A DNA stretch of 64,000 nt from Alphaproteobacteria bacterium (lineage in GTDB: Bacteria; Pseudomonadota; Alphaproteobacteria; UBA6615), in the NCBI GenBank assembly GCA_039980135.1, contig JBDXCV010000009.1:62001-126000 (forward strand). The letters are read 5' to 3'. Both the position numbers and the translations under genes were made by a program. Positions 1-64,000 of the stretch are shown in pieces; position 1 is the stretch's first letter; every line of letters starts with the position of its first letter. The notes under the pieces were generated by a model. It was not told the origin of the DNA. It searched no databases and was given only the letters and a program-made list of their open reading frames with translations.

Positions 1-1
1 G

Positions 2-1300
2 GTCGTCATCGAGGAGGGCAAGGGCGTTTGGGTCACGGACGCCCATGGAAAAGAATATATCGAGGGGATGGCCGGGCTGTGGTGCATCTCGCTGGGCTAT
101 GGACAGCAGCGGCTGGTCAATGCCGCCACCGAGCAGATGGCCCGCCTGCCCTACTATCATCTGACGAACCACAAGAGCCATTCGCCGGTGATCGACCTCG
201 CGGAGAAGCTGCTCGAGATCGCGCCGGTTCCAATGTCCAAGATTTGGTTCGCGAACTCGGGATCCGAGGGCAACGACAGCGCCGCGCGGATCGTCTGGTA
301 CTACTGGCATGCGATGGGCAAGCCCGAGAAGCGCAAGATCATCGCCCATGAGCGCGCCTATCACGGCAACACGATCGCGTCGGCGAGCCTGTCCGGCATG
401 CACTACAACCATGCGTCCTTCGGGTTGCCCCTCGAAGGCTTCCTGCATGTCACCCCGCCGCATCATTATCGCTATGCAAAACCGGGCGAGAGCGAGGAAG
501 ATTTCGCAACGCGTCTCGCCGACGAACTCGATGCGCTGATCGAGGCAGAAGGCCCCGCGACCGTGGGTGCGTTCTTCACCGAACCGATCATGGGTTCAGG
601 TGGCGTGATTGTGCCGCCGCGGACCTATTACGATAAAATTCAGGCGGTCATCCGCAAGCATGATCTGCTGCTCGTCGCCGACGAGGTGATCACCGCCTTC
701 GGTCGAACGGGCAACATGTTCGGCACGACCACGATGGGGCTCGAACCCGACATGCTGGTCTGCGCTAAGGGCCTGTCGAGCGCCTATATTCCCATTTCCG
801 CGCTGATGGTGAATGCCCGCGTGTTCGACGTGATCGCCGAGGAAAGCGACCGCGTCGGCGTGTTCGGCCTGAGTTTCACATATTCGGGCCATCCGGTTTC
901 CGCCGCCGTGGCGCGCGAGGCGCTGCGTATTTACGAGGAAGAAGACATCGTCGGACATGTCCGGGCAATGGAGCCGCACTTCATGGGCGGGCTCGAAGCG
1001 CTGCGCGAACATCCGCTGGTTGGCGAAGTCCGCGGCAAGGGGCTCGTCGCCGGTGTGGAACTTGTCAGCGACAAGGAAACCGGTGCCGCCTTCGATCCGG
1101 CGCTCGGCGTCGGCCCCTACTGCAACGCGCGCGCCGAGGAACATGGCCTGATCGTCCGCGCGATCGGGGACACAATCTCCTTCTGCCCACCGCTGATCAT
1201 CAACAGGGACGAAATCGTGGAAATGATCTCACGATTCCGGCTTGCGCTCGACGACACACTCGAATTGCTGCAGACGCATGGACAGGTTGCGGCGAAATAG
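2..1300 (+). CDS. Class III (omega) aminotransferase, N-terminus cut by window edge
   Basis: PLP-dependent fold-type I aminotransferase of the class III (omega-amino acid or amine:pyruvate) group, moving an amino group from a primary amine or omega-amino acid to a keto acid in the cytoplasm. The open frame runs off the left edge from base 2, so the ATG at 68 is internal and the true start lies outside. Visible hallmarks are the substrate and PLP region SGSEGNDSA, the YHGNT stretch, the PLP-binding aspartate in VADEVITAFGRTG, and the Schiff-base lysine in CAKGLSSAY. The C-terminal small domain is complete. An amidase follows 47 bases downstream on the same strand, so the pair may degrade an amide or amine. 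The exact substrate cannot be told from sequence. Confidence 0.9.
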   Translation, partial: VVIEEGKGVWVTDAHGKEYIEGMAGLWCISLGYGQQRLVNAATEQMARLPYYHLTNHKSHSPVIDLAEKLLEIAPVPMSKIWFANSGSEGNDSAARIVWYYWHAMGKPEKRKIIAHERAYHGNTIASASLSGMHYNHASFGLPLEGFLHVTPPHHYRYAKPGESEEDFATRLADELDALIEAEGPATVGAFFTEPIMGSGGVIVPPRTYYDKIQAVIRKHDLLLVADEVITAFGRTGNMFGTTTMGLEPDMLVCAKGLSSAYIPISALMVNARVFDVIAEESDRVGVFGLSFTYSGHPVSAAVAREALRIYEEEDIVGHVRAMEPHFMGGLEALREHPLVGEVRGKGLVAGVELVSDKETGAAFDPALGVGPYCNARAEEHGLIVRAIGDTISFCPPLIINRDEIVEMISRFRLALDDTLELLQTHGQVAAK

Positions 1301-1347
1301 GCCGTCGCGCGCGAACGATGCCTGACTGAAGACGTGAGGAACTAAGA

Positions 1348-2760
1348 ATGTCCGAGAATTTTGCGGCGCTGACGGCCACCCAGCTCAGCGATCTGTATGC
1401 GAGCGGCGCGGCCTCACCCGTCGATGCGACCCAGACCGTGCTCGACCAGATCGAGGCCCATAATCCGACCCTGAACTGTTTCTGCCTGATCGACGGAGAT
1501 TCCGCGCTGGCGACCGCGCGGGAGTCCGAGGCGCGCTGGCAGAAGGGTGAGCCGCTGTCCGCCATCGACGGCATACCCGTCTCGATCAAGGACCTGACTC
1601 TCACCAAGGGTTGGCCAACCTTGCGCGGCTCACGCACCAGCGACCCGGCAGGCCCGTGGGACGAAGACGCCCCGGCAACGGCCCGCCTGCGCGAGGCGGG
1701 TGCCGTCCTAACGGGCAAGACCACGACACCGGAATTCGGCTGGAAGGGCGTGACCGATAATCCCCTGACCGGGATAACCCGCAACCCGTGGAACCCGGAG
1801 AGGACGCCGGGTGGATCGTCCGGCGGCGCGTCATCGGCCTGCGCGTCCTTCATGGGACCACTGCACCAGGGCTCCGACGCGGCCGGTTCGATCCGCATTC
1901 CCGCCGCCTTCGCCGGCGTCTTCGGCCACAAGCCCACCTTCGGACTGGTGCCCAACTATCCCCTGCCCGGCCATGTCGGCAATCTGGCAAATATGGGCCC
2001 GTTGACCCGGACCGTGACCGACGCGGCGTTGATGCTGAACATCATCGCCAAGCCCGACTCGCGCGATTCCATGGCCGCGCCCGCATCGGCCCAGAACGAG
2101 AATTATCTGAACGCGCTGGACGCCGGCATCGAGGGCGTACGCATCGCCTATAGCCCGACCCTGGGCGGGAACGGCTGGGCGGATGACGATGTGGCCGCAG
2201 CGGTCGCGGCCGCGGCGAAAACCCTCTCCGACCTGGGCGCGATCGTCGAAGAGGTCGACCCCGACATCCCCCCGGTTCGGCCGATCATCGAGGTGATCTG
2301 GGCTGCCGCGGATGCCTGGCTGGTCGATCAGATGCCGGTCGACAAACGCGAACTGATGGACCCCGGTTTGTTGGCCATCGCCGAAGAAGGCCGCAAGCTG
2401 AGCGTCACCGATCTCGTCGGCGCCCACGCCGCACGCGTCGAGTTGGGCAACCGGATGGCACGTTTTCACGAAGACCATGATCTGTTGCTGACCCCGCAAA
2501 TGCCCCTGGAGGCGATCGAAGCGGGCAAGCTTGTTCCCGACGGACGCGACATGAAGCAATGGGTCGACTGGTGCCCATTCACCTATCCGTTCAACCTGAC
2601 CATGCAGCCCGCCTGCTCCGTGCCGTGTGGGCTGGGCGACGAGCGGTTGCCGGTCGCGTTCCAACTGGTGGGGCGCCACTGGGAAGACGCGCTGGTTCTC
2701 CGGACGGCGCGCGCCTACGAGAAGGCACATCCGTTCGCCACCGCGCCGGGCTACGTCTAG
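1348..2760 (+). CDS. Amidase signature family hydrolase
   Basis: 470-residue cytoplasmic amidase of the amidase-signature family, which hydrolyses carboxamides through a Ser-cisSer-Lys triad. The triad is visible: Lys81 in VSIKD, the cis-Ser in the GGSSGG loop (157/158), and the nucleophile Ser181 in DAAGSIR. Length matches the family. The start is the ATG after TGAGGAA. The typical GGS before the nucleophile reads AAGS here, a mild variation. The gene follows the class III aminotransferase and converges on a second amidase 5 bases away. Such enzymes range from 6-aminohexanoate-cyclic-dimer hydrolase to aryl-acylamidase and GatA. No gatB or gatC lies beside it, so a catabolic role is more likely than tRNA amidation. 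Confidence 0.9.
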   Translation: MSENFAALTATQLSDLYASGAASPVDATQTVLDQIEAHNPTLNCFCLIDGDSALATARESEARWQKGEPLSAIDGIPVSIKDLTLTKGWPTLRGSRTSDPAGPWDEDAPATARLREAGAVLTGKTTTPEFGWKGVTDNPLTGITRNPWNPERTPGGSSGGASSACASFMGPLHQGSDAAGSIRIPAAFAGVFGHKPTFGLVPNYPLPGHVGNLANMGPLTRTVTDAALMLNIIAKPDSRDSMAAPASAQNENYLNALDAGIEGVRIAYSPTLGGNGWADDDVAAAVAAAAKTLSDLGAIVEEVDPDIPPVRPIIEVIWAAADAWLVDQMPVDKRELMDPGLLAIAEEGRKLSVTDLVGAHAARVELGNRMARFHEDHDLLLTPQMPLEAIEAGKLVPDGRDMKQWVDWCPFTYPFNLTMQPACSVPCGLGDERLPVAFQLVGRHWEDALVLRTARAYEKAHPFATAPGYV

Positions 2761-2765
2761 AAATT

Positions 2766-4202
2766 TCAGACGGCGGGAAGCCCCGCGGGCTTGCGGTCAC
2801 GCCACGGCATCGCGGTCTCGAGTTGTGCAGCAAGCCGGAACAACGTCGCTTCGTCCGCGAAGCGTGCCACGGCCTGCACCGACACAGGGAAGCCCTCGTC
2901 CGTCGTCCCGACCGGCAGGCTGATCGCCGGCTGGCCGGTCAAATTGAACCAGACCGTGAAGGGTGAGAACGCCGCCACCCGGTCCCAGTATTCGTCGGCA
3001 TCGTCCATCATCATGTCGAGCCAGCCCAGTTTCGGCGGCATATGACCAAGCCCGGGGGTCAGCAGGACATCATAATCTGCGTGGTAGGCCGCCATGCGCC
3101 GCCCGGCCTGATGCATTCGTCCCTGCGCCAGGAACACGTCATAGCCGGTGACCTTCTCGCCCTTTTCGGCTGTTGCCGCGACGACATTCTCGACTTCACC
3201 CGATTCCGGCAATCGGCCCTTGCTGGGATGCAGCCGGATCGTCTGGGCCGCATTCGAGGCCATCAGGGTGCGGAATATGTCCTGCATCTCGCCATTGTCG
3301 ATCGGCGGGTCCGCCTCGATCACGTCATGACCCAGCGTCCCCAACGCCTTCAGCGTCTCGTCGAGCACTCGCCTATGCTCTCCGTCGGTGCGCGCGCCCG
3401 TGGCCCCGCCATGGCTGAACCCGATCCGCAGTTTCCCGGGGTCGGCGCCGACCTCCTCCAGGAACGGCCGCGCCGGTGGGGGTGCAAAATAGGGATCGCC
3501 GGGTGCCGGCCCCGCGGTCGCATCGAGGATCGCCGCATGGTCGCGCACGGATATGGATACCGCGTGTTCGGCGACAATCCCGCCCATGCGTTCGCCCAGG
3601 CCCGGAGAAAAGCTGTTGCGCCCGCGCGTCGGCTTCATACCGACCAGCCCGCAACAGGAAGCCGGTACGCGGATCGAGCCGAAACCGTCGCTCGCATGGG
3701 CGGCCGGCAGAATGCGTGCCGCCACGGCGGATGCCGCGCCGCCCGATGAACCGCCGGGCGTGACCGCGTCGTCCCACGGGTTGCGTGTCGGACCATAGAA
3801 TTGCGGCTCGCAGGTGATCGACATGCCGAATTCGCAGGTGTTGGTCTTGCCGAAGATCGCCATACCGGCCGCCTTCAGACGCGTGACAGTCTCGCTGTCG
3901 GTATCCGGCACCACATCGGCCATGAATTTGCTGCCGCCGGTGGTCGGGGTTCCGGCCAGGGTCGCGCCCAGATCCTTGATCAGATACGGAACACCCGCCA
4001 GGGGACCGGCGGGCAGATCGCCTGCTGCAGCCGCTCGGCCATGGTCGTAGAGCTCCATGACCAATGCATTGAGGGCCGGGTTGCGTGCGGTACTGCGGGC
4101 GATGGCGGCTTCGAGAACCTCCGAGGCCGTGACCTCGCGGTCCCTGATCAACGCCGCCAGGCCGACCGCATCATGGTCCTCATACTCGTCGAATGTCGTC
4201 AC
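2766..4202 (-). CDS. Amidase signature family hydrolase
   Basis: Second amidase-signature enzyme, 478 residues from a GTG start at 4202. The open frame continues to an ATG at 4370, but that extension overlaps the divergent transporter and looks unlike the family. From the GTG, the length and first helix (VTTFDEYEDHDAVG) fit. Catalytic residues are Lys76 (YLIKD), the cis-Ser in GGSSGG (152/153) and nucleophile Ser176 (GFGSIRVP). It is only distantly similar to the amidase ending at 2760, so the pair is not a recent duplication. It likely hydrolyses a small amide or carbamoyl compound. The substrate is unknown. Confidence 0.88.
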   Translation of the reverse strand: MTTFDEYEDHDAVGLAALIRDREVTASEVLEAAIARSTARNPALNALVMELYDHGRAAAAGDLPAGPLAGVPYLIKDLGATLAGTPTTGGSKFMADVVPDTDSETVTRLKAAGMAIFGKTNTCEFGMSITCEPQFYGPTRNPWDDAVTPGGSSGGAASAVAARILPAAHASDGFGSIRVPASCCGLVGMKPTRGRNSFSPGLGERMGGIVAEHAVSISVRDHAAILDATAGPAPGDPYFAPPPARPFLEEVGADPGKLRIGFSHGGATGARTDGEHRRVLDETLKALGTLGHDVIEADPPIDNGEMQDIFRTLMASNAAQTIRLHPSKGRLPESGEVENVVAATAEKGEKVTGYDVFLAQGRMHQAGRRMAAYHADYDVLLTPGLGHMPPKLGWLDMMMDDADEYWDRVAAFSPFTVWFNLTGQPAISLPVGTTDEGFPVSVQAVARFADEATLFRLAAQLETAMPWRDRKPAGLPAV

Positions 4203-4302
4203 TATCGTCCCCGCCCTGTTCGCTGTTTGAAACCGCGTGTTGATTGCCGCGCTCGATTTGTCCACTGTCGCGAATACGCATGGTTCACTGAAACGGCACA
4301 CG

Positions 4303-5229
4303 ATGTCACGCCCCAACATATTGCTCGGCGCTGCACTGGCGGGTGCCGCGGGTGTCGGCTTCGCCGCCAACTCGACGGCCGCAAAAATCGCCTATGACGG
4401 CGGCACAAACCCGCTCACGTTCCTTTCTCTGCGTTCGGCGGTAGCCGCTCTACTGGTCCTCGCGATCATCCTTTTGAGCCGCCGAAGCCTTCGCTTGCCA
4501 GCCGGACGCCGGCTGGCGGCACTCGGTATCGGCGCCATACTGGCGCTGTACTCCTACGGCCTGTTGTCGGCGATCCAGTTCATCCCCGTCGCGCTCGCGG
4601 TACTGATCTTCTACACATTCCCGCTGCTGACCAGTATTTACGCCTGGGTCAGCGGGCAGGAACGCCCCACGATCCGCGCCGTCAGCGCGTTGATCGTGGC
4701 GTTCATCGGGCTGGTCCTCGCACTGGATCTCCAGGGCGGGCAGCTGAATGCCCTGGGTGTCGGGCTGGCGGTCATGGCCGCCATGGGTATTACTCTGGTC
4801 GTCATCCTCAACAACCGCGTGGTCGGTGATGGCGATTCACGCCCGGTCACATTCCATATGATGCTCTCTGCCGCCATTATCTCCACCATCGTCACGGGGG
4901 TAACCGGCGATTACGCATTGCCCGCCACGGCAACCGGCTGGGCAGCCTTTCTCATCGGCCCGGGATTCTATGCCGTTGCCATCGTCACGGTCTTCATCGC
5001 GATATCGCTCGCCGGACCGTCGACGGCGGCGATGTCGATGAATTTCGAGCCTGTCGCCAGCATGACATTCGGATTCCTGCTGCTCGGCCAAGTGCTGTCG
5101 GGCATGCAATTGTTCGGGGCGGCGCTGGTCATTCTGGCCGTATTGTCGCTACGCTTGTCCGACACACGCGTTCCCATCGCCAAGGCACCTGCGAACGGCC
5201 AACTTTCCGAGGCAAAGAAAACATCATGA
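4303..5229 (+). CDS. EamA/DMT family inner-membrane transporter
   Basis: 308-residue drug/metabolite-transporter superfamily protein with about ten hydrophobic segments in two EamA repeats. It opens with a helix beginning MSRPNILLGAALAGAAG. The frame could start at 4237, but the 4303 ATG places the first membrane helix at the N-terminus as usual for the family. It probably exports or imports a small metabolite across the inner membrane. Its stop overlaps the start of the next gene (ATGA), so the two are translationally coupled. It diverges from the amidase at 2766-4202 across a 100-base spacer that should hold both promoters. Confidence 0.85.
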   Translation: MSRPNILLGAALAGAAGVGFAANSTAAKIAYDGGTNPLTFLSLRSAVAALLVLAIILLSRRSLRLPAGRRLAALGIGAILALYSYGLLSAIQFIPVALAVLIFYTFPLLTSIYAWVSGQERPTIRAVSALIVAFIGLVLALDLQGGQLNALGVGLAVMAAMGITLVVILNNRVVGDGDSRPVTFHMMLSAAIISTIVTGVTGDYALPATATGWAAFLIGPGFYAVAIVTVFIAISLAGPSTAAMSMNFEPVASMTFGFLLLGQVLSGMQLFGAALVILAVLSLRLSDTRVPIAKAPANGQLSEAKKTS

Positions 5230-5720
5230 CAAACCTGCTCCAACACTCCGGCGCGATCGCCGAACTCCTGAAGGCGCGCGGTGAAACCGTTGCCGTCGCC
5301 GAGACCTCCGCCGGCGGCCTGGTCTCGGCCCAGCTGCTCGCCGTGCCGGGCGCCTCCGCCTACTTCCTGGGCGGCGGCGTTCTCTATACCGGGGAATCTC
5401 GCGAGGGTCTGGCCGGCATCACGGATGCGGACATGGCGGGAATTCGCTCCAGCAGCGAACCATTTGCCCAACTGCTGGCGCAGACATTGCGGGAAAAGCT
5501 CGGCGCAACATGGGGGCTCGCGGAAACTGGCGCAGCCGGCCCGACGGGCAATCGATATGGTGACGATGCCGGGCATACATGCGTTGCGGTATCCGGGCCT
5601 GTGTCCAAAGTCGCGACACTCGAGACCCGAAGTGACGACCGAGGCGCCAATATGTGGCGGTTTTCCGCGGAAGCGTTGGCTTTGTTCATGCTATGTCTGA
5701 AAGAATCGGCAGAATCATAA
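5226..5720 (+). CDS. CinA C-terminal domain (PncC-like) nicotinamide-nucleotide amidohydrolase family protein
   Basis: 164-residue protein made only of the CinA C-terminal/PncC domain, whose family deamidates NMN to nicotinate mononucleotide. The recognisable blocks are AETSAGGLVSAQLLAVPGAS near residue 24 and GLAETGAAGPTGNRYGDD near residue 96. The usual AES(C/Y)TGG motif is AETSAGG, and the usual GIAGPxGG is altered and carries an insertion. This is therefore a divergent member whose activity is uncertain. It overlaps the upstream EamA gene by 4 bases. The MoCF half of CinA is encoded separately at 13919-14701. Confidence 0.75.
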   Translation: MTNLLQHSGAIAELLKARGETVAVAETSAGGLVSAQLLAVPGASAYFLGGGVLYTGESREGLAGITDADMAGIRSSSEPFAQLLAQTLREKLGATWGLAETGAAGPTGNRYGDDAGHTCVAVSGPVSKVATLETRSDDRGANMWRFSAEALALFMLCLKESAES

Positions 5721-5877
5721 ATCTGCATATCTTGGTACCTACGGGTTGGATTAAATATTTACTTTGGTAAAATCGCCATGATCGGGCAGAACCGGTCGGG
5801 GGAGTATGTGAGCGGGGACCGCCCACGGCGGAAACCAACATCGACCGGAAGAAATAATTAGCAAGGGGATCCTTAGG

Positions 5878-6723
5878 ATGACCATGAAAGCATTACTCGC
5901 TGCCGCGGCAATGATCGCACTGACAGCGTGTGCGGGGCAGGAACTGGGCAAGGCGCAGAAGACAGCGGCCGACAGCACCGAATTCGACAACGCACTGGCG
6001 GCCGGCTATCTCCGGCTGGCGCAGGCCGAATACGCCGAAGGCGATTATACGGACTCGGACTATTTCGCACTTCAGTCCATGGCAGCTGCATCGCCGACCA
6101 AAGTCGTGCCTCTGCCTGCCGCCGACGCGCGTCAATATACGCCGGACAACGCCGCGAGTGTTGCCGCCATGAACAAGGATCTTACCGAGGTTCTCGAAGC
6201 CGGCGCGCGTGTGCGTGCGCCCCAGCTCGCCGCGACCGCCCAGGTTGCATACGAGTGCTGGACACAGGAACTCGAAGAGAACAACCAGCCGCCGCACATC
6301 GCAGCATGTCGCGACCAGCTCGACGGGCTGATCCCGGCCCTGCGTAACGCGGTTGCCAAGGCGCCGGTTGCGAAGGCGAAGCCGCTGAAGGGCAAGACCT
6401 TCGTCGTTTCGTTCCCGACCGGTGGTGCCAAGCTCGATGCCGCCGCGAACGCTGTTCTGACGGACGCCGTTGCGTATTCCGCCAACTTCAACCCGGTTCA
6501 GGTTGTCGTCAGCGGTTACACCGACACGGTCGGCAGCGCCGCCAGCAACCTGACGCTGTCGAAGCGCCGCGCCGCAGTGGTCGCCGCCGCACTTCGTATC
6601 CGCGGCATTTCGCGCGATAACATGAAGATGGACGGCTACGGCGAAGAGTTCCTTGCCAAGCGCACCGCAGACGGTGTTGCCGAGGCCAAGAACCGCCGCG
6701 TTGAGGTTTCGGTCGCCCCGTAA
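5878..6723 (+). CDS. OmpA-family lipoprotein
   Basis: 281-residue envelope protein. The N-terminus is a lipoprotein signal with lipobox LTAC, so it should be acylated at Cys about residue 19. The C-terminal third (about 165-280) is an OmpA/MotB peptidoglycan-binding domain, with the typical GYTDTVGS, LSKRRAAVV and NRRVEVSV blocks. The middle is helical and carries no name. A second in-frame ATG at 5884 has AGGA five bases upstream and may be the actual start. The upstream spacer has an AT-rich stretch with TTGGAT at 5747 and TAAAAT at 5768 that could be a promoter, though its 15-base spacing is short. A strong terminator follows. Role: anchoring the outer membrane to peptidoglycan. Confidence 0.85.
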   Translation: MTMKALLAAAAMIALTACAGQELGKAQKTAADSTEFDNALAAGYLRLAQAEYAEGDYTDSDYFALQSMAAASPTKVVPLPAADARQYTPDNAASVAAMNKDLTEVLEAGARVRAPQLAATAQVAYECWTQELEENNQPPHIAACRDQLDGLIPALRNAVAKAPVAKAKPLKGKTFVVSFPTGGAKLDAAANAVLTDAVAYSANFNPVQVVVSGYTDTVGSAASNLTLSKRRAAVVAAALRIRGISRDNMKMDGYGEEFLAKRTADGVAEAKNRRVEVSVAP

Positions 6724-6747
6724 GCGGCACTGACACCAAGCACTAGA

Positions 6748-6777
6748 AGGGCGTCGGCAGTTGCCGGCGCCCTTTTT
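6748..6777 (+). terminator. Rho-independent terminator after OmpA-like gene
   Basis: An 11-base-pair GC-rich stem (AGGGCG/CGCCCT continued by inner pairs, one G-T wobble) with a four-base AGTT loop is followed by a run of five T. It lies 25 bases past the OmpA-like stop. Confidence 0.9.
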
Positions 6778-6817
6778 GTATTGATGGGAACATCGTGACC
6801 TCAGCATCGACCGCGCC

Positions 6818-8038
6818 ATGATAAAGGCCAAACCCCGGGCGCCCTCGATGCCGCTGTTGTTCGCGATGATGTTCGCGAGCCAGCTTGCCACCACAATTTT
6901 TCTGCCCGGCCTGCCCGGCATCGCCAACGATCTGCAGACGACCCTTTCCGCGGCACAGATGTTGCTGCCCGCCTATCTCGGCAGCTTCGCGATCGCCCAG
7001 CTCGTCGTCGGCCCGTTGTCCGACGGTTTCGGTCGCCGCCGCGTCATCATCGGCGGGCTCGGCCTGTTCAGCCTGGCAAGCCTTGCCGCCGCCGTTGCGC
7101 CCGACATCGAACTGCTGTTGACCGCGCGCGCCGTACAGGCCAGCGGTGCATGCGCCACCATGGTCGTGGCCCGCGCCATCATCCGCGATACCGCCCAGGG
7201 GGCCGCCGCAGCGCGCGCGATGAGCGCGCTCGCCATCGCCATGGCCGTCGGTCCGTCTGCCGCGCCTTTCATCGGTGGCCAGCTCGTGACCTGGTTCGAT
7301 TGGCGCGCCACATTCTATTTCACCGCCCTGATCGGCACGGTCACGACCTTCGCCGTTCTGCGTTATCTCAAGGAAACACTCCCGCCCGACCAGCGTCGCG
7401 CCGCGCGCGCAGGCGAACAGATCGTGACCTATCTCAGACTGTGCGGAAACCCGGTCTTCGTCGGCTACAGCCTGACGGTCGCATTCGCGAGCGGCGCCAT
7501 GCAGGCCTTCCTGGCGGCATCGCCGATCATCCTGATCGTGCAGATGGACATGCCCCCCGCTCTCTATGGTTTCTGCGTCATGCTGATGCCGATGATCTAC
7601 ATGATCGGCAGCTTCCTGGCCGGCCGGCTGACCTTCTGGATCCCGGTCAACCGCATCGTCCTGATCGGCGCATTCGCAAGCGCGGGCGGCGGGCTGCTGC
7701 AACTGGGCTTCGGGCTCGGCCTGGGCCAGACCGAGATTACGCCGCTGCACGTGCTTGGCGCATTCGCCTTGTCCAATCTGGGAACCGGGCTGGTCCTGGC
7801 CTGCTGTTATTCGCAGGCGCTCAACACGGTCTCCCCGTCCTATGCCGGCGCCGCTTCCGCACTCAGCGGGTTCATTCATATGGGCTGGGCATTCGTGATC
7901 ACGTTGACCGTTGCCAGCGTCGAACACACATCGACCCTGCCTTTCGGTATCGCGCAAATGACGACGACCGGGCTTAGCCTGACGGCGGCGCTGCTGCTCG
8001 TTTTCGTCTATGAGCGTCGCGGTCAAACAGGGACGTAG
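6818..8038 (+). CDS. MFS transporter, Bcr/CflA drug-resistance type
   Basis: 406-residue major facilitator with about 12 membrane helices. The N-terminal half has the Bcr/CflA layout: a first helix ending in LPGLPGIANDL, the motif-A loop GPLSDGFGRRRV between helices 2 and 3, and RAVQASGACATMVVARAIIRD in helix 4. It probably exports small toxic or metabolic compounds by proton antiport. The last 16 bases overlap, tail to tail, with the RidA-family gene on the other strand. Confidence 0.88.
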   Translation: MIKAKPRAPSMPLLFAMMFASQLATTIFLPGLPGIANDLQTTLSAAQMLLPAYLGSFAIAQLVVGPLSDGFGRRRVIIGGLGLFSLASLAAAVAPDIELLLTARAVQASGACATMVVARAIIRDTAQGAAAARAMSALAIAMAVGPSAAPFIGGQLVTWFDWRATFYFTALIGTVTTFAVLRYLKETLPPDQRRAARAGEQIVTYLRLCGNPVFVGYSLTVAFASGAMQAFLAASPIILIVQMDMPPALYGFCVMLMPMIYMIGSFLAGRLTFWIPVNRIVLIGAFASAGGGLLQLGFGLGLGQTEITPLHVLGAFALSNLGTGLVLACCYSQALNTVSPSYAGAASALSGFIHMGWAFVITLTVASVEHTSTLPFGIAQMTTTGLSLTAALLLVFVYERRGQTGT

Positions 8039-8427
8039 AAGGTACCTTCGACCTCGAAGATATCCCCCTGGTTCAGAGCGGATACTTCCAAGATCGTGCG
8101 CGGCGGATACGGCCCGCCGGCCCACATCTCCTCCTGGACCTTGTTCACGATCGGGCGGTAGCGATCCATGTCGGTGACATAGACGGTCAAGCGGACGGCG
8201 TCGCCCAAGCGCGCGCCTTCCGACGCGGCAATATGCGCCATGTTCACGAATGCCTGACGGATGCGGTTCTCGTCGCCCGCGACGAGTTCGTTGGTCGCCG
8301 GGTCGATGCCCCGCATACCGGCGACGAACACGTGGTCGCCGGCGCGGGTCGCCAGCGACCACGTGCCGGTGGGCTCAATCGCACCTTCGGGTGAGACGTA
8401 TCGCAGATCGGATTTTTTCGCGCACAC
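8023..8427 (-). CDS. RidA/YjgF family enamine/imine deaminase
   Basis: 134-residue RidA-family protein from a GTG start. RidA trimers hydrolyse reactive 2-aminoacrylate and other enamines or imines released by PLP enzymes. The key arginine is present in PPRTILEVSAL, and the following glutamate region (FEVEGTFYV) is kept, so deaminase activity is likely. Its presence near PLP and amide metabolism genes fits a damage-pre-emption role, but the link is inferred. The 3' end overlaps the MFS gene by 16 bases. Confidence 0.85.
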   Translation of the reverse strand: MCAKKSDLRYVSPEGAIEPTGTWSLATRAGDHVFVAGMRGIDPATNELVAGDENRIRQAFVNMAHIAASEGARLGDAVRLTVYVTDMDRYRPIVNKVQEEMWAGGPYPPRTILEVSALNQGDIFEVEGTFYVPV

Positions 8428-8505
8428 GAAACTTGTTCCGCTGATCGGTGAAAAACGCGCCCAGTCTACGTCGCGCGCGCGCGTTGCGTGAAGGCCTGCC
8501 GGCAG

Positions 8506-8895
8506 CTAGTCCGTTTCGGTCTGAACGCAGGCATTCGCCCGGGCATTCCGCACGAGCACGCGCACGAGGGCGCGAATGAAGGGGTCCGACTGCTGGAGTT
8601 TCATCTCGAAAACATCGACGGGAATCACGCGGAGGACCGTCGCTTCGGTGCACACGGCGCTGGCCATGCGCGGACAGTCATCCACGAGCGCCATCTCGCC
8701 GAAAACCGAGCCCTTCTCCAGGACCCCCAGAACAAGGCCGTCAGGATGCCCAGCCGCTTCCTTGCGGATTTCCAGCGCGCCGGATTCGACGATATAGGCC
8801 TCCGCGCCAAGATCGCCCTCACGGAAGACAATGTCCCCGGCCCGGAAATCCTGCGTACCGTACTTCCAGCCGGTTTTCTGTCGTTGGACGTTCAT
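8506..8895 (-). CDS. Stand-alone cyclic-nucleotide-binding domain protein
   Basis: 129-residue protein that is essentially one cNMP-binding (CAP_ED) domain. The beta-roll and phosphate-binding cassette are clear: GSVFGEMALVDDCPRMASA around residues 68-86, with the Glu and Arg that hold the cyclic phosphate and ribose. There is no helix-turn-helix, kinase or channel domain, so it must act through a partner or as a sensor subunit. A class III cyclase occurs in the same window at 39959-41209, but nothing else links them. Confidence 0.85.
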   Translation of the reverse strand: MNVQRQKTGWKYGTQDFRAGDIVFREGDLGAEAYIVESGALEIRKEAAGHPDGLVLGVLEKGSVFGEMALVDDCPRMASAVCTEATVLRVIPVDVFEMKLQQSDPFIRALVRVLVRNARANACVQTETD

Positions 8896-8985
8896 ACGAA
8901 ACCCTATCCCCGCCCGGCGAATCGGGCGGAGACGGATTTTCGCGTGAATGCATGAACAATCCGTTGATGACGCGGGCCGGGCTTT

Positions 8986-9969
8986 CTACAGGCCGAACAC
9001 CCGGACGGCGTTGTCGCCACGAATTGCCGCGATCTCGTCCGTTGGACGGCCGTCCACGAGGTCATAGAGTTTGGGAACATCCGCCGGCATCGGCAGATCG
9101 GTGCCGAACATCACCTTTTCGGGGCCGGCAATGTCGATCACCAGCTGGAGTGCGGCCGGGTCATAGACAATCGCGTCGTAGTAAAGCTGGCTGAAATAGT
9201 CGCTCGGCAGCTTGGGGATGTCGAACTTGGCCAGGGTCTCGACACCGAAGAACATGTCCACCCGCCCGTTCACGAACGGGATGTAGCCGCCGCCATGGCT
9301 GGCGATCATCTTGATGTCCGAATAGCGTTCGAAGAAGCCGTCGATGGCCATCCGCGCCAGCGCGATGGTCGTGTCGTACATGAAACCTGCCGCCGGCATG
9401 AGAATACGTTCGAAGCCGTAATTGACGTCCTTGGCACCCAGCGGTGCGGTCGGATGCAAAAGCACGGGGAACGAACGTTTGTTCAGCGCGTCCCAGACGG
9501 GCGCGAACAGCGGATCGATCAGATGCCGCTGGCCGATATGGGCCACACACATGACCCCCACCGCGCCCATCGCGATGCAACGGTCGAGCTCGGCCAGTGC
9601 GGCATCCGGGTACTCCCACGGCAGGGAGGCAAACCAGCGGATGCGGTCGGGATGTGCCGTCTGACCGGCCGCCATCTCGTCATTCGCGATGCGCGCGGTC
9701 GCGATGCTGATCGCCTCGTCCCCGAAATGCACGTTGGGCGACGTCAGAGAGACGATGGAAATATCGATCCCCAGCCGGTCCATCATCTCGACCCGCTTGT
9801 CATAGTCGAACGCCTCGACTTCCAGCGCGCAGGCGGGCGTGCCGTATTCGACCAGATAGTTACGCCGGTCTTCCATGTCGGCGATCTCGTAGGCAGGCGC
9901 GCCATGCTTCTTGATCATGTCGAGCCAGCCATCGCCGAACATGTGGGTGTGAATATCGATGGTGGGCAT
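8986..9969 (-). CDS. Amidohydrolase family 2 metal-dependent hydrolase/decarboxylase
   Basis: 327-residue TIM-barrel enzyme of the amidohydrolase-2 (ACMSD-like) family. Metal ligands visible are His7 and His9 (DIHTH), the His of LLHPTAP, the His of ASHGGGYIP, and the Asp of FGTDLP. The family includes aminocarboxymuconate-semialdehyde decarboxylase and gamma-resorcylate decarboxylase, acting on aromatic or ring-cleavage acids. It stands alone on the minus strand, divergent from the AhpD-like gene at 10168, so the two may share a regulatory spacer. The substrate is unknown. Confidence 0.85.
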   Translation of the reverse strand: MPTIDIHTHMFGDGWLDMIKKHGAPAYEIADMEDRRNYLVEYGTPACALEVEAFDYDKRVEMMDRLGIDISIVSLTSPNVHFGDEAISIATARIANDEMAAGQTAHPDRIRWFASLPWEYPDAALAELDRCIAMGAVGVMCVAHIGQRHLIDPLFAPVWDALNKRSFPVLLHPTAPLGAKDVNYGFERILMPAAGFMYDTTIALARMAIDGFFERYSDIKMIASHGGGYIPFVNGRVDMFFGVETLAKFDIPKLPSDYFSQLYYDAIVYDPAALQLVIDIAGPEKVMFGTDLPMPADVPKLYDLVDGRPTDEIAAIRGDNAVRVFGL

Positions 9970-10167
9970 GCTTTCCGAACTCCGGTTTGGCGGGATAGGG
10001 CTCCAGAGTAGTCAATTTTCCCGTTCAGGGGCACCATTCGCCGCAAAACAGGGAATATTCATGGAGGCGCATCCCGGGGGTGCGTAGACTGCGGGTGGTG
10101 AAACCCGGTCCGGGCCTTCCGACTGCACAATAATTCCGGGCAACCGATGAGACAGAGGAGAGAAACG

Positions 10168-10851
10168 ATGGCGCGCGTACCGGTAATCAACCCCGAGAAT
10201 GCCCCTGACGAGTTACAACATTTCTACGACGCCGTGACCGGCCTTGTCGGTCGCGTACCGAACGCATATCGCACGATGGCCCATGCGCCCTATCTGGCGA
10301 TGCTGCTCCTGCCGTTTCAGGCCGCCAACCAGCGAGAATGGCCCGGCGTGCGCCTCACGGCCAAGATCAAGGAAATGGTCATCATCAAGACCAGCCACAT
10401 CAACGGCTGCGACTATTGCTACGCCCATAACACAGCCCTCGGCGAGGCCGCCGGAATCTCCCACGACCAGGTGATCGCCATGTCGTCGGACGATTACCTG
10501 ACGGCGGATATCTTTGATGCGCGCGAACGCGCCGCGATCGAGTGGGCCGAACATATGACAAAGAACACCGCGGCAGCCCGTGACGATGTCTACGCGCGTG
10601 TCGCCGAACAGTTCAACGAAGCCGAGATCGTCGAGCTGAGCCTGATCTGTTCCATGTTCAACATGTTCAACCGCTTCAATGATTCATTGAAGCTGACCAT
10701 CGAGGAACAGGCGGAAGTGGACAAGATCCGGGGCTCGGTCAAGATCGATCCGGGCAACATCAAGACCTACCTGCGCTGGCTCGCCGACAACTGGCCGGAT
10801 GATTTCGATGACCTCAACGAACGCGCAGGGGCGGCGGCGGACGCGGCATAA
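10168..10851 (+). CDS. AhpD-like carboxymuconolactone decarboxylase family protein (CxxC form)
   Basis: 227-residue helical protein of the AhpD/CMD family. The redox or catalytic motif is C81-D-Y-C84 followed by YAHN, as in alkylhydroperoxidase-like members. The start is the ATG at 10168, which has GAGGAGA seven bases upstream; an earlier in-frame ATG at 10147 lacks a good site. It is of the same length and layout as the gene at 25152-25832, where the second cysteine is replaced by a TGA codon. It is therefore the cysteine counterpart of that selenoprotein. Possible roles are peroxide reduction or a decarboxylase-like reaction. Confidence 0.85.
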   Translation: MARVPVINPENAPDELQHFYDAVTGLVGRVPNAYRTMAHAPYLAMLLLPFQAANQREWPGVRLTAKIKEMVIIKTSHINGCDYCYAHNTALGEAAGISHDQVIAMSSDDYLTADIFDARERAAIEWAEHMTKNTAAARDDVYARVAEQFNEAEIVELSLICSMFNMFNRFNDSLKLTIEEQAEVDKIRGSVKIDPGNIKTYLRWLADNWPDDFDDLNERAGAAADAA

Positions 10852-10896
10852 AGCACCGGGCACGGGCGCGCGCGCCGGCACACGAGTGGAACGATC

Positions 10897-11838
10897 ATGA
10901 TTCTGGTGCTGACAGTCACGATCCCGATCTTTGTCGTCATTCTGGCCGGCTACATCTCCGCCCGGCGCGGGATCATGGGCAAGGAGAGCATCAAGGCCTT
11001 CACGTCCTTCGTCTTTTACTTTTGCCTCCCGTTGTTGCTGTTCCGCAACCTGGCTAACGCCCCGGTGGCCGAGCAATTGCGCGGTGATTTCATCCTGGCG
11101 TATCTGCTGGGCGGGCTTTTGTCGTTCGCGATCGGCTATGCGGTTGCCAGATGGATCTTCAACTGCACTGTCGCCGAACAGGCCGTTCAGGGCTTGGCGG
11201 TTTCGTTTGGCCATACCGTTTTCATGACCATCCCCATCGGGTTCGCGCTCTATGGCGAAGCCTCGGTTCTGCCGATCGCGCTCCTGATTGCCGTGGAAAT
11301 GGCTGTCATCGTGCCGCTGGCCATCGTCCTGCTCGAAATCCAGAGCGGCGAACGCAGCAGTCTTGTCGCAATTTCCGGGACGGTCTTCCGGGCGATCTTC
11401 TTCAATCCGATCGTGCCCTCCATCCTGCTCGGCATCGCCGCCGCGATGATGAGGCTGGAAATCCCCGCCGTTCTGGACGGCCTCGTCAACCTGGTTCAGG
11501 GTGCGACCGTCCCGTGCGCGCTGTTCGCAATCGGCGCGTCACTGGCCGGGCTTTCCTTCAGCGAACGCATGCGCGAGACCGGTTTCATGGCGGCAGGCAA
11601 GCTGCTTCTGTATCCGTTTCTGGTCTTCGTCTTCATGTCGGCGTTCCCGGATATCCCGGTCGAGTGGCGCAACATCGCAATCATCGCCGCCGCCACGCCG
11701 CTCGGTGTGAGCGTCTATCTCGTGGCGTCCACCTACGACACCTATGTCAATCGGGCGTCGGCGGCGACCCTGGTGTCGATGCTTTTCGCCGTTGTGACAC
11801 TGTCTGTACTGGTGGCGCTCTTCAGCCCGGTGGGATGA
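10897..11838 (+). CDS. AEC family (auxin efflux carrier-like) transporter
   Basis: 313-residue membrane protein with about ten hydrophobic segments, typical of the AEC family of malonate, malate or weak-acid transporters. The first helix is ILVLTVTIPIFVVILAGYIS, and the short GHTVFMTIPIGFALYGE stretch marks the family's central loop. It follows the AhpD-like gene by 45 bases on the same strand and may be co-transcribed. Its stop codon directly abuts the 3' end of the convergent tRNA-Leu gene. Confidence 0.85.
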   Translation: MILVLTVTIPIFVVILAGYISARRGIMGKESIKAFTSFVFYFCLPLLLFRNLANAPVAEQLRGDFILAYLLGGLLSFAIGYAVARWIFNCTVAEQAVQGLAVSFGHTVFMTIPIGFALYGEASVLPIALLIAVEMAVIVPLAIVLLEIQSGERSSLVAISGTVFRAIFFNPIVPSILLGIAAAMMRLEIPAVLDGLVNLVQGATVPCALFAIGASLAGLSFSERMRETGFMAAGKLLLYPFLVFVFMSAFPDIPVEWRNIAIIAAATPLGVSVYLVASTYDTYVNRASAATLVSMLFAVVTLSVLVALFSPVG

Positions 11839-11925
11839 TGGTGCGGGCGGCCGGACTTGAACCGGCAAAGCCGTGAGGCCGAGGGATTTTAAGTCCCTTG
11901 TGTTTACCAATTTCACCACGCCCGC
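11839..11925 (-). tRNA. tRNA-Leu (anticodon TAA)
   Basis: 87-base tRNA with CCA encoded. The acceptor arm pairs GCGGGCG with CGCCCGC, followed by discriminator A and CCA. The anticodon stem GGGAC/ATCCC-type region holds a loop with TAA. A variable arm (CGGCCTCACGGC) and the T arm GCCGGTTCAAGTCCGGC mark a type II tRNA, as expected for leucine. Confidence 0.95.
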
Positions 11926-11998
11926 ATCGCGTGACTGACTGGGTTATACTTGTAGCGAACGACATACCCCGCCGCCAAACGCCAATGGGTGCCGCCAA

Positions 11999-12172
11999 AT
12001 GGATGGTTTCGATATCGCACGCCTGATCGCGCTCGTGGGTGCGCTGGTGATCCTCGCACCAACGATCGTGTTAATCGCGCGCGACCGGAAGGCCGCGATG
12101 CAGAATGCGGTGATCTGGTTCGCTCTCGGCGGCGTGGGCGTACTGCTCTGGACCGCCGTCTGGCAGCCCTAG
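11999..12172 (+). CDS. Small two-helix membrane protein
   Basis: 57-residue open frame, MDGFDIARLIALVGALVILA onward, with two predicted membrane helices (about 8-26 and 35-54) joined by a basic RDRKAAMQN loop. The composition and codon use look coding and the hydrophobic pattern is regular. I see no strong ribosome site. It does not match a family I recognise. It lies between tRNA-Leu and an amidohydrolase that ends 57 bases further on, on the other strand. Confidence 0.55.
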   Translation: MDGFDIARLIALVGALVILAPTIVLIARDRKAAMQNAVIWFALGGVGVLLWTAVWQP

Positions 12173-12229
12173 ACGAACCGATTTTCCCCCGAGCCGGCAG
12201 ACGCGGTCACCTCGACACGGGTGTGTCCG

Positions 12230-13597
12230 TCAGGCGGCGGCGTGCGCATAAGCCGCTTCAGCGAACAGCCGCTCGGCCGAAGCCGCCAGTGCGGCCTGTT
12301 TCTCGACCCGCAATTTGGGGTCGTAGAGCAGCTTGCCGTCCTGCTTGACCACCTGCCCACCGATCATCACCGTGTCGATGTTCGCCGCCGTCGCATAGAA
12401 GACAATGGCGTTCACCGGATCATGCACCGGCGCCAGGTTCAGGTCGGTAGCCCGGAGCAGCAGCAAGTCGGCCTGCTTGCCCGGCGTCAGCGAGCCGGTG
12501 CGCGCATCCATGCGCAGCGCCCGCGCGCCTTCGATCGTCGCCCATTCCAACGCCTGGCGCGCGCCGACGGAAACGCCGTCGATCGTCTCGCCGGCGGCAA
12601 CTCGCGTCACGTTGTCGGCCAGCCGCTGGGTCTGCAGCGCATGGCGCATCACCTGGAACATGTCGCCCGAGAGATAGAGTTCGGTATCCGGGCCGAGCGA
12701 CGGCGCGAACCCGCGTGCCAGGACCCGGCCGATGATCGACACATCGTTCGATTGCAGTTCGCAGGCCGGCGTGGCGGTAAACGTGACACCGGCGTCAAAG
12801 AAGACCTCAAACTCCGCCGCGTCGGAACAGTTTGCGTGAACGACATTGTGATCGGGGCCGAGCAGACCGGCAGCCGCGACCGCGGCATAGCCCTCCTTCG
12901 CGACGCGGCTGGCCTTGTTCCAGACATGCGCACTGGACAGCAGATCGAGATCGCGGGCGAGCTGGAAGTCCTGCAGCGTCACATCGAGCGTGGAGTAATC
13001 GGGGCCCTTGATGGCCAGCGCCATCGTCACCAGCCCGTCGTCGGTGGCAAGCCGGCCCTTGCGCACGCGCTCGGCATCCGCGCGGGGATGCGGCACTTCG
13101 GAGAAGGGTTTGCCACCTTCGAGCGTTGGCGGCTTGACGGAGCCGTGCGCGAAAACGGCACGGATACCGGCCTCCTCCAGCGAGTCGATCGAGGCGTCGG
13201 AATGGTCCGGTGTGGCGTTGTTATGGCACCAGTCGAGCACCGTCGTGGTGCCGCAATCGATCTGGCCGAGCGCGCCGATCAATCCGCCGAGATAGCTGTC
13301 GTGAGGCTGGTAGCGCGGCGCGATATTGCCGTGGACGTTGCGGTGATAATCCGGCGATGTCCAGTTGCCCGCGAGCGAGCGCAGGCCCGTTTGCCATAGA
13401 TGATGATGTGCATTGACGAAGCCCGGCATCACCAGCCTGTCGGTCGCGTCGATGATCTCGACATCATCGCCCACGGTGAGGCCGCGACCGATCTCCCGGA
13501 TCAAACCGTCCTCGATCAGGATATCGCCGCCGGGAATGTCGCCCAGCGCGGGATCGACCGTCACGATCCAACCGTTACGTATTAGCGTGCGTGCCAA
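12230..13597 (-). CDS. Amidohydrolase of the TRZ/ATZ (cytosine-deaminase-like) family
   Basis: 455-residue metal-dependent hydrolase with a composite beta-sandwich and TIM barrel, like SsnA, guanine deaminase, hydroxyatrazine hydrolase and related deaminases. The metal pair is in VNAHHHLW (His64 and His66). The C-terminal GSLTPGKQADLLLL segment closes the sandwich as in the family. It probably deaminates or dechlorinates an N-heterocycle. It is a single gene, with no transporter directly adjoining. Confidence 0.85.
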   Translation of the reverse strand: MARTLIRNGWIVTVDPALGDIPGGDILIEDGLIREIGRGLTVGDDVEIIDATDRLVMPGFVNAHHHLWQTGLRSLAGNWTSPDYHRNVHGNIAPRYQPHDSYLGGLIGALGQIDCGTTTVLDWCHNNATPDHSDASIDSLEEAGIRAVFAHGSVKPPTLEGGKPFSEVPHPRADAERVRKGRLATDDGLVTMALAIKGPDYSTLDVTLQDFQLARDLDLLSSAHVWNKASRVAKEGYAAVAAAGLLGPDHNVVHANCSDAAEFEVFFDAGVTFTATPACELQSNDVSIIGRVLARGFAPSLGPDTELYLSGDMFQVMRHALQTQRLADNVTRVAAGETIDGVSVGARQALEWATIEGARALRMDARTGSLTPGKQADLLLLRATDLNLAPVHDPVNAIVFYATAANIDTVMIGGQVVKQDGKLLYDPKLRVEKQAALAASAERLFAEAAYAHAAA

Positions 13598-13918
13598 ATC
13601 CGACCCCCCTCATCACTGGACCCGTTGTTCCAGGATATTCCCAACGATTTCAGGATAGGATTTTGTGAGGCCCGTCGTAAAGGTTGCCGCGGCTACGCCG
13701 CTTAGAACAAACGCTGCGGATCGCCTATCGGGCCGCGCGGAGCATGGGTCTCATCGCAGACCGCAAGCCCGCGCGCAAGCAGCACCGCGGCCCCGAAGTC
13801 ACCCGTTCGGCAGGCGATGCAGGCACCCCCGATATCGCCGAGGCCTCTAACCGGGCTTCGCCCAGCCGGTCAGCGTTCCAGGTCATCAACATAAGCCCCG
13901 CATGGCTTCTTCCGAATA
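13598..13918. other. Intergenic stretch without a recognised gene
   Basis: 321 bases between two minus-strand genes. Open frames cross it on the plus strand, but they are rich in Arg, Ala and Pro, have no family resemblance and continue antisense into the next gene, so they look like chance. No tRNA, hairpin with T-run or repeat was seen. It should hold the promoter of the amidohydrolase at its left end. Confidence 0.5.
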
Positions 13919-14701
13919 TTAGTCGGCAGACTTGGGCACCTCGATGCCGCCTTCGACGGGCTCCTGGCCCAAATTGCGGATCAGATCCCCCAGCCGGGCC
14001 ACAGCCTCATCCAGGCGCGCCTGATCGGGCCCGCGTAACACCAGATTGGAACCCGGCTTGCCGTCGAAGAAGAACGGGTAACTGCCGATATCCATATCCG
14101 GGTAGGCGTCCTGCAGAAGTGACAACTCGGTCGCGATCTGCCCCTCGGGCACGAAACTGCCGACAGTCACCGACAACAGGGTCACGCCCCGCTTGAGCTG
14201 GGGTTTCGCCCCCTCGAACATCGCCTGCATGATGCGCGGAATGCCCGCCATGACATAGACATTCTCGACCCGGAATCCAGGCGCGCCACTGACCGGGTTG
14301 TCGACCAGCTCGGCGAATTCCGGCGTCTCGGCCATCTTCAGCCGCGCCTCGGTCGCCTCGACCCCCATTTGGGTCATACGTTCGCGCAGGATGCGCTCGG
14401 CCTCGGGGTGGCGGATCAGCTTCTGGCCGAACGCCTTGGCGACGCAGGCCGACGTGATGTCGTCATGGGTCGGGCCGATACCCCCGGTCGTGAAGACATA
14501 GTCGTATTTCGCCCGCAAGGCGTCGACCGCGTCGATGATCTCGGCCTCGATATCCGCCACGACGCGGGCTTCCAGGAGCTGGATGCCCAGCAGATTCAAC
14601 TCGGTACCGAGAAAGGGCAGATTGGCATCCTTGGTCCGGCCCGAGAGAATCTCGTTGCCGATGATCAGGACCGCCGCCGTGACGCGTGTGGATTCGTTCA
14701 T
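13919..14701 (-). CDS. MoCF/CinA N-terminal domain protein (molybdopterin-binding-like)
   Basis: 260-residue protein of the COG1058 group: the CinA/MoaB molybdopterin-binding fold without the PncC domain. Marks are AAVLIIGNEILSGRTKDAN near the N-terminus, the phosphate-binding FTTGGIGPTHDDIT around residue 70, and NPVSGAPGF. In CinA this domain is an ADP-ribose pyrophosphatase-like unit, so a nucleotide-repair role is possible here. It lies upstream of a small lipoprotein gene and near sfsA-map-radC, an order I associate with alphaproteobacteria. Confidence 0.85.
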   Translation of the reverse strand: MNESTRVTAAVLIIGNEILSGRTKDANLPFLGTELNLLGIQLLEARVVADIEAEIIDAVDALRAKYDYVFTTGGIGPTHDDITSACVAKAFGQKLIRHPEAERILRERMTQMGVEATEARLKMAETPEFAELVDNPVSGAPGFRVENVYVMAGIPRIMQAMFEGAKPQLKRGVTLLSVTVGSFVPEGQIATELSLLQDAYPDMDIGSYPFFFDGKPGSNLVLRGPDQARLDEAVARLGDLIRNLGQEPVEGGIEVPKSAD

Positions 14702-14740
14702 ATCGTCTCGTCGCCTATGTGCTTGTACCGTGGTGCAAAT

Positions 14741-15061
14741 TCAGGACTTCGGGTGCACGTAACCGCGCGCCGCCATGCAACGGCCGAAAATGTTCTCGAA
14801 GGATCGCGCCACTTTCCGGTCGCGGGTTTCCGTAACGATGGCCTGTGTGTCTTCCCGGCCACCGCGCGTTGAACTGCGAATATCACGGGTGAAGCTTTCG
14901 TTACGCCCAATCGCGCCTTCCGCCTGCGCGCGACACGCCGCCTGATCGGCACGCACCTGATCCTCGCTGGCACCTTCCTTGACCCAGGCCGCGCCCGTAC
15001 CGGCGCAGGCCGCGAGCGCGAAGACGAAAAGCAGGGGCAGAACAGGTTTCATGCGCTTCAT
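14741..15061 (-). CDS. Small lipoprotein, unknown function
   Basis: 106 residues with a lipoprotein signal: Met-Lys-Arg start, hydrophobic core and lipobox LAAC at about residues 16-19. The mature part is charged, with two further cysteines (in QAACRAQ and GRCMAARGY) that may form a disulfide. Translation could begin at M1 or at M4. It is divergent from sfsA. No named family recognised. Confidence 0.7.
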   Translation of the reverse strand: MKRMKPVLPLLFVFALAACAGTGAAWVKEGASEDQVRADQAACRAQAEGAIGRNESFTRDIRSSTRGGREDTQAIVTETRDRKVARSFENIFGRCMAARGYVHPKS

Positions 15062-15175
15062 TCCATGGTGAACCGACCTGACGAACTATCATGCACCCAA
15101 TGGACAGTCAAAACACGCCGGCAATGGGCACGATGGCTTGATCATCTCCGACCGGCTTCATACCTTGCCGCCATC

Positions 15176-15892
15176 ATGGAATTTCCCGACCCGCTCATCC
15201 CCGGCCGCCTGATCCGGCGTTACAAGCGCTTCCTGTCCGATATCGAGATCGTCGGCAGCGACGGGGCACCGACCGAAATCACCGCGCATTGCCCCAACCC
15301 CGGTGCGATGCTCGGATTAAAGGAACCGGGTTCGGATGTCTGGGTCTCGCCCGCGCGCAACTCGGACCGCAAGCTCAAATACACCTGGGAAATCATCCGG
15401 GTCGGCGCCCATCATGTCGGGATCAACACGTCCTTGCCCAACACGCTGGTCGATGAAGCAATCGAAGCCGGACGCATCGCGGAACTGACCGGCTATGCCT
15501 CCCGCCGTCGCGAGGTGCGCTACGGCGAAAATTCCCGCATCGATCTTCTGCTCGAGGACCCGGGCCGGACGGACTGCTATGTCGAGGTCAAGAATGTACA
15601 TCTGAAGCGCGACGAATCCGGTGCCGCCGAATTTCCTGACAGCGTTACCAAGCGCGGCGCCAAGCATCTGCGCGAACTGGCAAACGCCGTCGAGGCCGGC
15701 GCCCGTGCCGTCATGGTCTATGTGGTCCAGCGCAGCGACTGCGACGATTTTCGCCTCGCCGACGACATCGACCCGGACTACGCCGCCGCTTTCGCAGATG
15801 CCCGGCATCGAGGGGTTGAGGCGATATGCTATGCATGCGACGTTTCGCTCGAACGCATCGAAATCACCCGGCCCTTGCCGATGAACCCTTGA
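15176..15892 (+). CDS. sfsA: SfsA, DNA-binding/sugar fermentation stimulation family nuclease-like protein
   Basis: 238-residue SfsA-family protein. The N-terminal OB-like part (LIPGRLIRRYKRFLSDI) and ITAHCPNPGAM motif are conserved. The C-terminal half has a nuclease-like core: SRIDLLLED, then CYVEVKNVHL, as in PD-(D/E)xK enzymes. The frame opens earlier at 15065, but the ATG at 15176 gives the family's usual length and N-terminus. It heads a likely sfsA-map-radC transcription unit. Confidence 0.92.
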   Translation: MEFPDPLIPGRLIRRYKRFLSDIEIVGSDGAPTEITAHCPNPGAMLGLKEPGSDVWVSPARNSDRKLKYTWEIIRVGAHHVGINTSLPNTLVDEAIEAGRIAELTGYASRRREVRYGENSRIDLLLEDPGRTDCYVEVKNVHLKRDESGAAEFPDSVTKRGAKHLRELANAVEAGARAVMVYVVQRSDCDDFRLADDIDPDYAAAFADARHRGVEAICYACDVSLERIEITRPLPMNP

Positions 15893-15924
15893 ATCCAGAC
15901 TCCGACCGGTAGCCGATACACACG

Positions 15925-16743
15925 ATGACCGACACGAAGACCGCCTCACTCGATCCCGAAGCGCGCCGCATCCGCATCCATGATGCCGATGCCTTCGAAG
16001 GCATGCGCCATGCCGGGAAACTCGCCGCCGAGACGCTCGATCATGTGACCCCCCATGTGGTGCCCGGCGTCACGACCGAGGAACTCGACCGGCTTTGCCA
16101 CGAATTCATTCTGGATCATGGGGCAACTCCCGCACCGCTTGGCTACCGCGGTTTCCCGAAGTCGATCTGCACCTCGGTCAACCACGTCGTCTGTCACGGC
16201 ATTCCGGGGGAGAAACGCCTCGCCAACGGCGACATCGTCAACATCGACGTCACGGTCATCCTCGACGGCTGGCACGGCGACACCAGCCGGATGTACAATG
16301 TCGGCAAGGTCAAGCGCCTGGCCGAGCGGCTGGTCGACGTCACCCATCAGGCCTTGTGGGAAGGGATCAACATCGTCCGCCCTGGCACCACGGTCGGGGA
16401 TATCGGCCACGCGATCCAGACCTATGTCGAAGCCGAACGGTTTTCGGTTGTTCGGGATTTCTGCGGCCACGGGCTCGGTCAGGTGTTCCACGACGCCCCG
16501 TCGATCCTGCATTTCGGCCAGCCGGGTACCGGACCCGAGCTGCGCGAAGGCATGTTCTTCACCATCGAGCCGATGGTCAATGTCGGCCGTTTCGACGTGA
16601 AGATTCTGGGCGATGGCTGGACCGCCGTAACAAAGGACCGGTCTCTGTCCGCACAGTTCGAACATTCGATCGGCGTCACCGCCGACGGTTGTGAAGTCTT
16701 CACCCACTCGCCCAAGGGCTGGGACAAGCCGCCCTACGACTGA
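15925..16743 (+). CDS. map: Methionine aminopeptidase, type I
   Basis: 272-residue cytoplasmic metalloprotease that removes the initiator methionine. The two-metal centre is complete: Asp108, Asp119 (GDTS), His182 (GHG), Glu215 (TIEPM) and Glu246 (FEHS). His91 (VCHGIP) is the substrate-binding histidine. No N-terminal zinc-finger extension is present, as usual for bacterial type I. It lies 32 bases after sfsA. Confidence 0.95.
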   Translation: MTDTKTASLDPEARRIRIHDADAFEGMRHAGKLAAETLDHVTPHVVPGVTTEELDRLCHEFILDHGATPAPLGYRGFPKSICTSVNHVVCHGIPGEKRLANGDIVNIDVTVILDGWHGDTSRMYNVGKVKRLAERLVDVTHQALWEGINIVRPGTTVGDIGHAIQTYVEAERFSVVRDFCGHGLGQVFHDAPSILHFGQPGTGPELREGMFFTIEPMVNVGRFDVKILGDGWTAVTKDRSLSAQFEHSIGVTADGCEVFTHSPKGWDKPPYD

Positions 16744-16765
16744 TGGCGGTGGAACCGGCGGAGCC

Positions 16766-17455
16766 ATGGCCGCGCCTCGGAATCTCAACGATCAAAAAGA
16801 CCATCGCACCCGCCTGCGTGAACGTTTCGCGGCCGACGACGGCGCATCGATGCCGGATTATGAACTGCTCGAGCTGATCCTGTTCAGCGCCATTCCGCGC
16901 CGCGACACCAAACCGCTGGCCAAACGCCTGATCGAACGCTTCGGTAGTCTGGCGGGTGTTCTGGCCGCCGATCGCGGAGACATCGTGCAGGTTGAAGGTG
17001 CCGGACCCGGGGTGGCCGGGCTGCTCAAGTCCGTGCATCAGGCCGGCATCCGCCAGGCCCGCGAAGACCTGCACGAACGCCAGATCCTCGATTCCTGGGA
17101 CAAGGTCCTGGAATATTGCCGCGCGGCGATCGGGCACCTGCCGCGCGAAAGCTTTCATGTGCTGTTTCTGGACCGTAAGAATGGCCTCATCGCCGCCGAA
17201 CAACAAAGCGCCGGCACCGTCGATCAGACATCGGTCTATCCACGCGAGGTCATCAAGCGCGCACTCGAACTCAATGCGTGCGCACTGGTGATGGTCCACA
17301 ATCACCCCTCCGGCGACCCCACACCAAGCGACGCCGACATCGAAATCACCCGCGCGGTCGCGGCCGTGTGCGAAAGCCTCGGCGTGGCACTCCATGATCA
17401 TGTGATCATCGCGCGGGGGGGCCATGCCAGCCTGCGCGAAAAAGGGCTTTTCTAG
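16766..17455 (+). CDS. radC: RadC-family JAB/MPN domain protein
   Basis: 229-residue RadC/YeeS family protein. An N-terminal helix-hairpin-helix-like region (about 15-95) is followed by a JAB1/MPN metalloprotease-like domain with the JAMM signature in VHNHPSGDPTPSDAD. I chose the ATG at 16766, 22 bases after map, over the frame opening at 16691, which overlaps map. The repair role once given to RadC is no longer accepted, so its function is unclear. Confidence 0.9.
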   Translation: MAAPRNLNDQKDHRTRLRERFAADDGASMPDYELLELILFSAIPRRDTKPLAKRLIERFGSLAGVLAADRGDIVQVEGAGPGVAGLLKSVHQAGIRQAREDLHERQILDSWDKVLEYCRAAIGHLPRESFHVLFLDRKNGLIAAEQQSAGTVDQTSVYPREVIKRALELNACALVMVHNHPSGDPTPSDADIEITRAVAAVCESLGVALHDHVIIARGGHASLREKGLF

Positions 17456-17471
17456 GCGCCCGGCCGTCCGG

Positions 17472-17594
17472 TCAGGCGGTGGCGATCATCACGAGACAAA
17501 GCACAATCACCCGGCGCAGCAGCCCGGGCCAGCGGCTCTGTCTCTTGAAGATCGTCCGGCGTGCCGGGATCGTTCCTGGGTAGGTCACGGACAT
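17472..17594 (-). CDS. Possible 40-residue membrane peptide
   Basis: Short frame beginning MSVTYPGTIPARRTIFKR, basic and then one hydrophobic helix ending LCLVMIATA. AAGGCGAG sits about eight bases upstream of the ATG. The basic N-terminus with a single C-terminal helix is credible, but there is no homology support. It lies between radC and purB, divergent from purB. Confidence 0.3.
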   Translation of the reverse strand: MSVTYPGTIPARRTIFKRQSRWPGLLRRVIVLCLVMIATA

Positions 17595-17650
17595 CGTGTT
17601 TCTCGCCTTATGCGTGTGCAACAGAATCGCTCGGAACCCGTTAACGCGTG

Positions 17651-17666
17651 GTTAAGATAGCTTAAC
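17651..17666. promoter_or_regulatory. Palindromic operator-like site upstream of purB
   Basis: GTTAAGATAGCTTAAC is a perfect inverted repeat (GTTAAG/CTTAAC) around a four-base centre, in the AT-rich part of an otherwise GC-rich spacer. Binding by a dimeric repressor is inferred only. Confidence 0.35.
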
Positions 17667-17814
17667 GGTATTATTGTGTGAAGCCTGTTCACCTCCCGTC
17701 ATTCGCGAGGTGGGGGATCCTGTCAACAATCGGCGACTCGCCTTGTCGGGGTATCACTCGCTCACCTAGTTTGATCACCGTTTAGACACCCCGCCAACGC
17801 GAAAGCCGACACCC

Positions 17815-19128
17815 ATGATTCCCCGCTACAGCCGCCCCGAAATGACCGCGATCTGGGAACCCGAGAACAAGTTCCGGATCTGGTTCGAGATTGAGGCACA
17901 TGCCTGCGACGCGCAGGCCGAACTGGGCGTGATCCCCGCGTCGGCTGCCAAGACGGTCTGGGACAAGGGTGCATGGGAAATCGACCGGATCGACGAGATC
18001 GAGCGCGAAACCCACCATGACGTGATCGCGTTCCTGACCAACCTGGCCGAATATGTCGGTGAAGATGCCCGCTTCGTGCATCAGGGCATGACCTCATCCG
18101 ACGTCCTCGACACCTGCCTGTCTGTGCAACTCACCCAGGCCGCCGACCTCCTCCTGGCCGATCTCGACGGGTTGCTTGCGGCACTGGAGAAACGCGCGCG
18201 CGAGCACAAGGATGATGTCTGCATCGGGCGCAGCCACGGCATCCATGCCGAGCCGACCACCTTCGGGGTGAAACTCGCCGGCCACTATGCGGAGTTCGCC
18301 CGCTGCCGGGATAGGCTGGTCGCGGCGCGGGCAGAAATCGCCACCTGCGCGATCTCGGGCGCCGTGGGCACCTTCGCCAATATCGACCCGGCGGTCGAAG
18401 TCCATGTCGCAAAGAAAATGGGCCTGGCATCCGAGCCGGTGTCGACGCAGGTCATCCCGCGCGACCGCCACGCCATGTTCTTCGCCGTGCTCGGCGTGAT
18501 CGCCAGCGCGGTCGAGCGCCTTTCGGTCGAAGTCCGGCACTTGCAGCGCACGGAAGTGCGCGAGGCCGAGGAATTTTTCGCCGCGGGCCAGAAGGGCTCG
18601 AGCGCCATGCCTCACAAGCGCAACCCGATCCTGACGGAAAACCTGACGGGGCTTGCGCGGGTGGTGCGTTCGGCGGTCGTCCCCGCGATGGAGAACGTCG
18701 CGCTTTGGCACGAGCGCGATATTTCCCATTCGTCGGTCGAGCGGATGATTGGCCCGGACGCCACGGTCACCCTGGATTTCGCCCTCGTGCGACTGACAGG
18801 GGTTGTTTCGAAACTGCTCGTCTATCCGGAAACGATGATCGCGAATATGGAAAAACTCGGCGGCCTCATTCACTCCCAGCGCGTGCTCCTTGCTCTCACC
18901 CAGGCCGGGATGAGCCGCGAGGACGCCTACCAGGCCGTCCAGCGCAACGCGATGAAGGTGTGGGGACTGCCCGAGGCAGAGCGCGAGGGCGCGTTCCTCT
19001 CATTCCTGCAGGCCGACGACGCGGTGAGCGCGCTCATTTCCGACGACGATCTCGCCGAGAGCTTCGACCTCGGCTACCACACCAAACATGTGGACACGAT
19101 TTTCACCCGCGTGTTCGGCGCCGCCTGA
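17815..19128 (+). CDS. purB: Adenylosuccinate lyase
   Basis: 437-residue member of the fumarase/aspartase superfamily. It cleaves SAICAR to AICAR and adenylosuccinate to AMP in purine synthesis. The start MIPRYSRPEM is canonical. Catalytic parts are the TSSD loop (QGMTSSDVLDT), the histidine in GRSHGIHAEPT, and the flexible signature loop GSSAMPHKRNP. It is separated from the purCSQL block by about 9 kb of other genes. A small DUF1491 gene follows 23 bases later. Confidence 0.96.
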   Translation: MIPRYSRPEMTAIWEPENKFRIWFEIEAHACDAQAELGVIPASAAKTVWDKGAWEIDRIDEIERETHHDVIAFLTNLAEYVGEDARFVHQGMTSSDVLDTCLSVQLTQAADLLLADLDGLLAALEKRAREHKDDVCIGRSHGIHAEPTTFGVKLAGHYAEFARCRDRLVAARAEIATCAISGAVGTFANIDPAVEVHVAKKMGLASEPVSTQVIPRDRHAMFFAVLGVIASAVERLSVEVRHLQRTEVREAEEFFAAGQKGSSAMPHKRNPILTENLTGLARVVRSAVVPAMENVALWHERDISHSSVERMIGPDATVTLDFALVRLTGVVSKLLVYPETMIANMEKLGGLIHSQRVLLALTQAGMSREDAYQAVQRNAMKVWGLPEAEREGAFLSFLQADDAVSALISDDDLAESFDLGYHTKHVDTIFTRVFGAA

Positions 19129-19151
19129 ACCGGCTACGGCAAAGGCAAACG

Positions 19152-19484
19152 ATGAGCGACAACCGGCTGCCGACAGAACTCTGGGTCAGCGCCGGGCTTC
19201 GCCGGGCCTCGGATGCGAGCATTCCCATCGCCGTGGTGCGCAAGGGCGAGCGTCAGTCGGGCACGGTGATCCTGAAGCTCAATCAGCACGACAGGGGCTG
19301 CCGTATTCTTACCCAGACGCGTGACCTGGACGGCCGGCTGTCATGGTTTCCCGCCATGGACGGTGCCGCGATTCCCGAAACCGAAGCCGACGCCTATATC
19401 GCGCGCGCCGTATCGCGCGATCCCGACCTGTGGGTCATCGAGATCGAGCACCGCGAAGGCTGGCACCCGTTCGACACGATGTAG
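19152..19484 (+). CDS. DUF1491 family protein
   Basis: 110-residue protein starting MSDNRLPTELWVSAGLRRA, matching the DUF1491 family of alphaproteobacteria. AAGG lies six bases before the ATG. The sequence has an alternating strand pattern with a C-terminal LWVIEIEHREGWHPF block. Function is unknown. It follows purB closely, as in many alphaproteobacterial genomes. Confidence 0.85.
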   Translation: MSDNRLPTELWVSAGLRRASDASIPIAVVRKGERQSGTVILKLNQHDRGCRILTQTRDLDGRLSWFPAMDGAAIPETEADAYIARAVSRDPDLWVIEIEHREGWHPFDTM

Positions 19485-19528
19485 CGCGGGATGCCAGACT
19501 GACGGCAACAACCGCGGAACGGGAGCGC

Positions 19529-20467
19529 ATGATGACCGAGACCTGGACACCCGAAGGCCCCCTCACCCTTGCCGCCGGTACACCGCCGGGCGGCGGGCTC
19601 GACCGGGTTGCGCGCGCGCTGGAACAGGCGATCGCGGTCGCCGAAGCGGTCGAGGTGCCGGTCGCGGTCGAAAACGTGCCCGGCGACGGCGCCCGCAAGG
19701 TGTGGACCGAACTCATGGACCGGCACCCGGGCGACGGCCACGTGGTGAGCATCAGCTCGCCCAACCTCACGACCGACTATCTGGCCGGCCTCGCCGGGTT
19801 CGACCACGGCCGCTACACGCCGATCGCGACGCTGGTCACCGAATATATCGCCTTTGCCGTGCGCGCCGAATCCGCTTACGCGAGCGGTGCGGACCTCCTC
19901 CTGCGCCTCGAGGAAGAACCCCACCACGTGACGGTGGCGCTCTCCACCGCGTTGGGGAACCCCAATCACATCGCGCTCGCCAAGCTTCTGCGCGCCCTGG
20001 GGTCCGACATAAACGCGCCGATCGTGCGGGTCTTCGATTCGGCGCTCGATGCCGTCGCCGATGTCATGGCGGGGAACGCCGACGTGTGCGCGGTGACTGC
20101 CGCGAGCCTCCTGGCCGAGGTCGAGGCGCGCAATGCGCGCCTGATCGCCATTTCCGCGCCCGAGCGGCTGGCCGGTCGCTTCGCAGACGTGCCGATCTGG
20201 GTTGAGTTGGGCGCGCCCTGTGTTGTCGGCGCGTGGCGAGGCGTCACCGGCCCGGCAGGGTTGTCAGCGGGCCAGGGGGCGTTCTGGCGGGACGTGCTGC
20301 GGAAAGCCGTCGCGACCCCGGTATGGCAGGACGAACTTGCGCGGCTGAGCTGGTCGGCCATGCATATCGACGGCGACGCCCTCGCCGACTATCTGGCGAA
20401 CGAAACGGCCGAGTACACCGAGCTTCTCGACGAGCTTGGCCTGCTCCGCGCGCGCGGCGGCGCCTGA
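19529..20467 (+). CDS. Tripartite tricarboxylate (Bug/TctC-like) binding protein without signal peptide
   Basis: 312-residue protein of the Bug/TctC substrate-binding fold. The family's ligand loop is near the start (TLAAGTPPGGGLDRVARAL), followed by the second-lobe block LSTALGNPNHIALAKLL and a C-terminal helix pair. Unlike normal Bug proteins, translation from the ATG pair at 19529/19532 (GGGAG upstream) gives no signal peptide. The in-frame upstream extension overlaps DUF1491. It would therefore stay in the cytoplasm unless the start is wrong. No TctA or TctB membrane genes are nearby. Confidence 0.75.
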   Translation: MMTETWTPEGPLTLAAGTPPGGGLDRVARALEQAIAVAEAVEVPVAVENVPGDGARKVWTELMDRHPGDGHVVSISSPNLTTDYLAGLAGFDHGRYTPIATLVTEYIAFAVRAESAYASGADLLLRLEEEPHHVTVALSTALGNPNHIALAKLLRALGSDINAPIVRVFDSALDAVADVMAGNADVCAVTAASLLAEVEARNARLIAISAPERLAGRFADVPIWVELGAPCVVGAWRGVTGPAGLSAGQGAFWRDVLRKAVATPVWQDELARLSWSAMHIDGDALADYLANETAEYTELLDELGLLRARGGA

Positions 20468-20471
20468 CCGG

Positions 20472-20765
20472 TCAGTCGATTCCCTCGACGAACCGCAGAT
20501 CGCGCGTCACGGCGTCGCCGAGCACCTCCAACGCCGCCTGGTAATCCGGTCCGTCGTGCAACGCGACCGCCGCCTCGAGCGACGGGAACTCGATGATCGT
20601 CGTACGTGCCAGCCGCCCCGCCTCATAGGCCTTCGCGGCGTCCCCGCGCGTCAGGAACTTGCCACCCACGGCCTCGATCGCCGGCCCGGCGATCTCCGCG
20701 TAGGCCTTGAACCGCTCGGTATCGTGGATTTCATGGTAAGCGGCGACCCAGTAGGCTTTCGGCAT
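20472..20765 (-). CDS. DUF1330 family protein
   Basis: 97-residue dimeric alpha/beta-barrel type protein of the DUF1330 family: MPKAYWVAAYHEIHD start, FLTRGD, then TTIIEFPSLEAAVALHDGPDYQ. CGGAG lies seven bases before the ATG. Family members occur in catabolic clusters and may act as small isomerases or monooxygenase-like subunits, but the role is unproven. Confidence 0.85.
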   Translation of the reverse strand: MPKAYWVAAYHEIHDTERFKAYAEIAGPAIEAVGGKFLTRGDAAKAYEAGRLARTTIIEFPSLEAAVALHDGPDYQAALEVLGDAVTRDLRFVEGID

Positions 20766-20797
20766 GTAATGTCTCCGTTGTTTCGGCCCGTATGGGC

Positions 20798-21607
20798 CTA
20801 AACGCTCTTCTCGGCCTCGGCCAGGAATTCAGTAACGGCCATATTCCATTTTTCGGGATGGCGGCGATAGGAGTAGTGCCCCCCATCGTCGAACATCAGC
20901 AGCTGCGATCCGGGGATCGCGGCGTGCAGGTCCTCGGCGAAATAATACGGGATCGTCGCATCATCGACGGTGCCGATCACCAGCGACGGCCGGTCGATGC
21001 CCTTGAGCTCGTTCGTACGGTCATGCGCGAGCATCATGTCGAGCCGCGCGGCCAGAATTTCCACCGAACCGACCGTCTCCAGCGCCCGTCGTTCGAGCTC
21101 CATAACGGCGTCGAGGTTGTGGCGGAACTGATTGGCGCCGGAGGTAAACATCGACGAGACCTTCACATACTCCTCGGGTCCATAGGATTCCGCGATCCGC
21201 TTGCGAGTGAGCGCGACCCGGGTGATGAACTCGTCCGCCGTCACCCAGGTATTGTTGAAGATGCACGCGCGCACCCGGTCGGGGTGGTCGAGCGCCAGAT
21301 TCTGCAGGATGCAGCCGCCTGTCGACGTGCCGACGATATGCGCCTTGTCGATGGCGAGTTTGTCCATCAATGCAATCACGTCATCCGCAATGGCCTGGGT
21401 CGAATAGGCGCCGGGTCCCGTGGGCTTGTCGCTTTCGCCGGTGCCCCGATGGTCAAAGGTCACGCAGCGATAGTTCTGCGCGAAATGTTCGAGCTGAAAC
21501 GACCAGGCGTCGTACAGGCCGACCAGTCCGGGAATGAAAATGAATGCGTCGCCCTCGCCCGCGTCGGCGCAGTTGAGCGTGATGTGCCCGATATCGATAC
21601 GTGCCAT
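20798..21607 (-). CDS. Alpha/beta hydrolase
   Basis: 269-residue alpha/beta-hydrolase. Nucleophile Ser95 is in the elbow GTSTGG, the acid is likely the Asp in GTVDDATIPY, and the His is in DDGGHYSYRRHPE. The HG-type oxyanion region is FIPGLVG. It resembles 3-oxoadipate enol-lactonase and haloperoxidase-like hydrolases. The stop of an AhpD-like gene lies 10 bases upstream, so the two are co-transcribed. This pairing recalls the enol-lactonase/carboxymuconolactone-decarboxylase pair of aromatic degradation, without proving that pathway. Confidence 0.88.
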   Translation of the reverse strand: MARIDIGHITLNCADAGEGDAFIFIPGLVGLYDAWSFQLEHFAQNYRCVTFDHRGTGESDKPTGPGAYSTQAIADDVIALMDKLAIDKAHIVGTSTGGCILQNLALDHPDRVRACIFNNTWVTADEFITRVALTRKRIAESYGPEEYVKVSSMFTSGANQFRHNLDAVMELERRALETVGSVEILAARLDMMLAHDRTNELKGIDRPSLVIGTVDDATIPYYFAEDLHAAIPGSQLLMFDDGGHYSYRRHPEKWNMAVTEFLAEAEKSV

Positions 21608-21617
21608 ATCCGCCGCC

Positions 21618-22217
21618 TTATTTGGGTTCGAAGGAAATGCCGCTGGCGATCTCCAGCATCGGTTCTTCGAGCGGGACGCGCAGTCCGTCGTTCAGGCGAT
21701 TCAGCAAGCCCATCGCCGCCGCGACGATGGTCACCTCGGTGCGCTCCTGCGCCGTCGTGTGTTCCATGAACGTCGCCACAACATCTTCGGGAATGGCGCC
21801 GGCATCGACGGTCAATGCCTCGCTATAGGCTAGAATCGCGCGCTCCTTGTCGGAGAAGGCCGGATGCGAGAGGTAATCGTACATATTGTCGATCTTCTCA
21901 CGCGCGACGCCCTGGCTTTCCATCACCCGGACCTGGTGGGCCGAGCAATACAGGCACGCATTGATGTTCGAGACCTTGTTACGGATCAGCGCCTTCATGG
22001 GCTTCGGCAGGTCGCCCTGATCCCACACATCGTCCAGAAATTGCCGCATGGTGGCGCCCAGTTCCGGCGAGTTTGCCATCGCCCGCACATTGTTCGCGAC
22101 CATGCCGACACGGCCTGAAACCCGCTTGGCCGACTTTTGGAACGGTGGAGAAAAATCCTCGTCTTCCACGAGCGGTACGAGACAATTATGTCCCGCAGCT
22201 TGCGCTACATCATCCAT
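21618..22217 (-). CDS. AhpD-like carboxymuconolactone decarboxylase family protein
   Basis: 199-residue AhpD/CMD-family helical protein with motif C88-L-Y-C91-SAH and flanking ALIRNKVSNIN helix. The N-terminus has no signal. It is the first gene of a probable operon with the alpha/beta hydrolase. It is one of three AhpD-like genes in the window; the one at 25152 has Sec where this has Cys91. Confidence 0.87.
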   Translation of the reverse strand: MDDVAQAAGHNCLVPLVEDEDFSPPFQKSAKRVSGRVGMVANNVRAMANSPELGATMRQFLDDVWDQGDLPKPMKALIRNKVSNINACLYCSAHQVRVMESQGVAREKIDNMYDYLSHPAFSDKERAILAYSEALTVDAGAIPEDVVATFMEHTTAQERTEVTIVAAAMGLLNRLNDGLRVPLEEPMLEIASGISFEPK

Positions 22218-22316
22218 TGAACAGCCCCCCAGCTGAATTGTGATGGGCGAGCGCAGCCCGCCCCTGCTCGATTATCCGGCTCCCTGTCAGGGGTCGCCTG
22301 TCTTCGCGTTTGCACG

Positions 22317-22341
22317 AAAACTTGCCCGACCGTTGCCGGGC
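22317..22341 (-). terminator. Weak terminator after zeta-inhibitor gene
   Basis: On the minus strand a GCCCGG/CGGGC hairpin with one mismatch is followed by AAGTTTTC, a few bases past the stop of the gene at 22347. The T-run is short. Confidence 0.3.
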
Positions 22342-22346
22342 CGGCG

Positions 22347-22670
22347 TTACACGCCGTCGTGGACCTGCTGCATGGCCTCGGCGAGCAACTCGTCCATATG
22401 CTTGCGCACAATATGCGTAGACGTCTCGACCCCCTTGGCCTGCAAATCGCCCAGGACCTTCTCGAGGACATCGTCGTCGCCGGGGCGATCGAAGTCGGAC
22501 TTCACGACTTCCTGCGCATAGGCCTGCGCCTCGGCCTCGCCGAGACCCAGAAGGTCTGCGGCCCATAGACCCAGCAGCTTGTTGCGGCGCGCCGTCGCCT
22601 TGAATTTGAACTCTTCGTCATGTTTGAACTTGTTCTCGAAGCCCTGCTCGCGCTCGTCAAAAGTCGACAT
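22347..22670 (-). CDS. F1-ATPase inhibitor zeta-subunit family protein (DUF1476)
   Basis: 107-residue DUF1476 protein. The family includes the zeta subunit that inhibits the F1Fo-ATP synthase of Paracoccus denitrificans. The start MSTFDEREQGFENKFKHDEE is typical, so I used the ATG at 22670 rather than the frame opening at 22793. The inhibitory segment is the N-terminal helix. The remainder is a four-helix bundle, with LLGLWAADLLGL and the DDDVLEKVLGDL region. It diverges from the NRDE gene. The family is essentially alphaproteobacterial and supports the taxonomic call. Confidence 0.9.
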   Translation of the reverse strand: MSTFDEREQGFENKFKHDEEFKFKATARRNKLLGLWAADLLGLGEAEAQAYAQEVVKSDFDRPGDDDVLEKVLGDLQAKGVETSTHIVRKHMDELLAEAMQQVHDGV

Positions 22671-22757
22671 ATCTAACCCACTCTCCATTGCTTTCTTGTC
22701 GGTCGTTCCTTGAAGATAGATATAGTGCTCCATTGCCCCGGTTTGAATTGAATTCTC

Positions 22758-23522
22758 ATGTGCACCCTCGTCATTCTTCGTCGCCCCGATCACGCTTGGC
22801 CGTTGCTTATCGCCGCCAACCGCGACGAAATGACCGACCGCGCCTGGAAATCACCGGCGCGCCACTGGCCCGACCGTGACGACGTGGTCGGCGGGCTCGA
22901 CGAATTGGCGGGCGGCACCTGGCTGGCGCTCAACGATACGGGTGTCGCAGCGGCGATTCTGAACCGCGAGGGCTCCCTGGGCCCCACAAACGATAAACGG
23001 TCGCGCGGCGAATTGGTGCTCGAGGCCGTCGATCACCCGGACGCGGCAGTGGCGGCCGAGGCGATGGCCGATCTGGATGGCAGCGCCTATCGCTCCTTCA
23101 ATCTCATCATTGCCGACAACCGCGACGCCTTCTGGATCAGGGGCACCGAGCAGCCGAAGGTCGAGGTTATCGAAATCCCGCCCGGCCTGCACATGATCAC
23201 GTCGCGCGAACTGGACGATGTCGATGGTGTCCGGATCGGACGGTTTCTGCCGCGATTCCGGGACGCCGCGGAACCGGATGTCGAGGCGGGCGACTGGTCG
23301 GCCTGGGAAAGCCTGCTGTCCACACGGTTGCATTCGAGCGACGAAGACCCGCGAGAGGCCATGTGTATCGTCACCGACAGGGGCTATGGGACGGTCTCAA
23401 GTGCTCTTGTCGCGTTGCCGTCCGCCGACCGGCCGGATGTGGACGCGATCTGGCGTTTCGCCCCCGGAAGACCCGATACAACGCCGTACGAGCATGTCAT
23501 TCTGTCGCTGGCAGTCGAATGA
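22758..23522 (+). CDS. NRDE family (TANGO2-like) protein
   Basis: 254-residue protein of the NRDE/TANGO2 family. MCTLVILRRP places Cys2 at the N-terminus, as in Ntn-type hydrolases, and the name-giving motif is in IAANRDEM. Other blocks are GGTWLALNDTG and FNLIIADNRDAFW. Bacterial members are uncharacterised, while eukaryotic TANGO2 has been linked to haem and lipid handling. The gene is 31 bases before an SDR gene on the same strand. Confidence 0.85.
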   Translation: MCTLVILRRPDHAWPLLIAANRDEMTDRAWKSPARHWPDRDDVVGGLDELAGGTWLALNDTGVAAAILNREGSLGPTNDKRSRGELVLEAVDHPDAAVAAEAMADLDGSAYRSFNLIIADNRDAFWIRGTEQPKVEVIEIPPGLHMITSRELDDVDGVRIGRFLPRFRDAAEPDVEAGDWSAWESLLSTRLHSSDEDPREAMCIVTDRGYGTVSSALVALPSADRPDVDAIWRFAPGRPDTTPYEHVILSLAVE

Positions 23523-23553
23523 CCGTCAACAGAACCGTGAACGGGGGAAGCAG

Positions 23554-24324
23554 ATGGGTAATGACCGATTCGACGTGAGCGATCGCGTTGTCGTCATAAC
23601 CGGCGCCGGCCAGGGCCTGGGCCGCGAATACGCGCTGGCCTTCGCCAAGGAGGGTGCAACGCCCGTGCTGGCCGAGGTGAATGGCGAGAATGTGCGCAAG
23701 GTCGCTGGCGAGATCGAAGCTGCGGGCGGCACGGCGCTGGCCGTCGAGACCGATGTCGGCGATCCGGATTCTGTGAAAGCAATGGTCGCCGCCGCGCTCG
23801 ACGCCTATGGCCGGATCGATGTGCTCATCAACAACGCGGCAATTTTCGCGTCCCTGCCCCAGCGGCCCTTCTATGAGATCCCCTTCGAGGAGTGGAACAA
23901 GGTGATCCATGTGAACATCACCGGCTCATACCTGTGCGCCTGCGCCGTGGCAAAACCAATGAAGGCGGCCGGCGAGGGCCGGATCATCAATATCTCATCG
24001 GGCACCGTGCCCCAGGGTGCCCCCGGATTCATGCATTATGTGACGTCAAAATCGGCGATCATCGGCATGACGCGGGTGATGGCGCGGGAGCTGAGCGACG
24101 ACAACATCAACGTCAACACGCTCATGCCCGGCTACACGACGACCGAGGTCGAACATGCGAGCATGGACGACGACCTGCATGAGTTCATCCAGAACAAGCG
24201 CCTGGTGAAACGCGCCGGGACCCCGGACGATTTGATCGGCGCGGCGATGTTCCTGGCCTCGCCCGCGAGCTCGTTTATCTCCGGCCAGACCCTTGCGGTT
24301 TGCGGCGGCGAAGTCATGCTCTAG
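23554..24324 (+). CDS. SDR family NAD(P)-dependent oxidoreductase
   Basis: 256-residue classical short-chain dehydrogenase. The Rossmann motif is TGAGQGLG (about 16-23), NNAA follows near 90, and the catalytic set is Ser in NISSGT, then Tyr and Lys in HYVTSKSA. The start is the ATG at 23554 with GGGGGAAG upstream. It probably oxidises an alcohol or reduces a ketone in the accessory catabolic block. The substrate is unknown. Confidence 0.9.
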   Translation: MGNDRFDVSDRVVVITGAGQGLGREYALAFAKEGATPVLAEVNGENVRKVAGEIEAAGGTALAVETDVGDPDSVKAMVAAALDAYGRIDVLINNAAIFASLPQRPFYEIPFEEWNKVIHVNITGSYLCACAVAKPMKAAGEGRIINISSGTVPQGAPGFMHYVTSKSAIIGMTRVMARELSDDNINVNTLMPGYTTTEVEHASMDDDLHEFIQNKRLVKRAGTPDDLIGAAMFLASPASSFISGQTLAVCGGEVML

Positions 24325-24358
24325 GCCATGCCGACACAAAAGAAGAAGGGTTTGTTCG

Positions 24359-25093
24359 ATGGGTGAAGTCTTGCGCGCCGACTGGTTTGATCTGGCGAAT
24401 AACGAACGCGACACGCACTGGGCATGGCTGCATGCCGAGTTCCTGCCGGCGCTGCAGTCCGCATCCGGCGTCGCCTGGGTCGGCCACTACGACATCATCA
24501 AGCATCCCGATCGACCCTATATCGAGGGCGCCCCGGCCAAACAGGAGACAACGGACCCGGCCATCGCCACCGGCTGGCAGAATGTCGTGCTGACGGCGGG
24601 CCTTTCAACGAACACATTCCTGGGGCCGAACAACGGCGTCGACGCATTGCACATGGCGCATGCAGACGCACTGGCGACATGGCAGAACCATCGCAGCTGC
24701 ACGTTCATCGAGGAGAAAGTGGTCAACGGTCCCGAGGAACGCGCGGCGCCCTACGGCATGGGCCCGCCGCCGGCGATGCAGATCGGCTCGTTCAACACCA
24801 TTTCGCCCGGCGACGACGAGGAACTCGCGCGCTGGTATCGCGCAGAGCGCTTCCCGCGGATATCTGTGTCACGCGGCATCATCCGCGGACGCAAGATGAT
24901 TTCGGTGACGGGTTGGGCCAAGCACGGCGTGTTGTGGGAGGGCACCGAGTTGGGTGCCAATGACACGTCGTTCGAACCACGCTTCATCGAGGCCGACCGC
25001 GACGAAAACTGGCGCGGCCGGCATGTCCTGGGATATGTCAGCCACGCTCCGGGCAGTCCCCATGCGGGGCGGCGGGTCTGGCCGAAGGTCTGA
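24359..25093 (+). CDS. Conserved-looking protein of unknown function, possible double alpha/beta-barrel
   Basis: 244-residue protein not assigned to a family. Start MGEVLRADWFDLANNERDTH has AGAAGAAGGG upstream. The two halves both look like ferredoxin-like units: WAWLHAEFLPALQSASGVAW in the first, ELARWYRAERFPRISVSRGI in the second. This resembles EthD-type dimeric alpha/beta-barrel proteins, where a helix ending in E-F/H-P-x-I is typical. It sits between an SDR and the AhpD-like selenoprotein on the same strand, so a shared catabolic role is likely. Confidence 0.55.
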   Translation: MGEVLRADWFDLANNERDTHWAWLHAEFLPALQSASGVAWVGHYDIIKHPDRPYIEGAPAKQETTDPAIATGWQNVVLTAGLSTNTFLGPNNGVDALHMAHADALATWQNHRSCTFIEEKVVNGPEERAAPYGMGPPPAMQIGSFNTISPGDDEELARWYRAERFPRISVSRGIIRGRKMISVTGWAKHGVLWEGTELGANDTSFEPRFIEADRDENWRGRHVLGYVSHAPGSPHAGRRVWPKV

Positions 25094-25151
25094 GGGTCAA
25101 TCACCTGCCGGTCTCACGACCGGCGCAACATCCACCCGCGAAGGAGGCGAT

Positions 25152-25832
25152 ATGGCCCGGGTTAGCCTGATCGACACGCACAACGCACCCGATCACCTGA
25201 AAGCGGATATCGAGACCAACTACGCCGCAAACGACGTTCTGTTCGGCGCACAGGCCTCGAAGATCAATTCCCTCAAGCTGATCTCACATGTCCCGTTGGT
25301 CGCGCGCTGGCTGGCACCACTTATCGCCGCGATGCAACGCAACGGCGCGGGCAGCATCCTTCCCGCGAAGCTCAAGACCCTCGTCGATATCAAGACGAGC
25401 ACGATCAACGACTGCTTCTACTGAACCCATCACAATGTGTCGCTCGGTCGGGTGGCGGGGGTAACGGATGAAGAACTCGAGGTCATTCAGGGAAACGAGT
25501 ACATGAACTCCGATCTGCTGACGGCGCGCGAGAAGGCGACGTTGCTGTGGACGGAGCATGTCACGCTCAACACGGCGAAGAACCGGGAAGACGTTTACAA
25601 CGAGGTTGCCGCGGTTTTTTCGGAAGCGGAGATTGTCGAGCTGACGACCGTCTGCGCGTTCCGCAACATGCGGAACCGGATGCATGATTCCCTGCACCTG
25701 GATCCGGACCCCGAGAAAGGCGCGGATGCGGTCGGTGCGGGCTCCCAGGTCGACCCGGACGCATTGAAGGCGTACCTGCAGCACCTGCTCGACAACTGGC
25801 CGGAAGAGTTCCCGACCGCACCGAAGGCATAG
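25152..25832 (+). CDS. AhpD-like selenoprotein (CxxU), read through in-frame TGA
   Basis: 226-residue AhpD/CMD-family protein, if the TGA at 25422-25424 is decoded as selenocysteine at residue 91. The motif is C88-F-Y-U91-THHN, exactly where relatives in this window have C81-D-Y-C84 and C88-L-Y-C91. Sequence similarity to the gene at 10168 continues in the same frame on both sides, including the C-terminal LKAYLQHLLDNWPEEF block, so this is not a truncated gene. The start is the ATG four bases after AAGGAGG. A SECIS-like hairpin with loop GGTC begins just after the TGA. The probable role is thiol/selenol peroxide or disulfide chemistry, in the cytoplasm. CxxU AhpD-like proteins are known from surveys of bacterial selenoproteomes. 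Confidence 0.85.
25438..25457 (+). promoter_or_regulatory. SECIS-like hairpin of AhpD-like selenoprotein
   Basis: Stem TGTCGCTC pairs with GGGTGGCG (eight pairs, four of them G-T wobbles) around the loop GGTC at 25446-25449. The first loop G is 22 bases past the TGA. The loop is identical to those of the two other in-frame-TGA genes here. Confidence 0.65.
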
Positions 25833-25860
25833 CGCGCGCGTCAAACAGGATGAAATCGCG

Positions 25861-26853
25861 ATGAAAGTCGTTCGTTTCCATGAATTCGGCGGACCCGAAG
25901 TCCTCAAGGTCGATGACGTGCCCGACCCGGCACCGGGGCCGGGTGAAATTCGCGTCTGCACCGAGGCCATCGGGGTCGGCGTGCCCGACATTTTGATGCG
26001 CCGTGGCAACTATGAATGGATCCCGCCACTGCCGGTGGTCCCGGGCAACGAATTGGCCGGAACGGTCGACGCCGTCGGCGATGGCGTGGACACTATCTCG
26101 GTGGGCGACCGGGTTTACGTCAATTCCCGCGAACTCCCGGAGCGCGGCGGCGGCTACGCCGAGGCGATCGTGGTGCCGGCCGGCGCCGTGTTCGCCATGC
26201 CGGACAATGTCGAGGCCTCCCAGGCAGTCGCACTCGGCAACTACCAGCTCTCCTGGCTGCTGCTGAACTACGCCGGTACACCCCGGGCGGGCGACAGCAT
26301 CCTCGTGCACGCGGCGGCCGGTGGTGTCGGCAGCGCGCTCGTCCAGGTCGCCAAGAGCATGGGACTGAACGTGTTCGGCATCGCCGGTTCATCCGAGAAG
26401 GCAGACTATGTTCGTGAACTGGGTGCCGACGCAGTGATTGAACGTAAAGTCGAGGATACCGGTGCGCGAATCGCTGAGCTGACCGACGGCGAGGGTGTCG
26501 ATTTCATCTATGATTCCGTTGCCGGGCCGGGACTGTCGGACGATTTCGCCATGCTCGCGCCGATGGGAATGGTGGTGATGTTCGGTTATCTCGGCGGCGA
26601 CCCGGACCCGGACCTTTTCACACCCATGCGCGCGAAGTTCGGCGACAGCGTTGCGTTTCGCCTGTTCTCGATCCACGTCCTCGACGACAAGCCCGGCATT
26701 CGCCGCGGCGCCATGAAATCCGCGATGGCGGCGCTGGCCGCCGGCGAGATATCGCCGCACATCCACACGACAATGCCGCTCGCCGAAGCCGAACATGCAC
26801 ACCGCCTCATTGAGGGCGGCAGTGTCACCGGCAAGATCGTGCTGGCGCCGTGA
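25861..26853 (+). CDS. NADPH:quinone reductase-like MDR oxidoreductase
   Basis: 330-residue medium-chain dehydrogenase/reductase of the zeta-crystallin, zinc-free type. The N-terminus VVRFHEFGGPEVLKVDDVP is typical. Nucleotide binding is at HAAAGGVGSALVQVAKSMG, and GIAGSSEKADYVRELGAD follows. No catalytic-zinc ligands are evident. It follows the AhpD-like selenoprotein by 28 bases and precedes an SDR, so it is probably in the same operon. Confidence 0.9.
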   Translation: MKVVRFHEFGGPEVLKVDDVPDPAPGPGEIRVCTEAIGVGVPDILMRRGNYEWIPPLPVVPGNELAGTVDAVGDGVDTISVGDRVYVNSRELPERGGGYAEAIVVPAGAVFAMPDNVEASQAVALGNYQLSWLLLNYAGTPRAGDSILVHAAAGGVGSALVQVAKSMGLNVFGIAGSSEKADYVRELGADAVIERKVEDTGARIAELTDGEGVDFIYDSVAGPGLSDDFAMLAPMGMVVMFGYLGGDPDPDLFTPMRAKFGDSVAFRLFSIHVLDDKPGIRRGAMKSAMAALAAGEISPHIHTTMPLAEAEHAHRLIEGGSVTGKIVLAP

Positions 26854-26890
26854 GGCTCGATACGTCGCCCGGCAAACCAGGATTACACCC

Positions 26891-27643
26891 ATGAACCAGA
26901 TCGATCTCGAAGGCCGACATGCCATCGTCACCGGCGGCGCCAAGGGCATCGGCCAGGCCATCGCCGCACGGGCGCGTGCATCGGGCGCACGGGTGACCAT
27001 CTGGGATATCGATGCCGCGCGAACCGACCAGACCATCAAGCAACTCGGTGCGGGCGAAGAGCTGCGGTTTGACATGATCGACGTCACCGAACCGGACGCC
27101 ATTGCGCGGGGCCTCGAACAGGCTATCGCGGCCTTCGGAAATGTCGACATCCTGGTCAACAATGCGGGTGCCGTCGGGACCGTGGCGAACCTCTGGGAAC
27201 AACCGGTCGAGAACTGGCAGCGGATGCTCACTATCAACCTGACCAGTACGTTCCTGTGCTGCCGTGCCGTGACCCCGCATATGATGGAGAACGGCTACGG
27301 GCGCATCGTCAACATCGCCTCGAATGCGGGCAAGATGGCGACGTTGCAGAACTCGCCCTATGCCGCCGCAAAGGCGGGAGTCATCAGCATCACGAAGACG
27401 CTGGCAAAGGAGACCGCCAGGACGGGAATCCTGGTCAATGCGGTCGCCCCCGGCGGGGCCAACACCGAACTGTTCGACAATCTGCCGGCCGCCTACGCCC
27501 GGCAGGTCGCGTCAGCCATGCCGCTCGACCGCCTGATCGAGCCCGAGGAGATCGCCGCACTGGCCGTCTGGGCCGCTTCGGCGGACTGTTCGGGCACCAC
27601 CGGTGCAGTGTTCGATATCTCGGGCGGCCGCGCGGACTACTAA
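26891..27643 (+). CDS. SDR family oxidoreductase
   Basis: 250-residue short-chain dehydrogenase, FabG-like. It has TGGAKGIG for the cofactor, NNAGAVG, and the catalytic Ser in NIASNAG with Tyr and Lys in SPYAAAKAG. The start is the ATG at 26891, with AGGA nine bases upstream. It is the last plus-strand gene of the accessory block, 37 bases after the quinone reductase. Confidence 0.9.
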   Translation: MNQIDLEGRHAIVTGGAKGIGQAIAARARASGARVTIWDIDAARTDQTIKQLGAGEELRFDMIDVTEPDAIARGLEQAIAAFGNVDILVNNAGAVGTVANLWEQPVENWQRMLTINLTSTFLCCRAVTPHMMENGYGRIVNIASNAGKMATLQNSPYAAAKAGVISITKTLAKETARTGILVNAVAPGGANTELFDNLPAAYARQVASAMPLDRLIEPEEIAALAVWAASADCSGTTGAVFDISGGRADY

Positions 27644-27661
27644 ACTCCAACTCTGCCGAAT

Positions 27662-28141
27662 TCAGTAAGGGCGCCCATCCTTGTGGGTGAACACCCACTG
27701 CCCGGATGTATCGAGCTCGGCGCGGATATCATCGTCGGGATATTCCGCAGTGTCACCGGACTGGCGATCGCCGATCTCAAGATATGTGACACCCGCATCG
27801 GATCGGTTCTGGAGATGATGGGCGGTTCCGCCGGCGGGAAAACCCGCGCACATGCCCGGTGCGAGCAGGGTTTCTCCGTCATCAGTTACCAATGTCGGCG
27901 TTCCTTCGAGCACATAAATAAACTCGTCCTGGCGACTGTGACGGTGGAGCAGCGCGGATTCTCCACCGGGCGCCAGTTCGGTAAGATTTACACCGAAATT
28001 CGCCAAGCCGAATACGTCGCCGAGCCGCCGCTTGCTTCGTCCAGCCATCCGGCTCGCGAAGGGTTCCGGATAATTCGAAGGTCGTGTCCGCGCCGGCACT
28101 TCGCGCGCAATCACCGGCCCGGGCGTCGTCGAGTATTCCAT
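27662..28141 (-). CDS. Cupin domain protein
   Basis: 159-residue single-domain cupin. The metal-binding motif 1 is GGESALLHRHSRQDEFIYVLEG (histidines and glutamate intact), and motif 2 is PAGGTAHHLQN. GAGGG is seven bases upstream of the ATG. It resembles small cupins often annotated as transcription-linked or sugar-isomerase-like, with unknown substrate. It converges on the SDR gene. Confidence 0.85.
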   Translation of the reverse strand: MEYSTTPGPVIAREVPARTRPSNYPEPFASRMAGRSKRRLGDVFGLANFGVNLTELAPGGESALLHRHSRQDEFIYVLEGTPTLVTDDGETLLAPGMCAGFPAGGTAHHLQNRSDAGVTYLEIGDRQSGDTAEYPDDDIRAELDTSGQWVFTHKDGRPY

Positions 28142-28264
28142 CAGATCAGACCCTCTTCACGTTACCCCGATTGCCTTGGTCAGGCGGCACCAGCATAGCA
28201 TTCCGGCTGTGTTGACCAGACCATGAAGCCATATGATCTATCCACCGCTCGACGCCCGTCACGA

Positions 28265-28293
28265 TTGTTCACCGTCACGGCGCTTGCTATACC
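28265..28293 (+). promoter_or_regulatory. Predicted sigma70-type promoter for purC
   Basis: TTGTTC (28265-28270) and TATACC (28288-28293) are separated by 17 bases and lie about 55 bases upstream of purC. The match is fair, but not tested. Confidence 0.4.
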
Positions 28294-28347
28294 TCGCGGG
28301 CGCACAAACACGATTCGAAACGCGCCAACACCGCGGAATTCAGCACC

Positions 28348-29115
28348 ATGACGCGACGCAGGAAGATTTACGAAGGCAAGGCCAAGGTTCTCTTCGAGGG
28401 TCCCGAGCCGGGCACGCTCGTGCAGTATTTCAAGGACGACGCGACCGCCTTCAACAATGAGAAAAAGGGTGTCATCACCGGCAAGGGCGTCCTCAACAAC
28501 CGGATATCCGAATACCTGATGCTGCGCCTGGCGGAGGTCGGCATTCCGACCCATTTCGTGCGCCGCCTGAACATGCGCGAACAGCTCGTCCGCGAGGTCG
28601 AGATCGTTCCGGTCGAGGTCGTCGTGCGCAACATCGCCGCCGGCTCGATCTGCAAGCGCTTCAACATCGAGGAAGGCACGCCCCTGCCCCGCTCGATCGT
28701 CGAGTATTATTACAAGAACGACGAACTGGGCGATCCGCTGATCTCCGAGGAGCACATCACCGCGTTCGGCTGGGCCGCACCGCCAGAGATCGACGACATG
28801 CTGTCGCTCAGCCTGCGGATCAACGATTTCCTGACCGGACTGTTCCTCGGGATCGGCCTGCGGCTGATCGATTTCAAGCTCGAATACGGCCGCCTGTACG
28901 ACGAGAACGACCAGATGCGCATCGTGCTGGCCGACGAGATCACGCCCGACGGCTGCCGCCTGTGGGACGTCGAGACCAACGAGAAGATGGACAAGGACAG
29001 GTTCCGCCGTGACATGGGCGGGGTCGCCGAGGCCTATCAGGAAGTGGCGCGGCGGCTGGGTATCACACCCGAATCAGGGCAACAGGATATCAAGGGTCCC
29101 TCGACCATTCAGTAA
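28348..29115 (+). CDS. purC: Phosphoribosylaminoimidazole-succinocarboxamide synthase
   Basis: 255-residue SAICAR synthetase joining CAIR and aspartate with ATP in purine synthesis. The N-terminus [13 protein letters not shown] is diagnostic, and [16 protein letters not shown] and LIDFKLEYG are the ATP and substrate blocks. It opens the purine operon purC-purS-(TPR-sulfotransferase)-purQ-purL. Confidence 0.96.
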
Positions 29116-29135
29116 CCCATTTCCCGGCGGTTCCG

Positions 29136-29381
29136 TTGAAAGCACGCGTACACATCACTCTTAAAAACGGTGTCCTGGACCCCCAGGGCAAGGCGATCCA
29201 TCACTCCCTCGAAGGTCTCGGCTTCGCCGGTGTCGAAGATGTGCGCCAGGGCAAATTCATCGAGCTTGAACTCGCCGACGACGACGCCGAGGCCGCCAGG
29301 GCCAGGGTCGCCGAGATGTGCGAAAAACTGCTCGCCAACACGGTGATCGAGAACTACACCGTCGAGATCGGCGACTCGTGA
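29136..29381 (+). CDS. purS: Phosphoribosylformylglycinamidine synthase subunit PurS
   Basis: 81-residue small subunit of FGAM synthase, which bridges PurQ and PurL. KARVHITLKNGVLDPQGKAI is the PurS start. Translation begins at a TTG; there is no in-frame ATG nearby. Its last bases overlap the GTG of the next gene (GTGA). Confidence 0.93.
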   Translation: MKARVHITLKNGVLDPQGKAIHHSLEGLGFAGVEDVRQGKFIELELADDDAEAARARVAEMCEKLLANTVIENYTVEIGDS

Positions 29382-31435
29382 ACGAAGCGGAGTTCCGCAC
29401 GGCCGCAACCGCCGCGTTCGAGTTGCATCGCGCGGGTCGCCTGAACGAGGCCGAAACGGCCTATCGAAAAATTCTCGAAGCCCGGCCCGATACGCCAGAA
29501 ATACTGCAATTGCTCGGCACCTTGCTCGGCCAGGCCAACCGACTGGAAGACGCACGCAAGGTTCTCGAACGCGCGATAGAGATCCAGCCCGCCAATGCCG
29601 ACGCGCATTACAATCTGGCCGAATGCCTGCATCGCCTCGGGAACGCGACCGAAGCATGTGAGGCCTATCGTTCCGCGATCACAGCCCGGCCCGCGCATGT
29701 CGAGGCCGCTATCGGCCTGTCGGGGCTCTTGCTCGCGGCCGGAGACGCCGACGCGGCCGTGGATATCACGCACGCCGCACTCCCCCATGCAACGGAACAT
29801 CCCGCACTCCTCGGCCAGCTCGGCGCCTCCCTGCTAACCGCGGGCCGGCCCGAAGAAGCGCGCGGGCATCTGGAAAAAGCAACCAGGCTCGCGCCCGACT
29901 TTGTGCTCGCGCAACGCAACCTGGCGATGGCCTTGATTCAACTCGAGGAATTCGATGCCGCGCTCACGCTGCTTCGACCTCTTGTGAATGCCGAACCACG
30001 CTCCATCGAACTGCTGCAACTCGCGGCCATGGCGCTGAGTGCCAGCGGCCAGCACGCACGCGCCAGACCTGCGGCCGAACGAATTCTGGAAATCGAACCC
30101 GACAACGTGACCGCGATCGACCTGCTCCGCGACATCGCCGCCAATCTGGGCGATGGCGACCTCGCCGTCGGTTATGGCCGGCAAGCCGTCGCGCTGGCGC
30201 CCGACAGCGCCGATGCGGCAGCACGGCTCGCGGAGCTCCTCGAACGTATGTCGCTGCTCGACGAAGCGCGCGAATGGGTGGAACGCGCGCTCTCGTGGGA
30301 CCCGCAAAAGACGCGCGCCTGCATGGTCGCGGCGCGACTGGATCGACGGTCCGGCGACAATGGTGGTGCGCTGGCATTTCTGGAAAAAGTCGACACCGGC
30401 AAGGAACCCCCATGGCTCGCGGCGAATATTCTGTTCGAGCGCGGCCAGGTGCTCGAAGCGCTCGACCGCCACGACACGGCCTTCACCACATTTGAAGACG
30501 CGCATGCCGCGCGCGCCCAGACCCGGCAGGCGCGGGCGTGCGACCCGGACAAACACGCGCGAACCCAGGAAGCCCTCCTCGCGCTTTTCGAAGCGGAGAG
30601 CGCGCCGTCGTGGATTGCCGGATGGCCAGACGAACCCATCGCGGACGGTTTCGCGACGCCCTGTTTTCTGACGGGGTACCCGAGATCCGGCACGACATTG
30701 GTCGAGCGCCTGCTCGATGCGCATGACCGGGTCACGGCAACCCCGGAATTTCCGATGGTCAACGCCATGTGCAATGCGCTCGACACGGCCGCGCCGGGTG
30801 GCAACATCTATCCCGACGCGCTGGCCCATGTCGGGGCCGAGGAGATCGCGCGGTTGCGCATGCTCTACCGGGAATTGCTGGAGGAAAGCCATGACGGGCC
30901 GACCGGTGATCGCCTCGTCGTGGACAAACACCCTCTCAATCTCGACCATCTGGGCCTGATCGCACGCGCGTTTCCCGGCGCGAAAGTCATTGTCGCGCTG
31001 CGCGACCCACGCGACGTGTGCATGAGCTGCTTCACGACCGATTTCATTCCCAACAACGTCACCATGCGATTTTTCGACCTGCCGGAAACAGCGCGCGCCT
31101 ACGCCGCGACGATGCGGTTGTGGCTTCTCTACCGGGACATCCTGCCGCTCGACTTCTTCGTCTACCGCTATGAGGACCTCGTCCGCGACCCCCGCACCGT
31201 GCTGGGACAAATCGTGGCGTTCCTCGGCCTCGAATGGCACGACAGCCTGCTCGAATCCGCCGGTGCGAATGTCGGTCGTTACGTGTCCACCCCCAGCTAC
31301 ACCGGCGTGACACAATCGGTGAACACACGCGCCGTGGGCCGCTGGGAAGGGTATGCCGAGATGCTTGAACCCGTCATGCCGATCCTCCAGCCGTACATCG
31401 AGGCGTTCGGCTATGGCGATCCCGCCGATGACTGA
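29378..31435 (+). CDS. TPR-repeat sulfotransferase family protein
   Basis: 685-residue fusion. Residues about 5-400 are tetratricopeptide repeats (AETAYRKILEARPDTPEILQ-type units). Residues about 430-680 are a sulfotransferase domain, with the PAPS 5'-phosphosulfate loop YPRSGTTLVERLLDAH near 434-449 and the 3'-phosphate block around VALRDPRDVCMSC. The start is a GTG overlapping the purS stop by 4 bases, which implies translational coupling. The gene is inserted between purS and purQ, an unusual site. Family members sulfate proteins or carbohydrates, and some are related to protein-tyrosine sulfotransferase. The target is unknown. No signal peptide is seen. Confidence 0.88.
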   Translation: MNEAEFRTAATAAFELHRAGRLNEAETAYRKILEARPDTPEILQLLGTLLGQANRLEDARKVLERAIEIQPANADAHYNLAECLHRLGNATEACEAYRSAITARPAHVEAAIGLSGLLLAAGDADAAVDITHAALPHATEHPALLGQLGASLLTAGRPEEARGHLEKATRLAPDFVLAQRNLAMALIQLEEFDAALTLLRPLVNAEPRSIELLQLAAMALSASGQHARARPAAERILEIEPDNVTAIDLLRDIAANLGDGDLAVGYGRQAVALAPDSADAAARLAELLERMSLLDEAREWVERALSWDPQKTRACMVAARLDRRSGDNGGALAFLEKVDTGKEPPWLAANILFERGQVLEALDRHDTAFTTFEDAHAARAQTRQARACDPDKHARTQEALLALFEAESAPSWIAGWPDEPIADGFATPCFLTGYPRSGTTLVERLLDAHDRVTATPEFPMVNAMCNALDTAAPGGNIYPDALAHVGAEEIARLRMLYRELLEESHDGPTGDRLVVDKHPLNLDHLGLIARAFPGAKVIVALRDPRDVCMSCFTTDFIPNNVTMRFFDLPETARAYAATMRLWLLYRDILPLDFFVYRYEDLVRDPRTVLGQIVAFLGLEWHDSLLESAGANVGRYVSTPSYTGVTQSVNTRAVGRWEGYAEMLEPVMPILQPYIEAFGYGDPADD

Positions 31436-31514
31436 GCGCGCCGGCACGTCGGTTTTCCCCAGCCGCGATTGCGACTCGGCCCGCAATGGCTATAGCTGAA
31501 CTTGGAGTTTTCGA

Positions 31515-32207
31515 ATGTCAGCAGCCGTCATTGTATTCCCCGGGTCGAACTGTGATCGCGATATCGCCGTCGCGCTGAAAGCCGTGCTGGGCCACGCCCC
31601 GCAGATGGTCTGGCATGGCGACAGCGCGTTGCCGAAGGTCGATCTGATTGCGGTCCCCGGCGGCTTTTCATACGGCGATTATCTACGCTCGGGCGCCATG
31701 GCGGCGAACAGTCCGATCATGCGCGAAGTCGTCGCCCATGCCGGACGCGGCGTACCGGTGCTGGGCATCTGCAACGGGTTCCAGGTGCTGACCGAATGCG
31801 GCCTGCTGCCGGGTGTGCTGATGCGCAATGCGAGCCTCAAATTCATCTGCCGCGACGTCAATCTGCGCGTCGAGCGCAATGACACGATTTTCACCCGCGG
31901 CTACGAGGCCGGCGAGGTGATCCGGGTGCCGGTCGCCCATCATGACGGCAACTACTTCACCGACCCGGACACGCATCAAACACTCGAAGACAATGGCCGG
32001 GTCGCCTTCCGGTATTGCGGGCCCGATGGCGCGATCACGGACGCGGCCAACCCCAACGGCTCCCTGGCCAACATCGCCGGCATCCTGAACGAGACCGGCA
32101 ACGTTCTGGGGATGATGCCGCACCCGGAACGGCTGGCCGACCCGCTGCTCGGCGGCACGGACGGCGCGCCGATGTTTACGGGCCTGGCAGAGGCGATTGC
32201 GGCATGA
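31515..32207 (+). CDS. purQ: Phosphoribosylformylglycinamidine synthase subunit PurQ
   Basis: 230-residue class I glutamine amidotransferase subunit supplying ammonia for FGAM synthesis. Nucleophile Cys86 is in LGICNGFQ, and the His/Glu pair is in [12 protein letters not shown] lies eight bases before the ATG. The stop overlaps the purL start by 4 bases. Confidence 0.96.
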
Positions 32208-34396
32208 GTGACACGGCGGCACGCCCCGAAGACCTGATGGGTCTGAGCGACGACGAATACGACACGATCCTCGAAATTCTCGGACGCACACCGAATTTCA
32301 CCGAACTCGGCATCTTCTCGGTCATGTGGTCGGAGCATTGCTCCTACAAATCGTCGAAATTCTGGCTCAAGACCCTGCCGACCGAAGGCCCGCAGGTGAT
32401 CCAGGGCCCGGGCGAGAATGCGGGCGTCATCGATATCGGCGACGGGCTCGCGGCGATCTTCAAGATCGAGAGCCACAACCATCCCAGCTTCATCGAGCCC
32501 TACCAGGGTGCCGCAACGGGTGTCGGCGGCATCATGCGCGACGTGTTCACCATGGGCGCGCGGCCGATCGCCAACATGAACGCGCTGCGCTTCGGCGCCC
32601 CGGATCACCCGAAAACACGCCATCTGGTAGACGGCGTTATCGCGGGGATCGGCGGTTACGGCAACTGCATGGGCGTACCCACGGTCGGCGGCGAGGTAAA
32701 TTTCGACCCCGCCTACAACGGCAATATCCTGGTCAACGCCATGACCGTCGGGATCGCCGGTACCGACAAGATATTCTACTCCGCCGCCGCCGGCGTGGGT
32801 CTGCCGGTGGTCTACGTCGGCGCCAAGACCGGACGCGACGGCATCCATGGCGCGACCATGGCCTCGGCCGAGTTCGACGACGATTCCGACGAGAAACGCC
32901 CCACGGTGCAGGTCGGCGACCCGTTCACGGAGAAACTGCTCCTCGAGGCCTGCCTGGAACTGATGGCGACGGACGCCATCATCGCCATTCAGGACATGGG
33001 TGCCGCGGGTCTGACGTCTTCATCGGTCGAGATGGCCAGCAAGGGCGAGGTGGGCATTACCCTGACCCTCGACCATGTACCCCAGCGCGAAACGGAAATG
33101 ACGCCCTACGAGATGATGCTGTCGGAAAGCCAGGAGCGGATGCTCATGGTGCTCAAGCCCGGCCGCGAGGAGATGGCGCGCGCCATCTTCGACAAATGGG
33201 AACTCGATCTGGCGGTGATCGGCGAGACCAACGACAGCCAGCGGCTCGTCCTCATGTGGCAGGACGAGATTGCCGCCGACATCCCGGTGCCGCCGCTGGT
33301 CGCCGCCGCACCCGAATATGAACGCCCCTGGACGGCGACCCCGCCCCGCGCGGTTCTGACTCCGGGCGACGTATCTGCCCCGGACGATCTGGCGGACACG
33401 CTGTTACAGATGGTCGCGAGCCCCGATCTCTGCTCGCGGCGCTGGGTGTGGGAGCAGTATGACCATATGGTGATGGGTGACACAGTCGGCCGGCCCGGCG
33501 GCGATGCCGCCCTGGTCAGGGTCCACGGCACCAACAAGGCGCTGGCGATCAGCACCGACTGTACCCCGCGCTATGTGGTCGCCAACCCGGTCGAGGGCGG
33601 CAAACAGGCCGTCGCTGAATCCTGGCGCAACGTCACGGCGGTCGGTGCGACACCGCTGGCGGTCACCAACAATCTGAATTTCGGTAACCCCGAGCGGCCC
33701 GAGATCATGGGCCAGCTTGTCGGTGCCGTGCAGGGCATGGGTGCCGCGTGCGAGGCGCTCGATGCGCCCGTCGTGTCGGGCAATGTCTCGCTCTACAACG
33801 AAACCAATGGCGAGGCGATCCTGCCAACCCCCGTGATCGGCTGCGTCGGTTTGATCGACGACCTGACGAAGGCGGTGGGTGGCGCGTTCGAAAACGACGG
33901 CGATTCCGTGTTTGTGGTCGGCGAAACATCCGGCTGGCTGGGCTGTTCGATCTATCAGCGCGATCAGGCAGGGGGGACCGCCGGTGCGCCACCGCCGGTC
34001 GATCTCGATGCCGAACGCCGGAACGGCGATTTCGTGCGTGATGCGATCCCCGCGGGCCGGATTAACGCCTGTCATGACGTCAGCGACGGCGGAATCGCGG
34101 TCGCACTTGCCGAAATGGCAATCGCCGGCGAAATCGGCGCGAATATCAGCCATGAGAGCGATTTACCGTCCCATGCCTGGGCCTTTGGTGAGGATCAGGC
34201 GCGTTATATCGTCACCTGCGCCGATGGCGCAGCATTCGCCGCTGCGGCCAGGGAGGCCGGAGTCCATGTGGAGCCCATCGGCACCGTGGGTGGGGCCGCG
34301 TTGACACTCCCCGAGGCGAAGCCTATATCCGTCGCGGCACTACGCGATGCACATGCACGCTGGTTGCCGGCGTATATGGCGTCGCGCGAGAGCTGA
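32204..34396 (+). CDS. purL: Phosphoribosylformylglycinamidine synthase subunit PurL
   Basis: 730-residue synthetase subunit of FGAM synthase, small-PurL type that needs PurQ and PurS. It has [12 protein letters not shown], the ATP and FGAR block [22 protein letters not shown], and [16 protein letters not shown]. The start is the ATG at 32204 overlapping purQ; the frame's earlier opening lies inside purQ. Length is standard. Confidence 0.96.
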
Positions 34397-34434
34397 TCTG
34401 GCGCGATACCGCAATCACCCGGGGAGTTACCCAA

Positions 34435-34674
34435 ATGCCGATGGCCGCCAGCGAGATCGAGAACCTGATCAAGGACGCGTTGCCGGATGCCGAAATCCGG
34501 ATCGACGATCTGCGCGGCGACGGCGACCATTATCTGGCGAATGTCGTCTCGTCGGCATTTGCCGGCAAATCCCGGGTCCAGCAACATCAGATGGTTTACG
34601 ACGCCCTCCAGGGCCGCATGGGCGGCGAGCTACACGCCCTCGCGCTTCAGACCTCGGCCCCCGAGAGCAGCTAG
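34435..34674 (+). CDS. BolA family protein
   Basis: 79-residue BolA-like protein, with MAASEIENLIKDALPDAEI and the family's central H-box region FAGKSRVQQHQMVYDAL. GGGGAG lies eight bases before the ATG. It precedes the monothiol glutaredoxin gene. BolA and Grx4-type proteins form [2Fe-2S]-bridged heterodimers, so the gene pair makes sense for Fe-S or iron handling. Confidence 0.92.
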   Translation: MPMAASEIENLIKDALPDAEIRIDDLRGDGDHYLANVVSSAFAGKSRVQQHQMVYDALQGRMGGELHALALQTSAPESS

Positions 34675-34695
34675 CCACATCAACCGGAGTTCGAT

Positions 34696-35034
34696 ATGAC
34701 CGACAGCCCCGTACAGGAACGCATCAAGACCGACATCGACCAGAATGAAGTCATGCTCTTCATGAAAGGGACGCCTGTGTTTCCGCAATGCGGGTTCTCG
34801 GCGGCCGTGGTCCAGATCCTGAACCATATGGGTGTCAAATTCGGCAGCGCCGACGTGCTGGTCGACCCGGCCATCCGCGACGGCATCAAGGAATTCACCA
34901 ACTGGCCGACCGTCCCGCAGCTTTATGTGAAGGGTGAGTTCGTCGGCGGCTGCGATATCATCCGCGAGATGTTCGAAACCGGTGAGCTTGAGCAGATGTT
35001 CGAGGAAAAGGGCGTCGCGCGCGAAGCTGCCTGA
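34696..35034 (+). CDS. grxD: Monothiol glutaredoxin, Grx4/GrxD type
   Basis: 112-residue monothiol glutaredoxin with active site CGFS in MKGTPVFPQCGFSAAVV, the TVPQLYVKGEFVGGCDI glutathione-binding block, and typical length. It transfers or stores [2Fe-2S] clusters with glutathione and BolA. CGGAG precedes the ATG. A terminator closes the purine/BolA/Grx block 24 bases later. Confidence 0.95.
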   Translation: MTDSPVQERIKTDIDQNEVMLFMKGTPVFPQCGFSAAVVQILNHMGVKFGSADVLVDPAIRDGIKEFTNWPTVPQLYVKGEFVGGCDIIREMFETGELEQMFEEKGVAREAA

Positions 35035-35057
35035 ACGACCTCCTTCCGCTAATGTGA

Positions 35058-35086
35058 ACGGGCCGCGGTTTTCGCGGCCCGTTTTG
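35058..35086 (+). terminator. Rho-independent terminator after grxD
   Basis: Ten-pair stem ACGGGCCGCG/CGCGGCCCGT with a five-base loop and a TTTT tail. It ends the block that starts at purC. Confidence 0.9.
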
Positions 35087-35182
35087 CTTGCAGCCTCCAA
35101 ACGGAGTTCTCCCCTGCCACAGCCCCCGACAGCGCCGAACGCCCGCCGGCAATTCTCCGGTGCGGAAACTGCCGGGTTGGCG

Positions 35183-36031
35183 ATGGGAGTCGGTGCATTC
35201 CTGATCTGGAGCTTCACCCCCTTCTATTTCGAAGCCATTCAGGAACTGGGCGTCGCCCAGATCATTGCACACCGGTTCCTTTGGGCGATCCCGTTCATGG
35301 CCGTCGTCCTGACCATCGCGCGCCAATGGGCGGGGCTGGCCCGCGCGATCCGCACACCGCGCGTCCTCGCCACATTGTTCCTCTCCGGCGCCCTGATCAG
35401 CGTCAATTGGAGCACGTTCATCTTCACGGTTGTCTCCGACCAGCTGCTCTCGGCAAGTCTGGGCTACTTCCTCAGCCCGCTGGTCAACGTGTTGTTGGGC
35501 TTTGTTGTCTTGCGCGAGCGCCTGTCGAACGGTCAGCGCATCGCCGTCGCGCTGGCCACCATCGGCGTCGGCATTCAGGTCATCGGGTTCGGACAGGTCC
35601 CCTGGATCGCGTTGATCATTGCCTTTTCGTTCGGCCTCTATGGCCTCCTGCGCAAGACAGTGAACGCCGATGCTGCGGTCGGCCTGTTCATCGAGTGCGC
35701 GGTCATCGCGCCACTCGCGCTCGGCGTGCTCATTCTGTTCGAATTCAGGGGAACCGGCGCATTCGGCCATCATGGGCTCGGGTTCGATGCCCTGATTGCC
35801 CTGTCCGGCATCGTCACCGGGCTGCCGCTGCTGATGTTTGCCGCGTCGGCGCGGCGCGTGAAGCTGGCGACCATCGGCCTGATGCAGTATATCGCGCCGT
35901 CATTCTACCTGCTGTTCGCTTTCACCTTTTTTCCGCAGCCCTTCGGCACGGCGGAGATCATCACTTTCGCCTTCATCTGGCTGGCGCTGATCATCTACAC
36001 TGCAGAGATATGGCGGACACGGATCGTTTAA
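35183..36031 (+). CDS. rarD: RarD-like EamA/DMT transporter
   Basis: 282-residue membrane protein with ten predicted helices. It matches the RarD branch of the DMT family: GAFLIWSFTPFYFEAIQELG, then IIAHRFLWAIPF and ISVNWSTFIF. RarD has been reported as a chloramphenicol-sensitivity gene; the substrate is unknown. The start is uncertain. The ATG at 35183 is the only ATG, but TTG 35177 or CTG 35114 (with ACGGAG upstream) would give a longer, more typical N-terminus. Confidence 0.85.
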   Translation: MGVGAFLIWSFTPFYFEAIQELGVAQIIAHRFLWAIPFMAVVLTIARQWAGLARAIRTPRVLATLFLSGALISVNWSTFIFTVVSDQLLSASLGYFLSPLVNVLLGFVVLRERLSNGQRIAVALATIGVGIQVIGFGQVPWIALIIAFSFGLYGLLRKTVNADAAVGLFIECAVIAPLALGVLILFEFRGTGAFGHHGLGFDALIALSGIVTGLPLLMFAASARRVKLATIGLMQYIAPSFYLLFAFTFFPQPFGTAEIITFAFIWLALIIYTAEIWRTRIV

Positions 36032-36119
36032 TCGTGGCTGTGATCGCCTGACGCGTTGAATACGCCCGGAACAGAGCGCAAAATACATCAACGATAACAA
36101 GATAACCGGAGACGACACG

Positions 36120-36683
36120 ATGGCTATGTACTGGCTCGATCATGTGAATATTCGCACCGCCAAACTCGACGAGATGTCCGCCTTCTACGAAGGTGTCCTC
36201 GGGCTGAAGCGTGGCAAACGGCCGCTTAGTTTCGATTTCGGAGGTGCCTGGCACTATTGCGGCAGCAACGCGATCGTTCACCTCGTGGAATCGGTCCGGC
36301 AGGTCAAGAATGGCGAAGCTCAGGTCGAACATTTTGCCCTGCGCGCCAGCGGCAGCATGAAGACGTTCCAGCGCAAAATGCGCGAACATGACGCGCCCTA
36401 TACCGTGGTCCCGCTGCTCGAGATAAACATGGTTCAGGTCAACGTGTTCGACCCGGACGGCAACAAGGTCGAGGTCCAGTTCGCCGCCACCGACAATGAC
36501 GATATGGAGCCCTTCCCGGGAAACAGCGCGGCGTCGAAGCGACGGTTCAAGAAGGGTGCGGACCTCAACAAAACGGGCATCATGTCGCTGAAGAAATCCA
36601 AGGCGAAAACGTCGAAGACCAACAAGAAACTGGGCGCGCCGAAACCGATCCATCCGCCCAAAAAGCGCACACGCCACGTCTAG
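36120..36683 (+). CDS. VOC (glyoxalase/bleomycin-resistance) family protein with basic tail
   Basis: 187 residues. Residues 1-125 are one VOC module: YWLDHVNIRTAKLDEMSAFY start with the first metal histidine, HFALRASG in the middle, and FDPDGNKVEVQF at the end with the metal glutamate. The last 50 residues are lysine-rich and unstructured (KKSKAKTSKTNKKLG), which is unusual for the family and suggests RNA, DNA or membrane binding. CGGAG precedes the ATG. Substrate unknown. Confidence 0.82.
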   Translation: MAMYWLDHVNIRTAKLDEMSAFYEGVLGLKRGKRPLSFDFGGAWHYCGSNAIVHLVESVRQVKNGEAQVEHFALRASGSMKTFQRKMREHDAPYTVVPLLEINMVQVNVFDPDGNKVEVQFAATDNDDMEPFPGNSAASKRRFKKGADLNKTGIMSLKKSKAKTSKTNKKLGAPKPIHPPKKRTRHV

Positions 36684-36788
36684 AGTCTCCAGTAAATTAT
36701 ATGTGAATATGATGATATTGAAATATACCGGAATATTCTGATACCGACGGTGTTTGGTAGGTAGCTATTCACCTCGGAGTTCCCTTTC

Positions 36789-37394
36789 ATGTTCGGTCGA
36801 AAAGTACTTTCCTCAACGCTCGGCAGGGCGTTTGCGGTCACGGCGCTAATCGCCGCCGTGAGCCTGCACAATCCGGGCAGCGCGGCCGCCGAAAGCGTTG
36901 CGGCGGGCAAGATCATCCCGCATATGCTGGAGGTACCCGATCAAAGCGATCAGGTGCGTGGCTTCGAGACCCTGCGGGGCACAAAGGGCCTGGTCATGCT
37001 CTTTTCGCGTTCCCTCGCGTGGTGACCGACATGCATTCACCAGGCGGTCGTCTGGAACGAAAATATCGAAAAAATCCGCGCCCAGGGCATCGAGGTCGTC
37101 TCGGTAACGGCCGATGACGTCGCGACGGTTCAGCGCTTCGCCAAGCTGCGGAAAATCGACTATCCGCTCCTGTCGGACGCGAACCGCGATGTGATCAACG
37201 CCTTCGGCCTGTTCAACGACCGGTTCCCGGAAGGCAGCCGCTATCGCGGCACCGCCATTCCTATGGTGATCGTTGCCAATGCCGAGGGGGTCGTGACCCA
37301 CGTCTATAACGGCCACGGCTACACCGAGGATCATGAGATCGCGACGATCGTGAACAACGCGATCGAGGCCACCGAAGCCCCGAAGAGCCAGTAG
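36789..37394 (+). CDS. Exported redoxin selenoprotein 1 (UPTC), read through in-frame TGA
   Basis: 201-residue peroxiredoxin-like (AhpC/TSA fold) protein, if the TGA at 37023-37025 codes selenocysteine 79. The motif is SLAW-U79-PT-C82. The frame stays open across the TGA with clear family sequence after it (VVSVTADDVATVQRFAKLR, then YPLLSDANRD). The next gene has the same arrangement. Residues 1-34 are a signal peptide (basic start, hydrophobic core, AAA cleavage region), so the protein should work in the periplasm. GGAG lies upstream of the ATG. A SECIS-like hairpin begins 14 bases after the TGA. Likely role: periplasmic peroxide or disulfide reduction. Read as an ordinary stop, the gene would yield only 78 residues. 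Confidence 0.85.
37040..37055 (+). promoter_or_regulatory. SECIS-like hairpin of redoxin selenoprotein 1
   Basis: CCAGGC pairs with GTCTGG (one G-T wobble) around loop GGTC at 37046-37049. The loop starts 21 bases past the TGA, within the distance used by bacterial SECIS elements. Confidence 0.7.
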
Positions 37395-37496
37395 CCCGCC
37401 AGTTCTCAAGCGAATGTGTTTTGAAAGCGACGGTGCGATCACGCACAAACGGGTCTCCGGCGTAGCGTCCCATACGCAACAATTGAGACACCCGTG

Positions 37497-38111
37497 ATGT
37501 CGGCCCGTCGCATTTGCCACAAGCTTCTAAAGGCTTGGATTTCCGCTTTGGCGGTGATCCTGCTGGCGGGATTTCTCTGGCCGAATGCCGCCAATGCCCA
37601 GGTCGTGGACGCGGTCCGCGCCGGGGTCCAGGTCGGCACTCCCCTGCCCCATGATCTGACAGTGCCTGACCAGTCCAATCAGGTGCAGAGCTTCGTTACC
37701 CTGAAGAAAAACCGGGGCCTGATCCTGATCTTCTCACGCTCCCTGTCCTGGTGACCCTATTGCATTGTCCAGGCGGTCGCCTGGAACGACAGGATCGACG
37801 CGGTGCGCGCGCTCGGCTACGAGGTCGTCACCGTCACCTATGACGATGTCGGCACGCTGCAGCGCCTCGGCAAACGCCAGAAGATCGCCTACCCGATGCT
37901 CTCGGACGTGAATTCGGACATCATCCGGGCGTTCGGCCTACTGGCGGAGAATTACCCGCAAGGCAGCTTCTACTACGGGGTACCGCACCCGGCCATCATG
38001 GTCCTCGATAGCGCGGGCCAGGTCAGCCACCGCTTTTCGGAACGTCATTATTCCTCGCGCCCCGACATCGAGAATGTGCTGGCCGTCCTGCGCAAGGACG
38101 CGACGAGCTAG
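37497..38111 (+). CDS. Exported redoxin selenoprotein 2 (UPYC), read through in-frame TGA
   Basis: 204-residue tandem paralogue of the previous gene. The TGA at 37752-37754 gives selenocysteine 86 in SLSW-U86-PY-C89. The sequence continues with family blocks (VVTVTYDDVGTLQRL, YPMLSDVNSDIIRAFGL). Residues 1-34 form a signal peptide ending ANA, so it is probably periplasmic. The start is the ATG at 37497; a GTG lies just before. UxxC redoxins are known among bacterial selenoproteins. A SECIS-like hairpin with a perfect stem follows the TGA. Two diverged copies both keeping TGA and hairpin argue for selection rather than sequencing error. Confidence 0.85.
37769..37784 (+). promoter_or_regulatory. 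SECIS-like hairpin of redoxin selenoprotein 2
   Basis: Perfect six-pair stem CCAGGC/GCCTGG around loop GGTC (37775-37778), 21 bases past the TGA. Confidence 0.75.
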
Positions 38112-38131
38112 CCTTTTAGCTTCCTTGGCTT

Positions 38132-38205
38132 CGTCATGCCCGGGCTCGACCCGGGCATCTCAACCGGCAGTTCATGAGAGACGCGGATCAAGTCCGCGTA
38201 TGACG
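38132..38205. repeat. Interspersed intergenic repeat, copy 1
   Basis: 74-base element bounded by CGTCAT and ATGACG as inverted ends. It contains the hairpins CCCGGGCTCGACCCGGG and GCGGATCAAGTCCGC. A 75-base relative lies at 47138-47212. Similar intergenic elements are familiar in alphaproteobacterial chromosomes. It follows the second redoxin gene. Confidence 0.8.
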
Positions 38206-38218
38206 GGGTTTTGACACG

Positions 38219-38247
38219 AAAAAGGCCGCCCCGAGGGCGGCCTTTTG
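38219..38247. terminator. Bidirectional terminator between redoxin 2 and rpsD
   Basis: AAAAAGGCCGCCC / GGGCGGCCTTTT hairpin with a CGA loop, with A-run before and T-run after. It can serve the redoxin genes on the plus strand and rpsD on the minus strand. Confidence 0.9.
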
Positions 38248-38271
38248 TATGGGTTCGGCTGAAACGACCGA

Positions 38272-38886
38272 TCAGAGCGAGTAATACTCGACGACCAGGT
38301 TCGGCTCCATCTTCACCGGATACGGCACATCGGCCAGCTTCGGTCCGCGCAGATAGGTGCCCTTCAGGTTGTTCAGATCGACGTCCATATACTCGGCAAG
38401 ATCGCGCTCGGTCGATGCAATCGCCTCGAGCACCAGCGGCAGCTCGCGCGACTTCTCCTTGACCTCGATCACGTCGCCATCCTGAACCGCGTAGGACGGG
38501 ATGTTGACCTTCTTGCCGTTTACACGGATATGCCCGTGGTTGACGAACTGGCGGGCGGCGAAGATCGTCGGCACGAACTTCATCCGGTAGACGACCGCAT
38601 CGAGGCGGCGCTCCAGGAGCTCGATCAGATTCTCGCCCGTGTCGCCACGGCGACGCACGGCTTCATCGTAGTAGCGGCGGAACTGGCGCTCGCCGACATC
38701 GCCGTAATATTTGCGCAGCTTCTGCTTGGCCATCAGGTGAAGGCCGTAATCGGACGGTTTCTTGCGGCGGCGACCATGCTCGCCCGGGCCGTGCTCACGT
38801 CGGTTGACCGGGCTCTTGGGCCGGCCCCAGAGATTCTCGCCGAGACGGCGATCAATCTTGTACTTCGCGGAATGCCGCTTAGACAT
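38272..38886 (-). CDS. rpsD: 30S ribosomal protein S4
   Basis: 204-residue S4, with N-terminus [20 protein letters not shown], the S4 RNA-binding block ([28 protein letters not shown]) and C-terminal VEYYSL. It nucleates 30S assembly on the 5' domain of 16S rRNA. It is alone rather than in the alpha operon, as in many alphaproteobacteria. Confidence 0.97.
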
Positions 38887-39077
38887 ATTTCAGATCCATT
38901 CTTGTCTTTGTTGTCCCGATCAGCACCGCGCTATAAGTCACGCACTACGGGGATCCGGTCGTTGCCGGTCCACATACACGGGAATGGCGCGCACTATAGG
39001 CATCGGCCGCGCTATGTCAAACTCGTTTGGCGTGTTCGAACGCCCCCCAACATTGCGTATCCAAGGCGAATCGAAAC

Positions 39078-39962
39078 ATGGCGTCCAGTTCCCGATCCGG
39101 CAATCATCTCAAGGGCATAGCGATCACCGCAACGGGTGTCGTTATCCTGTCGCCCGACGGACTGATCACCTCGCTCGTGGCCGCCGACATCCGCACTTCC
39201 CTGTTCTGGCGCGGTCTGCTCCTCGGTATCGCGATGACCGGCTTTCTGCTGGTCCGTTACCGCGGCGATCTCCTGCAGATATTCAGCCGATTACGTCAGC
39301 TCCCCCACCTGGCGGTCGCCTTCATGTTCGCCGCGTCGTCGGTTGGCTGGGTCACGGCGATCACCCTGACCAGCGTCGCCAACACGCTGTTTATCCTCGC
39401 CTGTGCACCTTTGTTTGCCGCCATCTTCGCGCGCATCTTCATGGGTGAGCGCGTGCCCCGCCGGACGATCGTGACAATTTTCATCGCAATCGGTGCGATG
39501 GCAGTGATCTTCGCCGAAGGGCTGGGCCGCGGAGACCTGTACGGAAACCTCGCAGCGGTCGCCACGGCGCTTGTGTGGGCCGGAATGGTGGTTGTGCTCA
39601 GCCACACCCAGATCGACGATCCGGCGCCCGCCATGGCGCTCAGCGGCTATATCGTCGCCGTCGTGGCGCTGTTCGTGGCGCCCACAATCTCGATCATCGC
39701 ACTGGATGCGCTCTGGCTCGGCCTGCTGGGCTTCGTGGTGCTGCCGGTCTCGTTCTTCATGATCCTGCTCGGCCCGCGCCATCTGTCCGCGCCCGAGGTC
39801 AGCCTGATCATGCTTCTTGAGGCGGTCCTGGGGCCGATCTGGGCCTGGTGGTTCATCTCGCAGGCGCCATCACCGCTCTCGTTGATCGGCGGCACCGTGA
39901 TCGTGGGAACGCTCGCGGTCCACTTCGCCATCGGCCTGCGTGACGAGAAGCACAACGCCTAG
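39078..39962 (+). CDS. EamA/DMT family transporter
   Basis: 294-residue inner-membrane protein with about ten hydrophobic helices in two EamA repeats. It starts at the ATG at 39078, which has AAGGCG nine bases upstream. FMGERVPRRTIVTIFIAIGA marks the end of the first repeat. Probable metabolite exporter. Its stop overlaps the stop of the cyclase gene on the other strand by 4 bases. Confidence 0.85.
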   Translation: MASSSRSGNHLKGIAITATGVVILSPDGLITSLVAADIRTSLFWRGLLLGIAMTGFLLVRYRGDLLQIFSRLRQLPHLAVAFMFAASSVGWVTAITLTSVANTLFILACAPLFAAIFARIFMGERVPRRTIVTIFIAIGAMAVIFAEGLGRGDLYGNLAAVATALVWAGMVVVLSHTQIDDPAPAMALSGYIVAVVALFVAPTISIIALDALWLGLLGFVVLPVSFFMILLGPRHLSAPEVSLIMLLEAVLGPIWAWWFISQAPSPLSLIGGTVIVGTLAVHFAIGLRDEKHNA

Positions 39963-41209
39963 GGAGCGACCAGTTCGGGGAGCGTGAAGGCTTCGAGTTT
40001 ACCCGAGACACCCGGAACCTTGTGTTGGCCCAGAGCGACCAGCGGTTCGGGAGCCGCTTCCTCGAATTTTTCCGACGCGACGACAGGTACATCGAGAATC
40101 TTTGTAAGTCCCTCGAGGCGCGACGTCTCGTTGACCGCAGATCCGATTACCGTGAAATCAAGCCGACGGTCCGTTCCCACATTGCCGTAAACCACGTCGC
40201 CCACATGCATGGAGACACCGAATTTGATCGGTGGCAATCCCGCACCATCACGTTCGACATTTATCCGTGCCGCGCGGTCCAGAGATTCGCGCGCCGTCGA
40301 CAATGCCGAACGGCACATACTTTCAACGCCCCGTATCTCGGAATCGATCGGAAAGATCGCCAGGACTCCATCGCCGATAAACTTGAGCACCTCGCCGCCA
40401 TGGTCCAGAACCACGCCGGCAGTGCAGTCAAAATAGTCATCCAGTGTCGAGAGATAATCCTCCATCGGCAGCTTCTCCGCGAGCGCCGTGGAGCCACGCA
40501 GATCGCACTGCCAGATGACGCACTCGATGCGCCGTCCATCGCCGCGTTCGACGCGGCCATCCATCACCTGTCCGCCGGTATAGGTTCCGAGATAGGTGTC
40601 GAGGAGCGTCATCGAGAGCTCCCGGTTCGTCCTGGATTTGACGATCAGGGCAAGCAACTTGTTGAGCGCCTGAAGATACGTGACTTCGTCGTCGGTGAAC
40701 CCGCTCAATCGGCGCGTGGAAAACGAACTGACCGCACCCTCCAGGCCCTGGGGCAAACCTTCCCAGAGCGAGAGATCGCGCCGGCCATAATGCTGATAAA
40801 AAACCAGATAGTCGGTGACCCCATCCTCCTTGAGCGTGTGCAGGATGGGAAATTCCGGGTAATTATCTCCGTCCAGTCGATGGCGTTCGAACGGCAGACC
40901 GTTGCTCAGGGAACTGAAAAACGGCGAATTCTGGAATTCCGGGGACCGGATGATGTCACGGGTCGCCATTTCGCTTCGCACATGGTCGGTCCGGGCATCC
41001 CAGATGACATCGCGCGCACCAAATACGGGATGGAGCAACATCCCACCGACGGCGATTCTGTGCAGCGCGATTCCGCGGGCCACAAGACTATGCCCCAGCC
41101 CCTGAACTATTTCGGCCAGGCTGGCATCGCCGAGCCCCTTTTCCACCAGCCAGGCATTCGAGCCCTGCATCGGTATCAGACCATGTCGGGACGTCGCTCC
41201 GTCGTTCAC
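39959..41209 (-). CDS. Class III adenylate/guanylate cyclase with uncharacterised N-terminal domain
   Basis: 416 residues. The C-terminal catalytic domain (about 225-400) holds one metal Asp in WQCDLRGSTALAE, the second in KFIGDGVLAIFP, the purine-specifying Lys of that motif, and the transition-state Asn/Arg in VIGSAVNETSRLE. Lys plus the Asp of LDFTVIG suggests ATP as substrate. The N-terminal 200 residues have a HRIAVGGMLLHPVFGARDVIW stretch shared by some rhizobial-type cyclases, and probably act as a sensor. The GTG at 41209 has GGGGAG upstream; the frame's earlier opening would overlap trmJ. Confidence 0.87.
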   Translation of the reverse strand: MNDGATSRHGLIPMQGSNAWLVEKGLGDASLAEIVQGLGHSLVARGIALHRIAVGGMLLHPVFGARDVIWDARTDHVRSEMATRDIIRSPEFQNSPFFSSLSNGLPFERHRLDGDNYPEFPILHTLKEDGVTDYLVFYQHYGRRDLSLWEGLPQGLEGAVSSFSTRRLSGFTDDEVTYLQALNKLLALIVKSRTNRELSMTLLDTYLGTYTGGQVMDGRVERGDGRRIECVIWQCDLRGSTALAEKLPMEDYLSTLDDYFDCTAGVVLDHGGEVLKFIGDGVLAIFPIDSEIRGVESMCRSALSTARESLDRAARINVERDGAGLPPIKFGVSMHVGDVVYGNVGTDRRLDFTVIGSAVNETSRLEGLTKILDVPVVASEKFEEAAPEPLVALGQHKVPGVSGKLEAFTLPELVAP

Positions 41210-41261
41210 ATTCAAACTCCCCACTCCCCGCCAACCTATAGCAACTAAGTCAGCGCGGCGT

Positions 41262-42077
41262 TTACTCTGTCGTGGAATCACGTTCCAGTTCGCCCCGCCG
41301 GCGCTTGGCGTTCTGGGTGTGCTGCCAGCTTCGCGTGAGGGCGCTGATCATCCCGTGGAAGGTCCGCACCTCCTGGTCGGTCAGGCGCGCGCGCTGGAGC
41401 ATGGACATGAGATTGCGCATCACCGACGGCCGCAAATCGGGTGCACGAAAAAATCCGCCCGCGTCCAGCTCGGTCTCCAGGCGCCCGAACAGGTCTATCA
41501 GCTCACTTTTCGCGGCCATCCGCGTGCCCGACATCGTCACGGTGTCCGGCGGGGTTTCGTCGCCGGCGGTGAACCACTCATAGGCAACCAGCAGTACGGC
41601 CTGGGCAAGATTGAGCGAGGAGTAGGCGGGGTTCAGCGGCACCGAGATGATCCTGTCGGCCAGCGCCACATGGTCGTTCGTCAGGCCCGAGCGTTCCGGC
41701 CCGAACAACACCCCGACATTCTCACCGCGCGCCTGGGCGGCACGCATGTCGGCCGCCGCCTCGCGCGGGGTCAGAACGCGCACGGTCAGTTCGCGCGGGC
41801 GCGCCGTCGTTGCGTACACCGCCGTGAGATCCGCCACCGCCTGTTCCGGCGTGGCAAAGACCTGCACAGCATCGAGAACCTCCGTGGCCCCCGCGGCCAT
41901 CGGCTCGGCCTTGGCGTTGGGCCAACCTTCGCGCGGATTGACCAGCGACATCCGGTTGAGCCCGCAGTTCAGCATCGCGCGCGCCACCGCACCCACATTC
42001 TCGCTGAGCTGGGGTTCAATCAGGACGATGCGCGGTCCGCCGAGGACGGGCGGTTGGGTTCGGTCTGTACCGGCCAT
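41262..42077 (-). CDS. trmJ: TrmJ-like tRNA/rRNA SPOUT methyltransferase
   Basis: 271-residue RNA 2'-O-methyltransferase of the TrmJ branch, methylating position 32 of tRNAs. GPRIVLIEPQLSENVGAVARAM is the N-terminal block. The trefoil knot SAM site is GVLFGPERSGLTNDHVALAD plus VPLNPAYSSLNLAQAVLL. The helical C-terminus is basic. The ATG at 42077 was used, since the frame's earlier start is inside the next gene. Confidence 0.9.
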   Translation of the reverse strand: MAGTDRTQPPVLGGPRIVLIEPQLSENVGAVARAMLNCGLNRMSLVNPREGWPNAKAEPMAAGATEVLDAVQVFATPEQAVADLTAVYATTARPRELTVRVLTPREAAADMRAAQARGENVGVLFGPERSGLTNDHVALADRIISVPLNPAYSSLNLAQAVLLVAYEWFTAGDETPPDTVTMSGTRMAAKSELIDLFGRLETELDAGGFFRAPDLRPSVMRNLMSMLQRARLTDQEVRTFHGMISALTRSWQHTQNAKRRRGELERDSTTE

Positions 42078-42081
42078 GACC

Positions 42082-42738
42082 CTAGGACCGGCCCGCAACT
42101 GCGCGCGCGCAGGACACGAAGGGTTCGCCCTTCACCTTGGCGATCGCTTCAGCCTGGGAGCCGACTTTGCTCGGGACCCCCATGCGTCGCAGGGCCCCCT
42201 CGATTCGCGGGCTGCGACTCGCAAGAGCATATGTCAGCGCCGTATTGCCGTTCGAATCGACCGCCGTCACATCCGCCCCACGCCGGATCAGAAACTCGGC
42301 CGCAACAAACTGCCCGTTCCAGGCCGCGCGCATCAGCGGCGTCATCTGGCCGTTGTCGCGGTGGTTTATGTCGGCACCCCGATCCAGCAACAGCTCGATC
42401 GTCTTTTCCCAACCATTCTTCGCGGCCCAGGTCAGCGGCGTACAGCCGTTTCGGCCGTCTTCCTCGACCCGTGCGCCGGCCTCGATCAACAGGCGCAGGG
42501 ACTTGTTGCTGCCGCGCGCGGCGACATTGATCAGCGGTGTCACGCCGACTTTGTCCTCACTGTTGGGGTCCGCGCCGCGTTCCAGAAGATCCCGGATCTG
42601 GTCGACGGTGCCCGTTGCCGAAACCCTCAGCAGGTCATGATTGAGGGGTTGCGGTGCCTGCGCCGCAAGCGGCGCGGCCGTCAGCATCATCACGCAAGCG
42701 ACAATCCATATCCGACTGGTTTTTGATGTTGGTTTCAT
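42082..42738 (-). CDS. Exported ankyrin-repeat protein
   Basis: 218 residues with a signal peptide (WIVACVMMLTAAPLAAQA) and five to six ankyrin repeats between about 35 and 190: GVTPLINVAARGSNKSLRLL, TPLTWAAKNGWEKTIELLLD and others. It should be periplasmic and bind a protein partner. The ATG at 42738 starts the signal; the frame opens earlier at 42777. Confidence 0.85.
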   Translation of the reverse strand: MKPTSKTSRIWIVACVMMLTAAPLAAQAPQPLNHDLLRVSATGTVDQIRDLLERGADPNSEDKVGVTPLINVAARGSNKSLRLLIEAGARVEEDGRNGCTPLTWAAKNGWEKTIELLLDRGADINHRDNGQMTPLMRAAWNGQFVAAEFLIRRGADVTAVDSNGNTALTYALASRSPRIEGALRRMGVPSKVGSQAEAIAKVKGEPFVSCARAVAGRS

Positions 42739-42788
42739 TGCAGGACGCAACCTACGCGAGGCGTCCGCGCGCGTCATCCGGCGATCGG

Positions 42789-43793
42789 TTATTTGTGGAG
42801 CGTGCCGTCCGGGTTGAAGGCGTTGAAGGCAAACGCAAATGTCATGTCGTGAATCGCATCCCGCAGACCCGCCGGCGTCTTGCGCTGGACCGTGACATAG
42901 CCGATATCGCGGCCTTCCTTGATATAGGCGATATCCAGCACGGAAAGCTGTCCCGTCTCCCAGGTCAGGACAAGATCACCAGCCTCTATCCGCTTTTCGG
43001 ATTTCAGCCGGTCGAGAGTCCACGCCTGATCACCGACCGCGACCACATAGGCCATCGGTGCGACCCCTTCCGGCAGCGGAATACCCGGAAACAGCGGCGT
43101 TTCCGACGTGTCGTAGCTATCATACGGGTTCACGCCGTAGTTGCGCGGAAAGCCGGGCGGACGCTGGAGAATATCGGCATCGGGAAACGCCGCGGCAAAT
43201 ACACCCAGCGGCTCGACCCGGCTGGGGATGATGGTGAGATGCATGCCCGCCATCTCGCCTACGATTCCCTCGCCGGTGAACTGCTGCCACCAGCTCTCGG
43301 TCTGGCGGTCATACATCACCAGATCGGAGAAGCGCAGATTGCCCGTGGTGCCAAAGTCGAGCACCTGATTATCCAAGCGCCGGTCGAACACGACGGCTGT
43401 ATTGCAGAGCGGACAGTAGGTCACCGCGATGGGCACCCCTCCGAGCTCGTCGTTGACGATCTCGTGCCAGATCAGGACCGACAGGGGATAGGCGCGGGTC
43501 TGTTCGTTGACCGTGACCCGGATCATCGGCTCACGCGCGTCATGGCTGTCATACGCGGCCTCGAGGGATCCGATGGTCGGCGTGTCGATGGCCGGGATCA
43601 CGTCCCTGCCGATGCCGCCGGATAAAATCTCGGCGAGATCGACATCCCGTTTGGAGAAATCCGTGCGCGGCCAATCCTTCTCCCACAGGTCGAAATCGGC
43701 AAACGCGACGGGGACGGCGAACGCCGTCGCGGCCACCGCGAACAGAAACATCAACGCATTAGCGCGCAGAAACACAGGCAGGCAGGCGATCAT
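42789..43793 (-). CDS. DUF3179 domain-containing exported protein
   Basis: 334 residues with an N-terminal signal (NALMFLFAVAATAFAVPVAFA). The DUF3179 block includes AYPLSVLIWHEIVNDELGGV, then the conserved TYCPLCNTAVVFDR with a CxxC and the GNLRFSDLVMYDRQTESWWQQ motif. AAGGAG lies eight bases before the ATG. Function unknown; it may be a periplasmic redox or binding protein. Confidence 0.85.
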   Translation of the reverse strand: MIACLPVFLRANALMFLFAVAATAFAVPVAFADFDLWEKDWPRTDFSKRDVDLAEILSGGIGRDVIPAIDTPTIGSLEAAYDSHDAREPMIRVTVNEQTRAYPLSVLIWHEIVNDELGGVPIAVTYCPLCNTAVVFDRRLDNQVLDFGTTGNLRFSDLVMYDRQTESWWQQFTGEGIVGEMAGMHLTIIPSRVEPLGVFAAAFPDADILQRPPGFPRNYGVNPYDSYDTSETPLFPGIPLPEGVAPMAYVVAVGDQAWTLDRLKSEKRIEAGDLVLTWETGQLSVLDIAYIKEGRDIGYVTVQRKTPAGLRDAIHDMTFAFAFNAFNPDGTLHK

Positions 43794-43892
43794 CCGGTCA
43801 TCTCCTTGGCCATGATGTTGGCCGTACGCCAAGCTACCGCGCCGGCCAGCGGCACATGCATGACAAGGGCTTCAATTCGATGTGAACGCTGC

Positions 43893-43960
43893 GGGTGGGT
43901 TTGAAACCCACCCCTACAACCGGATGCCATTTTTTTGTAGGGGCGGGTTACAACCCGCCC
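43893..43960. repeat. Inverted pair of GTAGGGGCGGGTT-type intergenic repeat
   Basis: Two short palindromes, GGGTGGGTTTGAAACCCACC and GGGCGGGTTACAACCCGCCC, lie in inverted orientation about a T-rich centre. CCCCTACAA and TTGTAGGGG pair with each other as well, so the whole can form a cruciform. It ends five bases from the cimA stop. Confidence 0.75.
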
Positions 43961-43964
43961 GCAA

Positions 43965-45554
43965 TCAGCTTCGGCTCCGAAGCAGCTTGAAGACGATGGC
44001 GTCGTCGAGGGCCTCGTAGGCGGCATCGATGATGTTCGGCGAGATTCCCACCGTGCCCCAGCGCTGGCCCGTATCGTCGGAAGATTCGATCATCACCCGC
44101 GTGACGGCGGCCGTCGCCTGCTGCGGTGTCAGGATACGCACCTTGAAATCCACCAGCCGCATGGCCTCCAGCTCGGGATATTCCGGCAGCAGGGATTTGC
44201 GCATGGCGTCATCCAGCGCGTTGACCGGGCCATTGCCCTCGGCCACCTGCATGGAGTGATTTTCCCCCACCTGCATCTTGACCACGGCCTGGCTGATCGT
44301 CGTCACATCGCCACGGGCATTGAACCGCCGCTCAACCTCGGAGCGGAAACTCTCGACCCGATAGAAATCGGGCACCTCACCCAGCGCACGCCGGGCCAGC
44401 AACTCGAAGCTCGCCTCGGCCCCGTCATACGTGTAACCGTCGAACTCGCGCGCCTTCACATCCTCGACCAGACGCGTAATTCGCGGGTCCTTGCTATCGA
44501 CCTCGATCCCGGCCTCGCCGAGCCGCGAGAGAATATTCGATCGTCCGGCCTGATCGGACACCACGATATGCCGTGCGTTGCCGACGCTTTCGGGGTCGAC
44601 ATGCTCATAGGTTGCCGGGTCTTTCTGGACCGCCGAGACGTGCAGACCTCCCTTGTGGGTGAACGCCGCCTCGCCCACATAGGGCGCCGTCCGGTCGGGT
44701 GCCCGGTTGAGCAACTCATCGAGCAACCGCGAGACATGGGTCAGTTGCCGCAAGCCATCCGCGTCGAGCCCGGTCTCGTAGGCGCCGTCATATTTGAGCA
44801 TCAGGTTCGGCAAAACCGTCACCAGATTGGCATTACCGCAGCGCTCACCCAGCCCGTTCAGGGTTCCCTGCACATGGCGCACCCCCGCCTCGACCGCCGC
44901 CAGCGTGTTGGCGACGGCATTGCCGGTGTCGTCATGGGTGTGGATGCCGACATGGTCGCCGGGGATGTGCGCCAGCACTTCCTTGACGATTGTCGAGACC
45001 TCGTGGGGCAATGTACCGCCGTTGGTATCACACAGCACAACCCAGCGCGCGCCCGCGTCATGGGCGGCTTTTATGCAGGCCAACGCATATTCAGGGTTCG
45101 CCTTGTAGCCATCAAAGAAATGCTCGGCGTCGAACAGCACCTCGTCCTTGCGCGTCGCGGCATAGGCGATGCTGTCCGCGATCATCGCGACATTGTCTTC
45201 GCGCGGAATACCCAGCGCCAGATCGACATGGAAATCCCAGGTCTTGCCAACCATGCAAATGGAATCCGCCGCGGTGGAAATCAGCCCGTTGATGCCGGGG
45301 TCGTTGGCCGCACTGTGATCGGGCCGCCGCGTCATCCCGAAAGCGGTAAATCGCGCATTCCTGAAGCCCGGCGAGGTTGCGAAGAACGCGTCATCAACCG
45401 GGTTGGCACCCGGCCAGCCGCCTTCCACATAGTCGATGCCGACCTCATCCAGCGCGCGCGCGATGGCCCGCTTGTCGTCGACGGAGAAATCGACACCGCG
45501 GGTCTGCACGCCATCACGCAGGGTGGTATCGAAGATGTAGATGCGTTCGGCCAT
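43965..45554 (-). CDS. cimA: (R)-citramalate synthase
   Basis: 529-residue LeuA-like condensing enzyme making citramalate from pyruvate and acetyl-CoA for threonine-independent isoleucine synthesis. Marks are IFDTTLRDGVQTRGVDFSV, HTHDDTGNAVANTLAAVEAG and NGLGERCGNANLV, followed by an extended C-terminal regulatory domain. It has the LeuA_dimer-type region that mediates isoleucine feedback in the family. Three bases separate it from cysS. Confidence 0.92.
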   Translation of the reverse strand: MAERIYIFDTTLRDGVQTRGVDFSVDDKRAIARALDEVGIDYVEGGWPGANPVDDAFFATSPGFRNARFTAFGMTRRPDHSAANDPGINGLISTAADSICMVGKTWDFHVDLALGIPREDNVAMIADSIAYAATRKDEVLFDAEHFFDGYKANPEYALACIKAAHDAGARWVVLCDTNGGTLPHEVSTIVKEVLAHIPGDHVGIHTHDDTGNAVANTLAAVEAGVRHVQGTLNGLGERCGNANLVTVLPNLMLKYDGAYETGLDADGLRQLTHVSRLLDELLNRAPDRTAPYVGEAAFTHKGGLHVSAVQKDPATYEHVDPESVGNARHIVVSDQAGRSNILSRLGEAGIEVDSKDPRITRLVEDVKAREFDGYTYDGAEASFELLARRALGEVPDFYRVESFRSEVERRFNARGDVTTISQAVVKMQVGENHSMQVAEGNGPVNALDDAMRKSLLPEYPELEAMRLVDFKVRILTPQQATAAVTRVMIESSDDTGQRWGTVGISPNIIDAAYEALDDAIVFKLLRSRS

Positions 45555-45557
45555 GGG

Positions 45558-46946
45558 TTAACCCTCGCGACGCCAAGTCGTGCCGCCGGCGCCATCCTCG
45601 AGGACGATGCCCTGGGCGGTGAGCTCGTCGCGAATTTCGTCGGCCCGGGCGAAATCCTTGGCTGCACGTGCCGCAATGCGTTCTGCGATCAGCGCATCGA
45701 TAGCCGCATCACCGTCGCCCTGGAACCAGACTTCGGAGTCCATCTGCAGCAGACCAAGCAGCCGACCGGCGGCTTTCAATGCACCGGTGGCCCGCAGAAC
45801 CTGTTCGGGCGTCTCGGCGGCGAATACGGCATTCGCGGCAACATGCAGCCCGGCAATCGCGAGCGGCGTGTTCAGATCATCCTGCAGCGCAGATACCACC
45901 TCGGCGGGAATGACATAGGAAATGTCCTTCGGCCCTTCTTCTCCGTCGAGCGCCGCCGCGCGCAGTCCGAGGGCACGGTAGAAGCGGTTCAGCTCCTGGC
46001 GCGCCTCACGGACGCCGTCCTTGGAGAAATCGAGCGGCTGGCGGTAGTGGGACTTGAGCAGGGCCAGACGCAGCGCCTCGCCGGGGAATTCGTCAAGCAG
46101 ATCGGTGACCGTGTAGAAGTTGCCAGCCGACTTGGCCATCTTCTCGCCTTCGCTCATCAGGTAGCCGTTATGCACCCAGTAACGCGCAAAGCTTTCATCG
46201 GGATGCGCACAGCGCGACTGGGCAATCTCGTTTTCATGGTGCGGGAACACGAGGTCGACCCCGCCGCCGTGAATGTCGAACGAACGCCCCAGATGTTCCT
46301 CGCTCATGGCCGAGCATTCGAGATGCCAGCCGGGGCGGCCCCTGCCCCACGGGCTGTCCCAGCCGGGCTGCGTGTCGCTTGACGGCTTCCAGAGCACGAA
46401 ATCCGACGGGTCGCGCTTGTAGGGCGCCACATCGACCCGCGCGCCAGCGATCATCTCGTCGCGGTTGCGGCCCGAAAGCTTGCCGTACTCCGGCATCGAC
46501 GGAACATGGAACAGCACATGACCTTCGGCCTCATAGGCATGTTCCTTCGCGATCAAATTCTCCATAAGTGTGATCATCTGCGCGATATGGTCGGTCGCGC
46601 GGGGTTCGACATCAGGCGTCACACAGCCGACTGCGGCGGCGGCGGCATGAAAATTTTCCGTCGTGCGCAATGTCAGCGCATCGATGTCCTCGCCATTCTC
46701 GGCGGCGCGCTCGATGATCTTGTCGTCCACATCGGTGATGTTGCGAACATAAGTGACATGATCGTTGCCATAGTCGTGGCGCAGCAACTGGGCCAGCACG
46801 TCAAACACCACCAGCGGGCGGGCGTTGCCGATATGGATATCGTCATAGACCGTGGGCCCGCACACATACATGCGCACATTGGCCGCATCGATCGGCTCGA
46901 ACGGGTCTTTTTCGCGCGTGTAGGTGTTGTGGAGATGAAGGGTCAT
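45558..46946 (-). CDS. cysS: Cysteinyl-tRNA synthetase
   Basis: 462-residue class I synthetase. The HIGH-like signature is in YDDIHIGNARP, the zinc-binding Cys is in YVCGPTVY, and KMSKS appears as KMAKS in EGEKMAKSAGNF. Length is standard. It precedes cimA in the same minus-strand unit. Confidence 0.96.
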   Translation of the reverse strand: MTLHLHNTYTREKDPFEPIDAANVRMYVCGPTVYDDIHIGNARPLVVFDVLAQLLRHDYGNDHVTYVRNITDVDDKIIERAAENGEDIDALTLRTTENFHAAAAAVGCVTPDVEPRATDHIAQMITLMENLIAKEHAYEAEGHVLFHVPSMPEYGKLSGRNRDEMIAGARVDVAPYKRDPSDFVLWKPSSDTQPGWDSPWGRGRPGWHLECSAMSEEHLGRSFDIHGGGVDLVFPHHENEIAQSRCAHPDESFARYWVHNGYLMSEGEKMAKSAGNFYTVTDLLDEFPGEALRLALLKSHYRQPLDFSKDGVREARQELNRFYRALGLRAAALDGEEGPKDISYVIPAEVVSALQDDLNTPLAIAGLHVAANAVFAAETPEQVLRATGALKAAGRLLGLLQMDSEVWFQGDGDAAIDALIAERIAARAAKDFARADEIRDELTAQGIVLEDGAGGTTWRREG

Positions 46947-47246
46947 TGGTGGTTCCCGGGAGTGAGTGCAGCATGCGCGCGGATTAACCGCGCGCGGACA
47001 GGGCCTGTCAGGCGGTAATTCGCCCGCCAGGGCAGCAACATCGATGGGAACGATTGATCATCACGTGGCGGTATATACGCCTCCCCGGAAAGCAAAGCAA
47101 TTCAAGGGTTTGGCATTCATTCGCAGAACCAGCCAGGCGTCATGCCCGGGCTTGACCCGGGCATCTCGTTACGGACTGGGCAGAGATACGCGGATCAAGT
47201 CCGCATATGACGGGCTTGGTGGCTCCGTGCAGAACACCGCGAAGGT
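46947..47246. other. nadE-cysS spacer
   Basis: 300 bases between two minus-strand genes. It contains the interspersed repeat copy at 47138-47212 and nothing else that I recognise. The cysS promoter is expected in its left part. Confidence 0.6.
47138..47212. repeat. Interspersed intergenic repeat, copy 2
   Basis: 75 bases, closely similar to 38132-38205 at both ends: CGTCATGCCCGGGCTTGACC start and CGGATCAAGTCCGCATATGACG-type end, with a variable middle of about 20 bases. Confidence 0.8.
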
Positions 47247-48911
47247 CTACGCCTTGCCCCGGAACGCGTTGGTGATCGGGTAGCGGCGGTCGCGGCCGAA
47301 CGAGCGGCTGGTGAGCTTCACTCCCGGCGGTGCCTGGCGGCGCTTGTACTCCGAAAGCTCCAGCAGGCGCCAGATGCGCTGCACGGTCGCCGGCTCGAAG
47401 CCCTTCGCCTCCAGCTCCGCCCCGCCGAGATCCTCCTCGATCAGGCCGTGCAGGATCGCATCGAGCACTTCATAGGGCGGCAGGGAATCCTCGTCCTTCT
47501 GGTCCGGGCGCAATTCGGCGGATGGCGGCTTGGAGATCATCCGTGGCGGGATCACGGGCCCTGCCGGTCCCAAAGCCCCATCGGGATGGTGATCGTTGCG
47601 CCAGTGGCAAAGCTTGAACACGTCGGTCTTGTAGACATCCTTGATGACCGAATAACCGCCGGCCATGTCGCCGTAGATCGTGGCGTAACCGACCGACATC
47701 TCCGACTTGTTGCCGGTCGTCACGAGCATCGCGCCGGTGGTGTTGGAGATGGCCATCAGGGTCAGGCCGCGCGCACGGCTCTGGATGTTCTCCGCCGTAA
47801 TGCCGGCGGCCGGTTCATTGAAAGCCTCGGTCAGCATCTCGTCGAAGGCCGACATGGCCGGGCCGATACCCACGCTCTCGTAGCGGACGTCGAGGTTTTC
47901 GGCGAGTTCGCGCGCATCCACGAGGCTGTCCTCGCTTGTATACGGCGACGGCATCATCACGCAATGCACCCGATCGGCACCCAACGCGTCCACCGCGACA
48001 ACCGCCGTGATACCGGAATCGATGCCGCCCGACAGGCCCAGCACCACACCGGGAAACCCGTTCTTGTTCACATAGTCGCGCAGGCCGAGCACCATCGCCT
48101 GGTAGAGCCGTTCGCTGCCCTCGATCCATTCGGCGACTTCATCTGATGTGCAGGTCCAGCCATTTTCGTTGCGGGTCCATTCGGTGAGGGTCAGGTCTTC
48201 GACGAACTGTTTCGACGCCGCGACCATGCGCCGGTCCGCACCCAGCACGAACGAGCCGCCGTCGAAGACGAGCTCGTCCTGCCCGCCGACCTGGTTCACA
48301 TAGATCAGCGGCAACTCGGTCTCGGTCACCCGCGCGACGGCGAAATTCATGCGCACATCGACCTTGTCGCGCTCGTAGGGGCTGCCGTTGATGACCACGA
48401 GGATTTCCGCACCCGATTCCATCAGGGTCTCGCAGACGTCCGGCGTCCACATGTCCTCGCAAACCGCGAGGCCCAGGCGCACGCCGCGGAAGTTTACCGG
48501 GCCGGGCAGCTCGCCGGCGTTGAAGATACGCTTCTCATCGAACACGCCGTAATTCGGGAGATCCCACTTGTAGCGGACGGTCTGCACCTTGCCGTCGTCG
48601 AGCACGATCGCGGCGTTGTAGCGGTTGCCGGCATCGTCGAACCACGGCGCACCGATGATCAGGCCGGGGCCGCCATCGGCCGTATCGGCCGCCAGCGCCT
48701 CGACCGCGTCCATGGCGGCGCGTACGAACGCGTTCTTCAGGATCAGGTCTTCGGGTGGATATCCGGTGACACAGAGCTCGGTACCGATCATGAGATCGGC
48801 GCCCTGTCCGGCCGCAGCCAGGCGCGCCGCGCGAATCTTGGCGATATTGCCGTCGATATCGCCGACAACCGGATTGAGCTGGGCGAGCGTGATTTTCAAA
48901 CTATCGGTCAT
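47247..48911 (-). CDS. nadE: Glutamine-dependent NAD+ synthetase
   Basis: 554-residue two-domain enzyme. Residues 1-270 are a nitrilase-like glutaminase with Glu45 (GTELCVTG), Lys115 (YKWDLPN) and Cys151 (AVCEDMW). The rest is the NAD synthetase domain, with the PP-loop GLSGGIDSGIT and TGNKSEMSVGYATIYGDMAGG. It completes NAD synthesis from nicotinate adenine dinucleotide. The nearby phosphoribosyltransferase gene serves the same pathway. Confidence 0.96.
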   Translation of the reverse strand: MTDSLKITLAQLNPVVGDIDGNIAKIRAARLAAAGQGADLMIGTELCVTGYPPEDLILKNAFVRAAMDAVEALAADTADGGPGLIIGAPWFDDAGNRYNAAIVLDDGKVQTVRYKWDLPNYGVFDEKRIFNAGELPGPVNFRGVRLGLAVCEDMWTPDVCETLMESGAEILVVINGSPYERDKVDVRMNFAVARVTETELPLIYVNQVGGQDELVFDGGSFVLGADRRMVAASKQFVEDLTLTEWTRNENGWTCTSDEVAEWIEGSERLYQAMVLGLRDYVNKNGFPGVVLGLSGGIDSGITAVVAVDALGADRVHCVMMPSPYTSEDSLVDARELAENLDVRYESVGIGPAMSAFDEMLTEAFNEPAAGITAENIQSRARGLTLMAISNTTGAMLVTTGNKSEMSVGYATIYGDMAGGYSVIKDVYKTDVFKLCHWRNDHHPDGALGPAGPVIPPRMISKPPSAELRPDQKDEDSLPPYEVLDAILHGLIEEDLGGAELEAKGFEPATVQRIWRLLELSEYKRRQAPPGVKLTSRSFGRDRRYPITNAFRGKA

Positions 48912-48989
48912 GGCTGGAAACCGGGACGGGGTGGAACGCGGCGGACGGTATGCACCGGGCCGGGGCGTGTCAACGCGCTGTGTGTGTGA

Positions 48990-49313
48990 TCAGTCGCGAT
49001 ATTCGAGGAGGATGTCTTTCGCCATCCCGTCGCGTTTGTCGGTCGTCAAGACACGTTCGATATGTTTGCTCCGGAAACTGGCTTGGAGAATTTCCTGTTC
49101 GGTCAGGCCCACCCGGGCGACCAGATGCAGAATGGAGCGCTGTCCCCGGCCCTTTTTCGCGTCCCGCTCGGCCTTGAGATAATCTTCGAGCCGGCGCCGT
49201 TTGGAGCCGCGTTCTGCGATGTACCAGGCCGAACCGGCAAAGGCGACCAGCGCCGTCACGATCGCGGCGATGTTCGCGATAAAACCGAGCCAATCAGTGG
49301 GATCGTCCATCAC
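48990..49313 (-). CDS. Small single-pass membrane protein
   Basis: 107 residues with one N-terminal helix (about 9-32, LGFIANIAAIVTALVAFAGS) and a basic cytoplasmic part (RGSKRRRLEDYLKAERDAKK) followed by a helix pair resembling a winged-helix start (LVARVGLTEQEILQASFRS). Function unknown. It lies between nadE and the phosphoribosyltransferase and is probably co-transcribed. Confidence 0.7.
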   Translation of the reverse strand: MMDDPTDWLGFIANIAAIVTALVAFAGSAWYIAERGSKRRRLEDYLKAERDAKKGRGQRSILHLVARVGLTEQEILQASFRSKHIERVLTTDKRDGMAKDILLEYRD

Positions 49314-49319
49314 GGAACT

Positions 49320-50537
49320 CTATCGGCGCAGCAGGAACTCGCGGCCGACCTTGACCCGCTTGGTGCCGCCATATTCGACGATGTCGGACGTCGCATAGGT
49401 TTCCTGCCAGTCGCCGGGCAGGAAGGAACCGGTCCCGATCGCATCGATCGGCACATCGGCGGCGGCCATCACCTTGCACTTTTCGGGGCCGAAACCCGAC
49501 GATGCGACGATCTTGGCGCCCTCGAAGCCGCCTTCGTCGAGGCGCTCGCGCAGGTGCCAGATCGCGGCAGCCGATACGCCACCGCCGATCAGGTGGCGCA
49601 ATTCGGCCTCGGTCCGGTAGCCCCTGATCGCGTCGGGCGCATGGCGCTCGAGCACGGCATAGCTCTGTGACGGGTCAATGCCCTCGATGTAGCGGCCACC
49701 GGGCGTATCCAGCCGTAGAGACAATCTGCCCGCCCGCACCATTTCAGGGAAGCGCCGGCAGACTTCGAGACTGTCCGTAACCTCGCGGCCGAAATAATCG
49801 ACGAGCACTGTCAACGGCTCATCGGGGTGGGTTTCCTGGAACATCTCAGCCGCCCGCACCGTCGATCCGGCATAGCCGATCAGCGCGTGGGGCATCGTCC
49901 CGAGTCCGCGTTCCTGGCCGAAGAAATGCGCCGTCGCGTCGGTTGCGTTGCCGACGAAGCCGATGGCGCCGACCTTGCGGTTGGCCCGTCCCGAGCCGAC
50001 CGATGCCGCATAGGCCATCATCTCGGCCATGTCCGGGCCCGTGCAGTGGCGCGCGTCGAAGGCCATGAAGGACACATTCGGCAGGTCCACGCACATGGCC
50101 GCCGCGTTGTAGGCCGCCACACAGGCCGCGCCGAGCTTCTGCAGATACAGCGTTTCGAGGTCGACAAGGTCGTGAAAGGAGCCGGAGATATAAAGCAGCG
50201 GCTCGCCGGCCCCGACCCAGCGGCCTTCGTCGAACCGGAGGTCGATTTCGAAGCTGGCGTTCCGCGCCGCCGCGACCGCCTCAAGCCAGTCCAGCGCCAG
50301 GCGCGGCGCGGAAATAACCGGGCGGCGCATGAACACGGCGTAGGTGACCTGGGTGTCGCCGAACTTGCCGACAATCGCGCGGGTCTTGTTGAAATAGGTA
50401 TCGGTGAGCGCCGGGATTTCTTCGATGCGCGGATGCGGTTCGGCGTTTGGCCGGATTGTGGCTCCGGACGTCAGCGTGTTGGCGTCACTCGTCTTCGCGT
50501 CACTCGATTTCGCGTCACTGGATTTCACGGTGCCCAT
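49320..50537 (-). CDS. Nicotinate phosphoribosyltransferase family protein
   Basis: 405-residue member of the NAPRTase fold. It has LTDTYFNKTRAI at the start, the PRPP/ribose block VASSGFGPEKCKVMAA, DYFGREVTDSLEV in the barrel, and the C-terminal YGGTKRVKVGREFL. It would make nicotinate mononucleotide from nicotinate, PRPP and ATP. The first 25 residues contain SSDAK-type repeats absent from the family. It shares a strand and a likely unit with nadE. A related quinolinate or nicotinamide specificity cannot be excluded. Confidence 0.83.
   Translation of the reverse strand: MGTVKSSDAKSSDAKTSDANTLTSGATIRPNAEPHPRIEEIPALTDTYFNKTRAIVGKFGDTQVTYAVFMRRPVISAPRLALDWLEAVAAARNASFEIDLRFDEGRWVGAGEPLLYISGSFHDLVDLETLYLQKLGAACVAAYNAAAMCVDLPNVSFMAFDARHCTGPDMAEMMAYAASVGSGRANRKVGAIGFVGNATDATAHFFGQERGLGTMPHALIGYAGSTVRAAEMFQETHPDEPLTVLVDYFGREVTDSLEVCRRFPEMVRAGRLSLRLDTPGGRYIEGIDPSQSYAVLERHAPDAIRGYRTEAELRHLIGGGVSAAAIWHLRERLDEGGFEGAKIVASSGFGPEKCKVMAAADVPIDAIGTGSFLPGDWQETYATSDIVEYGGTKRVKVGREFLLRR
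50481..50525. repeat. Three 15-base tandem repeats in the phosphoribosyltransferase 5' end
   Basis: Units close to CGCGTCACTCGATTT repeat three times in register with the reading frame, encoding the SSDAK-like peptide repeats at the N-terminus. Confidence 0.7.
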
Positions 50538-50620
50538 ATCGTCCCCGCTGGTCGCCCCGGTATATCAGGAAGGCAGTTTGGCGCGTGTCGGCCAAATGGG
50601 AAAGCGCGATGATGCGCCGG

Positions 50621-52015
50621 TCAACTGGCGGCTGCAACGCGCTCCGCATTCTCCGCGGCAATCAGGTCGCGCTGGCGTTTCAGCCGCTCGGCGATCTGGA
50701 ATGCCAGCTCGATGGATTGGCTGGCGTTGAGGCGCGGGTCGCAATGGGTGTGATACCGGTCGCTCAGGCCTTCTTCGGTGATTTCCTGGGCGCCGCCGAT
50801 ACACTCGGTCACGTCCTGACCGGTCATCTCGAAATGCACGCCGCCGGCATGGGTGCCCGCGGCACGATGCACCTCGAAGAAAGTATCCACCTCCGACAGG
50901 ATCGCATCGAAGGCACGAGTCTTGTACCCGCTCGATGACGACACGGTGTTGCCATGCATCGGGTCGCAGGACCAAACCACGTTCTTGCCTTCCTTCTCCA
51001 CCGCGCGCACGAGGCCGGGCAGATGCGCTTCGGCCTTGTCCGCGCCCATCCGGCAGATCAGGGTCAGGCGGCCCGGATCATTCTCCGGATTGAGGATATC
51101 GGTGAGCCGCAGCAAATCGTCGGTGTCGATCGACGGGCCGCATTTCAGGCCCAGCGGGTTCTCGACGCCGGAAAGATACTCCACATGCGCGCCATCGGGC
51201 TGGCGGGTCCGGTCGCCGATCCACAGCATATGCGCCGAGGTGTCGTACCACTTGCCGGTCAGGCTATCCTGGCGGGTCAGGGCCTGCTCATAAACGAGCA
51301 ACAGCGCCTCGTGGCTGGTGTAGAAATCCGTCTCGGCCATCTGCGGGACGTTGTCGCTGGTCAGGCCGCAGGCGGCCATGAAGGCAAGCGTCTCGTCGAT
51401 CCGCGCACCCAGCTCCTCGAATTTTGCGCCCTGGGGGCTTGATTTCACGAAGTCCAGATTCCAGCGATGGACCTGGTTCAGATCCGCGAACCCGCCCTGG
51501 GCGAAGGCGCGCAGGAGATTCAGGGTCGACGCGGCCTGGTTGTAGGCGCGCAGCATGCGCTCCGGGTCGGGCTCGCGGGATTCGGCGGTGAAGGCCGTGT
51601 CGTTGATGATGTCGCCGCGATAGCTCGGCAGGGAAACGCCATCGACCTCTTCCGTGTTGGACGAGCGCGGCTTGGCGAACTGGCCGGCCATGCGCCCGAC
51701 CTTCACGACCGGACAGGCCGCGCCATAGGTCAGCACGATTGCCATCTGCAGCAGCACCTTGAAGGTGTCGCGGATGTTGTCGGCATGGAATTCGGCGAAG
51801 CTTTCCGCACAGTCGCCGCCCTGGAGCAGAAATGCCTGCCCCTCGGCCACCTTGCCCAGCTGCGCGCGCAACGCGCGGGCCTCGCCGGCAAAGACCAGCG
51901 GCGGCTGTTTGCGCAGGGTGTCCTCGACATGGGCCAACGCGTCTGCATTCCCGTATTCGGGGACCTGCAGAATATCGCGGCTACGCCAGCTTTCCGGCTG
52001 CCAGTTCTTCGACAT
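50621..52015 (-). CDS. 3-deoxy-7-phosphoheptulonate synthase, class II
   Basis: 464-residue class II (plant-like) DAHP synthase, joining phosphoenolpyruvate and erythrose 4-phosphate in the shikimate pathway. Diagnostic segments are [26 protein letters not shown], and the metal/PEP block [11 protein letters not shown]. The ACDPMHGN-like aspartate and histidine are present. It lies 155 bases after gor on the same strand. Confidence 0.94.
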
Positions 52016-52170
52016 CTCGCTATCCGGTCCGGCGCCGTGAAACGCCCGGTCCGTCCATCTTCTTGTTCTACCAGGTCGCGCTATCGCGCGGGGCCATGCC
52101 TATAGGCCCTCAGGGGCGCGAAGGCCAGCAAAAACCGCCCGAATTCAACGCGCTATCAAACCTACTCCGG

Positions 52171-53535
52171 TTATTCGGCCGCTTCCGCCACCGGCTCACG
52201 CATGGTGACGAATTCCTCGGCCGACGTCGGGTGGATGCCGATCGTCGAATCGAACACCGCCTTGGTCGCGCCCGCCTTCAGGGCAATACCGATTCCCTGG
52301 ATGATCTCGCCGGAATCCGGGCCGACCATGTGGACGCCGACAACCTTGTCGCTCTTGTTGTCGACAATCATCTTCATCAGGGTCTGTTCGGCGCGGCCCG
52401 AAAGGGTGTTCTTGAGTGCCCGGAAGCTGCTCCTGAAGATCGACACATCGCCATATTCCGCACGGGCCTCGGCCTCGGTCAGACCGACCGTGCCGATGGG
52501 CGGCTGGCTGAACACGGCGGTCGGGATGTTGTCGTAATTCACAGTCGTGGGCGTTTCGTTGTAGAGGGTCTTGGCCAGTGCAGTACCCTCGGCCAACGCG
52601 ACCGGCGTCAACTGGAAGCGGTCGATGATGTCGCCGATGGCGTAGATCGACGGCACCGACGTCTGGAAATGGTCGTCCACGATGATGGCGCCGTTCTCCT
52701 TGAGTTCGACACCGGCCTCCTCGAGGCCAAGCCCGGTCACCTTGGGTTTGCGGCCGATGGCGGACATCACGCAATCGGTGTCGATCGCGCTGCCGTCGGA
52801 CAGGTGCACACGGTAACCCGCGTCGGTCTTCTCGACACGCTCGAATGTCGTCTCGAACTTCAGGTTGATGCCCTGGGCTTCCATCTCCGCCTTGAGATGG
52901 GCGCGAATATCATCGTCGAAGCCGCGCATGAACATCTCGCCGCGATAGACGAGCGTCACCTCGGCGCCCAGGCCGTTGAAGATGCCGGCGAACTCGACCG
53001 CGATATAGCCGCCGCCCTCGATCACGACATGCTGGGGAAAATCGTCGAGATAGAACGCCTCATTGGAGGTGATGACATGCTCGCCGCCTTCATATGCCTG
53101 ATCCGTGGGCCAGCTGCCGGCGGCCACGAGAATACGCTCGGCGGTGTATGTCTTGTCGCCAACAGCTACCGTATGCGCATCGACGACCGTGGCGCGGCCG
53201 TCGATCACGGTGCAGCCGGAATTCTCGAGCAGGCGCTGATAGATGCCGTTCAGCCGCGAGATTTCCTTGTCCTTGTTCTCGATCAGGGTGCGCCAGTTGT
53301 GAGACCGTGGCCCGACGGTCCAGCCGAAACCCGCCGCGTCCTCGAAATCCTCATGATAATGCGCGGCATAGACGAACAGCTTCTTCGGGATGCAGCCCAC
53401 ATTCACGCAGGTACCGCCCATGTGCAGATCTTCCGCGACGGCGACGGTCGCGCCGAAACCGGCGGAGAAACGGGCCGCACGGACGCCGCCGGAACCGGCG
53501 CCAATGACAAACAGGTCGTATTCGTAATCGCTCAC
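52171..53535 (-). CDS. gor: Glutathione-disulfide reductase
   Basis: 454-residue FAD enzyme reducing GSSG with NADPH. The redox pair is Cys43 and Cys48 (GGTCVNVGCIPKK), and FAD binds at VIGAGSGGVRAAR. The NADPH domain has the GGGYIAVEFAGIFNGLG motif. The C-terminal catalytic His/Glu pair lies in IGIHPTSAEEF. Translation starts with GTG. It keeps glutathione reduced for the glutaredoxin and possibly the redoxins in this window. Confidence 0.93.
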   Translation of the reverse strand: MSDYEYDLFVIGAGSGGVRAARFSAGFGATVAVAEDLHMGGTCVNVGCIPKKLFVYAAHYHEDFEDAAGFGWTVGPRSHNWRTLIENKDKEISRLNGIYQRLLENSGCTVIDGRATVVDAHTVAVGDKTYTAERILVAAGSWPTDQAYEGGEHVITSNEAFYLDDFPQHVVIEGGGYIAVEFAGIFNGLGAEVTLVYRGEMFMRGFDDDIRAHLKAEMEAQGINLKFETTFERVEKTDAGYRVHLSDGSAIDTDCVMSAIGRKPKVTGLGLEEAGVELKENGAIIVDDHFQTSVPSIYAIGDIIDRFQLTPVALAEGTALAKTLYNETPTTVNYDNIPTAVFSQPPIGTVGLTEAEARAEYGDVSIFRSSFRALKNTLSGRAEQTLMKMIVDNKSDKVVGVHMVGPDSGEIIQGIGIALKAGATKAVFDSTIGIHPTSAEEFVTMREPVAEAAE

Positions 53536-53787
53536 GGGGCTTCTCGCTTTGCTTGGTGTCTGGGCGATGTTTCCGGACGTTACTTAGCGCGCGTCCGCCG
53601 AAAAGCAAACGCCGGAGCGGTCACATCAGTTTGGGGACTTCGGAACCATTCACGCACGTCGTCAGCAACCCGGCCATGCGCCACCTGCATTTCGCCGAAC
53701 GCGCGGAAAGGATAGCATCCGGATTGTCCGGCCCCCGCGCGCCGCGACACCGTGTATTCAGTGCTCGGCCTCGGCAGGAACCCCAGT

Positions 53788-54603
53788 GTGACAGAAATCA
53801 TCGTCGTCTACCTCGCCGCGGGCGTGTTCTCCGGCATCGTGTCGGGTCTGTTCGGTGTCGGCGGCGCCTTCGCGCTGGCGCCGGCGCTGATCATCACCCT
53901 CACGGTCCAGGGCGTGGCCGATGTTCACATCATGCATCTGACCATCGCCACATCACTCGCGACCCAGGTCGTCACGGCAATCCTGACCACGGCGCTGCGC
54001 TACCGGACGGGTGATCTTCTGCTGCCGTTGATCTGGCGGCTGGCGCCGTTTGTCGCCGTCGGCGCGCTCATCGGGGCCGGCATCGGCGATGCGCTGCCGG
54101 GGATCGTGCTCAAGCTCATGTTCATTGGCTTCGTCGCGATCTCGATCGTCCGCGCGCTGATATTGCAGAGCCGACGCATCGAGGCAGGCGCGGGTCGCAA
54201 TCCTTCAATCGCAAGAGGTCCCGCCGTCTGGTTTTTCGCGACGCTTTCGGGGGCATCCGGCGGGGTGCTCGGCCCCGGCCCGGCGATACTTCTGGCCCCG
54301 CAACTCCGCAGGCTGGGTTTCGCCATGCCGGTGATCGCCGCGGCCAACGCGTCGTTGGCCGGGCTGGTCGGACTTATGGCGGCGGGGGGTTATATCGTCG
54401 GCGGGTTCAACGAGGCCGGCCTGCCCGCCCATAGTCTGGGCTATCTCTACCTGCCGGGATTCGCGGCGCTGACCCTCGGCGCATTGGTCGGCTCCCCGAT
54501 CGGCATCAGGTTTTCCCATTGGGCAAGAGATCGGACCCAGGCCTGGCTTTTCATCGGCTATATGTCCGTTGTGCTGTTGATCATGATCTTCCACACGATC
54601 TGA
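53788..54603 (+). CDS. Sulfite exporter TauE/SafE (TSUP) family protein 1
   Basis: 271-residue membrane protein of the TSUP family with about eight helices. The family block FGVGGAFALAPALII occurs twice in related form (second as GPGPAILLAPQLR). I chose the GTG at 53788 (AGGA upstream): its start VTEIIVVYLAAGVFSG aligns with the two genes that follow. The frame opens earlier at 53752. TSUP proteins export sulfite, sulfoacetate or related anions, or take up organics. It is the first of three tandem copies. Confidence 0.87.
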   Translation: MTEIIVVYLAAGVFSGIVSGLFGVGGAFALAPALIITLTVQGVADVHIMHLTIATSLATQVVTAILTTALRYRTGDLLLPLIWRLAPFVAVGALIGAGIGDALPGIVLKLMFIGFVAISIVRALILQSRRIEAGAGRNPSIARGPAVWFFATLSGASGGVLGPGPAILLAPQLRRLGFAMPVIAAANASLAGLVGLMAAGGYIVGGFNEAGLPAHSLGYLYLPGFAALTLGALVGSPIGIRFSHWARDRTQAWLFIGYMSVVLLIMIFHTI

Positions 54604-54609
54604 CCGGGC

Positions 54610-55431
54610 ATGCTCTACGAGATCATCCTCATCTACTTGGCGTCCGGCCTGTTCGCGGGCGTCATTGCCGCAATGTTCGGGGTCGGCGGCGGCTTCGCCG
54701 TGGCACCGCTGCTGCTGATCGCGCTGACGTTCCAGGATATCGGCGGCGCGCGAACCATGCATCTGACCGTCGGCACGACGCAGGCCGTGATCTTCATCAC
54801 GGCGAGCTTCAGCGCGATCCTGCGCTGGCGCGCCGGCGACACGAACTGGCGGCTCGTCGCGCGGTTCTTTCCGCTGGTCGCGATCGGCGCGGTGCTGGGC
54901 GCCACCCTGGGCGACGCCATGCCCGGCGCGTTGCTCAAGGCGATCTTCATTTTCTTCATCGCGCTGACCATCGCGCGCGGCCTGCTGTCCAAACGGATCG
55001 TCAACCTGCAGAGCGGCCGCGATCTGACCGGCGTCCGCGGCCCGGAATACTGGATTTCTGGCAGTCTCGCGGGGCTGCTGGGCTCTCTGATGGGGCCGGG
55101 CCCGGCGGTTCTCGTGGCCCCCTTCCTGCGGAAACTGAAATTCTCCATGGCCGTGACCGTGGCGACCTGTTCGACGCTGGCGGCATGTCTTGGTCTGTTC
55201 GCGGGCGGCGCCTACATCGTCGGCGGTTTCAACGAAACGGACCTGCCGGCGTGGAGCTTCGGCTATGTCTACCTGCCCGCCTTCGTCGGCCTGGCCGCCG
55301 GCGGCCTTACCGGCGCACCGCTCGGTATCTTTCTTTCACGGCGGCTGGATGACCATCTGCAAAGCCGCCTCTATCTGGTCTATCTTGCCGCCGTGCTCGT
55401 CGTCATGCTGCTGCATGGTCGCATCGGTTGA
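54610..55431 (+). CDS. TSUP family transporter 2
   Basis: 273-residue tandem paralogue: MLYEIILIYLASGLFAGVIA, FGVGGGFAVAPLLLI, GPGPAVLVAPFLRK and about eight helices. Six bases separate it from copy 1. It is distinct enough from copies 1 and 3 to be an old duplication. Confidence 0.88.
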   Translation: MLYEIILIYLASGLFAGVIAAMFGVGGGFAVAPLLLIALTFQDIGGARTMHLTVGTTQAVIFITASFSAILRWRAGDTNWRLVARFFPLVAIGAVLGATLGDAMPGALLKAIFIFFIALTIARGLLSKRIVNLQSGRDLTGVRGPEYWISGSLAGLLGSLMGPGPAVLVAPFLRKLKFSMAVTVATCSTLAACLGLFAGGAYIVGGFNETDLPAWSFGYVYLPAFVGLAAGGLTGAPLGIFLSRRLDDHLQSRLYLVYLAAVLVVMLLHGRIG

Positions 55432-55464
55432 ACGGGCGCATGGGGGAACCCCCCGGGGGAAAAA

Positions 55465-56280
55465 TTGCTTTACGAAATCATCCTGATCTATTTCGCGACC
55501 GGCGCGCTCGCCGGGTTCGTCTCCGGCATGTTCGGCGTCGGCGGCGCATTCACCATGGCGCCGATCCTGATCATCGGCCTGCCCCTGCAGGGCGTGCCCG
55601 ACCATCACGTGATGCATTTGTCGGTGGGAACCTCGCTGGCGGTGATGTTCACGACCTCGGCCTATGTCGCCATCCTGCGTTACCGGATCGGCGACCTGCA
55701 GTTGCCCCTGATGTTCCGCTTCGTGCCGTACATCGTCGTCGGCGCGGTTGCCGGATCTTTATTCGGTGATTTTCTGCCGGGCGATATTCTGAAGGCGATC
55801 TTCATGGGCTTCCTCGTCCTGACCGTCCTGCGCGGCATCTTCTACAAGGGTCACGAGACGGTCGCTGGCGGCGGTGACCTGCACAACGTGCGCGGCCCCA
55901 GCCTCTGGTCCCACGGTGTGCTGACCGGGATCACCGGTTCCCTGCTCGGGCCCGGCCCGGCGATCATCATCGGGCCGTATCTGCGCAAGCGGCGCTATTC
56001 GATGGCGATGGTCGCGGCCACTGCCTCGGCGCTCGCCGGACTGCTCGGCTTGTCGGCGACCGGGGGCTACATCTATGGCGGGATCGGCGAGACCGGACTG
56101 CCGGACTTCTCGCTGGGGTACCTCTACCTGCCGGCTGCGGCGGGGCTCGCCGGCGGCGCGCTCATCGGTTCGCCGTTCGGCATTCGCGCCTCGCACTGGG
56201 TACCGGACCTGCTGGTCCACCGGTTGTTCGTCGGCTATGTGGCCTTCATCCTCGCCGTGATGCTGATCTGGGGCGGCTAG
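55465..56280 (+). CDS. TSUP family transporter 3
   Basis: 271-residue tandem paralogue starting LLYEIILIYFATGALAGFVS from a TTG with GGGGGAAA upstream; no ATG is available. FGVGGAFTMAPILII and GPGPAIIIGPYLRKR are conserved. Its stop overlaps the end of the convergent methyltransferase by 4 bases. Confidence 0.87.
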   Translation: MLYEIILIYFATGALAGFVSGMFGVGGAFTMAPILIIGLPLQGVPDHHVMHLSVGTSLAVMFTTSAYVAILRYRIGDLQLPLMFRFVPYIVVGAVAGSLFGDFLPGDILKAIFMGFLVLTVLRGIFYKGHETVAGGGDLHNVRGPSLWSHGVLTGITGSLLGPGPAIIIGPYLRKRRYSMAMVAATASALAGLLGLSATGGYIYGGIGETGLPDFSLGYLYLPAAAGLAGGALIGSPFGIRASHWVPDLLVHRLFVGYVAFILAVMLIWGG

Positions 56281-57194
56281 GCCGGAACGCCGAATCCCGT
56301 CGCCAGGACAGCGGCGCGATCGCGCAGGATCGGGATGCCCCGCAAGGTCGGATAGACGACGCCACGCAAGGGCGAATGATAGACCCGGTCCGCCGCGTCG
56401 AATTGCAGCGCCGTGTGGGACAACGGGTCGACGAACGCCGGCGCATTCCGCGAGGCGGGTTTCGTCTTCCGGACGACTGTCACGGCAGTCCGGTTCAGCG
56501 GGTTGTAGTTCACTTGCGTGAAGTGATACGCCGCGACATCCGCGCCCAGCGCAGCACAATGGTCATTGAGCCCGCGCACATAGCCGTGCCGCGCCATGTT
56601 CGCCCGCTGGGCGGCATCCCCCAACTCCCAGGACGGTTCGAACAGCAGCAGGCCGCGGCGCGACACCCGCAGCAGTTCGGCGAGGAGCACGGCCTCGCGG
56701 CCATGATTGGGCTCCAGCGCATGGGACGTCATCACCACGTCGATGCTGTCGTCGGGCAGTGGAATGCCGGACATCTCACCGACAAAGACCCGCATGCGCC
56801 GTGCGCAATCGGCATTGACCGTGGCGCGGAAATGGCCGAGGCCCAGATGGACCCTGCTCCAGGACAGATCGAACCCGAACAAGCCCGGCACGGCCTCCAG
56901 CTTCGAGAACAGGAGCGCGGTGTTGGTCAGTTCGCCACAGCCCGCATCCATCAGGCTCTCGCAATCGGGAAAATGGGTCTGGAGGAGTGCCGCCTGCTCG
57001 TCGGTTTAGGCGTCGTAATAAGCGGGTTCGCTGGCGTGGTTGCGAATATACTGACCCGCCTGCAGGTCGTAGGCGATCTCGATCGCCTCAGGAGAATTTG
57101 CGACAGCGCCCGTGTTGGCATTATGCGCCTGCATCACATTCCGGCCCTCGCGAAAATCTTCGCGCCGTGACTGAATATCGGCGAATGCCGGCAT
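56277..57194 (-). pseudogene. SAM-dependent methyltransferase interrupted by an in-frame TAA
   Basis: Two open segments in one frame form one class I methyltransferase of the UbiE/type-11 kind. The N-terminal part runs 57194-57009 (MPAFADIQSRRED start, ending PAYYDA). Then TAA lies at 57006-57008, followed by TDEQAALLQTHFPDCESLMDAGCGELTN. The SAM motif DAGCGELTN follows at about 56950-56925, and LFEPSWELGDA is a later block. TAA is not read as Sec or Pyl, so this is a nonsense mutation or a sequencing error. Most codons that become TAA by one base are Glu, Gln or Lys. Without the upstream part, the segment from 56951 lacks the N-terminal helix and probably has no function. Confidence 0.7.
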
Positions 57195-57302
57195 GATCGA
57201 ACCCGTCCGCAGCATGTGGAAACTGCGAACGCATCATGGCGTGGTTGTGGTTAACAAAGGCCGAACGGCAATTCGCGCGCGACACTCAGCCGCGACAAAG
57301 CA

Positions 57303-58247
57303 TCAGAATTTCGGGATCGAAATCTTCGCCGGACAGCCGTTGAATTTCTTGTCGACACATTCGCGCGCCAGAAACTGTGCTTTCGCGATATCGGTGCGGG
57401 TCATTCGTTTTGCCACGGCATCCCGTTTTGCGATGGCATCCTTGTCACCGGATGACGCGACGATGTTGTACCAGACATGGGCGTAAACATTGTTCTGGGG
57501 AACGCCCTTCCCTTGGTCGTGCATCACGCCCAGGTTGAACTGCGCCTTGGCAAAACCCTTTTTTGCCGCGGCCCGGTACCACTTCACCGCAGCCTTGAAG
57601 TCCTGCGGAACACCCGTTCCCTTTTCGTACATCAAGGCCAGTGAATTCTGGGCGACGGGCAATCCCTGGTCGGCAGCAAGGGTATAGAGCTGTACCGCGG
57701 TAGCGGCATTGCGGGGTACGCCGCGTTCGTTTGCATACATCCAGCCCAGATTATACTGCGCCCGGGCATTCTTCTGATCCGCGGCAAGCCTGTACCACTT
57801 CACCGCCGCCCGATCGTCCTTCGGCGCGCCGCGTCCGTTGGCGTACATCAACCCCAGGTCAACCTGGGCCGGCGCAAATCCCTGATCGGCGGCAAGTCTG
57901 TACCATTTCACCGCCGCCTCCTGGTCTTCCGGGACAGCGCGATTTCTGGCGATTCTCTGTCCAAGCCTGTGCTGCGCAGCGGCAAAACCCTGTTTGGCGG
58001 CAAGCGTGTACCACTTCACCGCCGCCTTATCGTCCTTTGGAACGCCCTGTCCGTTCTCGGACATCAAACCGAGATTGTACTGGGCGGTGGCGTTTCCCTG
58101 GAGCGCCAGAGGGGTCCACTCCAGAAGCGCGGCGGCATGGTCGCCCCGCTTCATCGCGGCCTCTGCCTTCTGGATATCTGCATTGGCGCCCGCACTCGCA
58201 AGAAGCAACGCAGCCGTCAGGCTGACAATGGCGGTAAAGTATCGCAT
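57303..58247 (-). CDS. Exported Sel1-like repeat protein
   Basis: 314 residues with a signal peptide (AIVSLTAALLLASAGANA) and six or seven Sel1-like repeats (AAVKWYRLAADQGFAPAQ-type, ending in GLMYANGRGAPKD). It is probably periplasmic and binds partners. GGAGG lies about ten bases before the ATG. Family members range from HcpA-like to exopolysaccharide regulators; no specific role can be assigned. Confidence 0.9.
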   Translation of the reverse strand: MRYFTAIVSLTAALLLASAGANADIQKAEAAMKRGDHAAALLEWTPLALQGNATAQYNLGLMSENGQGVPKDDKAAVKWYTLAAKQGFAAAQHRLGQRIARNRAVPEDQEAAVKWYRLAADQGFAPAQVDLGLMYANGRGAPKDDRAAVKWYRLAADQKNARAQYNLGWMYANERGVPRNAATAVQLYTLAADQGLPVAQNSLALMYEKGTGVPQDFKAAVKWYRAAAKKGFAKAQFNLGVMHDQGKGVPQNNVYAHVWYNIVASSGDKDAIAKRDAVAKRMTRTDIAKAQFLARECVDKKFNGCPAKISIPKF

Positions 58248-58419
58248 CGGGGTCGATCCTCCGGTGGGTCAATGCTGCTGGGGTTCAGACCTATAAAATG
58301 TCTGCCCCTGCCGGTTTCCATTCCCTTTTAGCGCGAAACAAGAACCGCTGCTTGAAAGCCCGACCGGCGCGCGCAAACATCTTCGTGATGTTCACCGGCT
58401 GACCGGCCGCCGGAAACGG

Positions 58420-60243
<1,824 letters not shown>

Positions 60244-60248
60244 GCGCG

Positions 60249-61580
60249 TTAGCCCTTCGACTTCAGTTTGCGGAACCGCGCCGCCCAGCCCGATTTCGTG
60301 ACCTGCTCGGCGCGCTCGATGGCGAGCGCGTCGGCCTCCACATCGCCCGAGATGGTGCTGCCTGCCGCGACGATGGCACCGTCGCCTACGGTCACGGGCG
60401 CAACCAGCGCCGAGTTCGAACCGATGAAGGCACCGGCGCCGATGTCCGTGATGTGCTTATTGAAGCCGTCATAGTTGCAGGTGATCGTGCCCGCACCGAT
60501 GTTGGCCCCGGCGCCCACATGGGCATCGCCCACATAAGAGAGATGATTGGCCTTGGCGCCTTCGCCCAGATCGGCGTTCTTGATCTCAACGAAATTCCCG
60601 ACACGGGCGCCTGCGCCGATCTTCGCCCCGGGCCGCAGCCGCGCATAGGGGCCGATGACCGCACCGCGCTCGACGTCCGCACCCTCCAGATGGCTGAAGG
60701 CGCGGATGTTTACACTGTCGGCGACCGTCACGCCGGGCCCGAACACCACATTCGGCTGCACGACCACGTCCCGACCGAGTTGCGTGTCATGGTGGAACCA
60801 GACCGTGGCAGGATCGACCAGGGTCGCACCGCCATCCATCGCGCGGGCGCGCATCGCGTCCTGCACCACCGCTTCGGCCATCGCCAGGTCCGCGCGTGCG
60901 TTCACACCCAGCAATTCGTCTTCCTCGCCCTCCACCACGGCGGCGGCGTGACCGTCGGCGCGGGCGAGTGCGACCATGTCCGTCAGGTAATATTCGCCCT
61001 TGGAATTGTCGGTGCCGATCTTGTCGAGCAGGCCGAACAGGTGCCGCCCGTCGAACGCCATCACACCGGAATTGCAGAGATTGACCTCGAGCTGTTCGGG
61101 CGTGGCGTCGCGCGCCTCGACGATGGCGGTCAGCGCGCCGTCACCATCGGTGATCAGGCGACCATATTGGTGAAAATGGCTCGGGCGGAAGCCGAGCACG
61201 GTCACCGCCACATCGCCGGTACAGGCCCCGGCCGCCCGGCGCATCGTGTCGGCGGTGACCAACGGCGTGTCGCCGTAGAGAACCAGCACCGTGCCGGTAA
61301 AACCCTCGAGCGCGTCCCGCGCGGCCTTGACCGCGCCGCCGGTGCCGTTCCGGTCAGCCTGCACACAGGTCGGGTGAGGCGCGACCGCGTCCGCCACCAC
61401 GCCCATGTCCGGTCCGACGACGACGACGACACGCTCCGGCGACAGCTCGGCGGCAGTGTCGAGCAGATGGGCGATCATCGGCCGCCCGGCGAGCGGGTGC
61501 ATCACCTTGGGCAGATCGGAACGCATCCGCGTCCCCTTCCCGGCGGCGAGCACCACTATGGCTAGGGCTGTATCGGTCAT
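60249..61580 (-). CDS. glmU: Bifunctional GlcNAc-1-P uridyltransferase/GlcN-1-P acetyltransferase
   Basis: 443-residue enzyme. The N-terminal pyrophosphorylase domain has VVLAAGKGTRMRSDLPKVMH. The C-terminal left-handed beta-helix (about 250-443) has hexapeptide repeats, with NADLGEGAKANHLSYVGD and ITCNYDGFNKH. It makes UDP-GlcNAc in two steps. I used the ATG at 61580, matching the family; the frame opens earlier at 61706. It is co-transcribed with glmS. Confidence 0.96.
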   Translation of the reverse strand: MTDTALAIVVLAAGKGTRMRSDLPKVMHPLAGRPMIAHLLDTAAELSPERVVVVVGPDMGVVADAVAPHPTCVQADRNGTGGAVKAARDALEGFTGTVLVLYGDTPLVTADTMRRAAGACTGDVAVTVLGFRPSHFHQYGRLITDGDGALTAIVEARDATPEQLEVNLCNSGVMAFDGRHLFGLLDKIGTDNSKGEYYLTDMVALARADGHAAAVVEGEEDELLGVNARADLAMAEAVVQDAMRARAMDGGATLVDPATVWFHHDTQLGRDVVVQPNVVFGPGVTVADSVNIRAFSHLEGADVERGAVIGPYARLRPGAKIGAGARVGNFVEIKNADLGEGAKANHLSYVGDAHVGAGANIGAGTITCNYDGFNKHITDIGAGAFIGSNSALVAPVTVGDGAIVAAGSTISGDVEADALAIERAEQVTKSGWAARFRKLKSKG

Positions 61581-61748
61581 CGTGTCATGCGTTGGCTTGG
61601 GGCGGCTCGAGCCAGTGATCAGGGCTATCAGAAATAAGGCAAACCCGGCGCACCGAATCCGCAGAATTCGGCGCGGAACTTGCCACAGCGCCGTGAATCG
61701 CACCAAGTCACGAATTGTTCCCGATTGTTTCGTGCCGGACAGACCCGG

Positions 61749-62666
61749 CTAGCCGTCATCCTCGTCTTCATCCGCCGCGCCGAACACTAGCGCGCCGTCG
61801 ACCGCACGCGCGCGCACCAGATGGGCGAAACCGTCACCCCAGGGGGTCGACAGTTCGAGCCGCACCGGCACCTGGCCGGGCTCCACGCCGATGTCGGCGA
61901 GCCAGATCGCGACCTCCAGGTCCTGCAACCGCTTGCGGTCGGGCTTGAAGCCGGCGATCCGCTCGAAGGTCAGCCGGCACCCCGCGACATGGCCCTCGAA
62001 GGGCGCCGCCGGACTGGGCTTCAGGTCGCGCGGCGGCAACGCCTCCATGTTCGCGTCATACCGCCGCCGGCCGTCATAAACGGCGGTGCGCGGGCGGCAA
62101 GCACCGCTCATCGCGCTGGTCAGGACCAGTGCGGTCACGGCGGTCGTCGGATCGACCGAGCCGGGGATCAGCGCGGGGTCGACGCGCTTGATGTCGTCTT
62201 CGCCATAGGGCGGCTCGGCGGTGACAGTCCGTACGCCGTCCGCGGCATAGTCGATTGCCACTTTGCGCTGGCGGCTGCGCCAGATATTCGCGGTCCGGTA
62301 TTTCTCCGGCGCGATCTCGCCATCGCGCCAGTCGCCGGCGCTCGACGCCTCGAGGCTCCAGTTGAACAGCGCGCCGATGATCCCCGAGGTCTGCAGCCTG
62401 ATGCGGGTCTCGTAGCTCGGGTCGGCATCAGAACCCGCGAGATCCAACTCGAAATCAAACCGGATGGCGCGCAATCCGCCGGTATAGACATCATAGGTGA
62501 GCGCGAAGCCTTCGGTGGCGTTCGATTGTGTCGCGTTGGCCGGCGCCATCGCCTGCTCGTCCGCGCCGGATACCGTCCCCGCAGACAGAATGACGGCGGC
62601 GAGTGCAGCGGTGACCCCGCACACCCAGCGCCTGCTTCCGCCCGAATGTCGATCCAGGAATGCCAT
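61749..62666 (-). CDS. DUF3108 family exported protein
   Basis: About 305 residues. Signal-like N-terminus (GVTAALAAVILSAGTVSG) is followed by a beta-rich DUF3108 domain: ALTYDVYTGGLRAIRFDFEL, then VDPTTAVTALVLTSAM and YDGRRRYDA. The C-terminus is acidic. The start is either the ATG at 62666 or a GTG at 62684. DUF3108 proteins are periplasmic or outer-membrane-associated with unknown role. Confidence 0.8.
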   Translation of the reverse strand: MAFLDRHSGGSRRWVCGVTAALAAVILSAGTVSGADEQAMAPANATQSNATEGFALTYDVYTGGLRAIRFDFELDLAGSDADPSYETRIRLQTSGIIGALFNWSLEASSAGDWRDGEIAPEKYRTANIWRSRQRKVAIDYAADGVRTVTAEPPYGEDDIKRVDPALIPGSVDPTTAVTALVLTSAMSGACRPRTAVYDGRRRYDANMEALPPRDLKPSPAAPFEGHVAGCRLTFERIAGFKPDRKRLQDLEVAIWLADIGVEPGQVPVRLELSTPWGDGFAHLVRARAVDGALVFGAADEDEDDG

Positions 62667-62765
62667 CTCACCATCTACGCCCACGATATCGGCAAATTCA
62701 AGGAAATCGGTCGCAAACTTGACACCGGCGAAGCGGTCGCCCTATAGGTCCGGTCCCTTATGGAA

Positions 62766-62840
62766 GGGCGCGTAGCTCAGCGGGAGAGCACTGCCTTCAC
62801 ACGGCAGGGGTCACAGGTTCAATCCCTGTCGCGCCCACCA
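62766..62840 (+). tRNA. tRNA-Val (anticodon CAC)
   Basis: 75-base tRNA with CCA encoded. Acceptor GGGCGCG/CGCGCCC, anticodon stem CTGCC/GGCAG with loop TTCACAC (anticodon CAC), and T arm ACAGGTTCAATCCCTGT. It lies between DUF3108 and the NYN-LOTUS gene. Confidence 0.95.
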
Positions 62841-63021
62841 TTTTTCTGTACCGCGAAATATTATTGCCGCGACAGGAACAGCATTTTTGTTGCGCCGCGG
62901 ACGCGCTCGCACCCTTTCCCACTCAGTATATTCCGATGACCGGTACGATGGCGCACGCGGATGATACAATCCTCCGAAATTTAAGGTCGTCCCACCCCCT
63001 GCACGAACGAATGAGCCGCCC

Positions 63022-63873
63022 ATGACTTCCAACAACACCGACGGTGACGCCAACCTGGCGCTGTTCTGCGATTTCGAGAATGTGGCGCTGGGCGTCCGCG
63101 ACGCGAAGTTTCCGAAATTCGAGATTGCGCTGGTTCTCGAACGGCTGCTGGTCAAGGGCAGCATCGTGGCCAAGAAAGCCTATTGCGACTGGGACCGATA
63201 CAAGGACTTCAAGGCGACCATGCATGACGCCGCCTTCGAGATGATCGAGATTCCCCACACCCGCCAGTCGGGCAAGAACTCGGCCGATATCCACATGGTC
63301 GTCGATGCCCTCGACCTCTGTTACACGAAGGAGCATATCGACACCTTCGTCATCATCAGCGGCGATTCGGATTTCTCGCCGCTGGTCAGCAAACTGCGCG
63401 AGAACGCGAAGACGGTGATCGGCGTCGGGGTCAAGAACAGCACGTCCGATCTGCTGATGAACAATTGCGACGAGTTCATCTTCTACGATGACCTCGTGCG
63501 CGCGAGCGACACGACCAAATCGCGCAAGCGCCGAAGCACGAAAAAGCCTGCCGGCGATGCGAAACCCGCGCAAAATATGTCGGCGTCGACGCCGGAGCCC
63601 GCCACCGAAAAGAACGGCGGCAGCGCCGACGACGCCATCGAACTGGTCATGGAAACCGCCGAGGCGCTGTCGGCCGAACGCGGCGACCCGGTGTGGGGAT
63701 CGATGGTAAAGCAGACCCTCAAACGCCGCCGGCCCGGTTTCAACGAGAGCTATTACGGCTTCCGCGCCTTCGCGGACCTTCTCGAAGAGGCCGAGGATCG
63801 CGGATTGCTGGAACTGGAGCTTGACGAACGGTCCGGCGGCTATCTGATCAGGATCGGCACGCCGAAAGGCTAG
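63022..63873 (+). CDS. NYN domain-LOTUS (OST-HTH) protein
   Basis: 283 residues. The N-terminal NYN/PIN-like nuclease domain (about 10-165) has the acidic residues of LALFCDFENVALGV, the GKNSADIHMVVDALDL block and VIISGDSDFSPLVSKLRE. A basic linker (SRKRRSTKKPAG) leads to a C-terminal LOTUS/OST-HTH winged helix (about 210-283, DPVWGSMVKQTLKRRRPGFNE). This architecture is known from bacteria and in eukaryotic RNA regulators such as MARF1. It probably cleaves or binds RNA. Confidence 0.88.
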   Translation: MTSNNTDGDANLALFCDFENVALGVRDAKFPKFEIALVLERLLVKGSIVAKKAYCDWDRYKDFKATMHDAAFEMIEIPHTRQSGKNSADIHMVVDALDLCYTKEHIDTFVIISGDSDFSPLVSKLRENAKTVIGVGVKNSTSDLLMNNCDEFIFYDDLVRASDTTKSRKRRSTKKPAGDAKPAQNMSASTPEPATEKNGGSADDAIELVMETAEALSAERGDPVWGSMVKQTLKRRRPGFNESYYGFRAFADLLEEAEDRGLLELELDERSGGYLIRIGTPKG

Positions 63874-63916
63874 CCGCAGCCTTCAGACGGTGCCGTTGGT
63901 TCGCGACGTTCGCCGG

Positions 63917-64000
63917 TCAGCGGCGCTCATACTGCTCGTCGCCGAAATAGTTCTTCAGCGTCTCGGCGTCGGGCTTCTCCGGCTTGCCCAGTAGCTTGGT
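63917..64000 (-). CDS. Partial gene, C-terminal 27 residues
   Basis: The reading frame enters from the right edge and ends with a TGA at 63917-63919. Its translation ends ETLKNYFGDEQYERR. The rest lies outside the window, so no family is named. Codon use and the neighbouring gene order suggest a real gene. Confidence 0.5.
   Translation of the reverse strand, partial: TKLLGKPEKPDAETLKNYFGDEQYERR

Follow-up and report, generated by a model that had tools for sequence, protein, structure and literature searches.

Two adjacent open reading frames within a 64,000-nucleotide stretch of an alphaproteobacterial contig (hereafter the window) each contain an in-frame TGA codon. The question raised by this locus is whether these codons terminate translation, are read as an ordinary residue or specify selenocysteine (Sec), and what two neighboring proteins of this kind would do in the cell. 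The best explanation, to which we assign a probability of about 85%, is that the two genes encode paralogous, probably exported selenoproteins of the peroxiredoxin fold, made by ordinary bacterial UGA recoding and acting in periplasmic redox chemistry.

Gene A (36789..37394, + strand, 201 aa) and gene B (37497..38111, + strand, 204 aa), both assigned to the AhpC/TSA-fold selenoproteins, each hold a single in-frame TGA, so that one U appears in each protein when TGA is translated as Sec. The codons lie at 37023..37025 (+) in A (U79, ...SRSLAWUPTC...) and at 37752..37754 (+) in B (U86, ...SRSLSWUPYC...), in the UxxC motifs where an earlier note on this DNA had placed them. The shared layout which that note described was recovered in both proteins: a signal-peptide-like N terminus, a VPDQS segment, the SL(A/S)WUPxC motif, and matches to the families PF00578 (71.9 bits for A, 70.0 for B; cut-off 26) and PF08534 (56.7 and 45.2 bits; cut-off 26.6). 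An alignment of the two proteins, which the note had proposed, gave 43% identity, with both TGA codons in the same column.

The note had regarded a genome without Sec machinery as fatal to its claim, and this is not the situation encountered. The genome from which the window derives (3.76 Mb, 15 contigs, 98.8% complete) passes every curated cut-off, with SelA at 583.4 bits, SelB at 467.2, SelD at 284 and tRNA-Sec at 71.2. Curated cut-offs were used in place of a loose threshold, at which the SelB, tRNA-Sec and SelD searches matched all 14 control genomes; the curated values were passed by 2, 5 and 2 of these controls, respectively. ARAGORN likewise reports a tRNA-SeC with the anticodon tca.

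Other features of this genome touch on selenium metabolism. At about C3:826902-829281 (-) (loci L023 and L010) lies a 740-aa SelD fusion frame with the tRNA-Sec gene directly upstream; its length and its oxidoreductase-like N terminus, judged by eye, fit the Ndh-SelD fusions described in the available part of the Global Ocean Sampling (GOS) paper (PMC2398784). A third redoxin gene with an in-frame TGA (GHWUPYC), without an obvious signal peptide, is found at C3:836242-836892 (-) (locus L022), between the selD/tRNA-Sec and selA/selB genes. Within the window, 4.7 kb from the pair, a DUF3179 protein (42789-43832, -, 267.4 bits) is encoded in a Cys form; the available text of PMC13188914 tabulates this family as a selenoprotein family elsewhere.

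Related genes were collected at several taxonomic depths. Within the order, 14 of 24 genomes, the window's own included, have a match at E 1e-15, for a total of 25 matches: 22 with one TGA, one with three TAA codons (G007 copy A), and two without a stop, namely a Cys form in G010 and the third copy present in G002. The recurrence of the TGA in independently assembled relatives makes a sequencing error unlikely. Counting the window's own genome, matches at E 1e-18 were found in 14 of 385 genomes of a class sample, and matches were found in 21 of 398 genomes of a phylum sample. Outside the order, the class sample yielded four Cys forms and eight Sec sequences (three in G114 and one each in G231, G320, G397, G145 and G248); the one TAA in the translations from G231, G320 and G397 is the terminal stop. 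The note had called for homologues with Cys or Sec at the TGA position, and both kinds exist: alongside the TGA forms in relatives, a 41-row alignment, whose rows were first trimmed around W[UC]xxC, contains 10 Cys homologues with Cys in the U column. This alignment does not include two sets of phylum matches, those of family f199 (13 genomes, E 2e-21 to 8e-19) and a Cys form in G598. A further contig scan gave 60 pattern matches that reduce to five loci, apparently those of G021, G023, G022, G004 and G007, and these were not counted again. Viral contigs gave 15 pattern matches and no relative; among phage records, the one hit lies in an unannotated record of 3.5 kb and has 25.5% identity.

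A few copies depart from the common form. In G007 (loci L036 and L048), the TGA of copy A is replaced by TAA, two additional TAA codons occur and the hairpin loop is altered, and copy B looks frameshifted; these copies look like products of decay or of assembly errors. The third copy of G002 (L050:1238-1774, -) lacks the active-site segment, the TGA and the hairpin, through either a deletion or an assembly error.

SelB was found in 20 of the 24 order genomes: in 12 of the 13 with a TGA form and in 8 of the 10 without a relative. It was not found in G010, which has the Cys form, and not detected in G020, an 87% complete genome with a TGA form. Genes of the A/B type are not required by Sec users, since eight SelB-bearing genomes of the order have no relative at E 1e-15.

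The hairpin that the note had seen in both genes proved to be a conserved element. It lies at 37040..37055 (+) in A and 37769..37784 (+) in B, positions supported by comparison, with the loop GGUC in both, and consists of a 6-bp stem (CCAGGC-GGUC-G(U/C)CUGG) starting 14 nt 3' of each TGA. A stem-loop just after the UGA with a G in a small apical loop is given as a bacterial selenoprotein feature in the available part of PMC1088965, and this arrangement is present here, with single-sequence folds that are not significant. Folding of four stretches was no better than that of shuffles (z -1.31, -0.21, 0.32 and -0.92), and the case for the hairpin therefore rests on comparison.

For that comparison, 25 Sec sequences were used (22 of the order and three of family f104), with G007 copy A set aside along with five Sec sequences that are more distant and differ past the TGA (G114 a, b and c, G145 and G248); the sequences are related to each other, so the counts are not independent. 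All six stem pairs form in 25/25 sequences. Columns 27/36 hold G-C in 22 and A-U in three (G008A, G004A and G002y), a compensatory change; as G002y belongs to another clade than G008A and G004A, at least two double changes are likely. Columns 28/35 hold G-C in 18 and G-U in seven, and columns 24/39 C-G in 24 and U-G in one. Across the 22 distinct rows, 132/132 cells pair (100%), and none of 500 shuffles reached this percentage, the covariation score or the three doubly changed cells. Only one of the six pairs has a double change, a number reached by 186/500 shuffles, and the number of further pair types was reached by all 500. Pairing drops to 0-51% when the partners are slid by 1-3 columns. 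The loop codons GCG and GTC are invariant (25/25); elsewhere in these genes each accounts for only 41% of the codons for its amino acid. Among columns with a shared amino acid in at least 22 of 25 sequences, the four-fold site that comes next has an entropy of 1.26 bits. The hairpin overlaps the conserved QAV(A/V)W codons, and part of its conservation may lie at the protein level. Searched as a pattern, TGGTGA-spacer-hairpin occurs 21 times in 12 of the 24 order genomes, every time inside a redoxin match; a backwards control pattern has 0 occurrences in the same 24 genomes.

Selection past the TGA provides further evidence. In 14 orthologue pairs, over segments that exclude the signal peptide and the far C terminus, dN/dS ranges from 0.017 to 0.246 past the TGA and from 0 to 0.116 before it, the value past the TGA being the higher one in 10 of the 14 pairs, with dS above 1 or saturated in several. 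Values this far below 1 are as predicted for a translated downstream half and point to purifying selection past the TGA. Together with the TGA in most order matches and the Cys homologues, this supports the selection on the TGA that had been proposed.

These data bear directly on two other readings of the TGA codons. If they were true stops, both genes would be pseudogenes or yield truncated products, and TGA is indeed a normal stop in this genome, where it ends rpsD; the decayed or badly assembled look of G007 copy A also fits. Set against this are the TGA at this place in 22/25 order matches, the purifying selection beyond it, the Cys homologues and the invariant hairpin loop, which together leave this reading highly improbable. 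A changed code or a suppressor could instead insert another residue, such as Trp, and both frames stay open whichever residue TGA encodes. But the terminal TGA of rpsD speaks against a changed meaning, the Sec machinery is complete, the homologues have Cys and not Trp at the site, and a SECIS-like hairpin follows the codon; we consider insertion of another residue improbable in the extreme. Selenocysteine is the preferred reading for both genes.

The protein from gene A was modeled using AlphaFold2 with a 22-row alignment. The model has a mean pLDDT of 83.4 and a pTM of 0.76, with 122 of 201 residues at a pLDDT of at least 90 and an unstructured N terminus. Its best matches among solved structures are Bcp, AhpE and 2-Cys peroxiredoxins (3hjp: Z 22.2, rmsd 2.3 over 154 residues), and the predicted fold of A, the one protein modeled, is that of a peroxiredoxin. 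In profile alignments to PrxQ/Bcp chains, the Sec falls on a Ser/Thr, and the second UxxC Cys falls on the peroxidatic Cys three residues further on. Position 158 is an invariant Pro. The structure matches, the W-U-P-x-C motif, the Sec at the Ser/Thr place and Pro158 taken together indicate a peroxiredoxin-like fold with a thioredoxin-like site. Mature A and B contain no Cys besides that of the UxxC pair; in the TGA forms, any further Cys precedes the mature part, the exceptions being one residue in G020B and two in G007B that follow its apparent frameshift.

Several named families were considered and set aside. The proteins score well below the cut-offs for SelL-related redox proteins (NF040769; A 24.3 and B 27.1 bits, cut-off 120) and for ResA (NF002854; 37.7 and 15.9 bits, cut-off 170). 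Strict membership in the peroxiredoxin family was rejected as well: according to the available part of PMC13188914, the peroxiredoxin motif is TxxC, or PxxxTxxU in Sec forms, and here Sec stands in place of the Thr/Ser of the peroxidase motif.

A and B might still be true selenoproteins that act as classical peroxide-reducing peroxiredoxins, not as thiol:disulfide oxidoreductases. The fold, the PF00578 and PF08534 matches and the alignment of the second UxxC Cys with the peroxidatic Cys all agree with this. The occupation of the Ser/Thr place by Sec and the thioredoxin-like character of the UxxC site argue for the oxidoreductase side, and a classical peroxidase role appears rather unlikely.

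The periplasmic location proposed for both proteins is consistent with their N termini, as judged by simple sequence rules only. Signal peptides are predicted at residues 1-34 of A (36789..36890, +) and residues 1-34 of B (37497..37598, +, ANA/Q), with cleavage sites placed by eye. By these rules, applied without a control set, every one of the 25 order sequences shows a hydrophobic 12-mer, of mean hydropathy 1.88-3.02, together with small residues at -3/-1 under a loose definition of the site; the net charge of the n-region is positive in 24 of the 25 and 0 in one (G007 A). G011 and G001x have no ATG upstream in frame and need another start. As for the reductant, the genome has one DsbD_TM match, in a DsbD-like frame. 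In G114, G145 and G248 (loci L075, L068 and L069), Sec redoxins of the same superfamily run on into a DsbD_N domain (38.2, 38.0 and 38.1 bits, respectively, against a cut-off of 25); as these fusions show no obvious signal peptide, they bear on the periplasm only indirectly. The single DsbD and the fusions suggest, at the sequence level, a DsbD-type reductant.

The comparison of relatives also supports the origin of the pair by tandem duplication that the note had proposed. Two TGA genes occur side by side in the same locus in 9 of the 24 order genomes (G000, G021, G022, G023, G003, G004, G008, G001 and G002), directly adjacent in eight; in G022 another gene is inserted and the distance between them is 2.1 kb. 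This frequency within the order qualifies the note's statement that tandem selenoprotein duplicates are rare. This inserted gene (L053:3613-5190, -) appears by eye to be regulator-like, with a TPR-like region. In a tree of the 41 aligned sequences without G007B and G007 A, all eight A copies form one clade (100/100) and all eight B copies another (93/86, slightly short of what the program itself counts as strong support). Since genera g1 and g3 are represented in both clades, the duplication probably predates these genera. Genes of g2 form a group of their own together with G011 (96/88), so that the g2 pair reflects a separate or earlier duplication. At least three changes between Sec and Cys are needed on this tree. 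Within UxxC, the two middle residues are PT in 8/8 A copies and PY in 8/8 B copies of the tree; in g2 and g6 they are PF, TP or AP.

The genomic neighborhood is conserved. In the window, the pair lies between a glyoxalase/VOC-domain gene (36120..36683, +) and rpsD, encoding ribosomal protein S4 (38272..38886, -), and the same two genes enclose the redoxins in 10 of 13 relatives, with G002 and G003 cut off earlier by the end of the contig. G006, G011 and G020 have a single redoxin gene between VOC and rpsD, and the 3.5-kb locus of the G010 Cys form contains neither neighbor. Between 36600 and 38300, 0 promoter-like sites and one terminator-like site were found, numbers not above those of shuffles.

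Sequence comparison and the predicted model support the recoding signals, the machinery, the constraint, the duplication history and the fold. Under the selenoprotein reading, UGA would be recoded by SelA, SelB, tRNA-Sec and the SelD fusion, with the SECIS-like hairpin. In W-U-P-x-C, the nucleophile is probably the Sec selenolate; since the mature protein offers no redox residue besides it and the Cys three positions on, the catalytic cycle should pass through an internal selenenylsulfide between the two. A and B would most likely be periplasmic thiol:disulfide oxidoreductases (or thiol-dependent peroxidases) recharged by a DsbD-type pathway. The pair would have arisen by tandem duplication between the VOC gene and rpsD, both copies staying Sec while diverging, and the divergence between UPTC and UPYC suggests different partners for A and B. 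Export, chemistry, reductant, substrates and division of labor are inferred. A more speculative and rather unlikely proposal is a sub-functionalized periplasmic selenium redox module, in which two Sec redoxins with separately tuned UxxC motifs, kept by selection as Sec and not Cys across genera and fed by a DsbD-type pathway, would act on different substrates or on each other.

Such pairs may be easily missed, since annotation that ends a frame at any TGA would split both genes. With Sec retained in both paralogues in at least two genera, the pair is a natural test case for the retention of Sec in exported redox proteins. The single-copy losses, the Cys form in a genome without detected SelB and the Sec redoxin-DsbD_N fusions provide handles on function.

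Reviews and surveys (PMC13188914, PMC9312934, PMC2398784 and PMC1088965, in their available parts) list selenoproteins of the Prx-like UxxC and redoxin UxxC types. The Prx-like thiol:disulfide oxidoreductase selenoproteins (PF00578, UxxC or UxxU) of the Sargasso Sea and GOS surveys share with A and B, as described there, the AhpC/TSA domain, UxxC, a SECIS-like hairpin and Cys homologues; both proteins have the PF00578 domain with UxxC by which PMC13188914 tabulates this group. Unlike these, as far as the descriptions set them apart, A and B have signal-peptide-like N termini and form a conserved tandem of Sec paralogues, features unmentioned in the available parts of PMC13188914, PMC2398784, PMC1088965 and PMC9312934. 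The Redoxin family selenoproteins (PF08534, UxxC) of the reviews, known by description only, share the PF08534 match and UxxC and may be the same group. PrxQ/Bcp peroxiredoxins have the same fold and are the best sequence matches among solved structures, but they have TxxC where A and B have UxxC, and both proteins fall below the NCBIfam thiol peroxidase cut-off (63.8 for A and 53.7 for B; cut-off 140). Reads with two neighboring selenoprotein genes are reported in the available part of the GOS survey (PMC2398784), those genes being of different families. A partial literature search met no conserved tandem of two probably exported Sec paralogues. Within the literature covered, A and B are of an already known kind, the Prx-like UxxC selenoproteins, and the conserved tandem of Sec paralogues is the new part.
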